Shown: positions 1 to 64,000 of the stretch, one piece after another | How positions within the stretch are numbered: the stretch's first letter is position 1 | Layout of the letters: every line of letters starts with the position of its first letter | Assembly: GCA_963422465.1 (NCBI GenBank) | Contig: OY730172.1 | Location: forward strand, 4,154,001 to 4,218,000 | DNA length: 64,000 bases | Source: Lichina pygmaea | Taxonomy: Eukaryota; Ascomycota; Lichinomycetes; Lichinales; Lichinaceae | Reading direction: 5' to 3' | Translations under genes and position numbers: made by a program | Notes under the pieces: model-generated | Database searches by the model: none | Told to the model about the DNA's origin: nothing | Seen by the model: the letters and a program-made list of their open reading frames with translations, nothing else

Positions 1-316
1 CTAACAAAAATCTGGTATAAGAAAGTGTGCGTGTATCACGACCCGTTGGAAAAGAGTTGGGGGCACGGAGTACGAAGCACACTGCGTCATGCACCTTCGC
101 CAGCCAGCCGCGGCTACCCATGTTCACGGGCCGGTGCCGCGATGCTGTCGCACCGGGGAGACTGATATGGCGTCACCCGTCAGTTGAAGGCATGTGAAGA
201 GGCTGACGAGAAGACGTCAGTCGTGCTGCTGCTAACTTGGTCAACACACGATGAGAGAGATTGCTCGTACCGTCGTACAAAGACCAGTCAGGCGTCTGCG
301 CAGATGCAGATGCCAA

Positions 317-1109
317 CTACCTCGGCGCAAAAGGCATGGGGCGCAGGACAGGGCCCCCGAATGGCGCCCCGCGATGCCGACCACCCGTGCCACTCTTAAA
401 GAAGGCTGATTTCATGCTGTTGAGAACCCCGCGCCCGGTGGACCTGTTCGATGGTCGAATGAGCGTCATACGGTTTATGTTGGGCCCTCCGCCTCGATCC
501 TGCCCGCCTGTCTGCTGGCCGGGATTGTCGTCGGGATTGTCTTTAGGTAGTATATCCCTGATAGCCCCAAATTCGGTAGGATTGTCGTCCACGATCCGTT
601 TGAACGTCGCCAGCAAAGTATCAATTTCTGCTTTGGTCTTTCGATTTGGCTCCACACCATACGCTTTGACAGCCTGCTCGTAGCACTCCTGCTCGGCCAA
701 TATGAACGATGCATTCTCTTCCTCGTCCGACGGCAGTCCCCTTCTCAACGGGTTGACGGTGCCTCGAGAGTTTTGCGAGGCCTGATTCCTGCCGAACGAT
801 TGTCCAACGATAGTGAGCGCGTGCGAAGAATGGGATCGAACAGGTCACACGTCGAGCCCCGAATAGGACACCCACCCATGCGGCGAGGCATCTCATATAA
901 TTGGTTGCCGCGTTTTTCTGCTTCTCAAGATCATCACCCCACCCGGGACGGTTTGTCCGACGGATGAGGGTCCCGGTCTCATCAGATCGCGGATGTATCA
1001 AGCCATCCGTTGGGGCTGTAGGGAGGGCGGTACTGGTCAGGGTCAACAAGACCATCGTCGCGATAGACCAAGCAACAGTCGAGAACATCCCGCCGAACAG
1101 CTGCATCAC
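317..1109 (-). CDS. candidate secreted protein, exon join uncertain
   Basis: Two open segments on the minus strand look like one split gene. The upstream one begins at ATG 1109 with a hydrophobic stretch (MVLLTLTSTALP) typical of a signal peptide, followed by a short polar region. The downstream one ends at 317 and is rich in Asp, Glu, Gly and Pro (DEEENASF, ILPKDNPDDN). The two are in different frames, so an intron of roughly 150 nt near 793-946 is likely. A donor within CCCGG|GTGGGG and an acceptor at GGCAG|GAATC keep the frame, but other pairs are possible. I recognise no domain. If the join is right the product is a small secreted protein of unknown function. The GC-rich tail could be non-coding, so confidence is low. 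Confidence 0.4.
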
Positions 1110-1149
1110 TGCAGCTACAGGTAATTAGGCACTCGGAGCCTTGCGACAG

Positions 1150-4100
1150 AGAACGTTATACTGTCAATCACGGCTCAGAGACTTCTACTTATAGTAAGAG
1201 ACCGAAACAGCGGAAGTTGCTGCAGGCCTCGAGCCCAGCCGCAGCAACTGCAGATTGAGACATACGAAATGATGATGGTGGTTATCACTGCGATACACCT
1301 GAAATCATACGAGATTGGCTCGTGATGTACATTGCAGGTAAGACCATCCACGCCTCGTCGTGATGGAGATATGCTCCGTAGAGCTATTGTGCGTGACGTG
1401 CTGTACGTACAGTACGTAGGTAAACCGCACAGATGGGTGGGCATTCTCACTTGAATGGGAAAGACAGATGATCGGCCTCGGATCATCGTTGACGTCTCGC
1501 AATGGCTGCAGAAGCAGGCCATTCTCGTACGTCCCGTACGAGTACTTGGATGAGGTTGGAGCTCGCAAAATCTCCGGGCGTACGATACTCCGTACAGTAC
1601 GTATGTACGTACGAGCATCTCGCATGCGGACTGGATACGTAAGTACAGGTCGAATGCCGGGTTCTCGCCGTCGCTATCGAGCATTTACTGCCGTGCCGAT
1701 GGAGGCTCCAGACAATACGATATCTTTCTCCGGAGGGGCCCAAAGCAGCGCTCGGATGCTCCTTGCAGTTTCTTCCAAGACGGCCTTCGAGCTTCGGGCT
1801 CGACAGTAACGCTCCACACCACTACCGTCAAGGGAGGCGGCCGAGCTCCAAGCTGTCAGAAACAAAAAACAAACAAAAGGAGGAGACGAGAGCGAATTGG
1901 GTCGGCCAACATGACGGTGTGGTAATTACTGCGTGGTAGGCCCTCGTACTGTATCACCTCGTGCCGTACATACGTACTCGTGATTGCTGGCCTGTCGCAA
2001 CGAATCGCCCGTTCCGGCGCGGAGCACACTGCCGCCTCCACCATCGTCGCGAGCGAGTCGAGCTTGTGGTGGAGTGCAGGATGAGTCCTCGTTAAGGTTG
2101 GGCTGAACGGAGGCAGGTACGGAAGTACGTACCCATACGTGCAGACAGGCGCGCCCGCCTGTTTTTGTTTTCTTCTATCGATTGCGTCCTTTTCTGTTTC
2201 CGGCGCCTTAGCAGTCAGCCCGGCTCAACTCTGACCTTCGCGCTTCCGAACAGAGGGAGGAGGGAGGGAGGGGTGGAACTCTCTTTTCTCGGGGCTCAAG
2301 CGGCTTCCCGGCACACGCAGCACACGCAGCACACGCAGCACACGCAGCACATGCAGCCCACTCAGCAGCTCGTGTTCATCCATCATCCTGGCTTGCACCG
2401 GAGAGATCGCCCCAGGGAAGTCAAGTCTGCGCTTGACCCTGTTCCATCCTGTGAACTTGCCTTTTCCTCCCTCGGCTGCCGGCCCAGATCTGGGTTCGTC
2501 TGAGGCAGAAGTACGTATGGGGAAAAGGGCTCTAGCGGAGGACGCGTTCCTACTACGCCATCACGAATGCCTACGTACCGGTACTACTTGCGTACGGAAG
2601 TGCAGCTGCAGCGGAGGATTGATATTGTCGCAAACTCCATCGGCAGGCGCACATGTCCGATCACCCCCCTCGGATGTGGCCCAGGGAGAGAGCGCATGAA
2701 GCTCGGGTCAGCGTACGGAGGTACGGAGGCGTAGCTATCTCACTCCCTCTCTCTCCCCTCTCTCGCGAATATCGAGTATCGAGCCTCGGCATATCTCACT
2801 CTCGTCCACGTATCTTACGCTCAGGATTTTTACGTCAATCGGCACGAAGCTCGGTCGAAGGAGGGCTCGAGGATGACCGTGTTCCAATTGCTGGGCCGTA
2901 TCTGCGGGCGGGAGAACATGGGTCTGCCAGCGCGATCATGCACGGCACGCCTCTTTCGCAGAAGCAATGCCGCCTGGGGCTGCTACCGCACCTACGGATG
3001 TACGAAAGTACGGTACGCCTTTCCCCCCGCTCCCAGTGTCGTCAGAACGAAAAGGCTTAACCTTAGGGCCGTGGCTGATCCAAGTATCTTCCGTGCAGTG
3101 ACACCTTCCCGGCTTTCCACCAACCGGGAAGCCAGAGCTCGAGTATTGGTGGCGAGGGAGCGTCAAGCCCTCGACGCGCGCAACGCGCTCTGGCGTCGCG
3201 GTGTGGCGCGAGCCTTCCCGCCGGTCCCACTACCCTTCATTCAGAACGAGATTTTCGAATGCGGTCCTTGGCGCAGAGGCTGCCATGATCGGAGAGGACG
3301 AGGTAACCCAACTTCTGGGTCGCCGGCACGTAAAAGAAAAGTGGACGGAGAGATGCTGGGAACGAGGACCGGAGGAGAAGAAAAGGGGTCGAGGGGACCT
3401 GATCCATCCCCCGTTCGCGGTCCCTCCCAATGTTCGTGCCTGCTCGCTCCTCGCCCCGAACCTGACTCTTGACCTCGTGCCCTGGCTCACGTCCCGTTGG
3501 CGCACCGACTTTGGGCAGAAAGGGCGACGCAAGCTTGAACGTTTTTCCCATCAGGTCCGGGACATCTCGTGTGCGCATACGATCCGTCAGCAGCGCACTG
3601 TTGCTCGCGCTCCCCTTGCTCTGGATGTGTTCATCAAGAACGAGGCTGGCCCGTTCGCAAAAGCTTATCCTTTTCGCAGCGCCATCCTGGAACGAAACAA
3701 TCGTGTTGTTCCTGTCATTGGGCGGGGTTGAGAGGCTAGTCACTCTTTTTATAGAGCGTGCTTCGTCGTCGCACCGGTGTCTACGTAAGTAGGCATCGCT
3801 GCGAGGAAACGACCAGGCAAGCTCGAAACACCTCCACTCCTTTACACCCCCACTCTTCCCCATCGCTGGTCGTTGGCAAACATACTTCGTCAGGTGAGCC
3901 CAGGCTATTCTTCCCCACAGTCACGGGCCCATGTGGCTTTCCCTTCCCCTCAAAGAGACAGTCTCAAAAATAGCTCGAACGTGTCCTGCCCACGGTCATA
4001 TATGCTCTTGCTGTCTCTATCTGTCCGTCCGCCTCCATCTGCTCGAGCTCGAATATAAGTAGGGGTCAAGTCGTGACCATCGCGTCTGAGGGCAGGGGCC

Positions 4101-4608
4101 AAGAGCTCTCTTGGCTGCAGATCAAACTGACCGTCTTGTCGTGCCTCTGGGGTGATCTAGGCCTCTCAATATCGAACAGTGTATTCGACCATGTCGGCCA
4201 GCCTAGCCACCTGAGCTGCGAGCGGAAGCCGATTATTGGACCCGCTCACCAACTGTCCGGGATCCCTCGCGAACCGGGGAGAGACGACAGGGGCCCGGCA
4301 GAGAGGAGGACCTCCCCCCCCCCCCCCTCCATCGCGCATAACGAAAACCGCTAAAATCTCGGCCTGGATGCACCATCCCACTGGCTCAGAACATTTCCCC
4401 GGTCGACCCCGGGCTGGGTTCGTGGAGACGCTCCACGCTGACGGTGCCGTCGATGTTGAGCATCCTTCCTGTCCTTTCCTTACCAAGTCCCTCATCCGCC
4501 ACGAGGCACCCGTTCGGCGCCGACCTAGCCAGGTTCTCACTGGACCTGAGCTCGGCCAGGCTAGGTCTGCGCGACCCCGGCCCGGGAGGCCCTTGGCCTT
4601 CTCCGTCG
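1150..4608. other. long intergenic stretch upstream of a regulator gene
   Basis: About 3.4 kb with no convincing gene. Open frames here (for example minus 3237-3863) lack domain features and overlap in several frames. It contains several GTAC/TACGTA-rich palindromic clusters (1390-1640, 1920-2140, 2510-2610), a short ACACGCAGC tandem array at 2312-2357 and a C-run near 4312-4327. Part is probably promoter and long 5' leader of the transcription factor gene that follows. Confidence 0.5.
2312..2357 (+). repeat. 9-bp tandem repeat (ACACGCAGC)
   Basis: About five adjacent copies of ACACGCAGC, the last one diverged. It is a simple short tandem array in non-coding DNA. Confidence 0.85.
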
Positions 4609-7164
4609 ATGTCAGGGTCGCCTCGGTGGCCGAACCCAGTCGAACCATCGCAAGGCGATTCTCGGCCGCATCAGCCACAGCCACAGCCACAGCCACAGCC
4701 GCCGCCGCCGCCGCCGCCGCCGCAACAGGAGCAGCAGCAGGAGCGGCCACAGCAACGGGAACACCATCATGGACAAGCACAGCCAACGGGGCGAGGCGAC
4801 AGATCTTCCCCAGGAGACGATGGTCCGGGAGGGGCCGTCACCACCGCCGCCTCGGCGGTGCCCCGCCGCGAACCCGAGCCTGAGGCAGGATCTCAGCCTC
4901 AGGCCAGTTCCCCGGATCCGTCGTGGCCGGTGACCACAAGACCAGGCGTCGCTGCTACTGCTGCTGCTGCTTCTGTGGCGACGACGGCGACGACGACGGC
5001 GACGACGACGACGACAACGACGACAACAAACCCGGCCACAACCGCTGAGGCTCTTCCGCCGCCATATCTCCCTATCACGCACGACGACGGTCGTCGTGGC
5101 CGAAGCGACTATCCGGCTGGTGCATCGCCACCGGAGAGAGGGACTGTCTTTCCTCGGCAAGCCTCGTCTCGATCCTCCAAGACTCCGCGGCGACCCAAGG
5201 CTCACGTTCCTTACGCTTGCGTTCACTGCCGTAATGCTCATCTATCGTGCGATGGTAGGTTTGCGCGAGAGAGAGATGTCGACCCTTTGTTCCCCGTTGC
5301 TGCTCATGCCCCTTCTTTGCATTCAGTCCGGCGTACCGTCCATCCGTCGACCCTCTCTGCCTTCTGAAGCTCGAGTTTTCTTTCAGCGATCTGAGCCTGC
5401 TCTTCCCTCTCGGCTACTCTGTACCAGGGACACACAACCGAGTCCCTCACTGCTTGTACACTGGTCCAGATGCACACGCCCGGGGTGGAGAGCATCTCTC
5501 CACTTCCTGCACCGCAGTCCTCCAGCTGGACTCCCGCGTGGTCAAGACGATCAGGTTGTTCCTGCTGTAAAATTCCCAAAAGTCCGAAGGTCGCGTCTCT
5601 CCGCGCTTCCGCTTCAGCGTTTGAGGCGGCCAAGGCGATCGGCATCAGGAGACGTTCAGATCCTCAGGGGCTTCGACGGCGCTGCCTCTGATGGCCAACA
5701 TGGGAGACTCGTACGAAATCATCTCTAGAGCACCTTTGTCATGTCTCAAATGTTCCATCCTTGATTACTTTGAAGCATTCTTGGCGCAACACTGCTGACG
5801 ATGCCTGCACTCCTATAGTGAGCCGACCCTGCGCGAGGTGTGTTGCGACCGGGAAACAGGTGAGACGCCTGCCGCGTCGTGGCCTACCCACCCCGAAATC
5901 TGACCGTAGTCTCCAGGACACTTGTGTTGATGTCGAGCATAAAAAGCGGGGCAGGCCGCGCATTCGGACTCACGAGCCTCGCCACGAGGTCGGCCGCGGT
6001 ACTCATCGAGGCCAACGCCCCCTGGTGGGCCCGATGGGCGTCCCAGGACGTGTGGGTCCGGCAATGGTCCAGCAGTTCTCCGCGCAGGAACCCTTTCGTC
6101 CTCTCTTGTCCCGCCCAATTGAGCTCAGCCCGTCCGCACCAGGGCCCAGGAGGTATCTGGACTTGCGGGCGCCCGGTGCGGCCCTGGGAGCGCCGGCGCC
6201 GATCGAGACTGCGCCTGGTTATGCGCACCCAGGATCCGGAGCTCGGCCACCCCGCGACATGGCAATTGCTTACATGAATATGGATCTTGTCGTCGAGAGC
6301 GCCACCGATCCATTTTGTTATGCGCTGAGGGCCTACCAAGCCTACTTCGAAGGGAGGAACATCAGAGATCGGCTTGCGCGTTGCGGGTGGAGCAAGATGG
6401 ACCAGTTACGGATCTCGTTGGGCCAGGAGTTGGCCACCCGAGATCCAGCATACCTCCCTCCGATCTACGGCGACACCCTGGCGGAACGCCTGCAACGAAT
6501 CCAGGAGAACAGTCTCAGCGAGCTCACGCAGGGCTCGCGAGAGCGGCTCGAGGACCTGACGTTCGTGCTCCCTGACGGGCAGCACCAGACCGTCCGGGTT
6601 CGCTTTCAACTGGCCAAGCTGTCGGTCTACTTTGTGGTCATGGTTCTCTTGCTGGAGGGCTCACCACGACGTCTGTTGCCGGAGTCGCCTTTGCCGCCGT
6701 CGCCGCATCCCGCGTACGCAGGTCCGCATGCATACTCTTCGTATCGAGACCCACAACGTCCGGTCTTGTCCCCTGGTGGGTTCGGAGAGGGGCAAATCTC
6801 ACCCCCGTACTTTGTTCCGTCCTTCCGGGCGGCAGGTCCCATGGGACGACGCTCCGATCCACGCTCCACGCCGGCTCCGGCTCCGGCTTCGGCTCGGTCT
6901 TCTGCCGAGCAGTTTGGCCCGCGTACGCCTGTCTCGGAGCAGCATCATTCTTCGGTTCCAGGACCGTCTCCCACCTCGGACTATCCCCGGGAGCTCCAGC
7001 TGCCTCCCATTCGCAGCCCGGCGCAGGCGGCGCCAGCACCGGCGTCTCGCCCCAGTCGCAAGCGGGCGGCGGAGGACGACGACGGAGATGAGCGAGAGAG
7101 AAGCGGGGCGGACGGCAGCCGTCAGAAGAGACAGAGGGTTTCGGTCGAAGAGATTCTAGAATGA
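4609..7164 (+). CDS. Zn2Cys6 transcription factor with PAS-like domain
   Basis: Proposed exons 4609-5254, 5819-5859 and 5917-7164, giving 644 aa. The introns (564 and 57 nt) split the binuclear zinc cluster, which reads CVHCRNAHLSC, DVSRP, CARC, then CVDV across the joins: six cysteines with normal spacing. A basic KKRGRPRIR segment follows. Before the cluster lie Pro/Gln, Ala and Thr runs (CAG and ACG repeats); after it is a PAS-like region (from MDLVVESATDPFCYAL through TFVLPDGQ to VYFVVMVLL), as in fungal Rds2/AcuK-type regulators, and a Pro-rich tail with basic SRKRAAEDD and QKRQRVS motifs. It is a nuclear DNA-binding regulator; its targets are unknown. The start is uncertain: ATG 4453 is an in-frame alternative. 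Confidence 0.85.
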
Positions 7165-7295
7165 GCGCGACAGGCTCGATACTCGATTTCCATGCTGTCG
7201 AGTCGGGGCCGTCGTGTTCTCTTTTCAGAGAAGTTCGACTCGACAGACCTGGCTGTCCCCTTGAGCGATTGACAGTGCCAAAACCCTTCACGACT

Positions 7296-7321
7296 GGGGG
7301 GGGGGGGGGGGGGGGGGGGGG
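7296..7321 (+). repeat. poly-G tract (26 nt)
   Basis: An uninterrupted run of G. A C run of the same length occurs at 22542-22567. Length in such runs is often unreliable in assemblies. Confidence 0.9.
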
Positions 7322-8611
7322 CAGCTAGCAACATCGAACGACGACCGAACGAGCCGATCAACAGTCACTCTCTGTCGACAGGAAATATTCTCCGGCTTTA
7401 GTCTGCTCTCATCAGGATCGGCTGCGCAGGGGATCTGCAGTCTCTACTTTTGCCTTTCGTCACTGCTCCGGCCAGCAAAGCTTTTCTGTTCATAATATGC
7501 ACCAGCATCGTCGACCGTGGGATTTTGGGTTTCATTTCTTGGTCTCCCAAGCTTTGACCGACGCGCATAATAGTCATTCTTGTCCACCATCATCAATCGC
7601 ACCAAGACTACAGCCGTCATCATCCGCACTGACTATTCTGACAATTTTTTTTTCCTTTTCCCCCTCTTTTTTTTATTTTTACGATGCATCATCGCCTTTT
7701 ATCATGTTGACATCCGTGGCTGGTACCGACCGCGCTGATAAACTTCTTTCTTTCTTTCGGGGGTTGGCGTGATCCATCATCAACCATCTGGGCGGCAAGA
7801 CTGGTGATTCTGGTATCTGGCCGGCGCAGGGAACTAAGGAGCACTTCTTTGGGCGAAACTGGCGACTTGCGTCATCTTGGATCCGGAGGTGAACAACGAC
7901 TTGGTCCTGAAAGACTTACTTGATGATCAAGGGGGACATGGGAATCATGACGGGTTGGAAAAGGTCATGTCATGTCACAGGATTGACTTTGCACATGATG
8001 GGATAATTGGGGGGGGGGGTTTGGGGCGGGGGCAGTCCCAGGATCAGGGTTGGGTGTTTTCTTCCTCTCTCTTCCGTTCATGTCTCCTGTCTCTGAAATT
8101 ACTGCACATCACAGCACAGCATTTGCCGGGGCGAGGGAGGATCACTGGGAGGAAAACGTTCATGTGCTTTTTCTTTACTGCCTGTACGAAAGAACACTTT
8201 TTGGTGACAGGTCACACAGATCACTGTTTATTGATACTTGTCAGCAGCAGCAGCAGCTGTGCTGCTTGTTTTTTTGTTGTTGTCTCCGTGTGGGGTATAT
8301 CCATCTTTCTCCTCCTCCTCTTCTTCTTCTTTGGTTTGTTCCCCAAACAGCACCACGCCTCCAACGATAGACATTCTTGTCTCTTGTGACTTGGGAGTGC
8401 ATATACAAAAGCAGCTGCTAGTAGACAGTACCCCAAGTGTATAGAACAGTTTGAATGCACAGGCATTGTGTTGGTTTGAACGTCCCCCCTCTTCTCTTCT
8501 GGGGTTTTCCCTGGGATTGGAAAAGTCTTGGACCAGGGTGGGGGTGGTAATGGAGCCCTCACTCAGCGGGGTTTATATGAAGGGATGCATGCCGAGATAC
8601 AGAGATGGGGA

Positions 8612-8661
8612 AGTCCAGAGATCCAGAGATCCAGAGATCCAGAGATCCAGAGATCCAGAGA
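8612..8661 (+). repeat. 8-bp tandem repeat (AGATCCAG)
   Basis: About six adjacent copies of the 8-mer AGATCCAG/GATCCAGA in non-coding DNA, followed by related GAAGAGATG and GCATAGAT repeats to about 8698. Confidence 0.9.
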
Positions 8662-9302
8662 CGAAGAGATGGAAGAGATGCATAGATGCATAGATGCAAG
8701 AAAAGACGGCGAGGATGAGAAAAAGGCGAAGGCAGAGACGAAGCAAACGATCCTGCTGAACGACCGACGGGGGCTGGCATAGAACGAAGAAACAAGAAGG
8801 CGGCCTGTAAGAAAAGCCATGCTGAAATCAGCCCAAAGGAAAATCAGTTTTGTTTTTTCTTTGGGGGGGCGGGGTGGGAGAAGTGCCCTGCCCTGAGCAA
8901 ACTGCCCTGAGATACGAGACAAGACTCCAAGACAACGCTCCGAGACAAACGCTCTGACAATTGGGGCGGGCATCAAGTAAATGCACGCACGCCATCCCCG
9001 ACGTATTCTGTAGACGGATTTTCGGTGGATGAATGACTTTTTGGACTCATCGTCTGTAGAACACGGGATTTGTAGAACACAGGATTTGTAGAGCGCGTCA
9101 TCTGTAGAGCGCATCATCTCTAGACGGATGAAAATGTTCGATGGCTTCCTTCATATAGTACTGCAACGACGATGATCGAGACGTCAAAACCACTGCAGAC
9201 TCTTGGTCGTCCTACACCGCCGACACCCCCCCCTCTCCCCCCCCCTCCCCCACGTGTCACCGTTTTTTCTTCGTCTATCGTGATATGTATCCGCGCCAGA
9301 GC

Positions 9303-10212
9303 TCACCCGATTGGTTTCATCTTCTTCTTCTTCGTCTTGGTCGCTGCCGCTGCTGCTTGACCGTCTTTGTCGCCGCTGGTACCACCACCACCACCACCAC
9401 CACCGCCACCGACTTTCCCGACGCCCTTTTTAAAGTCTCGCCAGCTGCTGATGCGATTGTCGCGCGTCTCCTCCCACTGCGACTCGTGCTCCCTCTTGCG
9501 CTTGCGGTTCTCGTCCTCCTCTTCCTGCTTGCGCTGCTGACGGCCCTCCTCGGCGAGCTGGGCCTTCATCTGCCGGCGCCGGCGCGCCTCGTTGTCGATG
9601 AGCACCATCTTCGTCTTCTCGCGCCACTCGCGCTTGAAGGCGTCGGTCCTCAGGTCCTCGCTGTCGACGGTCAGCTTCTTCTCCCGCATCAACAGGTGTC
9701 GCGCATCGGCGATGGCCTCGTCCAGCCTCTCGCGCTCCTTGTCCTCCGTCAGCGACGTCTGCGCCTTCCTCAGCCGGTCGAACGCTTCCGGCGCCTGAGG
9801 GTTCGACGTCTTGTCAGGGTGGATCAGCAGCGACTTTTTCCGGTACTGTAGCTTGATGTCCGATACCGGCACGCCCGGCTGCAGGTCGAGTACCGCGTAG
9901 CTGACGCCATGCGACGAGGAATGTAGTCAGCACGACGGATGTAGACGCGGTCGTCCGTAGCTTGAGAGATGGCATCGCACGTACGCATCGAGCTTGAACG
10001 CTTTGAGGATGCCTGGGTCACAGCCTGGTCAGTGCGATTGACGAGATGTATGTCCCTGACACCGGGCACCCACGGTCGATCTCAGCATCCTGTAAGTGGG
10101 AGCTTGATCAGCCAAAGGGTGTCATCGGAAGAAGAGTCAGATTGCATGCCTTGTTGAACTCCGAGGCCTCCTTCTCCAGCGCGTCGAGGGCCTCGACCTC
10201 TTCGTTCGCCAT
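9303..10212 (-). CDS. spf31: J-domain protein, Spf31/DNAJC8 family
   Basis: Four exons on the minus strand: 10150-10212, 10074-10089 (16 nt), 9985-10012 and 9303-9900, giving 234 aa. The joined start reads EFNK, DAEID, RILKAFKLDA, YAVLDLQP, a very close match to the conserved N-terminus of DNAJC8/Spf31. The J domain has HPDKT (the HPD motif that stimulates Hsp70 ATPase). A long Lys/Glu/Arg-rich charged coil and a basic KKKKMKP tail follow. The family associates with the spliceosome. The first intron seems to have a GC donor (AAG|GCATGC), since no GT in that interval gives the conserved sequence. A glycine run (GGT repeat) lies near the C-terminus. The family assignment is firm; exon 2 and the GC donor need RNA support. 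Confidence 0.9.
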
Positions 10213-10972
10213 CTTCACTTGTACTCGATGCTCGGATCCTGATGGCGCAATCGCTGGACAGCTACGTACGTAGCTGGCACGCAGTCGTCAGGAACGGTGG
10301 GGCAGGAGTTGATTAGCTCGACCTACCACGCCACTGCACGCCTACGTAGCTCATGACTTACGGTACCGTATTGAATGGAAGGCAGGCAAAAGCGAAGACG
10401 TCATTAATTACGAGAAGTTTTGAGAAGGTCGCCCAGCGATTCTCGATACCGTAGGGGGTCAGACGAAGCCTCTCCACTACGTACGTAGCTGAAGATGCAG
10501 ACCCTCACAGCACAACCACGACCCCTGCGCTTATAAACATATCGTACTGGCTGGCTGGTATTTCTTGTCACCCAAGATCGAAGCATGTCAGAATGTTGAC
10601 AAGGCAGCAAGAGTACAGAAATGTTGAAGCTAGTGTGCACATTCCCGTACCATATGTCTGTTTTTGTAGATGTCTTGAAGACAATACAGACTGCGTTCAA
10701 ATATACAAGTGCACTGAAGACGAAAGAGACTCATTGGTCAAATTCTTGGTTTGTGCCACAATAGTGCAGTGCCAGAGGATGCTGCTCCACCTATCCTTCC
10801 CCCCCCCTCCATCGTCTTCTCGAATTGTCCCCTCACTCATCGGCAATAAAACCGACAAGAAAGAATAAGGTGGGAATAAACCAAACGAAGTAAAGGAAAG
10901 GTGGTAGTGTTGATTGTGTATTCGCCAAGTTTCCAAACACCAAGCAAAGCAAAGAGTCACCCGAGACAGCTT
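10213..10972. other. intergenic between two minus-strand genes
   Basis: No gene recognised. It holds a few ACGTACGTAGC palindromes near 10262-10275 and 10478-10490, likely part of the promoter of the J-protein gene, and the 3' end of the downstream complex I gene region. Confidence 0.5.
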
Positions 10973-11980
10973 TCATTTCCGATACCATTGTCTGGTGATC
11001 TTGGTGTGCCGCATCTTTTTCTGCAACTGGAAGATGCCATACATGAGTCCCTCGGCAGTTGGAGGGCCTGTCATGAAAAAAATGCTATCAGCAAGGAAGA
11101 TTCTCGTGTGTTGAAGCAGGTAGACGTGGGTGGATATATGCAAATGGAAGGAAGAGATGGAGTGGCTTGCAAGGAAACATAAGACCTACAGCCCGGCACA
11201 TAAACATCCACAGGCACAACTCGATCACAGCCTCTGACCACGGAGTAGCTGTAGTGGTAGTACCCACCACCGTTGGCGCAACTTCCCATCGAGATGACCC
11301 AACGAGGTTCGGGCATCTGGTCGTAGACTTGTCGTAGCGCAGGAGCCATTTTATTGGTGAGTGTGCCGGCCACGATCATGACGTCTGATTGACGGGGTGA
11401 TGCTCGGAAGATGATGCCCAGTCGATCCTGATCGTAGCGGGGTGCCGACAGGTGCATCATCTCGATGGCACAGCATGCTAGACCGAAGGTCATGGGCCAT
11501 AACGAGCTCTGCCTCGCCCAGTTGCTAATCTGGTCTAGAGTTGTCCTACACAGCACATTGAGGTGCTGTTAGCTACACCTACGCACGATTCAGGATGACA
11601 ATGTGCCAGAACTGATGTCGGTAAAGAGAAGAAAGAGAAGAATTGAATACATACAAGGCGTATTGAACAAGCCCCTTCTTGCCTTCTTGGCTTGCCAGAG
11701 GCACCTCTCGCCTCACCTTCGTGCTCACACCCATCGAGGGCGGCGGGAGCGGGTTTCCAGCAATGTCTCCAGACTTCGCCACAGCGGTGGCACGGATCGT
11801 TGCGCTGTTGGATAAGCATGCGACATGCTGCGCTCGGGGACGATATGGTACGAGCGCTGATGTAGGTTTGGCTTCACGGATCGACGGTCGTCATGGTCAA
11901 CAGCTGGATATACTTATGGTAGGCTTGGGCGACAGCATACCTCGTAGGCCCAAGGAAACAGCCGACTTCAAGGACGACAT
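10973..11980 (-). CDS. NDUFS7: complex I 20-kDa Fe-S subunit (PSST/NDUFS7)
   Basis: Exons on the minus strand 11941-11980, 11655-11856, 11190-11545 and 10973-11067, giving 230 aa, with every phase consistent. Residues 1 to about 50 look like a mitochondrial presequence ([13 protein letters not shown], basic and free of acidic residues). The core carries the cysteines that hold cluster N2: [21 protein letters not shown] and VPGCPP. The first exon joins [10 protein letters not shown]; the last joins the T of VPGC to [10 protein letters not shown] and ends in the conserved Trp-Tyr-Arg-Lys. The protein passes electrons to ubiquinone at the membrane-arm junction of complex I in the mitochondrial inner membrane. 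Divergent from DBP4. Confidence 0.96.
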
Positions 11981-12346
11981 GGCGTAGTTCAACTGCTCGC
12001 CTGTCTGCATTGCGGGGGGGCCGGACGAGGGAGGTGATGCTGCTTCTGGGAGGCGAACTTACGTAATGGGACTCTGATCATCATGGAGTCAGGGGCGGCA
12101 AATGCAACAAATACCATGGCTCTGATTGGCTGTTGTGGTTTTGGCTCTTATCCCATTCCGTACAAGTCTTCTGGCGTTGCGGATGCTTCTTGTTTTCCAA
12201 TGAGGGGATGATTTCACGCCGATGACCAATAATCAGGTAGCCACTCTTGCTCCTGGAAAACTAATATCCATCGACCGGATGTCTGAATGCCGTGCCGTTG
12301 ATCAGCGACCGCTATATCTCGAGTACAAGGCTATCGCTCTGCTAAG
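11981..12346. promoter_or_regulatory. shared divergent promoter region (NDUFS7 / DBP4)
   Basis: 366 bp between two start codons pointing away from each other, so both promoters must lie here. It contains CCAAT-type sequences in both orientations (for example GATTGGC at 12124, ACCAATAAT at 12225), consistent with HAP-complex binding, though I cannot test this. Confidence 0.55.
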
Positions 12347-14892
12347 ATGTCTCCGGTGATCACTGGCCGGACAAAGCCCACAAAAACCAAGAAACAACCG
12401 CGGTCTCTCAAGAGAAAGCGAGAGGGCGAGGATCTTGATTCGCTGGAGCAGGCGGTGGCCGGACTTGTAGGGCATTATCAACCCACCTCGTCACGAGCCG
12501 GGGCTTACTTGGAGCTTCATAGGACCCTAGAGGTGCAACATTCACAACCTTTTCGGATCTCCCCCTGTCTGGACCCACCTCGTCCGGCCTCGCGGCTTCG
12601 AACTTCAAGACCCTGACGGATATCCAGGCAAGAGCCATCCCTCTTGCTCTCAAAGGGGCCGACTGCCTCGGTGCGGCCAAGACCGGCAGTGGCAAGACGC
12701 TGGCGTTTCTCATTCCAGTTCTGGAACTGCTGTACCGTCGACAATGGTCCGAGTTGGACGGCCTGGGTGCCTTGATCATCTCGCCAACGCGCGAGCTGGC
12801 CATTCAGATTTTCGAGGTCCTGCGTAAGGTGGGCCGATGTCACAATCTTTCGGCTGGTCTGGTCATTGGCGGCAAGAATCTTCGGGAGGAGCGGGAACGT
12901 TTAGGCAGGATGAACATTCTGGTGTGCACGCCAGGTCGCATGCTGCAGCACATGGATCAGACGGCAGCGTTTGAAGTGAGCAACGTGCAGATCTTAGTCC
13001 TGGACGAAGCAGACCGCATCATGGACATGGGCTTTCAGGCGACTGTCGATGCTCTCGTCGAGCATTTGCCAATGGAGCGGCAGACGCTCTTGTTCAGCGC
13101 CACCCAGACCAAGAGAGTGTCGGATCTCGCGCGCTTGAGCCTCATAGATCCCGAGTACATCGCAGTCCACGAAGCTGCCTCGAGTGCAACACCCTCGACC
13201 CTGCGGCAACATTATGTCATCTCACCGTTGCCGGAGAAGCTCAACACGCTGTACAGTTTCCTCAGGAGCAATGTCCATGCCAAGATCTTGGTATTTCTAT
13301 CGTCCGGCAAGCAAGTGCGGTTCGTGTTCGAAACGTTCCGGCGGTTGCAACCTGGAATACCGCTGCTGCAACTTCACGGTCGACAGAAGCAACCGGCCAG
13401 AATGGAGACGACCTCGAAGTTCTCGACCGCCAAGTATTCGTGCATGTTCGCGACAGATGTCGTCGCCAGAGGACTTGACTTCCCGTCGGTCGATTGGGTG
13501 CTTCAGGTCGACTGCCCAGAGGATGCTGACACGTACATCCACCGGGTCGGTCGTACGGCGCGCTTCGAGCGAGACGGGAGGGCGGTGTTGTTTCTCGATC
13601 CCAGCGAGGAAGCGGGCATGCTCAAGAGGTTTCAACAGAAAAAGATCCCGGTCGAACGAATCAACGTGCGACAGAAGAAGCAGCAGAGCATCAAGGACCA
13701 GCTTCAGAACATGTGCTTCAAGGATCCCGAGCTGAAATACCTTGGCCAGAAAGCCTTCATCAGCTACGTACGGTCGATATATGTACAGCGAGACAAGGAG
13801 GTCTTTCAGCTGCAAAGGCTACCCCTCGAAGAATTTTCAGCTAGCCTAGGCTTACCTGGGGCGCCGAAGATCAAATTCCTGAAGGGCGTAGATCCCAAGG
13901 CGCTGAAAAATGCGCCTAGGATACCGGCTGGGTTGTCTGACGACGAAGACGACGCTCATGTAGAAGCGAACGGAGAGGGAAACGAGAGAAGCAAGGCTCG
14001 CGTCGTCAAGACGAAATATGACCGCATGTTCGAGCGGAGAAATCAGGATGTCCTCGCTCCGCACTACTCAAAGATCGTCAGGGACGATGACGAAAACGAG
14101 TCGGGCGACGATCTGGGAGACGCAGAAGAAGATGACGAGTTCCTGACGGTCAAACGCAGGATAGGGGTGGACAATGACGAATTGGCGGAGAATCGGGCCT
14201 CGGGAGCACGCCATCCCAGAGACAAACAGCTAGTGATCCCTGTGCCCGGCAGAGAGCCTCTCGTCATCGACTCGAAACGACGGGAGAAGTTGATACAGTC
14301 CAAGAAGAAATTCCTGAAGCTCAAAGGAAAAGGGACGAAACTCGTCTACGACGATGACGGCGAAGCACACGAGGTGTACGAACTCGAGGACGAGGAGCAG
14401 TTCCGACAGCGCGGCGATCCCCAGTCCCAACGGACCAAATTCGTCGAGCAGGAACGCAGCCGCGTTGTGGTTGCCGATCTGTCCGACAAGCAACTCGCCA
14501 AGGAGAAGAGACGCGAGAAGCGCGAGAAGCGGAAAGCGAGAGAGGTCTGCGCACAAGAAGATAGCGATGACGATGATGGTGGTGATGATGATGATGATGA
14601 TGAGGAGGAGGAGGAGGGGCTTAACGGCGCGACCCCCTACGATGACGATGAAGGGAGGGAAGACGACGATATGGACGTCGAAGTAAGAAATGGAGGTATC
14701 CCCGTGGAAATCGACAACGATGAATCCCGTGAGCCACCTCTCAAAAGACCTAAGAAATGGTTTGAGGACGACGAGGGTCAAGCGACGCGGCGCAGCAACA
14801 AGAATCGTCGTGCGCGGTTCGCTGACGCGGCAGACGAAGAGCCAACAACCCTGGAAGATCTCGAAGCTCTGGCTCAAGGACTTCTAGCATGA
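12347..14892 (+). CDS. DBP4: DEAD-box RNA helicase Dbp4 (Hca4)
   Basis: Exons 12347-12466 and 12523-14892 (56-nt intron, phase 0), 829 aa. The join gives [21 protein letters not shown], the conserved Dbp4 Q-motif region. Helicase motifs in order: AAKTGSGKT (about residue 90), PTRELA, TPGR, DEAD (about 200), SAT (about 232) and HRVGRTAR (about 380). The C-terminal third is acidic and basic by turns, with a long Asp/Glu run near 14560-14610, as in Dbp4. The enzyme acts in the nucleolus in 18S rRNA processing, releasing U14 snoRNA from pre-ribosomes. The length matches the family (about 800 aa). Head-to-head with the complex I gene. Confidence 0.97.
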
Positions 14893-16202
14893 TACTGTTG
14901 CTCTCGACATCACCATTCCACGTTCCCCAAGCCAATCTCTGTCGTTCCGTTTCGAAAGTCACGAAGCTGAGAATTCTCTTTGGGCACCGCCACCATCATA
15001 CCCTTTCTCAGGACCTGCTCAGGGGCTACTAGGTAGAGCTCGTCTCGTTGTCGCAATGTTCCCATCACACCTCCCCTCCCCTGCCCTCGTGGGCTATACT
15101 CCCCTCAGCCCCTATTCCCATCTCCACTCCTGCACCCGCACTTCACTCGATTGCTGTCTCCACTCCTGGTGCTGCTCTCCACTCGACACTGCCCTGTCTC
15201 CGCTCATGCATTCACTCTTGACTCGATTGCCGTCCCCACTCCCGTAAGGATCGATGCGTTACCGACAGCGGATGAGCCTACCCATGTCCTACTCTACAAT
15301 GTACCGTGTAGTGATGGAATTTCCGTTTTGACGTCCCACGCAATCGATGTTGAACGTGTCTGGCCTTGACGTAGTTCAAGCGATAGAACCAGCCCACGTC
15401 TGGTACGATGCTAGTTTACCCACTAGTCCCCAGAGGGATTTCCCAAGCGCTCTGCCAGTGGTCAGGCGCCATGTTATAGACAATGGCAGCTAGATCTTTG
15501 CTTGTCGATGCACCATCTGCTGCAAAGAGGTTTCACATGTCTCCCTTTGCAGACACCGGACAAGCCAACCGCCTGAGCTCTCCAGCAGGCAGCTCTCTAC
15601 CAGAGACGCTGACGAGGGCTTTGAACTTCGAGATCATCCCATCCAATCTATAATACTGGAGATAGAGAGGAGAATATACAAAGAATTAGCTGGGGCTGGG
15701 TCTGGCATGTGATCTGCTGTCCAACGGCACATGCGAATAAGCCTGGTGTGGTGCGGGTATCATAGGGGTGACAGCCTAGAATTAGGCGCCTCAGTCGGAT
15801 GTTTGGTGCCTGAGCAGCCTAAATTTTAGAGACTACTGGCTTTGAAAGCCGCCCATTACAGGGCTTTAGTCAGTGTAACCAAGCACGCAACGTAGCACAC
15901 GGGCCCCAACCGTACAGGGCTGCGTATGTACAGAAGTGTAGCAGAACTACCAGTTCCACATTAACTATAGTAAAGCTGTCACATAGTCTATCAGGACTTC
16001 TGTACAGGTACACGGCGTCACCCCCACCAGCTCTTCCACCCCCCAAACACCACTGACGATTGGTGACAAAACCCGACATTCCCGAACCGCAACGGTCGCG
16101 GAGGATAGTAGAAAAGAACATCTCTACCGAGGATGATCCGACATCTTCCTTCCCGTCCCCGATGAATCCCATGCCGGTCGACCACCGATCCACTCCGTCG
16201 CC
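14893..16202. other. intergenic
   Basis: 1.3 kb without a recognised gene: CT-rich DNA at 15050-15250 and an imperfect inverted repeat at 15776-15829. The right end is the promoter and leader of the FAD synthase gene. Confidence 0.55.
15776..15829. repeat. imperfect inverted repeat
   Basis: CTAGAATTAGGCGCCTCAG at 15776 is nearly the reverse complement of the segment at 15810-15829, with a loop of about 15 nt. It could be a hairpin or the tip of a small decayed transposon; no flanking duplication was found. Confidence 0.5.
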
Positions 16203-17347
16203 ATGCCGGAGGAGACGCTGTCGAAGGATCTCTTCGACCAGGAAAAGCTCGATGCGCCGCCTAGTACCGACGGAGCTGCGGACCGAGGGGGCGAGAAAGC
16301 GGCGATAGCTACAGTGAGCGAAGGCCAGAGCGAGGCGGTCGAGGACGAGGGATCGTCTTTGAAACATCTATGCTCCGAGATCTATGCGCGAATCAGCGCC
16401 TTCTTGCAGGAACGGCCGCCGAACGACCTCCTCCGCAACGTTCAACGACAGACACAGACGTCGCTGGAGGTGATCCGCGAAGCACTGGATCGATACTCGT
16501 GAGTACAGGCGGACGAGACAGTCCTCGAATACATCACGTTCGACTGTGATCGAAGATGCCGTGGCTCTCGTTCTCGTTCTCGGGCATTTCGTGCTGACTT
16601 GCCCCTCCCCCTGTCCAGGCTCGACGACGTGTCCCTATCCTACAATGGCGGCAAGGACTGCCTGGTGCTGCTGATACTCTACCTCTGCACGTTGGCTACG
16701 AATCCACGCCAACCGACGCCCTCGTCGGAGCTCAAAGGCCGGCTGCAGTCGGTGTATATTGTCCCGGTCCATCCGTTTCCCGAAGTCGACGCCTTTGTCC
16801 GGAAAACCAGCGAGTTGTATCATCTCGACCTGACATGGTATCCGGCGCCGATGCGCACGGCCTTTGATGACTACCTGCATGATCGGCCACGGATCAAGGC
16901 GGTCTTTGTGGGCACCCGCCGGACGGATCCGCACGGGGAGCATCTGACACATTTCGATCGTACCGATGGAGGCTGGCCCCCATTCATGAGGGTGCATCCT
17001 ATTATTGACTGGCACTATGCCGAGATCTGGGCTGTGAGTCTCCGCTCAAGACGAAACACCCCGACGAAGACCTGTGCTGATGAGACGAAAAGTTCTTGCG
17101 TCATCTGAAATTCCCTTACTGCCCTCTGTACGACCAAGGATACACATCCCTCGGCGGAACCACAGACACGCATCCGAACCCTGCATTGAGAATTCGCGAC
17201 GACGGCGAGCACTACAAGACGAGCTCGAACGATCCATCCACGACCAACCACGCCCCTGCGCATGATCACCCCGAACAACGGAAATACATGTATAGACCAG
17301 CCTACGACCTCGAGGACGACCACGCCGAACGACTCGGACGGGAGTGA
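16203..17347 (+). CDS. FAD1: FAD synthase (FMN adenylyltransferase)
   Basis: Exons 16203-16498, 16619-17033 and 17093-17347 (introns 120 and 59 nt), 321 aa. The PAPS-reductase/PP-loop fold is shown by LSYNGGKDC (pyrophosphate loop, around residue 105), FVGTRRTDPHGE, DWHYAEIW and FLRHLKFPYCPLYDQGYTSLG with THPNP, all diagnostic of yeast Fad1. The enzyme transfers AMP from ATP to FMN, making FAD in the cytosol. The N-terminal 60 residues are polar and poorly conserved. Phases agree at both introns. Confidence 0.95.
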
Positions 17348-18670
17348 TTTTGTCATTCTCGTCGTCGTCGTCATGTGAAGCAAGGTCATTGGAAATGAAG
17401 GAAACGTAAGTTGCGCAAGAGATGAGAACCGACAACAATAGGATGCATTGGGGGCTAAGGGGAGCTAGGGGTGTGTGGGTATATGTCGGGTTATTCATAA
17501 TGTGTCTGTACATGACAACGTGCAACAAGCACAGAGATTGCATACTGTACTCACTATTAAGTACAGTAACTATGAAAAAACCTCTTGGATCTCTTCTCTA
17601 CCCATCGCTGGAAATACATCATCTGCATTTATGAAGAAAGAGGGAGGAGGGGGTAAAGAGATGGATTTCGGAGTGGGCTGGGTTCCGTTGATTTGATGTG
17701 CTGTATTATGCTACTAGCAGACAAGAACCTTTCATTCATTCCTTGGTGATTTGCTGCGCTGACTACTTTGCCTGGTTTTAGTGATGGCGGTGATGGCGGT
17801 GATGGTGATAAGTAGCCCCTATGTTCTTCTATTGTGTCCAAGTATCCGTCCTTTCGTGTCTTGATCTCTGTCCAGTCATCCATCAATCTCCTCGTCTGCA
17901 TGTCAATTTGCACACTCATCAATCTATCTGCACATCTTTCTGCACATCAACCGTGTCCATGTTGTCTTACCCTACGTACAGCCCTGCGTACAGCCCTGCG
18001 TACCGCCCTGCGTACAGCCCTGCGTACCGCCCTGCATATAGCCCTGCGTACCGCCCTGCATACAGCCCTGCGTCCGTCTATCAGTTCCTTCATCCCGCCC
18101 GTCCTAGCCCAGCCCGTTTTAGTCCAGCTCGTTGCCCGGTTGGACTACCACCGTACTCGCATGCAGGAATACCAGTTACTGTCGGCGATATATCTGAACG
18201 TTACATCTGAGCGCTACAAAAAAATCACTGCCCCACGGGAGACCAGTGGCGCCACTTTTGCCGTGAGTGGTAGAGCGGTAGAGTGCCAATGGGGCAGTAC
18301 TGTGGGTACAATACGTACAATATGTAGAGTAGTCGAAGAAGGAGCGGGTAGAAGGAAGAATGCAAGTGTTATGTACCGTAGAAGGATAGTAGATGAGATA
18401 CTAAAGTTGATGGTAGTCAATGGATGGAGGGATAGAGAGATCCGTAGGGGGAAGGGGAAGGGTAAGGGGGGATGGCGAATCGGATCGAGGAGTCTGGATG
18501 GCACCGTGGTGGAGACGACTAGGATGATGTTAACGATGATGACGATGACGACATGACGATGATAGTAAATGTTCAATAACATACACGAAGTGAGTGAAAG
18601 AAAGAAGATTGCCCACGATGACGACAAGACAAGTAGATACGGATGAAAACACGGAGATGATGCGTTTTCA
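17348..18670. other. intergenic with minisatellite
   Basis: No gene recognised between the converging FAD synthase and secreted-protein genes. A 12-bp minisatellite lies at 17971-18074. Confidence 0.6.
17971..18074 (+). repeat. 12-bp minisatellite (CCCTGCGTACAG / CCCTGCGTACCG)
   Basis: About eight or nine 12-bp units alternating ...TACAG and ...TACCG, making a 24-bp higher-order unit. An open frame on the plus strand reads it as repeated YSPAYRPA, but nothing else supports coding. Confidence 0.9.
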
Positions 18671-19632
18671 TCACGAGTATGCTGCACCGCCTGCACCAGT
18701 ACCGGCGTAGAGATTCCCCGGCATGCTATTGCCGCCGTTGCTGCCGGTGTAGGGGTAGTCCTGCGCGGACGGTGACGATCCCGCCCCCGCCCCCGGCAAT
18801 GCCGAGCCGACGTTCGACGCGGTAAGTCCTCCGCTACAGCCGAAAGACGTGCCAGCGCCCCCGCCTCGACCGCAGTTGTTGATGGGCTGTAAAGGCTTCG
18901 CCGGTGCGGTTGTGCCACCGCCGCTGCTGCCGGGGAGGCTGCTGTAGTAGCCGCCGCCACTGGTGCCGGGGAGTGTGTAGGGGCTGTTGGCGGTAGAGCC
19001 GGAGGTGTCATAGTCGCTGCCGGTGGAAAGACCGTTGGTAGCGGGTGAGTACGGGTAGCTGGAGCCCGCTGTGGCCCCATAGTCATTCATGGAATCCAGG
19101 GTGTTCGAGTCGGTCGTGCCGGGGACGGCCTGGTAGCTGCGGTCGCTGTACGACCCCGTGGTCCCTTGGCTGTCGGACTTCTCGGTCTTATCGGTCGCTA
19201 TGTTGGACGCAAAGGTGGTCCCTGTGGATGCTGTGCCTCCGGTGACTGGAAACCCTGCAGCTGGATACGCTGTGTTTCGTCAACATCGTAGCTCGCGACA
19301 AGAAAGACTTGGCGTCCTGGACCATCGGTCACGATTTCCGAAGGAGAGCACTGACCCGAGTTGTCCGGAAATGTCTTCTTTGGCTTCTCAAAGGCCTTGC
19401 CAATGAATTTGCCCGCCGTATCTGACGAAGGGGAGGTTAGCAAGCCCTCTCTCCGCAATATCACAGCCACGTCTTGGTATGAGATACCTATTGTAGGCTT
19501 GTTGTCGGCAATGAAGTCGACGACGTCCATCAAGTCCCGCTTGCCAATCTCGCCGGCCTTCGGAACCGGCAACGGGGCGGCCAGCGAGACGGTGACCAGG
19601 GCGGTCAACGTCATGGCACCGGAGAAACGCAT
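18671..19632 (-). CDS. secreted Gly/Ser/Tyr-rich protein of unknown function
   Basis: Exons on the minus strand 19356-19632 and 18671-19269 (86-nt intron, phase 1), 291 aa. Residues 1-18 (MRFSGAMTLTALVTVSLA) form a clear signal peptide, and KR near residue 31 could be a Kex2 cleavage site. A short ordered part follows (DVVDFIADNKPTIGISYQDVAVILRR), then a long low-complexity region rich in Gly, Ser, Thr, Tyr and Pro with repeated SGGG, YPYS and YYSSLPG-like motifs. There is no C-terminal hydrophobic tail, so a GPI anchor is unlikely. It resembles fungal wall-associated or effector-like secreted proteins in style only; I recognise no family. Confidence 0.75.
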
Positions 19633-20844
19633 GATTGCCGCTTCGATGCTGCCTCTCGACCTTGGCTTTCTCGTCGACGGGCAACTATATGCACGCAGGG
19701 AAGCAGACCGGTCGACTTCTCGGTATTGTCTGCAACTGCGGTCCGGTGTGGAGATTCTTCCTTCTAAAGCGATCCTTCAACGTCACGGCCAAGACGTAAT
19801 ATGACGCTGCAAATTTTGAATTCGCAGACACGTCGGGGTCTGTCTCCAACCGGAATGAGCGACAAGATAAAGGAGCGTGGATGCAACGTGGGGAGGTAAC
19901 GAGAAGAGCGGTGCGAGCGGCCGCGTCGATACTTGAAGGGGTTTTCTGGATCTGGCTCACCTTCCCTTACTCCGTACGCATGGCTCGTTTCGAATGGATC
20001 CATAGAAAAATCTTCAGGGGCTGTTAGCACCTGCTCAATCGTATTCCTTGGTTCTGTTCAGGCAGGTGGTAGTACTCGTACGGCGAGTTGTCGCGCGAGA
20101 CATGACCGCCTGGTCTAAAGCCTCTCGTATTCGGTAGCGGCCGACGCAGTAGCTTCGGTCATGCCCGTCCGGCTTGGATACGTGCTCAGTCATCTTGAAC
20201 ATGAACCGTCGGTCGCAGCAGGTGAGCATTCCTCCTGTCTGAGGCCTTTGATGTTCTGCGCATAAACTTTCGTTGCTCGTGTCCATCCTGCTGCGATGGT
20301 GGACCCCAACCTTGTGTGCCGCCCAATATAGACCTTATCCATCCAGGCATAGTGGCATCATGTTCAATGTCTGTGCTGTGTCCACATAGCCAGTTGGATA
20401 CGATCACAATATTCCGTGCTCAATCAACGTACGTAACGTACGCATGGAACGTTACGGAGGTAGACTCGTCGACACTCTGCGGCATCATCAAAGGGAAAGT
20501 CGAAATCAGTCTCGACTTTCCGCATCAGTTCTCTCGTCCGCCCCATCCTCCGCCTTCTGGAACGGTCGCGGGACGATGAGACAGACTAATCAAAGGTAAA
20601 AGCGTTGTCGCATCCGCGGCAGAACCAGACATGGCCAGATTCGGGCAAGCATCTGCACGTGACCAGACTGACAGTTGAGGAGGTCATGTGACACCATCTG
20701 AAACGCGGTCCTCGAACGCGTCTGGCTGCCGTAGGGCTGTCGTCACATCGATCGCGTTGAGCACCTGTCTCAACCCAACGCCCCTCGAAGATAACCTTCC
20801 CGAAATTACCGGTCGCGATCGAAGCAGGAGGTCTAGCGTGAACG
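19633..20844. other. intergenic, possible unrecognised small gene
   Basis: No gene could be assembled. On the minus strand 19960-20290 there are coding-looking pieces in different frames (MFKMTEHVSKPDGHDRSY, DNSPYEYYHLPEQNQG, MDPFETSHAYGVREGEP), but I found no convincing join. GTAC palindromes lie at 20428-20442. Confidence 0.4.
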
Positions 20845-21951
20845 ATGAGTAGAGATCCTCGGCCACGAGACACCTCGAACCGAACCGCTGACTGGGAGGG
20901 CCAAACAGATTACGATTACAACAACCAGTATCAGACGACTTCATATGGAGCCCAAGGAGGCGCCGGCGGAGGCGGTTTCATGGACCAGCAAGGCTCACAG
21001 CTGGGTAGTCAAGCCACGCCGTCCAAGGTGCCCGATGCCCGCCTCGTGCTTTGACGCGGCCGGAAGCTGAAGAGCGCCGCTGACCTGCGGCGTCAGACAT
21101 ACGGAAAGGACACGTTGCGGCCAGTCACCATCAGACAGCTGCTCCACGCGCGGCAGCCGCATCCCGATGCGGAATTTCAAGTGGACGGGACTGACGTCAC
21201 GCAGGTATGGCTTTTGCGGAGGCCCGTTCGACGGTGAAGACGACGGCGACGTCGTAGGTTCATACTGCTGCTGACCCAGTGACGCCAGGTGACGCTGATT
21301 GGGCAAATTCGAAACATCTCCACGCAGACGACCAATGTGACGTACAAGCTGGACGACGGCACGGCCATCATCGAGGTCAAAGTATGGAATAATCCAGACA
21401 GCCTGGATGCGCCCGATGGCCCACAACCACCGGCGAGAACACTCGTGGACGGAGACTACGCGCGGGTCTATGGACGGATGAAGTCCTTCAACAACAAGCG
21501 CAACGTCGTGGCGCATGTAATACGGAAGGTCACGGATTTCAACGAGATCGGCGCTCACCTGCTGGAAGCCACGGCCGTGCATCTGTATTTCACGCGCGGA
21601 CCGCCGCCGCAGAAGGACGCGAATCAGAACCAGGCCGGCGCAGCAGGGCGCGGTCCATCCGGCGCGGGTCAGCAGGGTTCTGGCGGTGCGATGCCCGGAC
21701 AGGCGAACCCGGGCGACCTGTTCGTCGGTGGCGCCTCGGCCGCGACGAACCGGATGTCGGTCGCCGCGAGGAGCGTGTACGACTTCTTGCGGACCCAGCC
21801 GCAGATGAACGAGGGACTGCACGCGCAGAAGATCGCAACGGACCTGAAGATGCCATACAACGACGTCATGAAAGCTGCGGACGAGCTGCAGGGTTTCGGT
21901 CTGATCTTCACCACGGTCGACGATGAGACTTGGGCCGTGTTGGAGTCTTGA
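20845..21951 (+). CDS. RFA2: replication protein A 32-kDa subunit
   Basis: Exons 20845-21027, 21097-21204 and 21289-21951 (introns 69 and 84 nt, both phase 0), 317 aa. The order matches RPA32: a flexible N-terminus rich in Gly, Gln, Tyr and Ser (the damage-phosphorylated region of the family), DTLRPVTIRQLL, then the OB fold with VTLIGQIRNIS, YKLDDGTAIIEVKVW, ARVYGRMKSFNNKRNVVAHVIR, a linker, and a C-terminal winged helix (YDFLRTQPQMNEGLHAQKIA to TTVDDETW). It binds single-stranded DNA as part of the RPA trimer in replication, repair and recombination. The second intron sits exactly between DGTDVTQ and VTLIGQ. Confidence 0.96.
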
Positions 21952-22777
21952 GCTCGAATCTATCATATCATCCGGCTTCCCGGAGGGGCATTATAGGAGC
22001 ATCTGTAGAGGCCTGCCGAATGAGGTGACGGGAAACCGGCGTATCAATGAAATTCGCGACTTTGAAGTTCAACTACGAGTGTCACAATGATGATGACGAC
22101 GACGGCAACGGTGACGACGGCAACGGTGACGACGGTGGCGGTGACGACGATGACGATGGTGACAAAAGCTAGAAACCACCCCTTTGCGCCACGACACGAC
22201 CAAGCCCATAAAACCACCAGATGACAGGAAGACGTCGCTGAGGATCCTCAAAACTTGTGAATGCCGGGGGGAAAGGAACAGCCGTTTGCGCCACCGAGGA
22301 AGCCTGCTCTTAACTACCAAAATAACAATATCTGAAGAAAAGAAGGGAAACCCCCAGGAGGCCTGCGATAGGATTCGGCGACAGCTGGCCCCGAACCGGG
22401 GCCGACGGGCGCCGCCCCGGCACCACCCCGGGCCACGATCGGCGCAAGTGGGCCAAAGCCATTCTGTGGCCGCGGAGAGCGATGGGCGACTCGGACAACG
22501 AGGCTCGGCATCCCCCCTCGTGATCTGACGGACCCTCTCTGCCCCCCCCCCCCCCCCCCCCCCCCCCGCGCCGTCGCCCCCTCTCCCCATGTTTTACAGT
22601 TTCTCAGCAGGATAACGCTGGCTAGGCGCTGCAGAGGGAGGGGTTTCCCCGTGCGGGTCTAGGGTCTTCCTTACCTAATATTCCATAGTTGACCCAGCAT
22701 AGTCTAGATATCTACTACTAGAATGGAGTAGGAATACCAATACCGATACCAAAGAAGGAAAAACCAGAAGAAGAAGT
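21952..22777. other. intergenic with GAC-repeat and poly-C
   Basis: No gene seen. GATGACGAC/GGTGACGAC repeats at about 22086-22165 and a 26-nt C run at 22542-22567. Confidence 0.55.
22542..22567 (+). repeat. poly-C tract (26 nt)
   Basis: An uninterrupted C run in non-coding DNA, close to the assembly gap. Confidence 0.9.
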
Positions 22778-22855
22778 TCATGACGCTGACTGTGCATCGG
22801 CCAAGAGAAGGAGCAAGCACGTGCCGACAAGAGCGACGGCCACCAAGACGAACAC
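22778..22855 (-). CDS. last exon of a membrane protein gene, rest lost in gap
   Basis: The minus strand shows a good 3' splice site (branch-like GCTGAC, pyrimidine tract CCCCTTTCCCTTTCTGTAG) followed by 25 codons and TGA. The peptide, VFVLVAVALVGTCLLLLLADA plus four residues, is an obvious transmembrane helix with a short tail, so the product probably ends in a membrane anchor. The upstream exons would lie within or beyond the 200-N gap. No family can be assigned from the tail alone. Confidence 0.5.
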   Translation of the reverse strand: MFVLVAVALVGTCLLLLLADAQSAS

Positions 22856-22964
22856 CTACAGAAAGGGAAAGGGGAGATCATGTCAGCCCAGCAGCACCGA
22901 GTAGCTGCCGCGAGTAGTAGCAGCTGCAGCAGCGGGAACAAGAGAGAGTCCTGTTGTATGCCGT

Positions 22965-23164
22965 NNNNNNNNNNNNNNNNNNNNNNNNNNNNNNNNNNNN
23001 NNNNNNNNNNNNNNNNNNNNNNNNNNNNNNNNNNNNNNNNNNNNNNNNNNNNNNNNNNNNNNNNNNNNNNNNNNNNNNNNNNNNNNNNNNNNNNNNNNNN
23101 NNNNNNNNNNNNNNNNNNNNNNNNNNNNNNNNNNNNNNNNNNNNNNNNNNNNNNNNNNNNNNNN
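22965..23164. other. assembly gap (200 N)
   Basis: Exactly 200 undetermined bases, a conventional placeholder rather than a measured size. Confidence 0.99.
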
Positions 23165-23639
23165 TGGCAAGACGTACTCCTCTCACAGGCGCAGTGATCT
23201 CTGGCCTCGGAAATGTCGTTGTCGAAGAGCAACGGGCCGAGCAGAGGTCGAGCCAAGAAGAGATGCTCATCTCGATCTCTGGATACAGCAACATGTATGA
23301 GTGGAGTATTAGCAGCCTGAGCTTGTCGAGTCTGTCAACGGTCTCTGGTCCCTCTTGTCCGGTCGTGCTACGGACATTTTCTGGCCTCGGTGCATGACAT
23401 CGGACGTGCATGACAGAGGAGAAGAGAAAAGGTGAGGAGATGAGAACGGCCACTGTGCTGCAGATATATATCTGCAGCTGCAACCGGATATTATGTACGG
23501 GACCGTAGGTAGAGAGCTGGAGAGCAAAGGCAACCGCCGCCTTGCATCCGCGTTCAGGACACACGCACATATACGCACCCGCGCACGAGGGAAGCAGTTA
23601 TAATGAAAAGAAGAAAAGAAGCTTGAAGCAAAGCCAACG

Positions 23640-23881
23640 TCAAGCCTTGTAGTCAAATTGCTCAGAGTAGGCCCCATCAAGACTTTATCACCGGCCCAGC
23701 TGCACAACAACCCCACCTTCCCCGCGCCCCAACCCAGCCCACGGCAAAGAAAGAAGGGACCAAAAAACTGGAGATGGACAGACCGGTCGACGATTACAGG
23801 CCGAGGCCCGCCAAACGGGTTGTACACTGGGGTGTACGTATGTGCGAGGACATCGTCCTCGGCCGTAGATTGGGTTGACAT
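23640..23881 (-). CDS. candidate small protein (46 aa), tentative
   Basis: ATG at 23881 opens a frame reading MSTQSTAEDD, VLAHTYTPVYNPFGGPRP, VIVDR. A GT donor at 23783 and an AG acceptor before 23682 (about 100-nt intron) keep the frame and give LDGAYSEQFDYKA and TGA at 23640. The residue composition looks proteinaceous and unlike the surrounding low-complexity translation, but no homolog is recalled and the donor (GTCTGT) is weak. It could instead be the first exon of the membrane protein gene that crosses the gap. Confidence 0.25.
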
Positions 23882-24385
23882 TTTGTTTTTATGTCTGTGG
23901 TTGTCGGAGAAGACGCGATTGAGTTGTTCGTTTGGGGGACGTCGTGGTCTTGAAAATGCCGTAGTTAGGGATTTTGGTAGAAGTGGTCTGGTGGATATTG
24001 CCGAGCACTGGTGGGGGGCGGGACCGGGGAGGAAGGGACGAGACTCGAGCGAGAGATGACGGGGAAGAGATGGAGATATACTGTAGGGATCCTGGTGGAT
24101 CTCCGTTGAGGTGGCGCTGGGTCGAAAATTTGAGTGCAGGTGGTACTGAAGATCTACCAACACAACGATGACAAATAATGATGATGACGATATGGTACCG
24201 GAAGCATCAGAGCGTTGGCTGGGCTGACGTCCTTGATGTTGTCGATATGCTTGATACGTTGCTGTGTCCCGTACGGTATCTTAGTTGATACAATCTACGC
24301 AATCGATGCGCGCTGTACCGGTAAACTTAGTGGAGATACGGTACGTATGTTGACCTCTAGTAGGTTCGCGCATCTACGATACGGT

Positions 24386-24397
24386 ACAGTACAGTAG
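24386..24397. repeat. target-site duplication, 3' side of chimeric LINE
   Basis: ACAGTACAGTAG, identical to 27488-27499 and abutting the TTTTA tail of the element. Confidence 0.85.
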
Positions 24398-27300
24398 TTT
24401 TATTTTATTTTATTTTATTTTATTTTATTCTTACACTGATTTAGCTGTAGAGCCATGCAGAACTTCTAGGTACATGTTTGTTTCTCCAGAAAACCTTTGG
24501 AGGAATAAAAACTGGAGCTTGGGAGAGACTAGGGAAAATCTTGTGGAATATGCAGTAGCTAAGGAAATTTGTACATGTAGCTATTTGTTAAAACAAACAG
24601 TTGACTTGGTAGAGCTTAGAAAGAGAGTTGGTGGGCTAGGTTGAACTGGTCAAGTCTTTTCAAAGACATAAACCAGAAAAGAAGTTTAGGAAGTAGCTTG
24701 GAGGAGAATAAGATAGATGGGAAATCTTGTAGAGGGAATTGGACTTGTTGTCTTTGGTTTGAAAATTTGTTACAGAAAAAAGTGATGTGTTGGGCTGTTT
24801 CTTCTCCAAAACCACATGTGCATAGAGGGGAGTTAAAGTCTGGAACATTTGCTCTGAAAAGAAAACTGGCCAGTCCTATTCTTGCTGACAGAATTTGAAG
24901 AAATAGACTAGACTCAGCTTTTCTCAAATCTTTGAAGATATTGAGGTTTTTCTTCTGTGGCCTTCTGGTGAACATGTCCCAAATAGCAGAACAATTTCCT
25001 CTGCTTACCTGCCATCTGGCTTCCCATTCTTTGTGGAAAACCTCCTGTAGACTTTTCTTTGAGAAGTCTTGGTTAGTAGTTAGTTGTTCCAGCCAGACTG
25101 TTCTCCAGTTTAGAGAAATAGTTGTCAGAGACTTTGGTGTAGTTCTGAGAGAAGAAACATAGAGAGAAATTTGACTGTGTAGTTTGTGGAGAAGTGTAGA
25201 AGGAGAGTTGGGTAGTGTGTTTGAATAGAAAGATGAAAGAAAACATGCTGTTCTCAGCTTGAAGTATAAGTCTAGAGGGGGTAGAAATAGTTCTGATTCA
25301 AGTAGGAAAATAGGAGTGGCTTTAAAGACACCTCCTATAGTTCTTAAACATTTATTTTGGAAAGTAGATAATGAAATAATATTAGAGAGTTTCTTTTGGG
25401 GATTGAACCAGACTCCTACTGCATAACTAAGAAGAGATCTTAGTATAGCAGTGTAGACATGACGTGCTGTTAGGACTGGTAGTCCCCAAGTAGAGTAGGT
25501 TGTTCTGGATAAAGCTGAGAAATATTTGGAGGCTTTCTGTGACATGATTTTTTGGTGTTTTTTCCAGACAAGTTTTGAGTCAAAATAAAGTCCCAAGATG
25601 CGCACTTCTTCTTTTGGTTGAAGTACCACTTCTCCAAGTCTTAGACTGAGCTGAAGATTGTCTCTTCTTCTAGAAAAATGGAGAAGTTCATACTTTTCAG
25701 GTGCAAACTTCATACCATGTTTTCTTGCCCAGTCCTGACATTTGGAATGTGTAGACTTCAACTTGAGAAGGTTGCTTTTCAAGGAGGAGGAGAATGCAAG
25801 AAGATTAGTGTCATCTGCAAAACCAAGTGCTGAAACTCCTTTCTCAGGGGTGTGTACAGTATTGTGCAGTTCTGAGATATAGAAAAGAAATAGAATAGGA
25901 GAGAAAGGTGATCCTTGAGGGACTCCACAGTATATAGGGAACTGGGGGGATTCTGAGTCATCAAACACCAGAGAGGTAGTACGTGAAGTAGTGAAGGAAA
26001 AGATCCAGGATACAAACCACTTAGGAATCATTCTCTTAATCAGGATCTTTCTGAGAACTTCTGGCAAGACTCTGTCATAGGCTCCAGAGATGTCTAGAGA
26101 GAGAAGACTAGCAACCATTCCTTCTTTCCAGATCTTTTCTACCTGGGAGGTCAGAAGAAAAAGTGCTGATTCTGTTGATCTTCCTTTTCTGAATCCCATC
26201 TGGATTTCTGGCAAGAGATTTTCTTTCTCAGCTAGTTCACTTAGTCTTGCAGCTGCAATAGCTTCCATTAGCTTCCCAATTGTATTCAGGAGAGCTATAG
26301 GGCGCCATGCTTTTGCTTGACAGTAGGATCCCTTGCCAGGTTTCCTTAGGCAGATTGTCTTGGCCACAGTTGAGCTATGCCGAGGCATAGCGCAGAGTCG
26401 ACATCCCGTGCAGGGTCTCTGCCACGCTTCCCCGCAGTCCTGAGGTCTTTTGCGCTCCGCCGTGTACGCTCACCCCTAGGTCCTGCTTCGGAGCGCCGGG
26501 TTGCCAGCCCGGAGCCCACGCTCCAACTGCAGTTTGCTCCTTGAGCCCGTCATTTGCAGCCTGAGCCTGCACTCTGTACGGACCGGCATGCGCTTCCGTC
26601 CTCTCGGGCCATATAGACAGTCTCGTAGTAGGCCCAGACCCTACTGCCGTCACTGCCATTATATGCCACGCCCCGCAGCTCTCGCTGTTTCGCGTTATCT
26701 CTGTAGATCTCTCGTACAGAGGCCGACCATGCCTCGCAGGCTCTACGGACCCTGCAGGCCATGCCAGCACCTGCAGGACCGCCTTTCCAGCCCACTAACC
26801 AAGTAGGGAGAAGTCTCCGTCTGCCCGCTGTCGCCTGTGGGACCCCGGATGTACGTGGTGGCCCACTGGAGAACCTCCAGTGCCCTAGCCCCGGTCCGTA
26901 GGTGGCCCGAAGAGAATCCGTGGCAAGACCTTAGGCAAAACCATCAAGCCAGCACTTTGACTATCACACGGCCCTTAGGTACTGGAGCGGCGGAAACCCT
27001 TCGTGCCACCTGCTCGCCTTCTTTAACACGTAGTCCCCGTTCGATTAACAACGCCGCGGTACAGACATCGCTCCCCTCCTAGAACAAGATCCTCGATGCA
27101 TCAGCTGCTGGAGACTCTGCCAGAAGGGGGGTGTGCGATAGGAACTCCTCTCGTCTACTCCAGAGGTGCCCTGTCGGGTGTCTAGACTTCACATCCACCA
27201 GTTGCAAGGCTGGCTTCGGGCCGTAGCGTACACGGTAGACATCCGTCGGGTGGTTTTCATAACCAGTTTGGTCGAAGTCCTCTGTTCTGCTGATGTCGCT

Positions 27301-27487
27301 TCACGGGGGCGTCCAGGGTGCCTGCACGACACCTCCGGTGGCCCGTCGCTCCACGGGCACCAGCAGCTCGACCGGTGACTCAATTAGCTCTCGGTGCAGC
27401 GACTACAAGCAGCTTGGGAGACTGCCTGCCATCGCTGCCCCGAGGTTCCCAGCCTGCACCGCGTGGAGGTTTGAGTCTTCGCAGGCC
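24398..27487 (-). mobile_element. chimeric LINE (non-LTR retrotransposon) insertion
   Basis: A 3090-bp insertion on the minus strand bounded by the perfect 12-bp duplication ACAGTACAGTAG. The 3' end is a (TAAAA)n tail of about six units (24398-24430 on the plus strand). The 3' two thirds is a LINE ORF2 from the start of the reverse transcriptase onward. The first 1.1 kb (about 26385-27487) is GC-rich, has no endonuclease or gag motif that I can see, and differs sharply in base composition from the A+T-rich reverse transcriptase part. The duplications enclose both parts, so both went in together. This suggests a fusion made by template switching, as known for the MINE elements of Magnaporthe. 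A native GC-rich 5' leader joined by deletion is the alternative. Confidence 0.85.
24616..26388 (-). CDS. LINE reverse transcriptase, ORF2 3' part
   Basis: A 590-codon uninterrupted frame. It starts at the block just before RT motif 1 (TVAKTICLRKPGKGSY, AWRPIALLNTIGKLMEAI). Next come IQMGFRKGRSTESALFLL, LLSLDISGAYDRV (motif A), CGVPQGSPFSPILFLFYISE (motif B), GFADDTNLLAFS (motif C with F-A-D-D), the thumb region and a C-terminal zinc knuckle CTCGFGEETAQHITFFC. I see no RNase H domain between thumb and knuckle. The N-terminal endonuclease is absent. The ATG at 26388 lies at or near the junction with the GC-rich 5' part and may not be a natural start. The absence of stops suggests a young insertion. 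Confidence 0.9.
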   Translation of the reverse strand: MPRHSSTVAKTICLRKPGKGSYCQAKAWRPIALLNTIGKLMEAIAAARLSELAEKENLLPEIQMGFRKGRSTESALFLLTSQVEKIWKEGMVASLLSLDISGAYDRVLPEVLRKILIKRMIPKWFVSWIFSFTTSRTTSLVFDDSESPQFPIYCGVPQGSPFSPILFLFYISELHNTVHTPEKGVSALGFADDTNLLAFSSSLKSNLLKLKSTHSKCQDWARKHGMKFAPEKYELLHFSRRRDNLQLSLRLGEVVLQPKEEVRILGLYFDSKLVWKKHQKIMSQKASKYFSALSRTTYSTWGLPVLTARHVYTAILRSLLSYAVGVWFNPQKKLSNIISLSTFQNKCLRTIGGVFKATPIFLLESELFLPPLDLYFKLRTACFLSSFYSNTLPNSPSTLLHKLHSQISLYVSSLRTTPKSLTTISLNWRTVWLEQLTTNQDFSKKSLQEVFHKEWEARWQVSRGNCSAIWDMFTRRPQKKNLNIFKDLRKAESSLFLQILSARIGLASFLFRANVPDFNSPLCTCGFGEETAQHITFFCNKFSNQRQQVQFPLQDFPSILFSSKLLPKLLFWFMSLKRLDQFNLAHQLSF

Positions 27488-27499
27488 ACAGTACAGTAG
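27488..27499. repeat. target-site duplication, 5' side of chimeric LINE
   Basis: ACAGTACAGTAG, the partner of 24386-24397. Confidence 0.85.
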
Positions 27500-28199
27500 T
27501 AGCTCGACTACGTACTAGTCCTGCGTTATTTGGTGGTTGTGTTGCCGGCGGCAATGGCAGTGGTAGTGGCAGAGGCAGGGGAGTCAGAGACACCGTGCTA
27601 GGGATAATAAGTAGAGCTAGAGATGATCGATAGTGCTTGGAAGCTGCTTGGACTGGTACTTGCAGTGATTACTCAGATCGGAAGCGCGACGTGAGCGACG
27701 TCGTAAGAGCTGATTATAGTAACTCTAAGCGGAGTGGCAGACAGACCGTGATTTGACTGTCATCAAGCTTGCTCTCTGCTGGTGGGGCTGGTGCTGGTGG
27801 GGCTGCTAGTGCTTTTAGTGCTGTTGGTGGTGCTGGTGCTGGTGCTGCGGAGACTGGACGGTTTCACGACTCAAATTCAAGTCACGTAACTTGGCAGATC
27901 ACATCTCAGGACAAAAACCAGATTGACACGCTGGTCATGGTAGACCAGGGGATATACGGCACCTCCGAGGGTTGACACTTGTCATGTGTGAAGGGTAAGG
28001 AGAAGATTTGCTCGTACTGGAAGGATGATAGGGTGGCTGGAGTAGTGAGTACCGGTAGTTTTGTTCGTACAAGAATCATGATAGGAGTGGGTTACAATCA
28101 AACATTTTTCGACCATGTTGGCAGCATCACCGTAACGCTTGTCAATCCTTCCATGTCTTCCCCACCAGATGCTCTCCCCTCGCCGTCCTCGCCCTTCAA
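27500..28199. other. intergenic, GGTGCT-rich
   Basis: No gene seen. A degenerate (GGTGCT)n stretch lies at 27778-27850. The right end holds the 3' end of the rvt gene. Confidence 0.6.
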
Positions 28200-30978
28200 T
28201 CACCCCTGCCACCGAGCCTTCTCGCTTCTCAGGACGTCGAGGAGACCGATCGGAAGGAAGGCCTCCTCGCCGAGCCGCAGCCCACCAAACTGCTCGATGA
28301 TGGGCCCACCGTGGAGTTCGACGATCCACTTCCAGTAAGGCTGCATGAGCAACCAGTTGCTCTTGAAACCCGGCGTGACGGCGTCGTTGATGACCAGCGT
28401 CTGCAGCGCCCGATCAACGCGCGCGCTGGACTTGATGTGCTTCTCCGGAGGCACCTTCATGAGGTTGCGGTAGGCTTGCTCCAGCGGCAAGCTGGTCTCC
28501 TCGCGGAAGCGCGTGTACTCTTCAAGACTCATAAAGTCGTTGCCGTCCTCGTCAGCGCGGCCGAATCGCAAGGCGTACGAGTCGCCATGATCGCCGTCGA
28601 GGGAGCGCTTCCGCGCTAGGTGATACTTAATCTCGTCTTCTTCCAATGCACCGTCGACCCGCTCCGTCGGACTCCGCAAGAACTCCTCGCGCATGGCGAA
28701 GAGTTGGATGAGCGGATTCCTCAGATCGAGGCCTCCCAGCTCCACGGGAAAGTACAGGAAGCCGTCCGGAACGTGCTCGACACCGAACCGGTCCCGGATC
28801 ATCTGCCGGAGATGCTCGGCTACGGTGTCGGCTCTGATGGTTGCATCCTCCTCCTCCTCATCCTCCTTCTTCTCCCCCTCGAAGATCCTTCGCTGCACGT
28901 ACCCCAGCGTCTCGATCACCATGTCGACGTGTTGTCCGCCCATGCAGTAGGCGGCCTGCCCGAAGTTGACCCCGAAGAAGCGGTTGACGTAGCTGTTCCA
29001 TGCATGGACCCACCCGAGCACGCTGTCGCATGCCGACAGCTGCCGTCTGAGCTCGCGGATGTGGTCCTCGACCTGCGCCTTGTCGATGACCCACCGTGCA
29101 CTATCGGCCTCCAGCTGAAGGAATCCCCATCGAACGACGCCCATCGGAAGAGACGTCGAGAGGCTCTTCTCTTTGCTGGCGGCATCGGTGATCTGGGCGG
29201 CGCCGGTCTTCTCTTCGTTCAGCCCAAGGCCCATGACGTCGGCAAACTCTTTGATCGCCTTCCAGCCGTCGACGCAGACGCTCTCTTGACCCCACAGCCA
29301 CAGATCGTCATGAAAGCGGTAGAGAACACCGCCCTTGGTCTGCCGGTTGACGGCAAAGTCCAAGCAGAACAAGACGGCCTCGCCGAGAGCACTGCTCAGA
29401 ACATGGCTCATCGGGATTCCCGAAGCCCTCGTGTGCACCTCTGCGTCGCGACCGTCCTGAGCGAAGACGAGCGGTGTCTCAAGGAACCTCCTGAAGAGCT
29501 CGAGCCACTTGTCCTCGAAACCGAGGAACTTCAGGACCGCGAGAATCGTCGCGTGGGGAAGCGACGGCCCAAACCACTTGAAGTCGGACTGAAGGATGGT
29601 GAACTGGCCGTAGAGCTTCGTGTTTAGCAAGAGCTCCGTCGTCGCCAGATGAAGCAGCGACTGTTTTATGGCGAGCGGCGTGTGCGCCCCACCTCGATCG
29701 TGACGAGAGCTCGCGCTGGGCGAAAGTTCCTCGGCGTCGGCAACCGAATAATCGCGAGGCGCGTCTTCGAACGTTGAAGGCAGCTGCGTCATAAAGTACT
29801 TTTCCCGGTACTCGTCGCGTCTGACCTTCCGCACGGACGGGTCTCGAGAGGCCGATGACTTGACCCCTAGGCAGTGGTCGCGTCTTTCGCGCTCGGCCTT
29901 GCTCATGGAGCGGTAGGGCGATTCCAGCCAGGCGTCTGAAGATGCGAACGACGTGAAGGCTTCCTTCAGATACATGGCGAATTTTGCGCCGATGTAGTGG
30001 AGCAGAAGCGCCTGGTGGATCTCCTCGTCCATGAAGAACCTGTACTTGCCGTTGACCTGTCGTCGGATGTGAATGGGGATCGGGGACGGCTCCCATTTCC
30101 AGGAGTCGAGAGAGTCGAGATCCATGTTCAGAACATCGGCCATCTCCTTCAGTACCGGCGTGCGGCTCTGCAGATCGACCAGGACGGCTCTCTTCTGGCC
30201 GGTGAAAAGATCTTCCTGGAGCACGCCTCTGATGCACCTCTTCAGCACTTCCACGTCGAACCGTCCCAGCTCCTTCTTCCCAAACTTCTGGAACTTGTCA
30301 CGCAGGTTCTGATACGGCGTCTTCGTAACCTTCTTCGACTTGTGCGACGAGCCGAACAGGTTCTTGAGGTACGTCTTGATTGCCACCTTGTTGGGTTGCT
30401 TCCCGTCGAAAGCGTACGACTGAGCCCGGTCAACGATAAGACCGCAGGACACTCGCGAACGGACCGACGTGACTCACCTCCCATTCTCTCCGCTGCTGAT
30501 GCATCTCCTCCCGCCCAGCCTGCTCGAAGGACGCCGAGGTGGGGAGATCTTCCGAGCCCTGCGACGGCCCTCTCGGTCGAGATGAAGTTCCTCGGTCCTT
30601 CCTGCGTTCGATCCACTCGGTGACCAACCGGCCGAACAACGACGCATACTCGTACTTCCTGCTGTGGATGTTCAGCTCGGCCAGCAGATCCGATTGCCAC
30701 TCCTCGAGCAAGGCCCTCGACACCGAAGGGTCATGGCGCGACTGGTACAGAAAGCATTTGATGTTCTTCAACGACGTCCGAATGGCCGAGCTGGCCGGGA
30801 TGCCTAGCTTGTCGAAATCTCTGACCAGAGCTTCTACCTTCCGGTCGGCTTGCTGCTCGGTCGCAGCCCTCTCAAGCACGGAAGCTTTGCGGTCCTCGTA
30901 GTTTGCTCGCTGTCTGTCGAGCTTTCTCAGCTTGCGTTGCGTGACATGATACAATGTCGACAGCACTTCCAAGTCCAT
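28200..30978 (-). CDS. rvt: rvt-type cellular reverse transcriptase
   Basis: Exons on the minus strand 30478-30978 and 28200-30419 (58-nt intron, phase 0), 906 aa. The N-terminal 170 residues are charged and coiled-coil-like (from MDLEVLSTLYHVTQRKLRK). The RT core has LQSDFKWFGPSLPHATI (motif A, about residue 445), ASGIPMSHVLSSALGEA (motif B, about 500), YRFHDDLWLWG (motif C with D-D, about 535), GLGLNEEKTG (motif D) and VVRWGFLQLE. An insert-rich region precedes motif A, and a long C-terminal domain follows. No endonuclease, gag, integrase or repeats accompany it. This matches rvt, the single-copy domesticated RT lineage of fungi and some other eukaryotes, whose role is unknown. Both catalytic Asp pairs and the frame are intact. 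ATG 31191 is an in-frame alternative start. Confidence 0.88.
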
Positions 30979-32181
30979 CCTTCCGGCACTGTCCTGTAGG
31001 CTGCTGGCGGTGACGCTTGTCCTAAATAGATGCGGTGGAGTGCCGTGAGCGTATAGAGCTGCGAGCTGAGATCTTAGCCGGGATTGTAGTCGAGCGTGCC
31101 GAGATGCTGAGAAGAGCGTTCGATTCTGCGTATGTATCGTAGGGTAGCAGTGCTCAGTGGCTCTGGCTACCCAGGAATAGCCCCGGCTCATATGCTGAAT
31201 CTTGCTCCTAGTGCTGCTGCCTGGTGGGGCAGTTTAGACACGAGATCTGACCCTGATGCCCGCACGGCCCCGGGACGGATCATCTTCTCCCAACGTGACC
31301 ATGAGTCACCAGCAACCCCTTTCTGCTCGTGTCGTGCCGTATCCACGGCCGAGCGACCGGAGTAGCACTAGGAGTAGCGTAGGATAAAGCTTGGGCCAGT
31401 CCCCTAATCTCCAGCAGTAAGAGCCGCGAGACTACCCAGACGTGCCAGTATCAAACGTCCTTCTCGAAAAGGCAGATGTCAAGAGCCTGATCAAGCGTCT
31501 TGAGCGTACACAGTCCGTCGCTCGCTGGGAAGGAAGCCGGGACCGGCATCGAGAAGTTGTACTACAGCTTCCGTGCCAACCTGGCGTGCCTGGAGTGGAT
31601 CACGAGAGAACCACCTATGAAACCAGTTGGAGCTTGCAATGATGGTCCTGTAGAGCTACTCGCCCCTCTCGCTCTCTTCATCTTTCCCGGACACTTCGTC
31701 GTGGACCGTTCCACGTTGACGAACAAGCACATATTCAGGACGACGTGATGGTACGCCATCAGCCTGCAATGTTCGACACCTCGTGTTGGCACATTGTCCG
31801 ACGCAGACCTCAAAACATCCAGCTTAGCACGATGAATTGCTCGGTCATGCGTAAAATAAAGATGTTGTCTATGATAACGGGCCGTACTTGTAGTCCACTG
31901 TCTCGGTGGTTATAGTCTAATAGAGCTAGCTGTATTGGATTATGATTGCACAGGAAACAGAAAGGTCGAGCGAAACGCCAACATCCCACGATGACGACGA
32001 TGACGTGATTTATGCTCTCTGCTGGTTCAGTCCAGCTTACGTAAGCTAGCATAAGTGCATAACCATGCCACATGGAGAGGGGCACGAGAGGATCGTCGAG
32101 CGCCATATATTAGGTCTCCGACGTCATCTGTATCGCACCCATATCTGCTTATCCTGCGCTCGCCGGAAGCATTCAGCAGCC
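30979..32181. other. intergenic between divergent rvt and IDI1
   Basis: 1.2 kb with no convincing gene. It must hold both promoters. Confidence 0.55.
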
Positions 32182-33224
<1,043 letters not shown>

Positions 33225-33569
33225 TTAAGGTATCCGGGGGAGACAGGGGTTGGCGTGATCAGGTGGGGAATTTTGCGTACGGACTGGCTGGCCCGTCGGC
33301 TTCGATTGTGTCATTTTGAGGGTGGACCGGCCTTGTATCGTCTGCTCGGCATTGTCATTGTCTTCGACCGGAGAGGAGAATCCAAGATTCTGGTAGATGC
33401 TTTGGCATCCGCACCTGATGAGCAATATCATGGAACGAAGACGTGTATGCCATTTTCGAATCCGGTACGAGATACTAGAGTGAAGGCAGGCGCGATGACG
33501 AGCGAACGGTGAATGTGCAACGTACGGATGAAGTCCACCGCCTATCCGCAAGTCGACAACGATCATCGG
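33225..33569. other. convergent intergenic, 3' UTRs
   Basis: 345 bp between the stop codons of IDI1 and MLH1. No gene seen. Confidence 0.7.
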
Positions 33570-36006
33570 CTAGCATCGCTCGAAGACTCTGTACAGTCCC
33601 TTGAGGTTGGCCACCTCGAGGACGCCTTTGAGCAAGCCGTTGGTGGCCAGGAGCCGGGTCCGGAAGGCGGGAAAGAGGACGTGCTCGAGCGTTCTCTTGA
33701 GCTGGACTCGCTGCGCCTTGACGTCAGGGTCTTCCTCCTCCGCGCTGGGATCTCGATGCTCGTCCGAGGTTCCCCCTGCCGCCGGTGACGATGCCGATAG
33801 CGGTTCGGGCGGCAGGCTGGCGGGAACGCAGAAGGCCGCCAGCTCGACGAGGAAGGTGCGGAAGCACTCTTTCTCTTCAAGCCAGTTGACGTAGGGACCT
33901 AGCCGCAGCAGGAAACAGGGCAGCTTGGCGAGACTCGGCGTGTAGCCTTTCATGAGCAGCGGGAGGCCCCGGAGCTCGCCGTCTGCGGTGATATCCAGAG
34001 CAAAGTACTCTTCCAGCATCTCTCGACGCTCGATCAGCTGCTCCTCGACCTTGCGAATGGCGTCAGCCCAATCAAAATCATGACCGTCGTCGTCCGTTTC
34101 CATGGCGTCCATGCTCTCGCTTGCCGCCGTTTCTCGCTTCTCGTACTCGGCTCCTAGCACCAACAGGGACCGAAGACTCATCGGAGGCTCCAGCCGGATG
34201 GCGCCAAAGTTTCCAAAATCGGTCAGACCGACCTGATAGAAGTACTCGTTGCTACGGTCTCGGGTGTCAGTGGAGGGATCGGCGAAAGGAGCCGGACGAA
34301 CTTTCTCACCAGAGCATTCCGTAGTCCACCAGATACAGCTTGACACCACCCTGGATCGCAGCAATCCTCCTCCTCTCATCGACCACGCCAATGTACGTGT
34401 GGCCCGCAATCATCTCGGTGAGGTCATTGTGGACTTGGTCCCGCACCTCGGTTCTAAGCTCCTTGACGCTGGTCAGACGGCAAGGAATCCGTTCCCGATC
34501 ATTGTACTCGTAGTCACCATCCGGAGGCTGCGCCACGTTCGAGTCAAGCCCCCCCGAGACAGTAGGCTGGTTGGCTGCCAGCATTGACGTGATCTTCCTC
34601 ATCTTTGCGTCAGTGCGTATAAGGTTGTTCTCATACGGCTTCTTGCGCGTCGTGCTCCGACCGGCCAGGCTGGCGGTGTCTGCATCTCCGCGGACGGGGG
34701 TCGCTGGAGTCGCGATTCCTGGCAGGAGGGTTTGCGTCATGAACGTCCGGCTCGTGTCGACGTTGGCAAGTTGGGCCCGAACTTCGTCGCACAGTCTTTC
34801 GATAATCTCATCCTCGTGAAGGAAATGTACCTCACGCTTGGTGGGATGTATGTTGACATCCACGCGCTTGGGATCAATGTCCAGGCTGATGTAGATGAAG
34901 GGGTGGCCGCCTTTTGGTAAGAAAACCGAATAGACTTGCTCGACGGCCTTCTTGATGGCTGTAGACTCGACAGCGCGGTGATTGATAAACAGAAGAATAG
35001 TGGTACGCTTGACGTGGTAATTCGCATTGCTTGTCCATCCCTCGGCGCTGAAACCGAGCCGCGGATCGGTCACATGGAGCTGAACCAGCTCGTTCGCAAC
35101 GGCACTCCCATGAATGTGACGAATACGGTCGATAGTGCTTGCTGAGGCAGAGGTCGATATTGCCATGGTCGATTCACCATGCTTCTTGCAGGTAAAAGAT
35201 ACTCCTGCGCAATGCACAGCATATCGACCCATCATATCCAATATCTTTGCGTATTCCTCCGAAGGGGAGCTGAAGGCTCTGCGTCGAGTAGGTACGTTGT
35301 AGAAAAGATCCTCAACCTGAGCAAGCCATGAACCTCGCCCCTACCGAAGCTGTCGAGGTGCGTGTGGCTTACAGTGATCTGGGTACCCCGTCTCCCGGCT
35401 GTAGGTTTGGGATCCGCTGGCTGGCCGGGTTTTGCTGGCACAAGTTTCCCATCGGCATAGCTACTTCTCCAGGCGCAGTTCGAGTCTTTGGTCCTCGTTG
35501 TGACAGTCAGGTGAGCAATATGGCTGATACTCGCAAGGGCTTCTCCGCGAAAACCATATGTGCCGATCGACGTCAGATCTTCAAAGTCTTTCAATTTTGA
35601 CGTGGTAAAGCGTTCGCAAAGGATAGGAAGGTCATCACGCTAAGCAATTTTAGCAGATGAGGATGGCGAGGATACTGTAGGAAGAAACATTACGTTGATC
35701 CCGTGGCCGTTGTCCGTAATCTGTAGCAGCTTGAGGCCTCCATCCTTCACCACTATCTCTATGGAGGTGGACCCAGCATCGACAGCATTCTCGGTCAGCT
35801 CTTTTAGAGCGTGAACTGGGGCGACGATGATCTCGCCAGCGGCTATCTTGTTTACGACATCTTCATGTAGCGGCTGGCACATTGGGCTTAGCGATCGGCT
35901 TGGTAGAGAGAGATCAAGAGCATACCTTGATTCTTCTGGGTGTATGAAGATCTGAATCCGTATGATCAGCTTTTCTTTTCAGGCCTCTTGGAGCATTGTC
36001 TTCCAT
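33570..36006 (-). CDS. MLH1: DNA mismatch repair protein Mlh1
   Basis: Five exons on the minus strand: 35926-36006, 35694-35873, 35373-35639, 34310-35316 and 33570-34251, giving 738 aa with all phases consistent. The GHKL ATPase is shown by [30 protein letters not shown] (catalytic Glu/Asn block), [21 protein letters not shown] and [15 protein letters not shown] across the joins. A variable linker follows, then the PMS1-interaction domain ([20 protein letters not shown]) and the conserved final FERC. Mlh1 pairs with Pms1 or Mlh3 in nuclear mismatch repair and meiotic crossover. The N-terminal KRKADHT..PRR segment looks like a basic signal of the kind seen in filamentous fungi. A mariner remnant lies 162 bp upstream of the start codon. 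Confidence 0.97.
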
Positions 36007-36169
36007 TGTTGGGTTTTGATACTGGTGCGTATGTACGTATGAAGAGCTGTACGTTACGTACCTTCGTACCATACGTAGTTGACAAGATTCATCCCAGCTG
36101 GCAGATACGATAGTAGTCTCATGAGATTTGAAAAGTGCAGGCAGTTTGTTAGATAGAGTGATCCCTGTA

Positions 36170-37252
36170 CGTAAGTTCGTTCGCAATGTATTGCCGAGTC
36201 GGTAATTTTGCGTGTCTTATTACTTTTGACACTATCCAGCTATTTGGAGTCCTGACGGCAGCGACACTCGAGGTCTGCCAGGAGATCGCACTGCTCGCTG
36301 ATACCTTGAAGTCTTCAGATACTTGTTCCCTCCCTCCAGCTTGATGATCTTCTGGATGGCGTGAGGGATCTGCTCAATCCAACACTGGATCTCACTTTGT
36401 GGGAGCTTATCCCAGCACTTGAGCCATACTTCTTCTGCTCGGCCTTGACATTTCAGAGAACCACTCTTTGTTGTCACCCACTTCACCCATGGCCAGCATG
36501 GCTCAATGGCGTTCAGATCTGGTGAGTTGCCTGGCCAGTCCAAGCGCTCAAGGCCGTACTCTCCAAAAAGAGCAAGGTTATGCGGGGAAACATGAGGTGT
36601 TGCTCTGTCCTCTTGCACAATTGTCTTGGGTTAATCCTTCTAGCATTCCTGAGTGAAGGTTAGGAGCTTCTGGTGTAGGATGATCTTGCCGTATCGATAC
36701 TAATCAATTCCTCCTTTGCCTTGTTGTACAACCTTACCTCTTTTGGCTGTGAAGTGCTATTGGGGTGTCTATCCTGCAGGCTTTTGTCAGAGATCACAAT
36801 CTCCCTTGCAATTTCTGCTGCTGACATCTCTCAGGATTCATGGGTTGCTTGTACAAGCTCCAGCATCTGCTTCTCCTTCTCCTTGTCTATCACTTCAGGC
36901 CGGCCAGTCTTTGGTGCATCCTGCACATGTTCTCCTGTGATCTGCTTGGAGACTGATAGGTTGAATCCTCGCTCTCTGGCCTTTCTGCAGAGTTGTGTGA
37001 TCTGCGACAAGGATATTCCAGTAATACTGCTGATTTCAGCATGAGACTTACCTTCTTCAGCCAGAGTAAGAGCCTGGACTCAGTCTGCAACAGTGTAGTT
37101 CTTCGTCTTCAGCATTTTGTGGGTGAGTTGATCAAGTTGGTCAAGTCGGTCGAGTCGGTCGGTCGAGGATCAGCTTTCTACCGTGGTTTACCCGAAAATT
37201 CATGAGACCACCAAAAGTATTGAGCCGGCAATACTTTGCGAAGGAACTTACG
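36170..37252 (-). mobile_element. Tc1/mariner DNA transposon, decayed
   Basis: A 1083-bp element flanked by TA (36168-36169 and 37253-37254). The terminal inverted repeats match at 27 of 31 positions by eye. The left one begins CGTAAGTTCGTTCGCAA and the right one, read inward, begins CGTAAGTTCCTTCGCAA, both continuing to TATTGCCG. The transposase lies on the minus strand. The element fills most of the MLH1 upstream region. Confidence 0.9.
36232..37115 (-). pseudogene. Tc1/mariner transposase remnant
   Basis: Starts at ATG 37115 (MLKTKNYTVAD). A helix-turn-helix region follows (ALTLAEEGKSHAEISSITG, ISLSQITQLCRKARERG). The C-terminal part reads MQEDRATPHVSPHNLALFGE, LDWPGNSPDLNAIEPCWPWV, which holds the second Asp block (DLN) and the WPGNSPDLNxIE signature of the DDE transposase. 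At least two in-frame TGA codons near the start replace what look like CGA codons, C-to-T changes of the RIP type, and frame changes occur in the middle. It cannot encode an active transposase. Confidence 0.85.
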
Positions 37253-37254
37253 TA

Positions 37255-37602
37255 GTTACGAAAGTTCTGGGATTTTCTACGAGTATGTTCCGACATCAGC
37301 CTTGGCCAGTACAGAGTACGTTCAGAGGTACATATCTCATATGTATGAGGTATCTCTTAGAGTGGTATGTACGTACCTCGTAAGTATGTACTCCATACGT
37401 ACGTATTACGTACCTGACTCTCAAACTGCAAGCTTCGGGCTGACACCGTTGACTCGACATCCCAGCATCGTGAGGCGGCGCCGGCGCCGACTGCGAAGCC
37501 ATCGAAGCCATCAGGTCTCGTATCTAATATATCGAGCCACACACATGCTAGAGCTCCGAATTCCGGCTCCTTCGGAGCAGGAAGAACGGCCGTTCACTCG
37601 CA
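37255..37602. promoter_or_regulatory. upstream region of glycosyltransferase gene, TACGTA-rich
   Basis: 348 bp between the mariner end and the next start codon, with a dense cluster of TACGTA/GTAC palindromes at about 37310-37420. It is presumably promoter. Confidence 0.45.
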
Positions 37603-39800
37603 ATGCCTCTGTCGCATCGCAGATATGGACAAGACGAAGAGCTGGCAAGGAGATATGACGACGATGCGAAGCCGAGGATCAAGCATTTACCCACCCCAGC
37701 ATGGCTTCTCTCACCGCGCCTCCGTCGACGGAGGCTGCTGACCGTCGGCACGCTCTTCGTGCTCGCCTTTGTGCTCTACCAGTTCTCGATCAGAATCCAG
37801 GCATTTGACGAGAGCCGCATCTCGTCGTCAGCCTTTCGGTTTCGCGACATTCTCCCTGCAGGCGATGCAGGCCATCTGGCTCGTGCTCCCCCTCATACCG
37901 ATGGCGATCCTGAAAGCACACAGCACTACTTTGATGGTCCTCTGCACTTCTACAAGCTGCCCCTGTCACTTCAGAAGATCTCAAGACAGACTGGCCATCC
38001 GTCGGCGAAGCAGGGTGTGCTGTTCGCGGCTGGCAGTCTCAAAAGTGCGGCGGCACTCATTCCGCTGGCCTGCGAGATGGCGCGCTGGAGACGCAATGAT
38101 GTGCATTTTGCGCTCATGGGAAGAAATGACGTCTCGTTGGAGGACATTGAGAGGATCAACGGCGTTGGAGATATCTGCGACATCAGCTGGCATGGTGCGT
38201 CATTCGAGTCTCGTTAGACGGAACTGGCTGTTGATTGAAGAAACATTGTAGATGCTCGTCCAGACTACGCACCATACAGCTCGGATGCACGCCTGAAGCT
38301 CGGCGTTGAAGAAGCCCTGGCCGGGCTGCAGAAATTCCTTCAGCCCCAGGTTGCCCTTGTCGACGGCTCCGATCGAGAAGATGAGCTCCTTCTTCAAACG
38401 GTATCCCAAACGGCTCATGCGGTGTCTTTGCCTGTGATCCGGCTGCCCGCGAACGCCGTCGAGACCTTGATGTGGATTACCAGGCTCGACAGCAGCTCGC
38501 TGAGTGGTTGGTGTGCCGCAATCTGAGTTGGTGCTCAGCGCGAATATTGACCTGTCGCATAGTGTGGAACAAGGTGGAGATTGAGATACTCATTCAGGCG
38601 GCCGAGAGATCCTCGGGAGGATTGATCCGACTGCTCAAGTCGCTGGATGCGGCTGACTACATCTCGGACTATCCGCCGGCCATCACCGTGGATCTGCCTC
38701 CTGTCATCGACCCATCTACCCGAAACTTCCTTGATGACTTCAAGTGGCCTCCCCAATCGTCAGTCGACCATCAGAATTGCAATCGACTGACTCTGCGCCA
38801 TCGTCTCCGGCACGCCATTTCTGAGGATGACGTGCGCGCTCAATATATCGAGTCGTTCTATCCCACGACTCCCGATTCACATGTCCTCGTCTTATCGCCA
38901 CGCGTGGAACTCTCGCCGCTTTTCTACCACTACGCCAAGTACGCGTTGCTCGAGTACAAGTACTCGGCCTACGGCATGCTCGGACGGGAGAGGCTCGCCG
39001 GTTTCAGCCTCGATCCGCCTTCGTCGTACCTGAACGACAGCGGAACGTTCGTGCCGCTCCCGAACGCGGGGCTCGGCTCTCGGCCTCAAGCCCACGCAGA
39101 ACAGGTCTCGCCCCACCTGCTGTGGCAAGCACCGAACGCCGATGCCGCTCTCTACTTTGGCGACAAATGGGCCGAGTTCCACGATTTCACGCGCAGACGC
39201 CTCGAGGCACAGCAGACGCTGAAGAAACCGTCCGTCACGAGAAGCACCAGCCGCAGAAATCCGCGATGGACAGACCATCTTCTGGAGCTCTTCCGTCTCC
39301 GACCATACTACCTACTCTACCCGCCTCTCAGCTCCGCCAACCGACTGGTGGCCGTGGACAGCGAGCTACCACAGCAAATTAGTGTCGTGGTGGCCGGCTC
39401 GCCAGCTTTGCCCTCGTCGTCGCCCGAGCTCGATGACCAGACGTCGTACCTCTCGTCTTCGCAGAGCCCCGAAGGTCGTCTGACGACCTCGCACGCCACG
39501 CTCCTGGGGATGCTGCCCGCCGAAGGCGACCTGCCGGAGCTATACAGCATGCCGGTGCTATCGTCCGACGGGCAGCAGCGCGCTTCGCTCGACGATACCA
39601 CCGAGACGTCCGGCCTCGTGGCCGCCTTTCGCCGGGACGTTGGTGGATGCGCCGACGACGCGCACGTGCCGAACGTTCGCGACGAAGGTCTCGAGCTGCA
39701 TCGCACGACGGCCGATCTCTTCTGTCTGCAGGACGACGCCGAGGACGACGCGGCCGGACGAGTCGTGGCTGAACTCATCGTGGACGACGCTGTTTCATAA
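37603..39800 (+). CDS. type II membrane glycosyltransferase-2-like protein
   Basis: Exons 37603-38194, 38252-38506 and 38563-39800 (introns 57 and 56 nt), 694 aa. A basic cytosolic N-terminus precedes one membrane helix (LLTVGTLFVLAFVLYQF, about residues 46-62), giving a Golgi-type II topology. The luminal part has blocks I associate with the fungal protein annotated glycosyltransferase 2: AAALIPLACEMARWRRNDVHFALMGR, the CDISWHDARPDY join, QPQVALVDGSDREDE, ETLMWITRLDSSSLS, then EIEILIQAAERSSGGLIRLLKSLDAADY and DFKWPP. It ends with an acidic C-terminus. The substrate is unknown; a role in wall or surface glycan synthesis is inference. Confidence 0.85.
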
Positions 39801-41254
39801 GCAGGAGGCAACATTCTTCGGACGCTGGTGTCTACTACCTACCTACGTAGTCCCCTCAAGGAACGGCGTTTGCAGTAGCGACGGTGTTTCTCTCTTTCTG
39901 GATGCCTATCAGGCGTGAGAAGATCGCGGCGGAGGAAGTGGCGCATTCGCATTTGTCGTCGCATATTCACGGGAATGCTCTTGGGAGCGGCGCATGTCAT
40001 CTCCGACGGCGGTGCTTCGCTGCTTATGCCATTGCTGGGCGTTCGGTTCATCTCGCCTGTCGTCTTCTCCATTTGGAATCTTGGTTTGTCCAGTGCGCTG
40101 TTCACCACGATATTACCGTTGCCGCTCGAATATATCTTGGCCTTTTCTCGTTCGCTCGTTCGCTCGTCTGCCTGTCTGTCTGGCATTTCGTCTCTGGCGG
40201 GTCACCTGTGTCTCTGTCTGGTAATCCGTCTGACTAGCGATTCATCTATCTGACGTTTCATCAGTCTGTCTGGCGACGATGTACTGCCTGCCGAGTTAGG
40301 GATCGAACAGACGTATCCATCTTTGTTCGTGTGCACGTTCACCCTCTTACCAAAGCTAAGGGCAGCAGACAAGATCAAGGCAGACAAGGCCAAGGCCAAC
40401 TACATAAGTACAATACAACTCACCGTGACCCACAAGAGGACCGTCGCCCTTTCCAGGAACTGCCCTTCCAAGAATCGCTCTCTCGAGCACTACCACACCT
40501 ACTCTACAGCGCCGAAAAGACCCCCTTTGAGCACTCCCGTCCTTTGAGAGAAACGGCCGCCGGCTGGGTAAACGAGCCGCTTGGAAAAACGAGCCCCTTG
40601 GAGAAACAGATCCGTTGGGTAAAGGAGCCCGTCGAACGAGCCGGCGAGTTGGCTAGTTCAAGAACGCCTATGTGAAATTCGAGGGATGAGATTTGAGAGA
40701 AATGAGAAATATATATATATATAAAGACACATAGAAGAGAGAAAGATGGAGATGACAACATCATACGTAGGTACAGAAAATTCCGAGAGAAGAAAAGTTC
40801 TTTCCTGAAAATCTGAAGAGTCTGCCGCTGTAGAGAGAAGAGGTTTGACGGGCACGGAGAAAAGGTTTGATGTATGCCTTCGTACACGGGGCAAGGTTGG
40901 GTTGGCGAGGTGTGTATGTTTGCAGTCCTGTTTATTTCGTTGTAGCTTTCTGCGTCGTTTATACTGCCTCTTGCTTCCTGCTTCGTGTGTGCTGAGTTGA
41001 TGCGTTCTGCGTTCTGCGTTAGGCGTCCTACTCTGATATGGTGGGGAGATGCGGTGGCGGAAGATGGGGAGTGCCGGGTCTACAGATTACGAAGGGGACA
41101 CAGACGAGCAAAGCGATGGAGGAAGAAAGGATGGATTGATGGATTGATGAAAAGACGAGACAAGACGAGACAAGACAAGGCGGTCGGGAAGGTCGAACGT
41201 GGATATCCGGTATGCTAAATGCTTTATTACAGAGGACGCTGTGATCGATCCAGC
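39801..41254. other. convergent intergenic
   Basis: No gene seen. A short (TA)n run lies at about 40709-40722. The open frames here are unsupported. Confidence 0.6.
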
Positions 41255-44200
41255 CTAAGCTTCCCAGTTTGGATTCTGAAAGTCGTTGGTGGATGAGTTA
41301 GCTAGCGTCCACGCTTCATTTCCCTGATGGGTGTGTGGGTGTGTGCATGTGTGCGCGTAAATGATGAGCAAGATGTTGAACGTACCTTTCTCAAAATAAC
41401 CAGCCCCTCGAGCGTGCTGCTTAGGCTGATGTACTGCTCGTCCTCGAGTTCGGCGCGCTCACCGTACGCCAGCAATACGGGAGTGCTCTGGGTCTGCCAG
41501 CCCGTGATCGTCTTGGGACGTCCGGCTTGGCCGACGACGTCGACGGCCTGACCGACCCTGACGTTGACCGTCAGAGGCTTGAGGTCCTCGTCGAGAGTGA
41601 CGAGGAAGCGCGGATGCATGGCCGTGACGAGGTAGTAGAGCAGGTAGTGCGACTCGGCGAGGATGAACAGCTTGGCGTCGAGGAGCGCGACGAGCACGGT
41701 CAGGAGGCCGGCCGCGGCCACCCGCGAAAGCACTTGGCGGTCCGTGTGGAACGGATTCACCGACAGTGTGCCCTTGCCCATGTGCAACAGCCCTTGGGCG
41801 ATGCGAACCATGAAGAGCGACGACTGGTCCCGGTGGTAGTAGCTGGCCAGCTGTCGCAGCAGCTGCGCCAGTCGGGCGTTGTTCGTACCCGCACCCAGGA
41901 GGCCCATGGCGAAGATGGCGTTCACGGCAACGTCGTTGTCGTTGTCGTGGCTGTATCGCGACAGCGTGTCGTACACCTTCATCTGCGGGTTGCTCGGGCT
42001 GAGGAGCCCCATCGCCAACGGCACCGCCTTCCGGATGTTGGTCTCGCCGTAGTGCATGAGATGGCCGAACGTTCGCAGGATCATGTCCTGCCCAACCTCC
42101 TCTCCCATCGCGACGACGGCCAAACCGATGACAGCGTACGACTGGAGGAGCAGGTCTCCCTTCTCGTCGTAGTCGCCCTGGATGTGCTCGTTGCAGATGT
42201 GCAGGAGCTCCTGGATCTTGAGCACCGTGCCGGTTCCGGCCCATGCACAGACCTCGGCGAGCACCGCCGTGCCCTTGGCCATCGGATGCTCGTTGGCCTT
42301 GAGCGTCTCGAGGATGACGTCAACTTCCTCTTGCCTCCCAAAGTACAGCAGTGCCAGGCCAAGAGCCATGAAGCGCGTCCACTTGCTCTTCAGCTGGCTC
42401 GATCGTTCCTCGTCGAAGAAGGTCTGGATGATGGCTTCGCTGATCCCGCCGTTCGACGAGCCAACGAAAATCAGACCGAGCGACAACGTAGCCATGGCAG
42501 AGAGTTGCATGTCGAGCGACGTATCCCCGACGATGGGCAAGAGCCGGTCCAGCAGTTCTTCCTTGTTCGATCCGGCGTACGCGAGCCCGAGGCCCATGAT
42601 AGATGCCACTCGGATCGGCACGCTCTTGTTCTCTAGGCTGTCGCTATCGCCCAGCAGAGCCATGGCAGGGTCAGCATACAGATGGACGCCCGAGTTCATG
42701 ATGCCGATCGCCAGCATCGCCCCCGCCCGGATCTGGTTATCCGGCGCAAAGGTGTATTTGTCAATGTTGTCGAGACCATTTTCGACATCCCACTGTAGCA
42801 GCATCCCAGTTGAAGCGGTGGTCGACAGCATGCCTGACCGTCCATACGTCAGTATCCATCTTGCGCAGAGAACAATAAAACAAGGAGAAAAACCAGATTT
42901 CTGGAACGCCGACTACCTTCGTCCTTGGTCTTCCAGACCCAGCCCCCTCCGATGTCACCCTCGACCAGCATCATCGTGTCGTTACCGAATCCCGCGTTGG
43001 CGAAGGCGTTGACGAAGGCACTAGCCAGATTATGTCGTGCCGAGTCGACATTCGTCAAACCAGATACCCGACTGCTTTCCAGATGACTCTTGTATATATC
43101 CTCCGGCGTCTTGGGCTCGACGAGATTGAGCTCCTTCGCCAGATGCTTGAAGTGCTCTGGCAGTTTGGTGTTGTTCAAGCACTCGACGATCTCGGCGTCG
43201 TCTTCGGTCTCTTCCGGAAACTCCATCCATATCTGTTGCCGAGCGATCTGGAAGGCCATCTGCTTCTTCAAAGATTTATCATCGGTCGAGACGAAGTCGC
43301 GATAGATGAGGTCGATATCGTTCAGCCGAATCGCAAGCACGATCGCTTGGGCAAGCCGGTTGTACTGCTTGTAGATGTCGTGCGCCGTTCGGAGGAATTG
43401 CTGGTCTTCGGGAAAGGTGAGAAGGTTGACCATGCTGTAGACTATTAGCGCCGCACCGTAGCAACCCGGGACATGATCAAGGTCAAGCATACCTGACCAT
43501 GTACAGACAGACTCGTTGATAGTTGTTCTCGTCCAAGAATTGAGGGATCTCCTCGATGATCTCAAGGTCACTGAGGATATCGACCGCGTCTGCTTCTGCG
43601 TTGTGACTGAGGAAGAATGGAACGAGCGAGCGGGCAAGGTCGATCAGGTCCTGATGTGGCTTGTCGTCCGCTATTCGCTTCTGATACTCCTGACCGATCT
43701 CGAGCGCCAGATGACGAACGTACTCGTGTCCCCAGGAACCCACGTCGTCGGACGGGGCAAGAAGCCGGTACTTGAGCGTATCTAGACGGTCCTCGTCGGA
43801 ATAGGTCATACCGAGAACCGAGAGAACGTCTGCCAACGCGTCCTGGCACCGGGTCAAAACCATGCCCCCGCACGCGCGGACCCTATTCAACCCACCTTGT
43901 TCGGTCCTGACGGCCACTCCTCGTAGCGCTTTGTGAGACCTTCATAGTGAGGCCGTAGAAACTTGAGCGGCTTGGGTACCGCGGTCATCGACGACGTGGA
44001 CGTCCTGATGGCTGTCTTGATGGCTTCCAGGGCGGGTTGGTAGAGGTTAGTATCGGGCTCCTGCCAGACATTACATTAGCCCGGCTCGCGGAATGACGTT
44101 GGACGGAAGAGCCGCACCAACAGACGTTCCACCAGCATATCGAGCTCGCTCTTCAGCTGCTGGTCCTCTTCACTGAGCTCTTCTGTACCGCGGTCACGCG

Positions 44201-44442
44201 TCAGCATGCCGTACTACGTGCGGTGCGGGCGAGATGTCGCGCTCGGCGATGGAGGCCAGCAGCCTTCGACCACTATAGCAGTTCCCACCTTCTTTCGGCG
44301 CGCCATCCCCGTTTTCTTTGGACTTGCTGTCCTTGCCACCAGCAGGCCCTTCTTTCGATCGTGATCGCTCGAGGTCCTTGGTGTCGTCGAGCTTGCCTTT
44401 GCCTTTGTCGGCCGAAGTGGGGCGTTGATCGTCTTGCGCCAT
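41255..44442 (-). CDS. RPN1: 26S proteasome regulatory subunit Rpn1
   Basis: Seven exons on the minus strand: 44289-44442, 44118-44182, 43896-44060, 43493-43842, 42917-43434, 41386-42833 and 41255-41275, giving 906 aa, the normal size. Conserved blocks across joins include [92 protein letters not shown] and the PC-repeat toroid ([48 protein letters not shown]). The last exon is only 21 nt and encodes NPNWEA and the stop. Rpn1 is the largest base subunit, docking ubiquitin receptors and Ubp6. The N-terminus is Lys/Glu/Ser-rich and disordered. Divergent from RIO2. Confidence 0.97.
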
Positions 44443-44777
44443 GATCGTTCAGGCTGGGTACGCGATGAGCAGCCGGACGGATGGAGAAGGAAAGGCTGTC
44501 GAGATGTGTATGGACGAGGAGAGGTCTCCTAGGGGTCGCTGGAGGATGGTGGTTGAGCTAAAGTCCTCCCTAACAATTTGCAAGCGGACTGGATACGTAC
44601 TTTCTGATCTCTAGGCAGCTTTGACGCGCAGACGCGCTAGCCGCCAGCGCTTACGGTACGGTACCGATACGGTACGTACCCCCCGTACTCGTACCTATGT
44701 ACAGTACGTACTACCATCGAACCTCGAGATTGCACCTCCTTAAATCTCCTTCACCGGCAGCATAATATCCATCCACG
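44443..44777. promoter_or_regulatory. divergent promoter (RPN1 / RIO2), GTAC-rich
   Basis: 335 bp between opposed start codons. It carries a dense GGTACCGATACGGTACGTAC-type palindromic cluster at 44653-44712. I see no clear proteasome-associated control element (GGTGGCAAA) here. Confidence 0.5.
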
Positions 44778-46163
44778 ATGAGGCTCGACGTGAAATCTAT
44801 GCGCTACTTGGCGCCTGAGGACTGGCGTGTCCTCACAGCAGTAGGTCGCTTTTCTCAGTTGGCCAGGGATCTGTCGGTGGTCACATGCGCTTCAAAAACT
44901 ACGTTTGCTAAGACACCTCCCGCCAGGTAGAAATGGGAAGCAGAAACCACGAAGTCGTGCCGACGCCTTTGATATCTCAGATTGCGGGTCTACGCGGTGG
45001 AACTGCAGCGCACAGAAGTGTGTCGAATCTGGCCAAGCTCGGCCTCGTTGCAAAAGTAAAGAACGCCAAATGTACTACCTTAGACAGTCACTTCTAATCC
45101 CAAGCCTTTCATCTGTTGGACACTGTTGACTCTGTGTGCTTGAATAGACGATGGCTACCGCCTGAAGTATGGCGGCCTCGACTACCTCGCCCTCCACGCG
45201 CACCTCAAGAGCTCGGCCGCATATTCAGTGGGCAACCAAATCGGGGTCGGCAAAGAAAGCGATATCTTCGTGGTGGCCGCTGCATCTGGCACGCAACTGG
45301 TTCTGAAGATCCATCGACTAGGCCGCGTCTCCTTTCGAACGGTCAAGAACAACCGCGACTATCTCCGCAACCGAGCGACGGGGTCTTGGATGTACCTCAG
45401 CCGGTTGTCCGCCGCCAAGGAGTACAGTTTTCTCAACGCTCTATGGGACAATGGCTTCCCTGTTCCAAAGCCTGTGGCGCACAACCGACATACGGTGCTC
45501 ATGGAGTTTGTGGATGCCTTTCCTTTGCGGCAGGTCGCGTCGGTGCCCGATCCTGCGTGGCTTTACGCCGAGTTGATGGCCATGATCATGAAACTGGCAA
45601 AACACGGGCTGATACATGGAGACTTTAACGAGTTCAACATTCTGATCAAAGAAGAGCAAGAGGAAGCCGAGGGCGAGGGCGGGAAAATAAGACTAACTCC
45701 CATCCTGATCGACTTCCCGCAGGCGGTCTCTATCGATCACGCAGACGCTGAGATGTACTTCCAGAGAGACGTGCGTTGCATCAAATCGTTTTTCGAGCGG
45801 AAATACCGATTCAGCAGTGACGACCCGGGGCCTTTCTTCCAGGACGCCATTCGACAGGCGCACGGCAGGGGCTCAGCGCGACAACAAGGCGAGGGCGAGT
45901 CAAAGCGGCTGGATCTGGAAACGCAAGCCTCGGGCTTCTCAAAGAAGATGGTCCGGGACTGGGAAGTGTACATGAAGGGGGCCCGTGCCAAGGGGCATGC
46001 GAGGAACGGAGATGGCGATGAGGAGGAGGACGACGACGAGGTTGGTCAAGACCAAGATGAAGAAGACGAGGATGACAACGATGAGAATGACGACGACGAA
46101 GACGAAGACCAGAACGGCAAGTCCGTGATCAAGGCTGGCGAAATACCCAACGGCTGGGTATGA
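44778..46163 (+). CDS. RIO2: atypical serine kinase/ATPase Rio2
   Basis: Exons 44778-44840, 44927-45071 and 45148-46163 (introns 86 and 76 nt), 407 aa. The N-terminal winged helix ([39 protein letters not shown]) precedes the RIO kinase fold: QIGVGKESDIFVV (nucleotide loop), LVLKIHRLGR (Lys), then HGDFNEFNIL (catalytic loop) and LIDFPQAVSIDH (metal-binding Asp). The C-terminus has a long Asp/Glu run. Rio2 acts on cytosolic pre-40S ribosomes during the last steps of 18S rRNA maturation. The lengths and joins agree with the family. Confidence 0.97.
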
Positions 46164-46724
46164 CAAGGCGCAAGCCTGTTCAAAATACGAGGATATAGTA
46201 ATCTCAATCAGCTTAGCCGAGCAGCGCCATCTGTTCAACTAAACAAGCCCCGTTCAATGTGATTCTGTACGTAAGTAAGACACCTGGCAGAGCGAAACAA
46301 AACCTACGATTGTATTCCACTAGCGTTTCAACTCATTCTCTTCTTTCGGCATTTGCAGGGGGTCGTCCGTCCCATCCTGTGCTCTATCCTTATTCTTACC
46401 TGTTGGTGATGTTATTGTTGACGCATCGGGGCGTCCAGACATTGGGGCATCCAGACATTGGGGCATCCATACATTCAGCCAACCATCCATACATACAGCC
46501 AGCCATTCATACATCCAGCCATGCATCCAGCCATCCATACATCCAGGTATGCAGACATCAAAACACCAAGTCCTCAACACTTTTTCCCTTGTCGTGCAAC
46601 ACGTACCGGTAGTCCTCAAGCTGATACTGTACTTCCACACCAGCACCGTGAAGAATCACACTCGAGTAAGGAATCCCACACCAGTAAAAAAAGCACGTGC
46701 ACGTAACCGTGATAGCGTACCTCA

Positions 46725-46769
<45 letters not shown>

Positions 46770-48110
46770 TATGCAGTCCAACCACACACAATACCGTACT
46801 GAGTGTACTGTACTCTATGTACAAAGATAGTGTATTGGACACACTCACATCCACGATGCTCGTCAGATGATGATATACAAAGGGGTACAGTACTGGTGTG
46901 TACAGAGATAGATACTTGTCTGCAAAGATTTACAGATACCAGATATGACTACATATCAGTAACACCTGTGTCTGTTAAATACTATAGATGGGTAAGGGGA
47001 TGGTCTTGTTGCTGGTTATGCGGTACCATGCGGTGTCATGCAGTGCCATTAACCTCTATTCAGTGCTGTAAGAAGCACTGCAAACCTTGTTGCCAATCTT
47101 GTTTATTCATCTGTTTGTTCATTTGTTCACGAGTAAAGATCTTCAAGGCCCAGTGTATCTGTGTCTGTGTATGTGTCTGTATTGGGACTGGCATCTGACA
47201 TCTAGCACCTAGCATCTAGCATCTAGCATCTAGCATCTTGTCGATAGAGGAGTAACCAGAGCTGAACAGATGTCACAAGCATATGTACATTTTCCGTACT
47301 GTAGCTTGATCGATACACCTACTACTCAGCACACCTCGACATGTATAGTACAATGCAATCGTTGGAGAGTGAAGAACGTGGGCAGAAAGATGGAACCGCA
47401 AGTCCAATGCCACCTTCGTACTTGCATTAGTCCTTTACGGGGAAAACTACTCACGGAGTGGGACGATATCCCGGTGGAGAAAATTATGAACATGCCAATG
47501 AAGCTGCCGTCGTATGCTGTATCCTTTTCTCCTCCCATTATCTACCTTTTATCTGGTCAATGCTTCGCTTCCTAGCTCCCTCACAAAGCTGGCGTCAATG
47601 CATGTCAATCTTCTCTTCCCTTAATGCTGTTCATTCTCCTCTTCATCCTCCTCCTCCTCCTACTCTTCTTCGTTCCCTCCCCCCTTTTTCGCAAATAACA
47701 GCAGTTACAGAAATCGAAAACAGAGCAACCATTGAATAACAAGACAAAGCGCAGGCAGAGGTGGGGGGGGGGGGAAATTAGACGCGAGGATGACAACGTC
47801 GCCCGAGATGCCGCCCATCTGGCCGCACCCCTTATCTTAGTCCCAGAAGCCCGTTGAGCTGAAAGATTGGCTTAGTGTTCGAACAAGAGCACCGCGAAGA
47901 TCCTGGCGGCACCGGCTTGGCGACTATGCTGCTGTGTCGTAGATCAGGCCTCCGCAACGACGGTAGGGCCGCCGAGCGTCGAGTATGTGTCGCCATATGC
48001 AATCGAAGGGGAGGCTCGATGGACCGGCGTGTTCTCGTCGACGGTCGTGCCGGAAAGACGAGGCGTAGCGTCGGATCTGGCAGAGAACGTGTCAGCCACG
48101 AAGGACCCAG
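46164..48110. other. convergent intergenic with satellites
   Basis: 1.9 kb with no gene recognised: degenerate CATCCAGCCATCCATACAT-type repeats at 46440-46550, a (CA)n microsatellite at 46721-46767, and a TCTAGCA(C/T)C array at 47200-47237. Confidence 0.65.
46721..46767 (+). repeat. (CA)n microsatellite
   Basis: About 20 CA dinucleotides with a single T interruption near the left end. Confidence 0.95.
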
Positions 48111-50243
48111 TCAATGTGTCACGTAGAAGCAGGGAGCGGAAGGCAGTCGCGAAGCAGTGACGACATCAAGCCCGAGACCATACGCACTCAGCTTTGGCGC
48201 CACTGTCGACTGGCCCTTCGCATTTGGCATTCTCCATGTGATGATACTTCGTCGGCGGGGTACGACCGACGGTGCTACCATAACTCTGTCAGTATCGCAG
48301 TCCGCTCGGCCGTTTCCGCCGGGATGCAAGTACCTGAGATTCGGCGTCCCGAAACCCGCCCAAGCCAAGTCGTTGTTGCATCGAGCACGGTTGGCGGCCA
48401 AGGTCGCCTCGAGGACGTCCGCGCGGACCGTGCGAAAGGGGTAGAGAGCAGAGCCGCCGTATGCCACGGCATTGTATTCGTTGGCACGGAATTCGCGGCG
48501 CTTCTGCGTCTCCTGCTTGAGACGCTTCTGCTCCGGCGTGTCGGCGTACCGCACTTGCATCAACAGCTGCTCTTGGCCGATTGCCTGTCCGTTGTATTTC
48601 TTGATGATCACATCGCATTCGTCCCGCGAGGCAAACCTACCGATTGACGAAGCATCAGCGTTGGGCGATGATTGGGCAGCAGCAGGGAATAGGATGAGGA
48701 CCAACCTGGCAAAACCAACGCCCTTGCTGTGACCCTTGAGGTCACGGATGATGCGGCTCGAGGTGCATTTGAACTCGTGGAAGACCGCCTCAAGCTCCTG
48801 CGCCGAGCAAGCTTATGTCAGGTTGGTGTTCTCGTCATCGTCATCCCGGTTGACTGGTCACTCACCACCTCAGTCATGCTCCGCGGAAGGTTGGAAACGT
48901 AGAGATTGGTCGAACCAGGGTCGGAGAAGCTCTTGAGACGAGCGTTGAATGACTCCTACGCCGTGTTAGCCCCGAGGGACGACACCGCAACGGAGTCCCA
49001 GCTCGGCCAGCAAAAACTCACCCGAGCAAAGCTGACTTCGTAGCCGAGGAAGTAGAAGCCGCGGATGCAGTTCTGCGCCTCTTCGATGGTACGATAGCAG
49101 GCGAAGCCGAATCTGAGACACGAGAAGTCAGCTGAGATTGCAACACCCCGGGCGGCGGGCAGTAGCAGCAGTAGCAGCAGCAGCGGGAACGGCCTACCCC
49201 TTGCAAGCGCCTGTCTGATTGTCGATCATCGCCTTCGAGTTGGCCACGTGGCCGAATCGGGCCGCATACATCAGGAGCATCTCGTCGGTCGTGTTCGGAT
49301 GCAGGCCGCGAATATAAACATTCGTCGTGCCCGTGGGATTCTCGAAGCAGTGCTGCAGTGTCTTGCGACAGCTCGAGACAGCTGGCACCGCTTGAGGGAT
49401 CGGCGGTGGGGCGCTCGTGACGGTGCGAAGATCGTTGGTCAGCTGGCGCACCGCCATGGCCTTGCCGATCTGCGACGGATCGATCTGAGGCATGAAGTGA
49501 TGCGGGGAGTGGGCGCCGTAGCCGTACTGCACGAGCGGTGACACGTCGGCACGAGCAATGACCACGTTCTGCCCGAGCCGGTTGGCGTCGCCGGCATCAG
49601 GCGTGTCCGGCGATGACACCTGCTCATCGCTATGACTGCCGATGGAGACCTGACGATCGTCCAAACCCGGCGGATCGCCGACAACGTGCTCCGGAACGGG
49701 AGCGAAGGCGCGCGGAGCCGGCGTCATGGGCGAGCCATGGCCGTACTCGAGTCCAAATCCACGCCGGTGATCGTACAGCGGCACACGGGCCGCATGACGG
49801 TCCGGCAGTGCCGGACCAGGCACCATGTTACCTGGGGATGGCATGCAGGCATATGGGCCGACGCCGGTAGGGGCATAGATGACGCCGTTGTGCATGAACA
49901 AAAGCCCCTGCTGGTTCGGGTGGCCATGCGTGGGCATGATGTTCACCTGAGGCGAGCTCACCGCCAGAGGCGGAAGAGGCGCGTTGGTCGGGCGCAGCCC
50001 TGGCCCATCTTGCATTGGCATACCAGCGAGGGCGTTGCTGAGCGCATTGACATCCGGCTGGTGAAGGCCGTTGCTGTTGTTGTTGTTGTTGTTGTTGCTG
50101 TTGTTGTTGTGACCCATCGGAGCTTGAGGCACCGGGTACGGGAGGTTGTCGATGGGCATAGGCGGATGCTGGGCCATGGGACCGTTCATCGCCGCGGACG
50201 GATTCATCCCCGCATTCGAGGCCGTCGCCATCGGAGTGATCAT
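48111..50243 (-). CDS. tandem-RRM RNA-binding protein, RBMS/MSSP type
   Basis: Exons on the minus strand 49198-50243, 49022-49112, 48866-48955, 48706-48797 and 48111-48636, giving 614 aa. The N-terminal 300 residues are disordered and rich in Pro, Gly, Asn, Met and His, with an Asn run coded by AAC repeats. RRM1: TNVYIRGLHPNTTDEMLLMY, CKGFGFACYRTIEEA. RRM2: TNLYVSNLPRSMTEVELEAV, SKGVGFARFASRDECD. The order and spacing match metazoan RBMS proteins and their fungal relatives, which bind A/U-rich RNA or single-stranded DNA. The C-terminal region includes a VAPSVVPRRRSIITWRMPN block. The ATG at 50243 follows directly on an AG acceptor (TTACTATTACCAG), so the 5' UTR probably has an intron. Confidence 0.88.
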
Positions 50244-53200
50244 CTGGTAATAGTAACATCAGCATCAATCGCTTCTGCCACCGAGGAGGTCCCTGGAGGC
50301 TGCCAATGTGTGGCCGCCCGGCAGCAGGAGACGGCGCACAGAACGACATCGGACGAAAGAGTCGAACGGATCTCGGACAAGCCAACATGGCCATATAAGG
50401 ATGCGAGTATTTGAGGGGACTCCACGTACCGTGCTGTCGATCTTGGACGATGGCGAAGTCGATGCGGCAACGTGTTCGACAATGGCGATGCCGGACACTA
50501 TCAGATCAATTCAGCCTCCAGGGTCAGCCGTTGGAGGTGACGCCGCCGTCGAACGTTGACAGACTTACCGACGTCTTTCAACCGCCAACGACGCTCTGTT
50601 TATATCCGAAGACAATGGTCCAAGCTGCTTTGGAAGCGGTCAGTCAAGTCATCGAGCATCGATGGGACGAGGTGATGGTGACGTACAGTTTCAATGGCAG
50701 AAGCGTATATCAAGAATCAAGAGCCAATGCGAGCTTCGCGGAGCCAAGGTCCCTGGTCTCGAGGCCAGACGAGCAAAGAAGCAATCTACCGTGTCGAAGG
50801 CGGATGATACGAGCGGCACGGTCGAATATGCGAGAAATCTGCGTGTCGATGACAGAAGCCAATGTCGAGGGGAGAAGAAGAGATGAGGACCGAAGACGAG
50901 ACGAGCTAGTAAACACGATTGTCGAGGGAAGGAATCTGGCCAATTTATATATGGTCGAGAGGCAATGGACGGGTTGGCGGACGAGTCAACGAACCATGGG
51001 ATAGAAGGTGCTGAAGAGAGAAGGTCCCAGCCGTTTGCGGTGACCAGCGTTGTCCGACGGGGCAGGAAGCAATCTGGCAGACTGTTGTGACGATGTCGAG
51101 CCTCTCCCGTTCCTGGCGTTCTCTCCGTTCGAAGTATATCGGGGCGAGGACAGGGATTAATGAGGATTCAGACAAGCAGCAACGACAACGTTCGTGTTCC
51201 GGATGGGGAGGAGGCCAACGATAACGATGGACGACTAAGCAAAAAGCCAAAGTAACAAGGGCGCTCCTCCCAGAAGAAGACAGACTCGGACCTCTCGACC
51301 GGTCGCCGTTTATGGACTGCGCTTACCACCGTTATGTATTGCGGTAGCAATGCCGAGTGACAAGATGCCCCTTCTGGCATGTACCAGGCCGTGGCACGGC
51401 ATCATTGAGCATGTCATATGTAGACGGTGATTGAAACAACAACAGCACGGATGACGACCGATGAGGTTGATGACGGTCCAAGAGGCGCACCTGCCGATTC
51501 CAGCACAGCCAAGCGAGGGACCGTCAACACCGCACCCTCCAGCGTTGAACTTTGTCATCGTGGACGGCAAGACTTGTCAAGCAGGACGGAGAGGTGGATA
51601 CTACTATACTGGTAGTAGTCTCGGTGGTCCTGGTGGTCCTGGTGGTCCTGGTGGTCCTGGTGGCATCAGGCGCAAGACAGCACACTCGGTGGGAGGCAGG
51701 TGACCAGCTCAAGCTTTGGAAGTCGCTACTGTACCGGGTGTAACCCAGCTCTGGACCGCTGAGGCGCTGCATAGGTTCTTCTCTGGCCGCTGCTCTATCT
51801 CCAGGGATATATCCATCTCGTCGTTCCCCCATTCAGCTGCTTGACATTGAATCCGGCAACCCTAACCCCCCCCCCACCACATATCTGCAGCTCCTCGGAA
51901 GGAGGAATAGTGATAGGAGTACGCTAATACGGTGGAAGTCCTCCGGTAGCCTAGCCCAATTTGGGTGCAGGATCTGGCGCGGTGCCACCTGCAGTCACAG
52001 GAAGAGCCCCCGCAGCTGCTCCTGAAGACGAGAGACGGGTCATGCTGGACGATTAAGAAGCAGGGCCATGGCTGAGAGAGAGCGGGTTGGCAGTCTCGTC
52101 TCATCCGGGGATGCTGGACCAACGAACGTATGGGTGGCCGACGTGGAAGGAAGGCCACACCCAATCGAAGCCGGCAGGGAACCCAGATCATCCCGCCGCA
52201 CATCGAAGCTGCCCTGGCTTTAGCGACCGATCCTCGTCAAGGGTCCGGAAAGTGCGTCGAGATTTCTCGGTTCAGATTGGCTCCGCGGAGATCCAGCCAT
52301 CAGACCTCAAGGGACCGAAAGGAAAAGACCAGCCTCAGGAGTGGTCACAGTCTGGGTTTGGTTCGCGCGAGGGGCTGCAGGTCGAACAAGCGCCCATGTC
52401 AAACGAGCGTATCTTCTGACCGTTGCGGCTCGACGGCACTCAGATGTGGAAGCCCAACTGCCGGCGACGATGCTTTGTGCCGGCAGCGCTGGTACAACTT
52501 GAAGTGCAAGTAGACGTCCGCGGACCGCCTGAGAGAGGGAGTTGTCTGATCTTCGAGAGTGTTCGGTGACCGCCCCACAGTCTAGCCTCCAAGCGTGTCC
52601 GACTCGCAGACAAGGTCAGAGCTAGCGCACGACTGATCGACGCTCGTACCGCGCCGAGCTGCCAGGAATGCATCTCACACGCAGAGGCGCCAGAAAGTGA
52701 TGCTCCGAAAATCCCTTGGCCTGCTGGTGAAGCTGCTGTGCGTCCGCGGCAGGTAAGGGCGGTGTGACAAGATAATATAAGCGGATCAGTTGCTGCAGGA
52801 GTGCCTGCAAGCATGTACGACAAACTCGTACGTGAAAGTAATGACACGTCAGGAAGTGAAATATTAACCATGTATTGCGACCCTGGTTGCAGTAAAGCCA
52901 AAGCTGCGCAGCAAAGGTGATGGGCCGAAAGGGCTCCTTCAAGAGAGGACCCGACTCTGATGTGCTCGCGCCCAGAATCGACCTCCTCCTCAGCTAGACA
53001 TGGCAGGAATCAAATGGGTGTCGGTCGACTTCTTGATGAAACAATCACCAAGGAAGACCGTATCTGCTGGGTGCTAACGCTTTGAAGCGTCGATATGCAG
53101 CCCAACATGGCTGGACGCAGAGCCCCATGGAGGGGGGGTGTTGACATGGGTCCTCAGAAGAAAGGCTGGGCCTGACTCCCAGGTCTAAAGAGCCGTCTTT

Positions 53201-53821
53201 AGCTCCGAGGACGAAGAGACCACAACAACTGCTGCAAAATGCACGTGAGACTGGACGGTTGTGACAAGTCTCCCGTCTCGCTAACGGCTTTGCATGTTGC
53301 GCCTGTCCAAAGATACAGCCATGCAGTGTCACCGTACAGTACAAACTTAGTCGATCAAGCATCACAATTGTCGTTCAGCCCAAGATGCGCCACCCAACGA
53401 GCGCCACCGGTACGAGGCGGGTTCACTTACTGATATTCCTGCGGGAAGGTAACAACATCTCGTGACAAATGCCGAGCATCCAGCCAGTCCAACCGTGGTC
53501 CATGACATTTTTCTTACCATCTGGCCTGCCCTCGGTTTGCGGAAGTGAATAGGGAAACCAAGATAGATACTTATGCTATATCGAAAGTATGATATGGTAA
53601 GACCCGGGTTAATGAGTCAGCCAGGCTCTATGATATGAGTCAGCGAATCGATTTCCGGACAAGTACCGGTAGCTCCGTACTGTACGTATGTAAAGGGTGG
53701 CGGGAGGAGTACGTATGGCTGACTCAGCCTCTCTCTGAGCGTCATAGTACCGAGTTGCCCTACATCTACCAGCAAAGATACAGAAGTAACTTCTCAACCT
53801 CTCCACGATCCGAACTAACAA
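50244..53821. other. long intergenic stretch
   Basis: 3.6 kb. The left few hundred bases are promoter and leader of the RRM gene. The remainder has many short overlapping frames without domain features. There is a 9-bp GGTGGTCCT minisatellite at 51624-51663. I cannot support a gene here. Confidence 0.55.
51624..51663 (+). repeat. 9-bp minisatellite (GGTGGTCCT)
   Basis: Four to five perfect adjacent copies. Confidence 0.9.
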
Positions 53822-53833
53822 GGGGATACGGTG

Positions 53834-53971
53834 ATTGATCGATTGATTGATTGATTGAAGTCTTCCACCGTTCTAAAACTACGGTAGCTGACTAGATTAT
53901 GCCGGGAGTAGCAATAGTAATTTGAAAGGATAAAACCGTCTTCGGGGCAAAAACAGGGGGGGGGGGGGGGG
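53834..53971 (-). mobile_element. 5'-truncated LINE copy (family 2), 138 bp
   Basis: Flanked by the perfect 12-bp duplication GGGGATACGGTG (53822-53833 and 53972-53983). On the minus strand the 3' end is a (CAAT)n tail. The body (TTCTAAAACTA..GCTGACTAGATTATGC..GGGGCAAAAAC on plus) matches the 3' ends of the copies at 56289 and 58042. A G run of 16 or more bases marks the truncated 5' end. Confidence 0.85.
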
Positions 53972-54139
53972 GGGGATACGGTGCTTGCACAGCGAAGATT
54001 ACTATCATAGTTGGCCATATTCAGATCTACCCCTCCCGGCAGGCATTTTACACATCTGGCTATCAGTGCCCTCCTTCTAAGTACATCTACGACGCCTTCC
54101 CAGAAGAGCTACCCAAGGTACCTTCTTTATGAGGGAACG

Positions 54140-55820
54140 ATGTCGTCCTCGTTCCACCAATCCGATTTGGATCTCTGCTATCATCAACTTTCTCAAAGTC
54201 CTAATGCTTCTGTCATCTCTTGGCTCGATCAGTGCCCTTATCCTACAAGTCCCGACCAGGTCGACCTCACTCTTGAGGAGCAGTTTTTCGAAGTTGGCGA
54301 GAGTAAGTACTCGAGGCACCCGCTGAATACCACTCTGACTAGAGGAGCACCCCAATCGATTACGGCGATGTACAGCCCGACCAAGAGGCCTAGAAACGAA
54401 GGAAGTGATGAGGGTAGCGGGTTTCCGATAGCACGAACTCCCCCGCCGCCCATCAGGCGTCGGCCAGATCTCACACGCCCTCCATTGACGGTGCCCCTTA
54501 CTACGGGAGTAGACGAATCATCACAAGCACCATCGTCCCCTCGGACCAGTCAGAACAGATCGACAGGAAGCAACTCTCGTCAGCAAAAAAACGCTGTCAA
54601 GAAGGTCCTTCATCTCCGCTCCTTTGATACGCCGGTCCGATACCGACCATTGGACGAGGAAGTACTGCCTATTGCAATGAAAGCATTAGTGCAGACAATC
54701 GCTGCAGTTTCCGACAGTCAAGGGGGAATTTTCCCTAACCAGACCAAGGTAAGCATCCTCCCTTGTTAAGCTAAGAGAGCTCATGTGTTTTAGGGCCAAG
54801 ATGTTCAACGTCCCGAAAAGGAGAAAGATGCAGACTTGTTCTCCAATCATGTTCATGCAGTGCTCATGGAGATTGTCAGTGCTACGAAAGGTGCCTTAGA
54901 ATGGAATCGTTCAGAATCAGCGTGGACCCTCCTGGTTCACTATCCGATGCTGAAGCTGGCAATTTCGGGTCTCCCAAACATTGACGTCGAACTGATGTAA
55001 GTCTTACCTTTTTCTCTACTCTCAACCGACTAGTCATCACGGGACACTGTACCAAGATCTCCAGAGTTCAAAGTTACTAAGCTTTCACAGCACTACTGCG
55101 CAAATGCTGCCAGCCTTCCTACCGAAGCTCACCCCACCAACCACAACTCGATCTACCTCAAAACTCTCCACCGAAGCAGCAATGTCTCAAGGAAAGATGG
55201 TGGACCTTGCACTCTTATTGTGGCCGAAGCCCATTTCTTCCTCTATCTTGGCAGCTGCCATGGATTCCCTTATCCCAACATTACCACTCGACGAATGTTG
55301 TCTAAGTCAGACAGATTACGGCCCTTTATCCACATACCCAGCTCCTGTCGCAATCGAGACAAAGATGGCCAGTGGCAATATGGAGGAAGCTCGGATCCAG
55401 CTGGGTATCTGGACATCTGCATGGTTCCTCCGGATGCACAAGTTAATAAGGGAGCCAAAGACAACTGTCATGGCGGTACCAGTCATCATGGTACAAGGCC
55501 CGTGGTGGTTTGCGTATTTCGCATGCGAGACAGAGCAGGGTATCGTAAGTCTTTTGTTTTTTTGTTCCAAGTACAAATTGACTAATACCAGTACAACACT
55601 ATGTTTTCTGGGCAAATGTCGACTTTTTCTGATCAACTTCATCTGGCTAATATAACTTGGAGGGTAGGTGTTACATGGCCCACAACGTCTTGGAGAGACA
55701 AATACGAGCTACGGCATCTACACTCTGCTCGCATGTTTGAAGTCGATCGGAGAATGGCTAGATGGGCCATTCAAGCAATGGTTTTCGCGAGAAATTCTGG
55801 GTTTAGCAAAGCTAGATTAA
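54140..55820 (+). CDS. PD-(D/E)XK nuclease-like protein of the fungal multicopy family
   Basis: Exons 54140-54748, 54794-54996, 55091-55544 and 55668-55820 (introns 45, 94 and 123 nt), 472 aa. The N-terminus SVISWLDQCPYPTSP is the usual start of this family. A disordered Pro/Ser/Arg region with KRPRNEG follows, then the nuclease-like core: GKMVDLALLLWP (first Asp), LSQTDYGPLSTYPAPVAIETK (E-x-K), EEARIQLGIWTSAWF, VMVQGPWWFAYFA. The last exon reads LGETNTSYGIYTLLACL, WLDGPFKQWFSREILGLA. The nuclease residues D...E-x-K are present, so it could be active; the biological role is unknown. It sits among LINE fragments, as members often do in variable regions. The frame is intact. Confidence 0.85.
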
Positions 55821-56276
55821 GGGATAGCTATGTCCACATCTTCGCAGATAACTTTGCTATCCGCATCGTGTCATTCATCGCTGACGCCAACAAGGGGTCG
55901 CGTATGCTCTCCTTGTACGACCGACTGACCGACTATACTGGTAGTCGTCTTTTATACTTGTGATGTTAGGGCGGGACTTTTTTTACGCCACATTTTGAGT
56001 CCCACCGAACAAAAGTTCTTTGTTGTCTGCAGTTTTTCCCTACGTACGGACCGTACATACATACGAAGGGGTACCTCCGTACATACGTACGTACCCCCTC
56101 CACGCACGTATCTTACTTCGGTGTCCCCCTCTTACAGTACTTCCATGCCCCCTTCGCTTATCACAAGTACTTCTAGTTTGGTGGCACTTCGAGGACAAAC
56201 TAAGTACTAGTAAAATAATAGGGCACCAGCTCACCAACCGCCCGACTCCACACACCACCGAAAATACATATGTACA
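55821..56276. other. intergenic, GTAC-rich
   Basis: No gene. Dense TACGTAC palindromes lie at 56038-56095. Confidence 0.55.
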
Positions 56277-56288
56277 AAGGTACCATAT

Positions 56289-57373
56289 GGTATTGTATTG
56301 AGATCCTACACCATTCTAAAACTAGCTAAGCTAGATTATGCTGGGAATACTATGAAAGTGGTAAGGAAACCTTTAGTCCAGGTGACTAGCCACCTGTCCC
56401 TAGGATGAAAACCTCCCTGTTGGGATAATCGGTGTCGGTGACACTTCAGAATGACGAGGCACTTAGAAGACAATAGGATCTTGTATTCAATAGGATGTAC
56501 TAAGACATTCGTCTACAATGAAAAATGAGAAAACCCTTCTTCCCAATCTAGGGTTAGCGCCCTTCTGTAAGTCACGTGGTATGACGTTGCAGATCGCCCA
56601 ACTTCAACACTCCCCTGCGGCCCCTGGGCAGGCACCATCCTACCAAGAGACTATAGAACAAAGAAAGTGACTGCCTGGCAGTCAAGCAGGGGGGAGGTGG
56701 TCCCGGGCCCAGGAGAACTGGGAGAGGAGGTCAAGCCGAAGGAACCACGGGGCCAGAGCGGCTGCTGCCCGATGGTCAGAGGTCAGCCGCTGGAAGTCAG
56801 TTGTAGCGGTTAGCTGCCGCAACACCAGTCGCTCCCTGGTGAACCGCCGGCACTGGAGGATCACATGTTTAGCTGTCTCCCACTGCCACCCGCAGGGGCA
56901 CGCCGGGGAGTCGAAGCCGGGGACCCGGCAGCGGTGGAGAAGGGCAGCAAGGCCAATCTTGCCTGTGCGGATCTGTGTCAGGATGCTGGTGTGTGCCTTC
57001 GGTAAGCCAGCGTGTAGTCGGAGCGCTGCCGTGTGGGGCATCTTGTCAGGCTTCCACATCCCCCCTCCTGGGTCAGGGTCAGTCAACCGGCGGGGGGGTG
57101 GTGGTCCCCCTTCTAGCTGTCGCCAGCGGTCCCAGCACCATTGCTCTGCTAGTTGGTAGGCGTGCCAGAGTGTTTGTGGCGGCGTAGAGTGGTGGCCCGT
57201 CGGGTGTTGTGTGGGGCCCTGCTGGGGGTTGTCCGACCAGGGGGGGAGGCCGAGACCTGTGGTGGAGTCCTCCCTCTGTTGTTGTTGCCGCCAGAGTACG
57301 TATGTACATCCTTGACCCACTTGTGGCGCGCCATGCCTGGTGTGGTGCCGGCGGCCCGTCGGCGACCTCGTCG
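56289..57373 (-). mobile_element. 5'-truncated LINE copy (family 2) with nested solo LTR
   Basis: Bounded by the perfect 12-bp duplication AAGGTACCATAT (56277-56288 and 57374-57385). On the minus strand it encodes the C-terminal end of a Tad/I-like ORF2: LPKAHTSILTQIRTGKIGLA, then the zinc knuckle CPCGWQWETAKHVILQC, ending at 56682. The 3' UTR follows and stops in a short (AATAC)n tail. It lacks endonuclease and reverse transcriptase (5' truncation typical of target-primed reverse transcription). A 192-bp LTR interrupts the 3' UTR. Confidence 0.9.
56418..56609. mobile_element. solo LTR (192 bp) inside the LINE copy
   Basis: Begins TGTTGGG and ends TTCAACA, so TG...CA with a 5-bp terminal inverted repeat TGTTG/CAACA. 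Flanked by the 5-bp duplication CTCCC (56413-56417 and 56610-56614). The related LINE copy near 58150 reads CCTCCC directly followed by CTGTGGCCCC, the uninterrupted state. Family: an LTR retrotransposon, Copia- or Gypsy-like; the LTR alone does not decide. It is a fossil with no internal region. Confidence 0.88.
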
Positions 57374-57385
57374 AAGGTACCATAT

Positions 57386-58030
57386 ATGACATCAAAATAA
57401 GATCTGACTTGACGGAAAAAGAGCTAGATATTAGATGCGACTAGGAAAAAATGCGACCGAAGGATGTGTGTTACATGATACCTCCAAGACTTATGAAGCT
57501 CATACATTGCTTGGCTTGAAGAAATACTTAGCTTTATGTGGTGGGGCTTGGCAAAGTGCATGTACTGATCTATGCGGGGGGCATTGAAGTAAGGGGGGCA
57601 CCGAAGTAAGACACGTGCATGGAGGGGGGGTACCGTAGTAATTGTCCGATCAATATCGCGTCCGCCAAGTACGTAAGCATGGCCTTCATCATTCATCATT
57701 CATCATCACCATCACCATCACCTCTCTCAGCAGTTGAGATTTACCGGAAGGAGAGGTGGACGAAAAGCAAGGTCCACGACGCCGCAAGACAAAGCCGACT
57801 CGGAGATCTCTTGATTTTCCATGTGGGGACAGGTGCGCCGAAGAATATCATCCTCGAGAGCGAGATAGCCAAGAGAGCCGAGAGAAGAGAAGAGTGACTT
57901 GGAGGGAAGCACAGGACGAATCGTGTTTCAGAATAGGTCAAGAAGCTTGTGATGGTGGTAGAGGGTGTTGCTCCATCCAGGGAGAAAAACTGATACAAGT
58001 CGCGAGTTCCCGTGAGGCATCGTTGGTGTC
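57386..58030. other. intergenic within accessory island
   Basis: No gene supported. A (CAT/CAC)n stretch lies at 57685-57720. Confidence 0.5.
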
Positions 58031-58041
58031 ACGTCTTACAT

Positions 58042-58234
58042 TGTATTGTATTGAAATCCTACTCCATTCTAAAGCTAGCTAGGCTAGATTATGCTGGGGA
58101 ACTGTAAGCTGGTAAGGAAACCTCCAGGTCTTCGACCCTAGGGCAAAAACCTCCCCTGTGGCCCCTGAGGGGGTGCCCTTCTGCCGAGATGCTGTAAACA
58201 AGGGAAGAGACTGCTGGGCGGTCAAACAAGAATT
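58042..58234 (-). mobile_element. 5'-truncated LINE copy (family 2), 193 bp
   Basis: Flanked by an 11-bp duplication, ACGTCTTACAT (58031-58041) and ATGTCTTACAT (58235-58245), differing only by one C/T. On the minus strand it holds only 3' UTR and an (ACAAT)n tail. It aligns with the copy at 56289 across CCATTCTAAA, GCTAGATTATGCTGGG and GGTAAGGAAACC and into the GGCCCCTG region. Confidence 0.88.
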
Positions 58235-58245
58235 ATGTCTTACAT

Positions 58246-58560
58246 CTGGTGTAGAGATGCTAGCAGTGGGTCAAAAAAAGGTGTATAGAGGGGAGAGAGA
58301 GGGGGAGGGGGAGGACCTTCAAACACCGCGGCGTGAGAGAATACTAGCGGACAGGAAAACTGGAAGACCGGATGAGAGCAGGGACGGGAAGCTGAAGAGA
58401 GGCAATGAGAGGTTCCAGCACAGAGAAAGATCCTCAGTTGTCTTGTATGCAAGATTGTAAAAGGCGGTCTAATCCCCTCGGGCCTCGTCATGTAGACATC
58501 TATAAGTATCATGTTACGCTGCAAGCGCAATATGCTCGAAAGATTATATGCAGGTTCTTG
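58246..58560. other. 3' flank of the P450 reductase gene
   Basis: 315 bp with no gene; probably 3' UTR, purine-rich at 58285-58420. Confidence 0.6.
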
Positions 58561-60866
58561 TCACGACCATACATCCTCCTGCACCATTAAAGAGGTAAGC
58601 GTCAGCTTTTTCAGAGCATGCTCTCGTCTGCATGAGGGGGAGGTGTAAGAACAGGCAAAGGAAGAAAAGCCGTACCTGGTACTGGCTCGATGAGCGCATC
58701 CTCTTGACAATCTCCTCGGCCTTCGCTTCGGACAAGCTGCGCTGGTCCGCGATGATCTGGACGAGCGTGCTGTTGACCTCGCGGGCCATGTTTGCGGCAT
58801 CTCCACACACGTAAAAGTATGCTTTGTGGTTTTGCATGAGGTCGTTCACCTGCTGGGCGTGTTCGCGGAGTCGATGCTGGACGTAGATCTTCTCGGGCCC
58901 GTCACGCGAGAAGGCGGTGACCATTTTGAACGCGGGGCCAAGGGCTTCCGAGAACTCCTGATCGAAAAGTGAGTCTAGGGTTCGTGGCGCTGGAAATTTA
59001 AGAGAAGCTGGAGAACCGAGGAAGCCGAGGATGTTTGAAGGGAGGGAGGGAGATGGAGAAAGAGAGAAAACGAACCTGCCATTCTTTTTGGTAAATAAAG
59101 TCCTCAGACTCTCTCCGACAGCCATAGAAGAGCATCGTTTGTCCGACGGTCTTTCCAGCCTTGGCTTGCGCCGCTCGTTCCTGCACGAAGCCTCGGAATG
59201 GCGCTACTCCGGTTCCCGGCCCGATCATGATGATCGGCCGAGCCGCATCCGAGGGTAACTTGAAATTGGAATGGCGCACGTGGACGGGCACGTGAATACC
59301 GTCGTACTTGTTGCGCGGGCCAGTGATGGCGTACGTGAGCCCATGCGGATCCGGGTCCGGGTCCCCATGCTGCCTCTGCTTGAGCGCCAACAAGTAGTTG
59401 GTGGTGACGCCCTTCAGCTCGTTGGGCGAGCCGGGCACGCGTAGAGACTCGACGGTCGCCGTGATCGCGATCGAGTCCTTCTGCACTAACGACGAGGACG
59501 AGATGGAGTAGTAGCGCGGTTGGATCTTGTGGATCCCTTCAATGAGCAGCGAGAAGGGGACGGCCGTCCACGGTCGACCTCCGCTGACTATCTCCAGCGT
59601 CTGCGCGATGTTGAGGTAGCGGTTCGAGACCTTCTCGTGGAAGTAGTCCTTGTCGTCCCCGAGCCGGGTGACTTCCGTCTTCGAGGCTTCGTCAGGGGCG
59701 AACTGAGCGAGCGCCGAGAGGAACTGCCGCGATACGGGTCCACATATCTCCATGTGGTATCGCACGGCGGCGTCATATGTGGTCGGGGTGGGAAAAGGAA
59801 CCTTGGCGGTCGAGTCGAGTCCCTTGACATTGATGACCTGATGTCTCTTCTCGGCGAGGCCAAGCATCGCCAGGAAGAGATCTACATGCTTGCCGGCGTT
59901 GGTGGGCCACACGGCTACGTGGTCGCCGGTCTGGTATGCTAGGTTGGACCCGCTGATGTCGATCTCGACGTGGAGACAATTGCGGCCCTTGACCGTGAAC
60001 AGCTCTTGCGATTTGGCGATCGGAGCGATGAACGGATTGTGTGCGTTGTAAGGGCCCCTCGACCATCCCTCCAGATGATTCTTGTTGGGCTCACCCAGAT
60101 AGACCTCTTTCGCGTCCGGCGTGAGATCTTCCCTTTCGGTTACGGCATAGACCGGTTCGTAGACGGCTTCACGTTCCTCCAAGCCCATTGCCTCGGCCAA
60201 CGCCTGCCACATCGGCTCTTTCCAGGCCAAAAAGTCTTCCTCCATCGTCCCCGCGCCATCGTCTCCCTCGCCCACGTCCCCGATTCTCTTGGCGCCGAGC
60301 TTCTCGAAAGCGGTGTTTATGCGGCGCACCACAGCGTTGTAGTGCTCGTAGGTGTTGTTGCCCAGCCCAAACGTAACGTAGCGCAGACTGGATAACGGCT
60401 TCTCGTCGGCGCCGCCGCCCTGACTGAGACTCACGTCCTCGCTCATGAAAAGCTCATAGAAATCAACCGCGTTGTCGGTAGGCTCGCCCTCTCCGTAAGT
60501 CGCCAATACGAAGAACGCCACCTTATCTTCCGGAAAAGTGTCCAGATTGTCGTAGTCGTAGTCTTCGATATCGGCCGCCATCGCCTTCAACCCGAAGCGA
60601 GACGAACCCTCTTTGGCCAACCTCGATGCATAGTCCTCTGCGGTACCCGTCTGGGACCCGTAAAAGACGACGCAGTTCTTGCCCGACTCGTCCATCTTTT
60701 CGATGATGTTCCTCGTCTTGCCGCTCTTGACGCCATTGGCCGCCGCGTACGCTCCGGCATAGGGGTCCTTAGAGACAGCCCAATATGTGCCCTTGGTGAA
60801 GTAGGCAACTGTGCCGGCAAGCAGTGCCACTAGCACCACGACGTCCAGCACGTCCAACTGCGCCAT
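58561..60866 (-). CDS. CPR1: NADPH-cytochrome P450 reductase
   Basis: Exons on the minus strand 59076-60866, 58676-58957 and 58561-58578 (18 nt), 696 aa. The N-terminal anchor is LDVVVLVALLAGTVAYF. The FMN domain has YGSQTGTAEDYA, ATYGEGEPTDNA and GLGNNTYEHYN. The FAD domain has RYYSISSSSL and GVTTNYLL. The NADPH domain has MIGPGTGVAPFRGF, FYGCRRESEDFIY and YVCGDAANMA, and the protein ends EDVWS with the stacking Trp. The final exon encodes only those last residues. It is an ER membrane diflavin enzyme that passes electrons from NADPH to P450s such as Cyp51 and Cyp61 in sterol synthesis and to squalene epoxidase. ATG 60935 is an in-frame alternative, but the family starts at MAQLD. Confidence 0.97.
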
Positions 60867-61747
60867 TACTGCCTGACAGCTCGTGACCGGCCTGCTGGAA
60901 AAGCCCCACCTCCAAACGGTAAGCAGTCTGCGCAACCAGATCTAGCATATAACGATATGGCAATCGATGGACGATGCGAGTGAAGGTGACCAATTCCCTC
61001 GATACTTAGCAAGTGGCGGAGCTTCAAGTCGACATCCTGGGTGAAGGGAATTGAAGCCTGCCTGTCTGAGGACACCCTTTCGCAGGAGGAAACAGGAAGG
61101 AAACTGGCTTCTTCTTGACTCCAGAAGAAGCACGTTGAAAGAAGAAGAAGAAGGAGAAGGAGAAAGAAGAACCAGGCGGTGAAGGCGACTGTCACCACCC
61201 TATCGACCTCATCTCGTGGGTTACGTGAGCGTCTTATATCATACGATGTCGCATGCATGGGATGTATCGGAAAGTATTGGAACTTTCCCGAACGTGGATG
61301 GACCCGACGCTGAGCCGCAAGCAAGGCCGCAACGCCGCACACGCCGCACACGCCGCACACGCCACCAACGCCACCAACGCCACCAACGCCACAGAACTGA
61401 AAGTCAAGAGCCGCATCGGAGGAGCCAGAGTGTATCCCGTACGCTTCGTACGAGTACGAGTACTGTATCGTGTGTATCTAGCGTTATCGGACGAGCGTTC
61501 TTCCGAGCCGCATCAACCAAACCCTATCATCGACTCACGTGAGCGCGGTGTCAGCTGGTGGGATGGCCTACAGAAAATATGGAAAGCACCAAGGAGAGCC
61601 AGACGATGAGGAAGTCGTCGTTGAGCTGAAACCTGCTCGACTTGAAGAGTCGCGATTATCGAGCGCCGATCGGATTGGACCATCTCTCGGCCGTCGCATA
61701 GGCTGGCACCAAGGCTATAAGCGGAGCACAACGCTGCCCGGTATGCC
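60867..61747. promoter_or_regulatory. divergent intergenic (CPR1 / TAO3)
   Basis: About 880 bp holding both promoters. A GAAGAA/AGAAGG purine run lies at 61139-61165, a CACACGCCG / CACCAACGC 9-bp array at 61331-61391, and GTAC palindromes at 61438-61475. Confidence 0.5.
61331..61391 (+). repeat. 9-bp tandem array (CACACGCCG, CACCAACGC)
   Basis: About seven 9-bp units of two related types in the upstream region of TAO3. Confidence 0.85.
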
Positions 61748-64000
61748 ATGGAAGTCGGCACCGCCATGGCAACGCAGCAGGCCAGACCAGAGAGAGCCCA
61801 GAGCACTCGGGCCAGGAGAGACCACAGCCGGCAACAGTCGCAGGCACGATATCAACAGTCCAGCGAGCTAAAGACCGTCGGAGAATATGCTCTGCACCAT
61901 CTCTTCAATTCGGTACGAGGAAGTCTCTCTGAAATGTACAGAGCGGCCACAGCCCCTGGAAGCGACGGCTGATGTGACGATCCAGTTCGTGGGTCAAGCG
62001 GACCAGAAGATCCAGCAGTGCGTGGGATCGGCTCACGAGCAAGAGCGGGTCGTCGAGGACATATGCGGACCTGGAGTGGATCCTCAGTTCGACCAGCTCA
62101 TCTCGGCGCTCGGTCATATCGTGCGGCAGAAACCCAAATCGCTTATCGATACCTTGATGTTCTGGCGGAAGGCGAAGAGTGAAGCGGCCAACACCGCTCG
62201 TGCCGAAGCCAACGTCTCGAGAGCGAACGCGCCGCCGAACAGCCTTGCACCAAGGAGCAACCGGGGGCATGCCTACGTCGTGTCTGACCCGGTCAACGCG
62301 AGCGCGACGACCATCGCGGACTCGGCCTCGCCCGCGGCCGCCATGTCGCGGCACGAAACGGTTGTCCAGGCCGAGCGAAGCTCGACCGTCTCGATCTATC
62401 TCCTCTGCCGAGTTCTGATGGAGATCATCCGCCAGAGCACGCTCGGCTGCGTGACGGTGGAGATGGCGGATCGGCTGGAGGACATCATATTCGGCCAGCT
62501 CAAGGGCGCTGACATCGACCAACTCCTCTGCTCGCCGTTTCGGATGGCCAACTGGAAGATATTCGGAGAGCTGCTCGGGGTGATGAGCGAGATGAACTTC
62601 AAGGGCGTCGTCGATCGCTTCCTCAAGGAGCTCGACCGCTTGCACCGCGAACACACGGCGAAGGGCCACGTCAACAAGGAATCGGTCGAGAACAAGATGG
62701 AGCTCGTCATCATGGGCATGAGGTATTTCCGGCTAAAGCTCCAGCCGGAGGAGGCCTTTGGCCAGTCGTGCGATTTCATGCTGCAGCTGGGGAGGCACTT
62801 TGCCGTATCGCACGGACAGCACATCAAGCATGCCTATTGCCGAATCCTAGAGCGGCTGCTGTTGCCGGTCGCCGCCCGTGCCGGCCCCGAGTTGAACACG
62901 CCGCGATGGAGGACCGTGGTGGAGACGTTCACTCCCAAGATCTCGCAGATGCTGCTCAAACCACGCCACTGGCTCGAGGCGTCCCCGGTCATGGCCGTCC
63001 TCTGCTGCACCTCGCCCGCCGACGTCTTCGCCCAGCAATGGATGCAGGTCATCAACTCGTTGCAGCCGAGGTTGAAGGACCGCATGACTCGGCCTTCGGC
63101 GCTGCAGGCGATCGCTCGTCTGGTGTGGACCTACCTCTACCGTGTCACCGACTCGCAGCCGCTCGTGATCGTCAAGAAACTCGAGGACACCATCAAGACG
63201 GTACTGCAGTCGGGGAAGAGGTCGTACATGTCCACCGAGCCCACCATCGCCGAGCCTTTGATCCAGTTCATCCGCATCATCGGCTACCGTCAGCAGGAGC
63301 TGTGCTTCAAGACCGTCGTCTTCCCCATGATCAACTCGGAGCTCTTCGCCCCCGGGAGGGACGTGCGCGTCGATCAGCTGGAGCCGGAGAGGATGGTGAT
63401 CGGAATCAGGGCCTTCCTCGCCATCATGGCCGACCTCGAAAGGGGTGACCAGGGCCGCCCTCCGTTCCCGCAGGACTTTGGGTATGCCTCGCTCGCCGAC
63501 AGGGTGCCCAGCACGTGGCTGTTGCTCGCGCACCACGTGCTCGCCGAGCCCGTTGCGTCCATCGCCGACGAGGAGCGCCTGTTCCGACCGGTGCTGACCG
63601 CACGATTGGGCGGCTCGGCCCGGGATCACTACTCGAAGTTCTGCGAGATCCTGGGCAAGCTCACCATCATCTGCGATGACGCCTTCGGCGGACAGGCCGT
63701 GCTGGACGAGAAGTTCAGCGCCATCACGCCCAAGACACCGATCGCCGAGACCTTCAGCTTCGGCAGACGAGACGAGCATTCGGCCACGACCGACCACCGA
63801 AGAGGCTTCTACGACCTGTTCCACGTCGCCGTGCAGGCCTTGCCGCGCTGCCTGTCGGTCGACATCCCTTTCAACTCCATCGTGAACCTGCTATGTACGG
63901 GAACGGCACATATGAACAGCAACATCGCCTTCTCCTCGGCCGAGTCGTTGAGGTCCATCGCACGGCAGTCCCACGCGCAGCAGGTGACCATCGGCTTCGC
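61748..64000 (+). CDS. TAO3: Furry-family morphogenesis scaffold Tao3/Pag1/Mor2, N-terminal part
   Basis: Exon 1 is 61748-61912. A 73-nt intron (GTACGA...GATCCAG, phase 0) joins LHHLFNS to FVGQADQKIQQC. Exon 2 runs from 61986 past the right edge without a stop. Family blocks: VCGPGVD-type ICGPGVDPQFDQLISALGHI, KPKSLIDTLMFWRK, CRVLMEIIRQST, RMANWKIFGELLGVMSEMNF, VNKESVENKMELVIMGMRYF and RHWLEASPVMAVLCCTSPADVF. Full-length members exceed 2000 aa, so roughly two thirds lies outside the window. In yeast and fission yeast these HEAT-like scaffolds work with the NDR kinase Cbk1/Orb6 (RAM/MOR pathway) in polarised growth and cell separation. A TAA precedes ATG 61748 in frame, supporting this start. 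Confidence 0.93.

Follow-up and report, generated by a model that had tools for sequence, protein, structure and literature searches.

The locus considered here raises the question of whether an intact reverse transcriptase (RT) gene in the genome of Lichina pygmaea is a host gene or part of a mobile element, to which RT family it belongs, and what its product may do. It was analysed within a stretch of 64,000 nucleotides, hereafter the window. The gene lies on the minus strand (30978..28200) and consists of two exons encoding a spliced product of 906 residues with no internal stop. Exon 1 (30978-30478, 167 codons), which opens with the ATG at 30978, encodes an N-terminal domain of 167 residues in an open frame, which in alignment begins close to where the bacterial relatives described below begin. 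Exon 2 (30419-28203, followed by the stop codon at 28202-28200) encodes the RT palm, the thumb and a C-terminal domain, 739 residues in all. They are separated by a GT-AG intron of 58 nt (30477-30420, GTGAGT...CAG). As this length is not divisible by three, splicing is required to unite the two frames, and removal of the intron does so without creating a stop. The exon-2 frame remains open for 757 codons from stop to stop. When 64-kb sequences were simulated 30 times with a first-order Markov model, the longest run without a stop reached 375 at most (mean 265); the exon-2 frame is thus not a chance frame. The GC content at codon positions 1, 2 and 3 is 0.605, 0.396 and 0.788, respectively. A preliminary description of this DNA had proposed a two-exon RT gene of 906 residues with one short intron, and its frame, coordinates and splice sites could be confirmed.

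The catalytic residues expected of an RT are all present, as had also been proposed. Motif A, QSDFKWFGPSL (29559..29591, minus strand, like every motif given here), carries the catalytic Asp446, which is invariant in all 13 sequences when the window protein is aligned with 12 full-length bacterial relatives. Motif C, RFHDDLWLW (29292..29318), is intact with the catalytic Asp538 and Asp539, and so is motif D, GLGLNEEKTG (29202..29231), where G564, L565, N568, K571 and G573 as well as the next residue, A574, are invariant over the 13 sequences. Motif B of RTs is usually PQG. The window protein differs by reading GIPMSHVLSSALGE at this place (29379..29420), where bacterial relatives have sequences such as GVPLHHRFSNVLGE. 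Between motif 1 and the Asp of motif A lie 154 residues, compared with 148-168 in the 12 bacterial proteins and 71 in a neighbouring LINE-type ORF. This spacing reflects a loop 2a insertion, between motifs 1/2 and motif A (29586..30029, approximate limits), with a length in the range of the bacterial proteins. A conserved C-terminal domain with Tyr residues is a feature of rvt proteins, a class of RTs to which the gene had been attributed. The C-terminal domain noted earlier is indeed shared, since its signature YWKWIVELHGGPIIEQFGGLRL (28272..28337), which includes Tyr862 as a candidate primer residue, contains a YW[KR]W common to 13/13 sequences. An N-terminal coiled coil is another feature of rvt proteins; in the window protein, the heptad score observed in the N-terminal region was reached by 71 of 500 shuffles.

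Among the PADLOC families, RT_UG37 is far ahead for this product. Exon 2 scores 182.3 bits against it (E 3e-54), the best stretch joining exon-2 residues 37-579 to profile positions 158-665 of 778, and exon 1 scores 37.0 bits over profile positions 6-120. The second-best family, RT_UG17, gives 28.5 bits in the palm only, UG37 being better by more than 150 bits, and this second match is not specific since RT_UG17 also matches the neighbouring LINE, with 27.7 bits. The same LINE gave no match to RT_UG37 at E up to 10, and other RTs match the RT_UG37 model in the palm only, with at most 44.1 bits (in three of eight genomes) and 39.6 bits in one plasmid. Models or structures of other RTs, those of LINEs and group II introns included, align weakly with the window protein and, again, over its palm only. 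Pfam RVT_1, the sole Pfam match over the whole protein at E up to 1, scores 18.8 bits, below its curated cutoff of 29.6, versus 121.5 bits for the LINE ORF, and the group II intron model TIGR04416 reaches 26.3 bits, its cutoff being 300. A LINE or group II intron RT as best match was thus not found. Neither Pfam, over the whole protein, nor NCBIfam and PHROGs, over exon 2, detected an integrase, endonuclease or RNase H domain, in agreement with the gene having been described as devoid of transposon parts. An origin from a LINE or a group II intron, considered as a candidate, was rejected on the RVT_1 and TIGR04416 scores and the lack of a LINE match to RT_UG37.

The relatives of this protein were searched for in bacterial, archaeal, viral and plasmid sequence collections. 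With a threshold of E 1e-20 or better, RT_UG37 was found in 15 of 400 Chloroflexota genomes, 12 of which hold a full-length protein and three fragments only (G336, G273 and G236, which were excluded from the alignments). The 12 genomes with a full-length protein show one match each. One Chloroflexota class accounts for seven carriers among its 47 genomes, all of them included in the 15. No match was obtained in the 1128 genomes sampled from four other phyla, those of a Limnoglobus MAG (0/392), a Flavobacteriaceae MAG (0/296), an Actinomycetota MAG (0/246) and a Leptolyngbya genome (0/194), an empty search being no proof of absence. The available part of PMC3610870 mentions rvt-domain RTs in many cyanobacteria, which is at odds with the empty result in the Leptolyngbya phylum; these proteins are perhaps of another kind. 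When an alignment (A2) was used as query, eight of 201 Chloroflexota genomes matched, all previously found carriers; this alignment, as well as a further one (A3), was built with eight of the 12 bacterial proteins of full length. In one genome (G078, locus L162), the longer match obtained in the A2 search spans one TAG. Scans of genome and viral contigs based on proteins confirmed no rvt relative, and a DNA pattern for motif C gave 23 stretches in viral contigs, where no rvt was seen, and at least 117 in genome contigs, where tblastn at E up to 1 returned only short, chance-like matches. In tblastn against plasmids, the best 20 of 47 records span 12-19% of the query, in the region of the palm, with a best E of 0.1.

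The homology with the bacterial proteins extends over most of the length of the product. All 12 full-length bacterial ORFs were matched by the window protein in BLASTP, in one or more pieces each, with best E values from 1e-44 to 2e-19, at 20-25% identity. The 13-sequence alignment, in which several bacterial rows are near duplicates, has 61 invariant columns, from K16, L20, Q23 and R24 through the C-terminal YWxW and P890. In this alignment the bacterial xDD of motif C is one column off, a misregister of one residue, and at locus L160 the automatic motif C pattern chose the wrong DD stretch, the alignment row reading FIDDI. One of these bacterial proteins provides a link to an enzyme already studied. 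HaRVT, the subject of work by Yushenova and Arkhipova in 2018, is said to come from Herpetosiphon aurantiacus and is, to our knowledge, the only bacterial RVT studied in vitro. We infer that genome G118, which carries locus L153, is H. aurantiacus 114-95 and that L153 is HaRVT. Two of eight candidates in G118 were scored with RT_UG37 and five of six in the A2 search, with one match both times. Since this putative H. aurantiacus genome has a single RT_UG37 match, PADLOC RT_UG37 is very probably the bacterial rvt, and the window gene another rvt. In BLASTP the window protein matches L153 with E 5.9e-32 over residues 12-755, with an extra C-terminal piece at E 0.004. The two proteins resemble each other by their lengthwise homology, their motifs, the YW[KR]W signature and the spacing to motif A. 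They differ by an identity of 21%, by their length (906 versus 786 residues) and by the residue at one position of motif A discussed below; the L153 gene also lies directly downstream of hisG, unlike the window gene.

The window gene, which is intact, is in all likelihood a cellular rvt encoding an RT-related polymerase of the host, and not a transposon. The rvt assignment already proposed for it is borne out by the bacterial RT_UG37 proteins, the presumed Herpetosiphon RVT among them, with which its product shares homology from the N- to the C-terminus. The class itself is already known. According to the accessible text of PMC5718144, rvt is the sole RT group common to bacteria and eukaryotes, and this trans-domain occurrence, together with the loop 2a between RT2 and RT3, marks RVT. 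The window gene is like the fungal rvt of N. crassa in being an RT-related gene with this loop (same partial source) and with no transposon parts found. Two features of the preliminary description need revision: the lineage had been called rare, which is too strong given that the portions available of PMC10680173 and PMC3520738 present rvt as widespread, or wide but patchy, and the statement that it has no known function is outdated, as the former reports polymerisation without a template and roles in stress. No paper equating RT_UG37 with rvt was found in a search that most subscription journals fall outside of. Among the matches listed for UG37 were other subjects, mostly HIV, and the strings HDDLW, HDDIW and HDDFW retrieved unrelated papers only. 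The "RVT" of PMC4920403 was also considered and set aside as not being of the rvt class, the genes in the part available carrying endonuclease, RNase H or integrase domains.

Codon usage also bears on the status of the gene. Its correlation with host ORFs of the window is 0.91 for an RPN1-type ORF, 0.86 for a DEAD-box helicase and 0.56-0.79 for six others, and -0.30 with the LINE; the host ORFs compared are stop-to-stop frames, two of which are the halves of MLH1, and the labels Zn-cluster and RNA-binding were given by eye. For six closely related bacterial rvts, dN/dS ranges from 0.07 to 0.15 in 15/15 pairs, and this purifying selection speaks for the family, not for the window locus. The argument for selection on the window gene itself is indirect, drawn from its codon usage and its intactness.

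The surroundings of the gene had been described as IDI1 and MLH1. MLH1 was confirmed by the Pfam Mlh1_C domain, and the other neighbour gave a NUDIX match that makes IDI1 plausible; the first likely ATG of this NUDIX gene is found about 1.2 kb from that of rvt. The LINE-type ORF at 24616-26469 and the rvt gene are some 2 kb apart. This proximity, and the RT motifs of the palm, would be compatible with the window gene being a mobile RT that happens to be intact, either the ORF of a LINE-type (non-LTR) retrotransposon or some other, and so would an exact 14-nt direct repeat that flanks the gene, with copies at 27770 and 32013. Such 14-nt pairs, however, occur in 14 of 36 overlapping window tiles, and in 16 of 300 regions simulated with the dinucleotide composition of the real one. 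The pair was therefore taken as weak evidence of insertion and not read as a target-site duplication; within the window, the search for copies with target duplications returned this one flanking pair, within chance, and no long repeats flanking the gene were found. The two ORFs share the RT palm but otherwise have little in common: the LINE stands well above the RVT_1 cutoff, with other PADLOC matches, an opposite codon usage and the shorter spacing to motif A, while the rvt protein is below that cutoff, has neither endonuclease nor RNase H, and shares its N- and C-terminal regions with bacterial genes having one match per genome. The mobile origin is accordingly very improbable. Still less credit can be given to a telomerase-like or Penelope-like RT, or to a spliceosomal Prp8-like palm, although rvt is also a large RT-related host gene and the next family, UG17, is the DRT10 group that PMC12632851, in its available part, links to telomerase. 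The UG17 match is shared with the LINE and far below that of UG37, as already seen, and telomerase and Prp8 as candidate identities were discarded with the Pfam search, which returned RVT_1 alone. The Prp8 palm, moreover, does not have intact catalytic Asp residues, which the rvt protein does.

A more serious competitor to the cellular rvt is an antiviral, DRT-like RT in a eukaryote, the untemplated polymer of which would activate, or be, a response against viruses or transposons. The best family match of the gene is indeed a DRT entry of PADLOC, and the palm is similar to that of the UG/DRT antiviral RTs (UG17/DRT10, DRT3a, DRT9 and others), but this similarity amounts to at most 28.5 bits and is limited to the palm. 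Some UG/DRT RTs carry out protein-primed or untemplated synthesis, according to the accessible portions of PMC12632851 and PMC13174585. The gene context in bacteria offers little to this antiviral reading. In six closely related loci, including the putative H. aurantiacus one, rvt follows hisG on the same strand with a gap of about 30 nt, an operon-like link with amino-acid synthesis; being near relatives, these six loci count as one case. At loci L167, L168, L171 and L172 the adjoining genes differ. Ten rvt neighbours scanned with Pfam were varied (hisG, APH, HAD, LRR, MFS, MarR, a dehydrogenase, TIR with a beta-helix, biotin carboxylase, and one without match). The PADLOC scan, which covered 53 of the 95 non-rvt ORFs of seven loci, L173 contributing none, matched 35 families; as each of the 25 shown was matched by a single gene, no recurring partner was seen. 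One TIR gene, adjoining one bacterial rvt, is consistent with a role in defence, and in the neighbours scanned the "DRT" label of RT_UG37 has no context support beyond it. The reported RVT phenotypes are, moreover, starvation and antibiotics (PMC10680173, part available). Taken together, these observations make an antiviral function improbable.

The comparison with the bacterial rvts points to one position of potential functional importance. From Asp to Leu, motif A is aligned without gaps over the 13 sequences, with both residues invariant. It reads D446-F-K-W-F-G451-P-S-L in the window protein and D-x-x-x-[FY]-Y-[PA]-[ST]-L in 12/12 bacterial rvts, so that Gly451 (codon 29568..29570) faces a Tyr at Asp+5 in all of them. 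In RTs this position holds the aromatic steric gate against the ribonucleotide 2'-OH, namely Tyr115 in HIV-1, Phe155 in MMLV and Tyr717 in human TERT. At Asp+5, group II intron RTs have a Phe (in the first three alignments) and the LINE of the window has a Tyr (LDISGAY). As the single-sequence AlphaFold2 model of exon 2 has a mean pLDDT of 35.2, the gate assignment of Gly451 is based on the sequence alignment alone. A Gly at the gate position would predict the use of NTPs by the window rvt, and a Tyr that of dNTPs by the bacterial enzymes. The N. crassa RVT, in work attributed to Gladyshev and Arkhipova in 2011, reportedly prefers NTPs, and HaRVT is likewise said to prefer dNTPs. An RNA-dependent RNA polymerase activity is mentioned in connection with RVT in the part of PMC8381367 available. 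A literature search combining rvt and "steric gate" returned nothing, but the two primary papers lie outside this search and the point may already be in print. The Gly versus Tyr difference at the putative gate, between the window rvt and 12/12 bacterial rvts, is the new detail brought by this alignment.

Untemplated polymerisation in vitro with Mn2+ would be expected of an rvt product. The N. crassa RVT has a robust terminal transferase activity and is strongly upregulated when protein synthesis is inhibited (PMC3520738, available part), and RVT is described as carrying out non-templated polymerisation, with intact catalytic residues needed to alleviate stress (PMC10680173, likewise in part). 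A terminal transferase activity and a role in starvation or translation stress would be expected of the window protein by its likeness to the N. crassa enzyme (same two partial sources). Stress relief that requires catalytic residues, as stated in the latter, leads to the proposal of an untemplated, self- or end-primed addition of ribonucleotides in a starvation response. The protein would form multimers through its N-terminal region, and its expression would be switched on under amino-acid shortage or translation block. It might begin synthesis on itself, with Tyr862 as candidate acceptor, or on whatever 3' end is available, nucleotides being added without a template. These would be mainly ribonucleotides, since Gly451 is not expected to exclude the 2'-OH, and dNTPs in the Tyr-gated bacterial enzymes. 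The resulting RNA tails or protein-linked RNA might help the cell to survive starvation or translation block. We infer the polymer, the primer and the target in this scheme, and the chain as a whole is put forward tentatively, with slightly less than even confidence. A weak lead for a starvation link at the locus itself is a single TGASTCA, which we take to be a CPC1/GCN4-type site, located 324 nt upstream of the rvt ATG; over the whole window, the motif shows no enrichment, with 8 occurrences for 10.8 expected.

A broader and more doubtful scenario can be considered, in which the eukaryotic rvt and the bacterial "defence" UG37 form one lineage. Loss of the aromatic gate, through replacement of Tyr by Gly at Asp+5, would have changed the eukaryotic branch from a polymeriser of DNA to one of RNA while self-priming was kept, turning a stress or defence enzyme into a fungal starvation-response enzyme. 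The one-residue prediction makes rvt more testable, as Gly or Tyr at Asp+5 would account for NTP use in fungi and dNTP use in bacteria. The probable identity of RT_UG37 with the bacterial rvt ties fungal rvt genes to current work on UG/DRT systems. For users of PADLOC, it is a warning that a gene labelled "DRT" through RT_UG37 does not necessarily act in defence.

Two further observations concern the window. No Rfam family was found within 26000-34000. The window also holds an NADPH-cytochrome P450 reductase, the nearest solved structure of which is 6t1t, presumably that of a yeast enzyme.

Among the Chloroflexota loci with bacterial rvt (PADLOC RT_UG37) matches, rvt lies about 30 nt downstream of hisG, on the same strand and directly adjoining it, in all six of a group of closely related loci (L153–L158). 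Two of these six hisG–rvt loci are also represented by longer stretches, L169 and L170, which do not add extra cases. It is possible that hisG and rvt form an operon in these loci, which would tie RVT to histidine synthesis. Another bacterial rvt adjoins a gene for a protein combining a TIR domain and a beta-helix (L171:10251-11780, minus strand), the sole possibly immune-related neighbour among the 10 bacterial rvt neighbours scanned with Pfam.

In three Chloroflexota genomes, G336, G273, and G236 (loci L163–L166), rvt is present as fragments only, either an N-terminal part or C-terminal pieces, one of them with two stops. These fragments suggest that rvt has decayed or been lost in some Chloroflexota; some may instead be due to contig ends.

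Around the Lichina pygmaea gene, an exact 14-nt direct repeat has one copy on each side of rvt (27770-27783 and 32013-32026), the first of which continues into a GT-rich low-complexity tract. At 24616-26469 on the minus strand, about 1.5 kb from an assembly gap of 200 consecutive N (22965-23164), a LINE-type RT ORF contains an almost complete RVT_1 domain. The endonuclease domain is absent from its frame, and the ORF looks truncated at its 5′ end. Its GC3 is 0.37 in GC-rich surroundings, and its composition is thus unlike that of host genes.

A single TGAGTCA site (31302-31308) precedes the rvt start codon by 324 nt, within the region common to rvt and the NUDIX/IDI1-like gene. Three of the eight TGASTCA (CPC1/GCN4-type) sites in the window fall inside 114 bp (53613-53726), upstream of an ORF at 54011-54769, and this trio may correspond to a regulated promoter.
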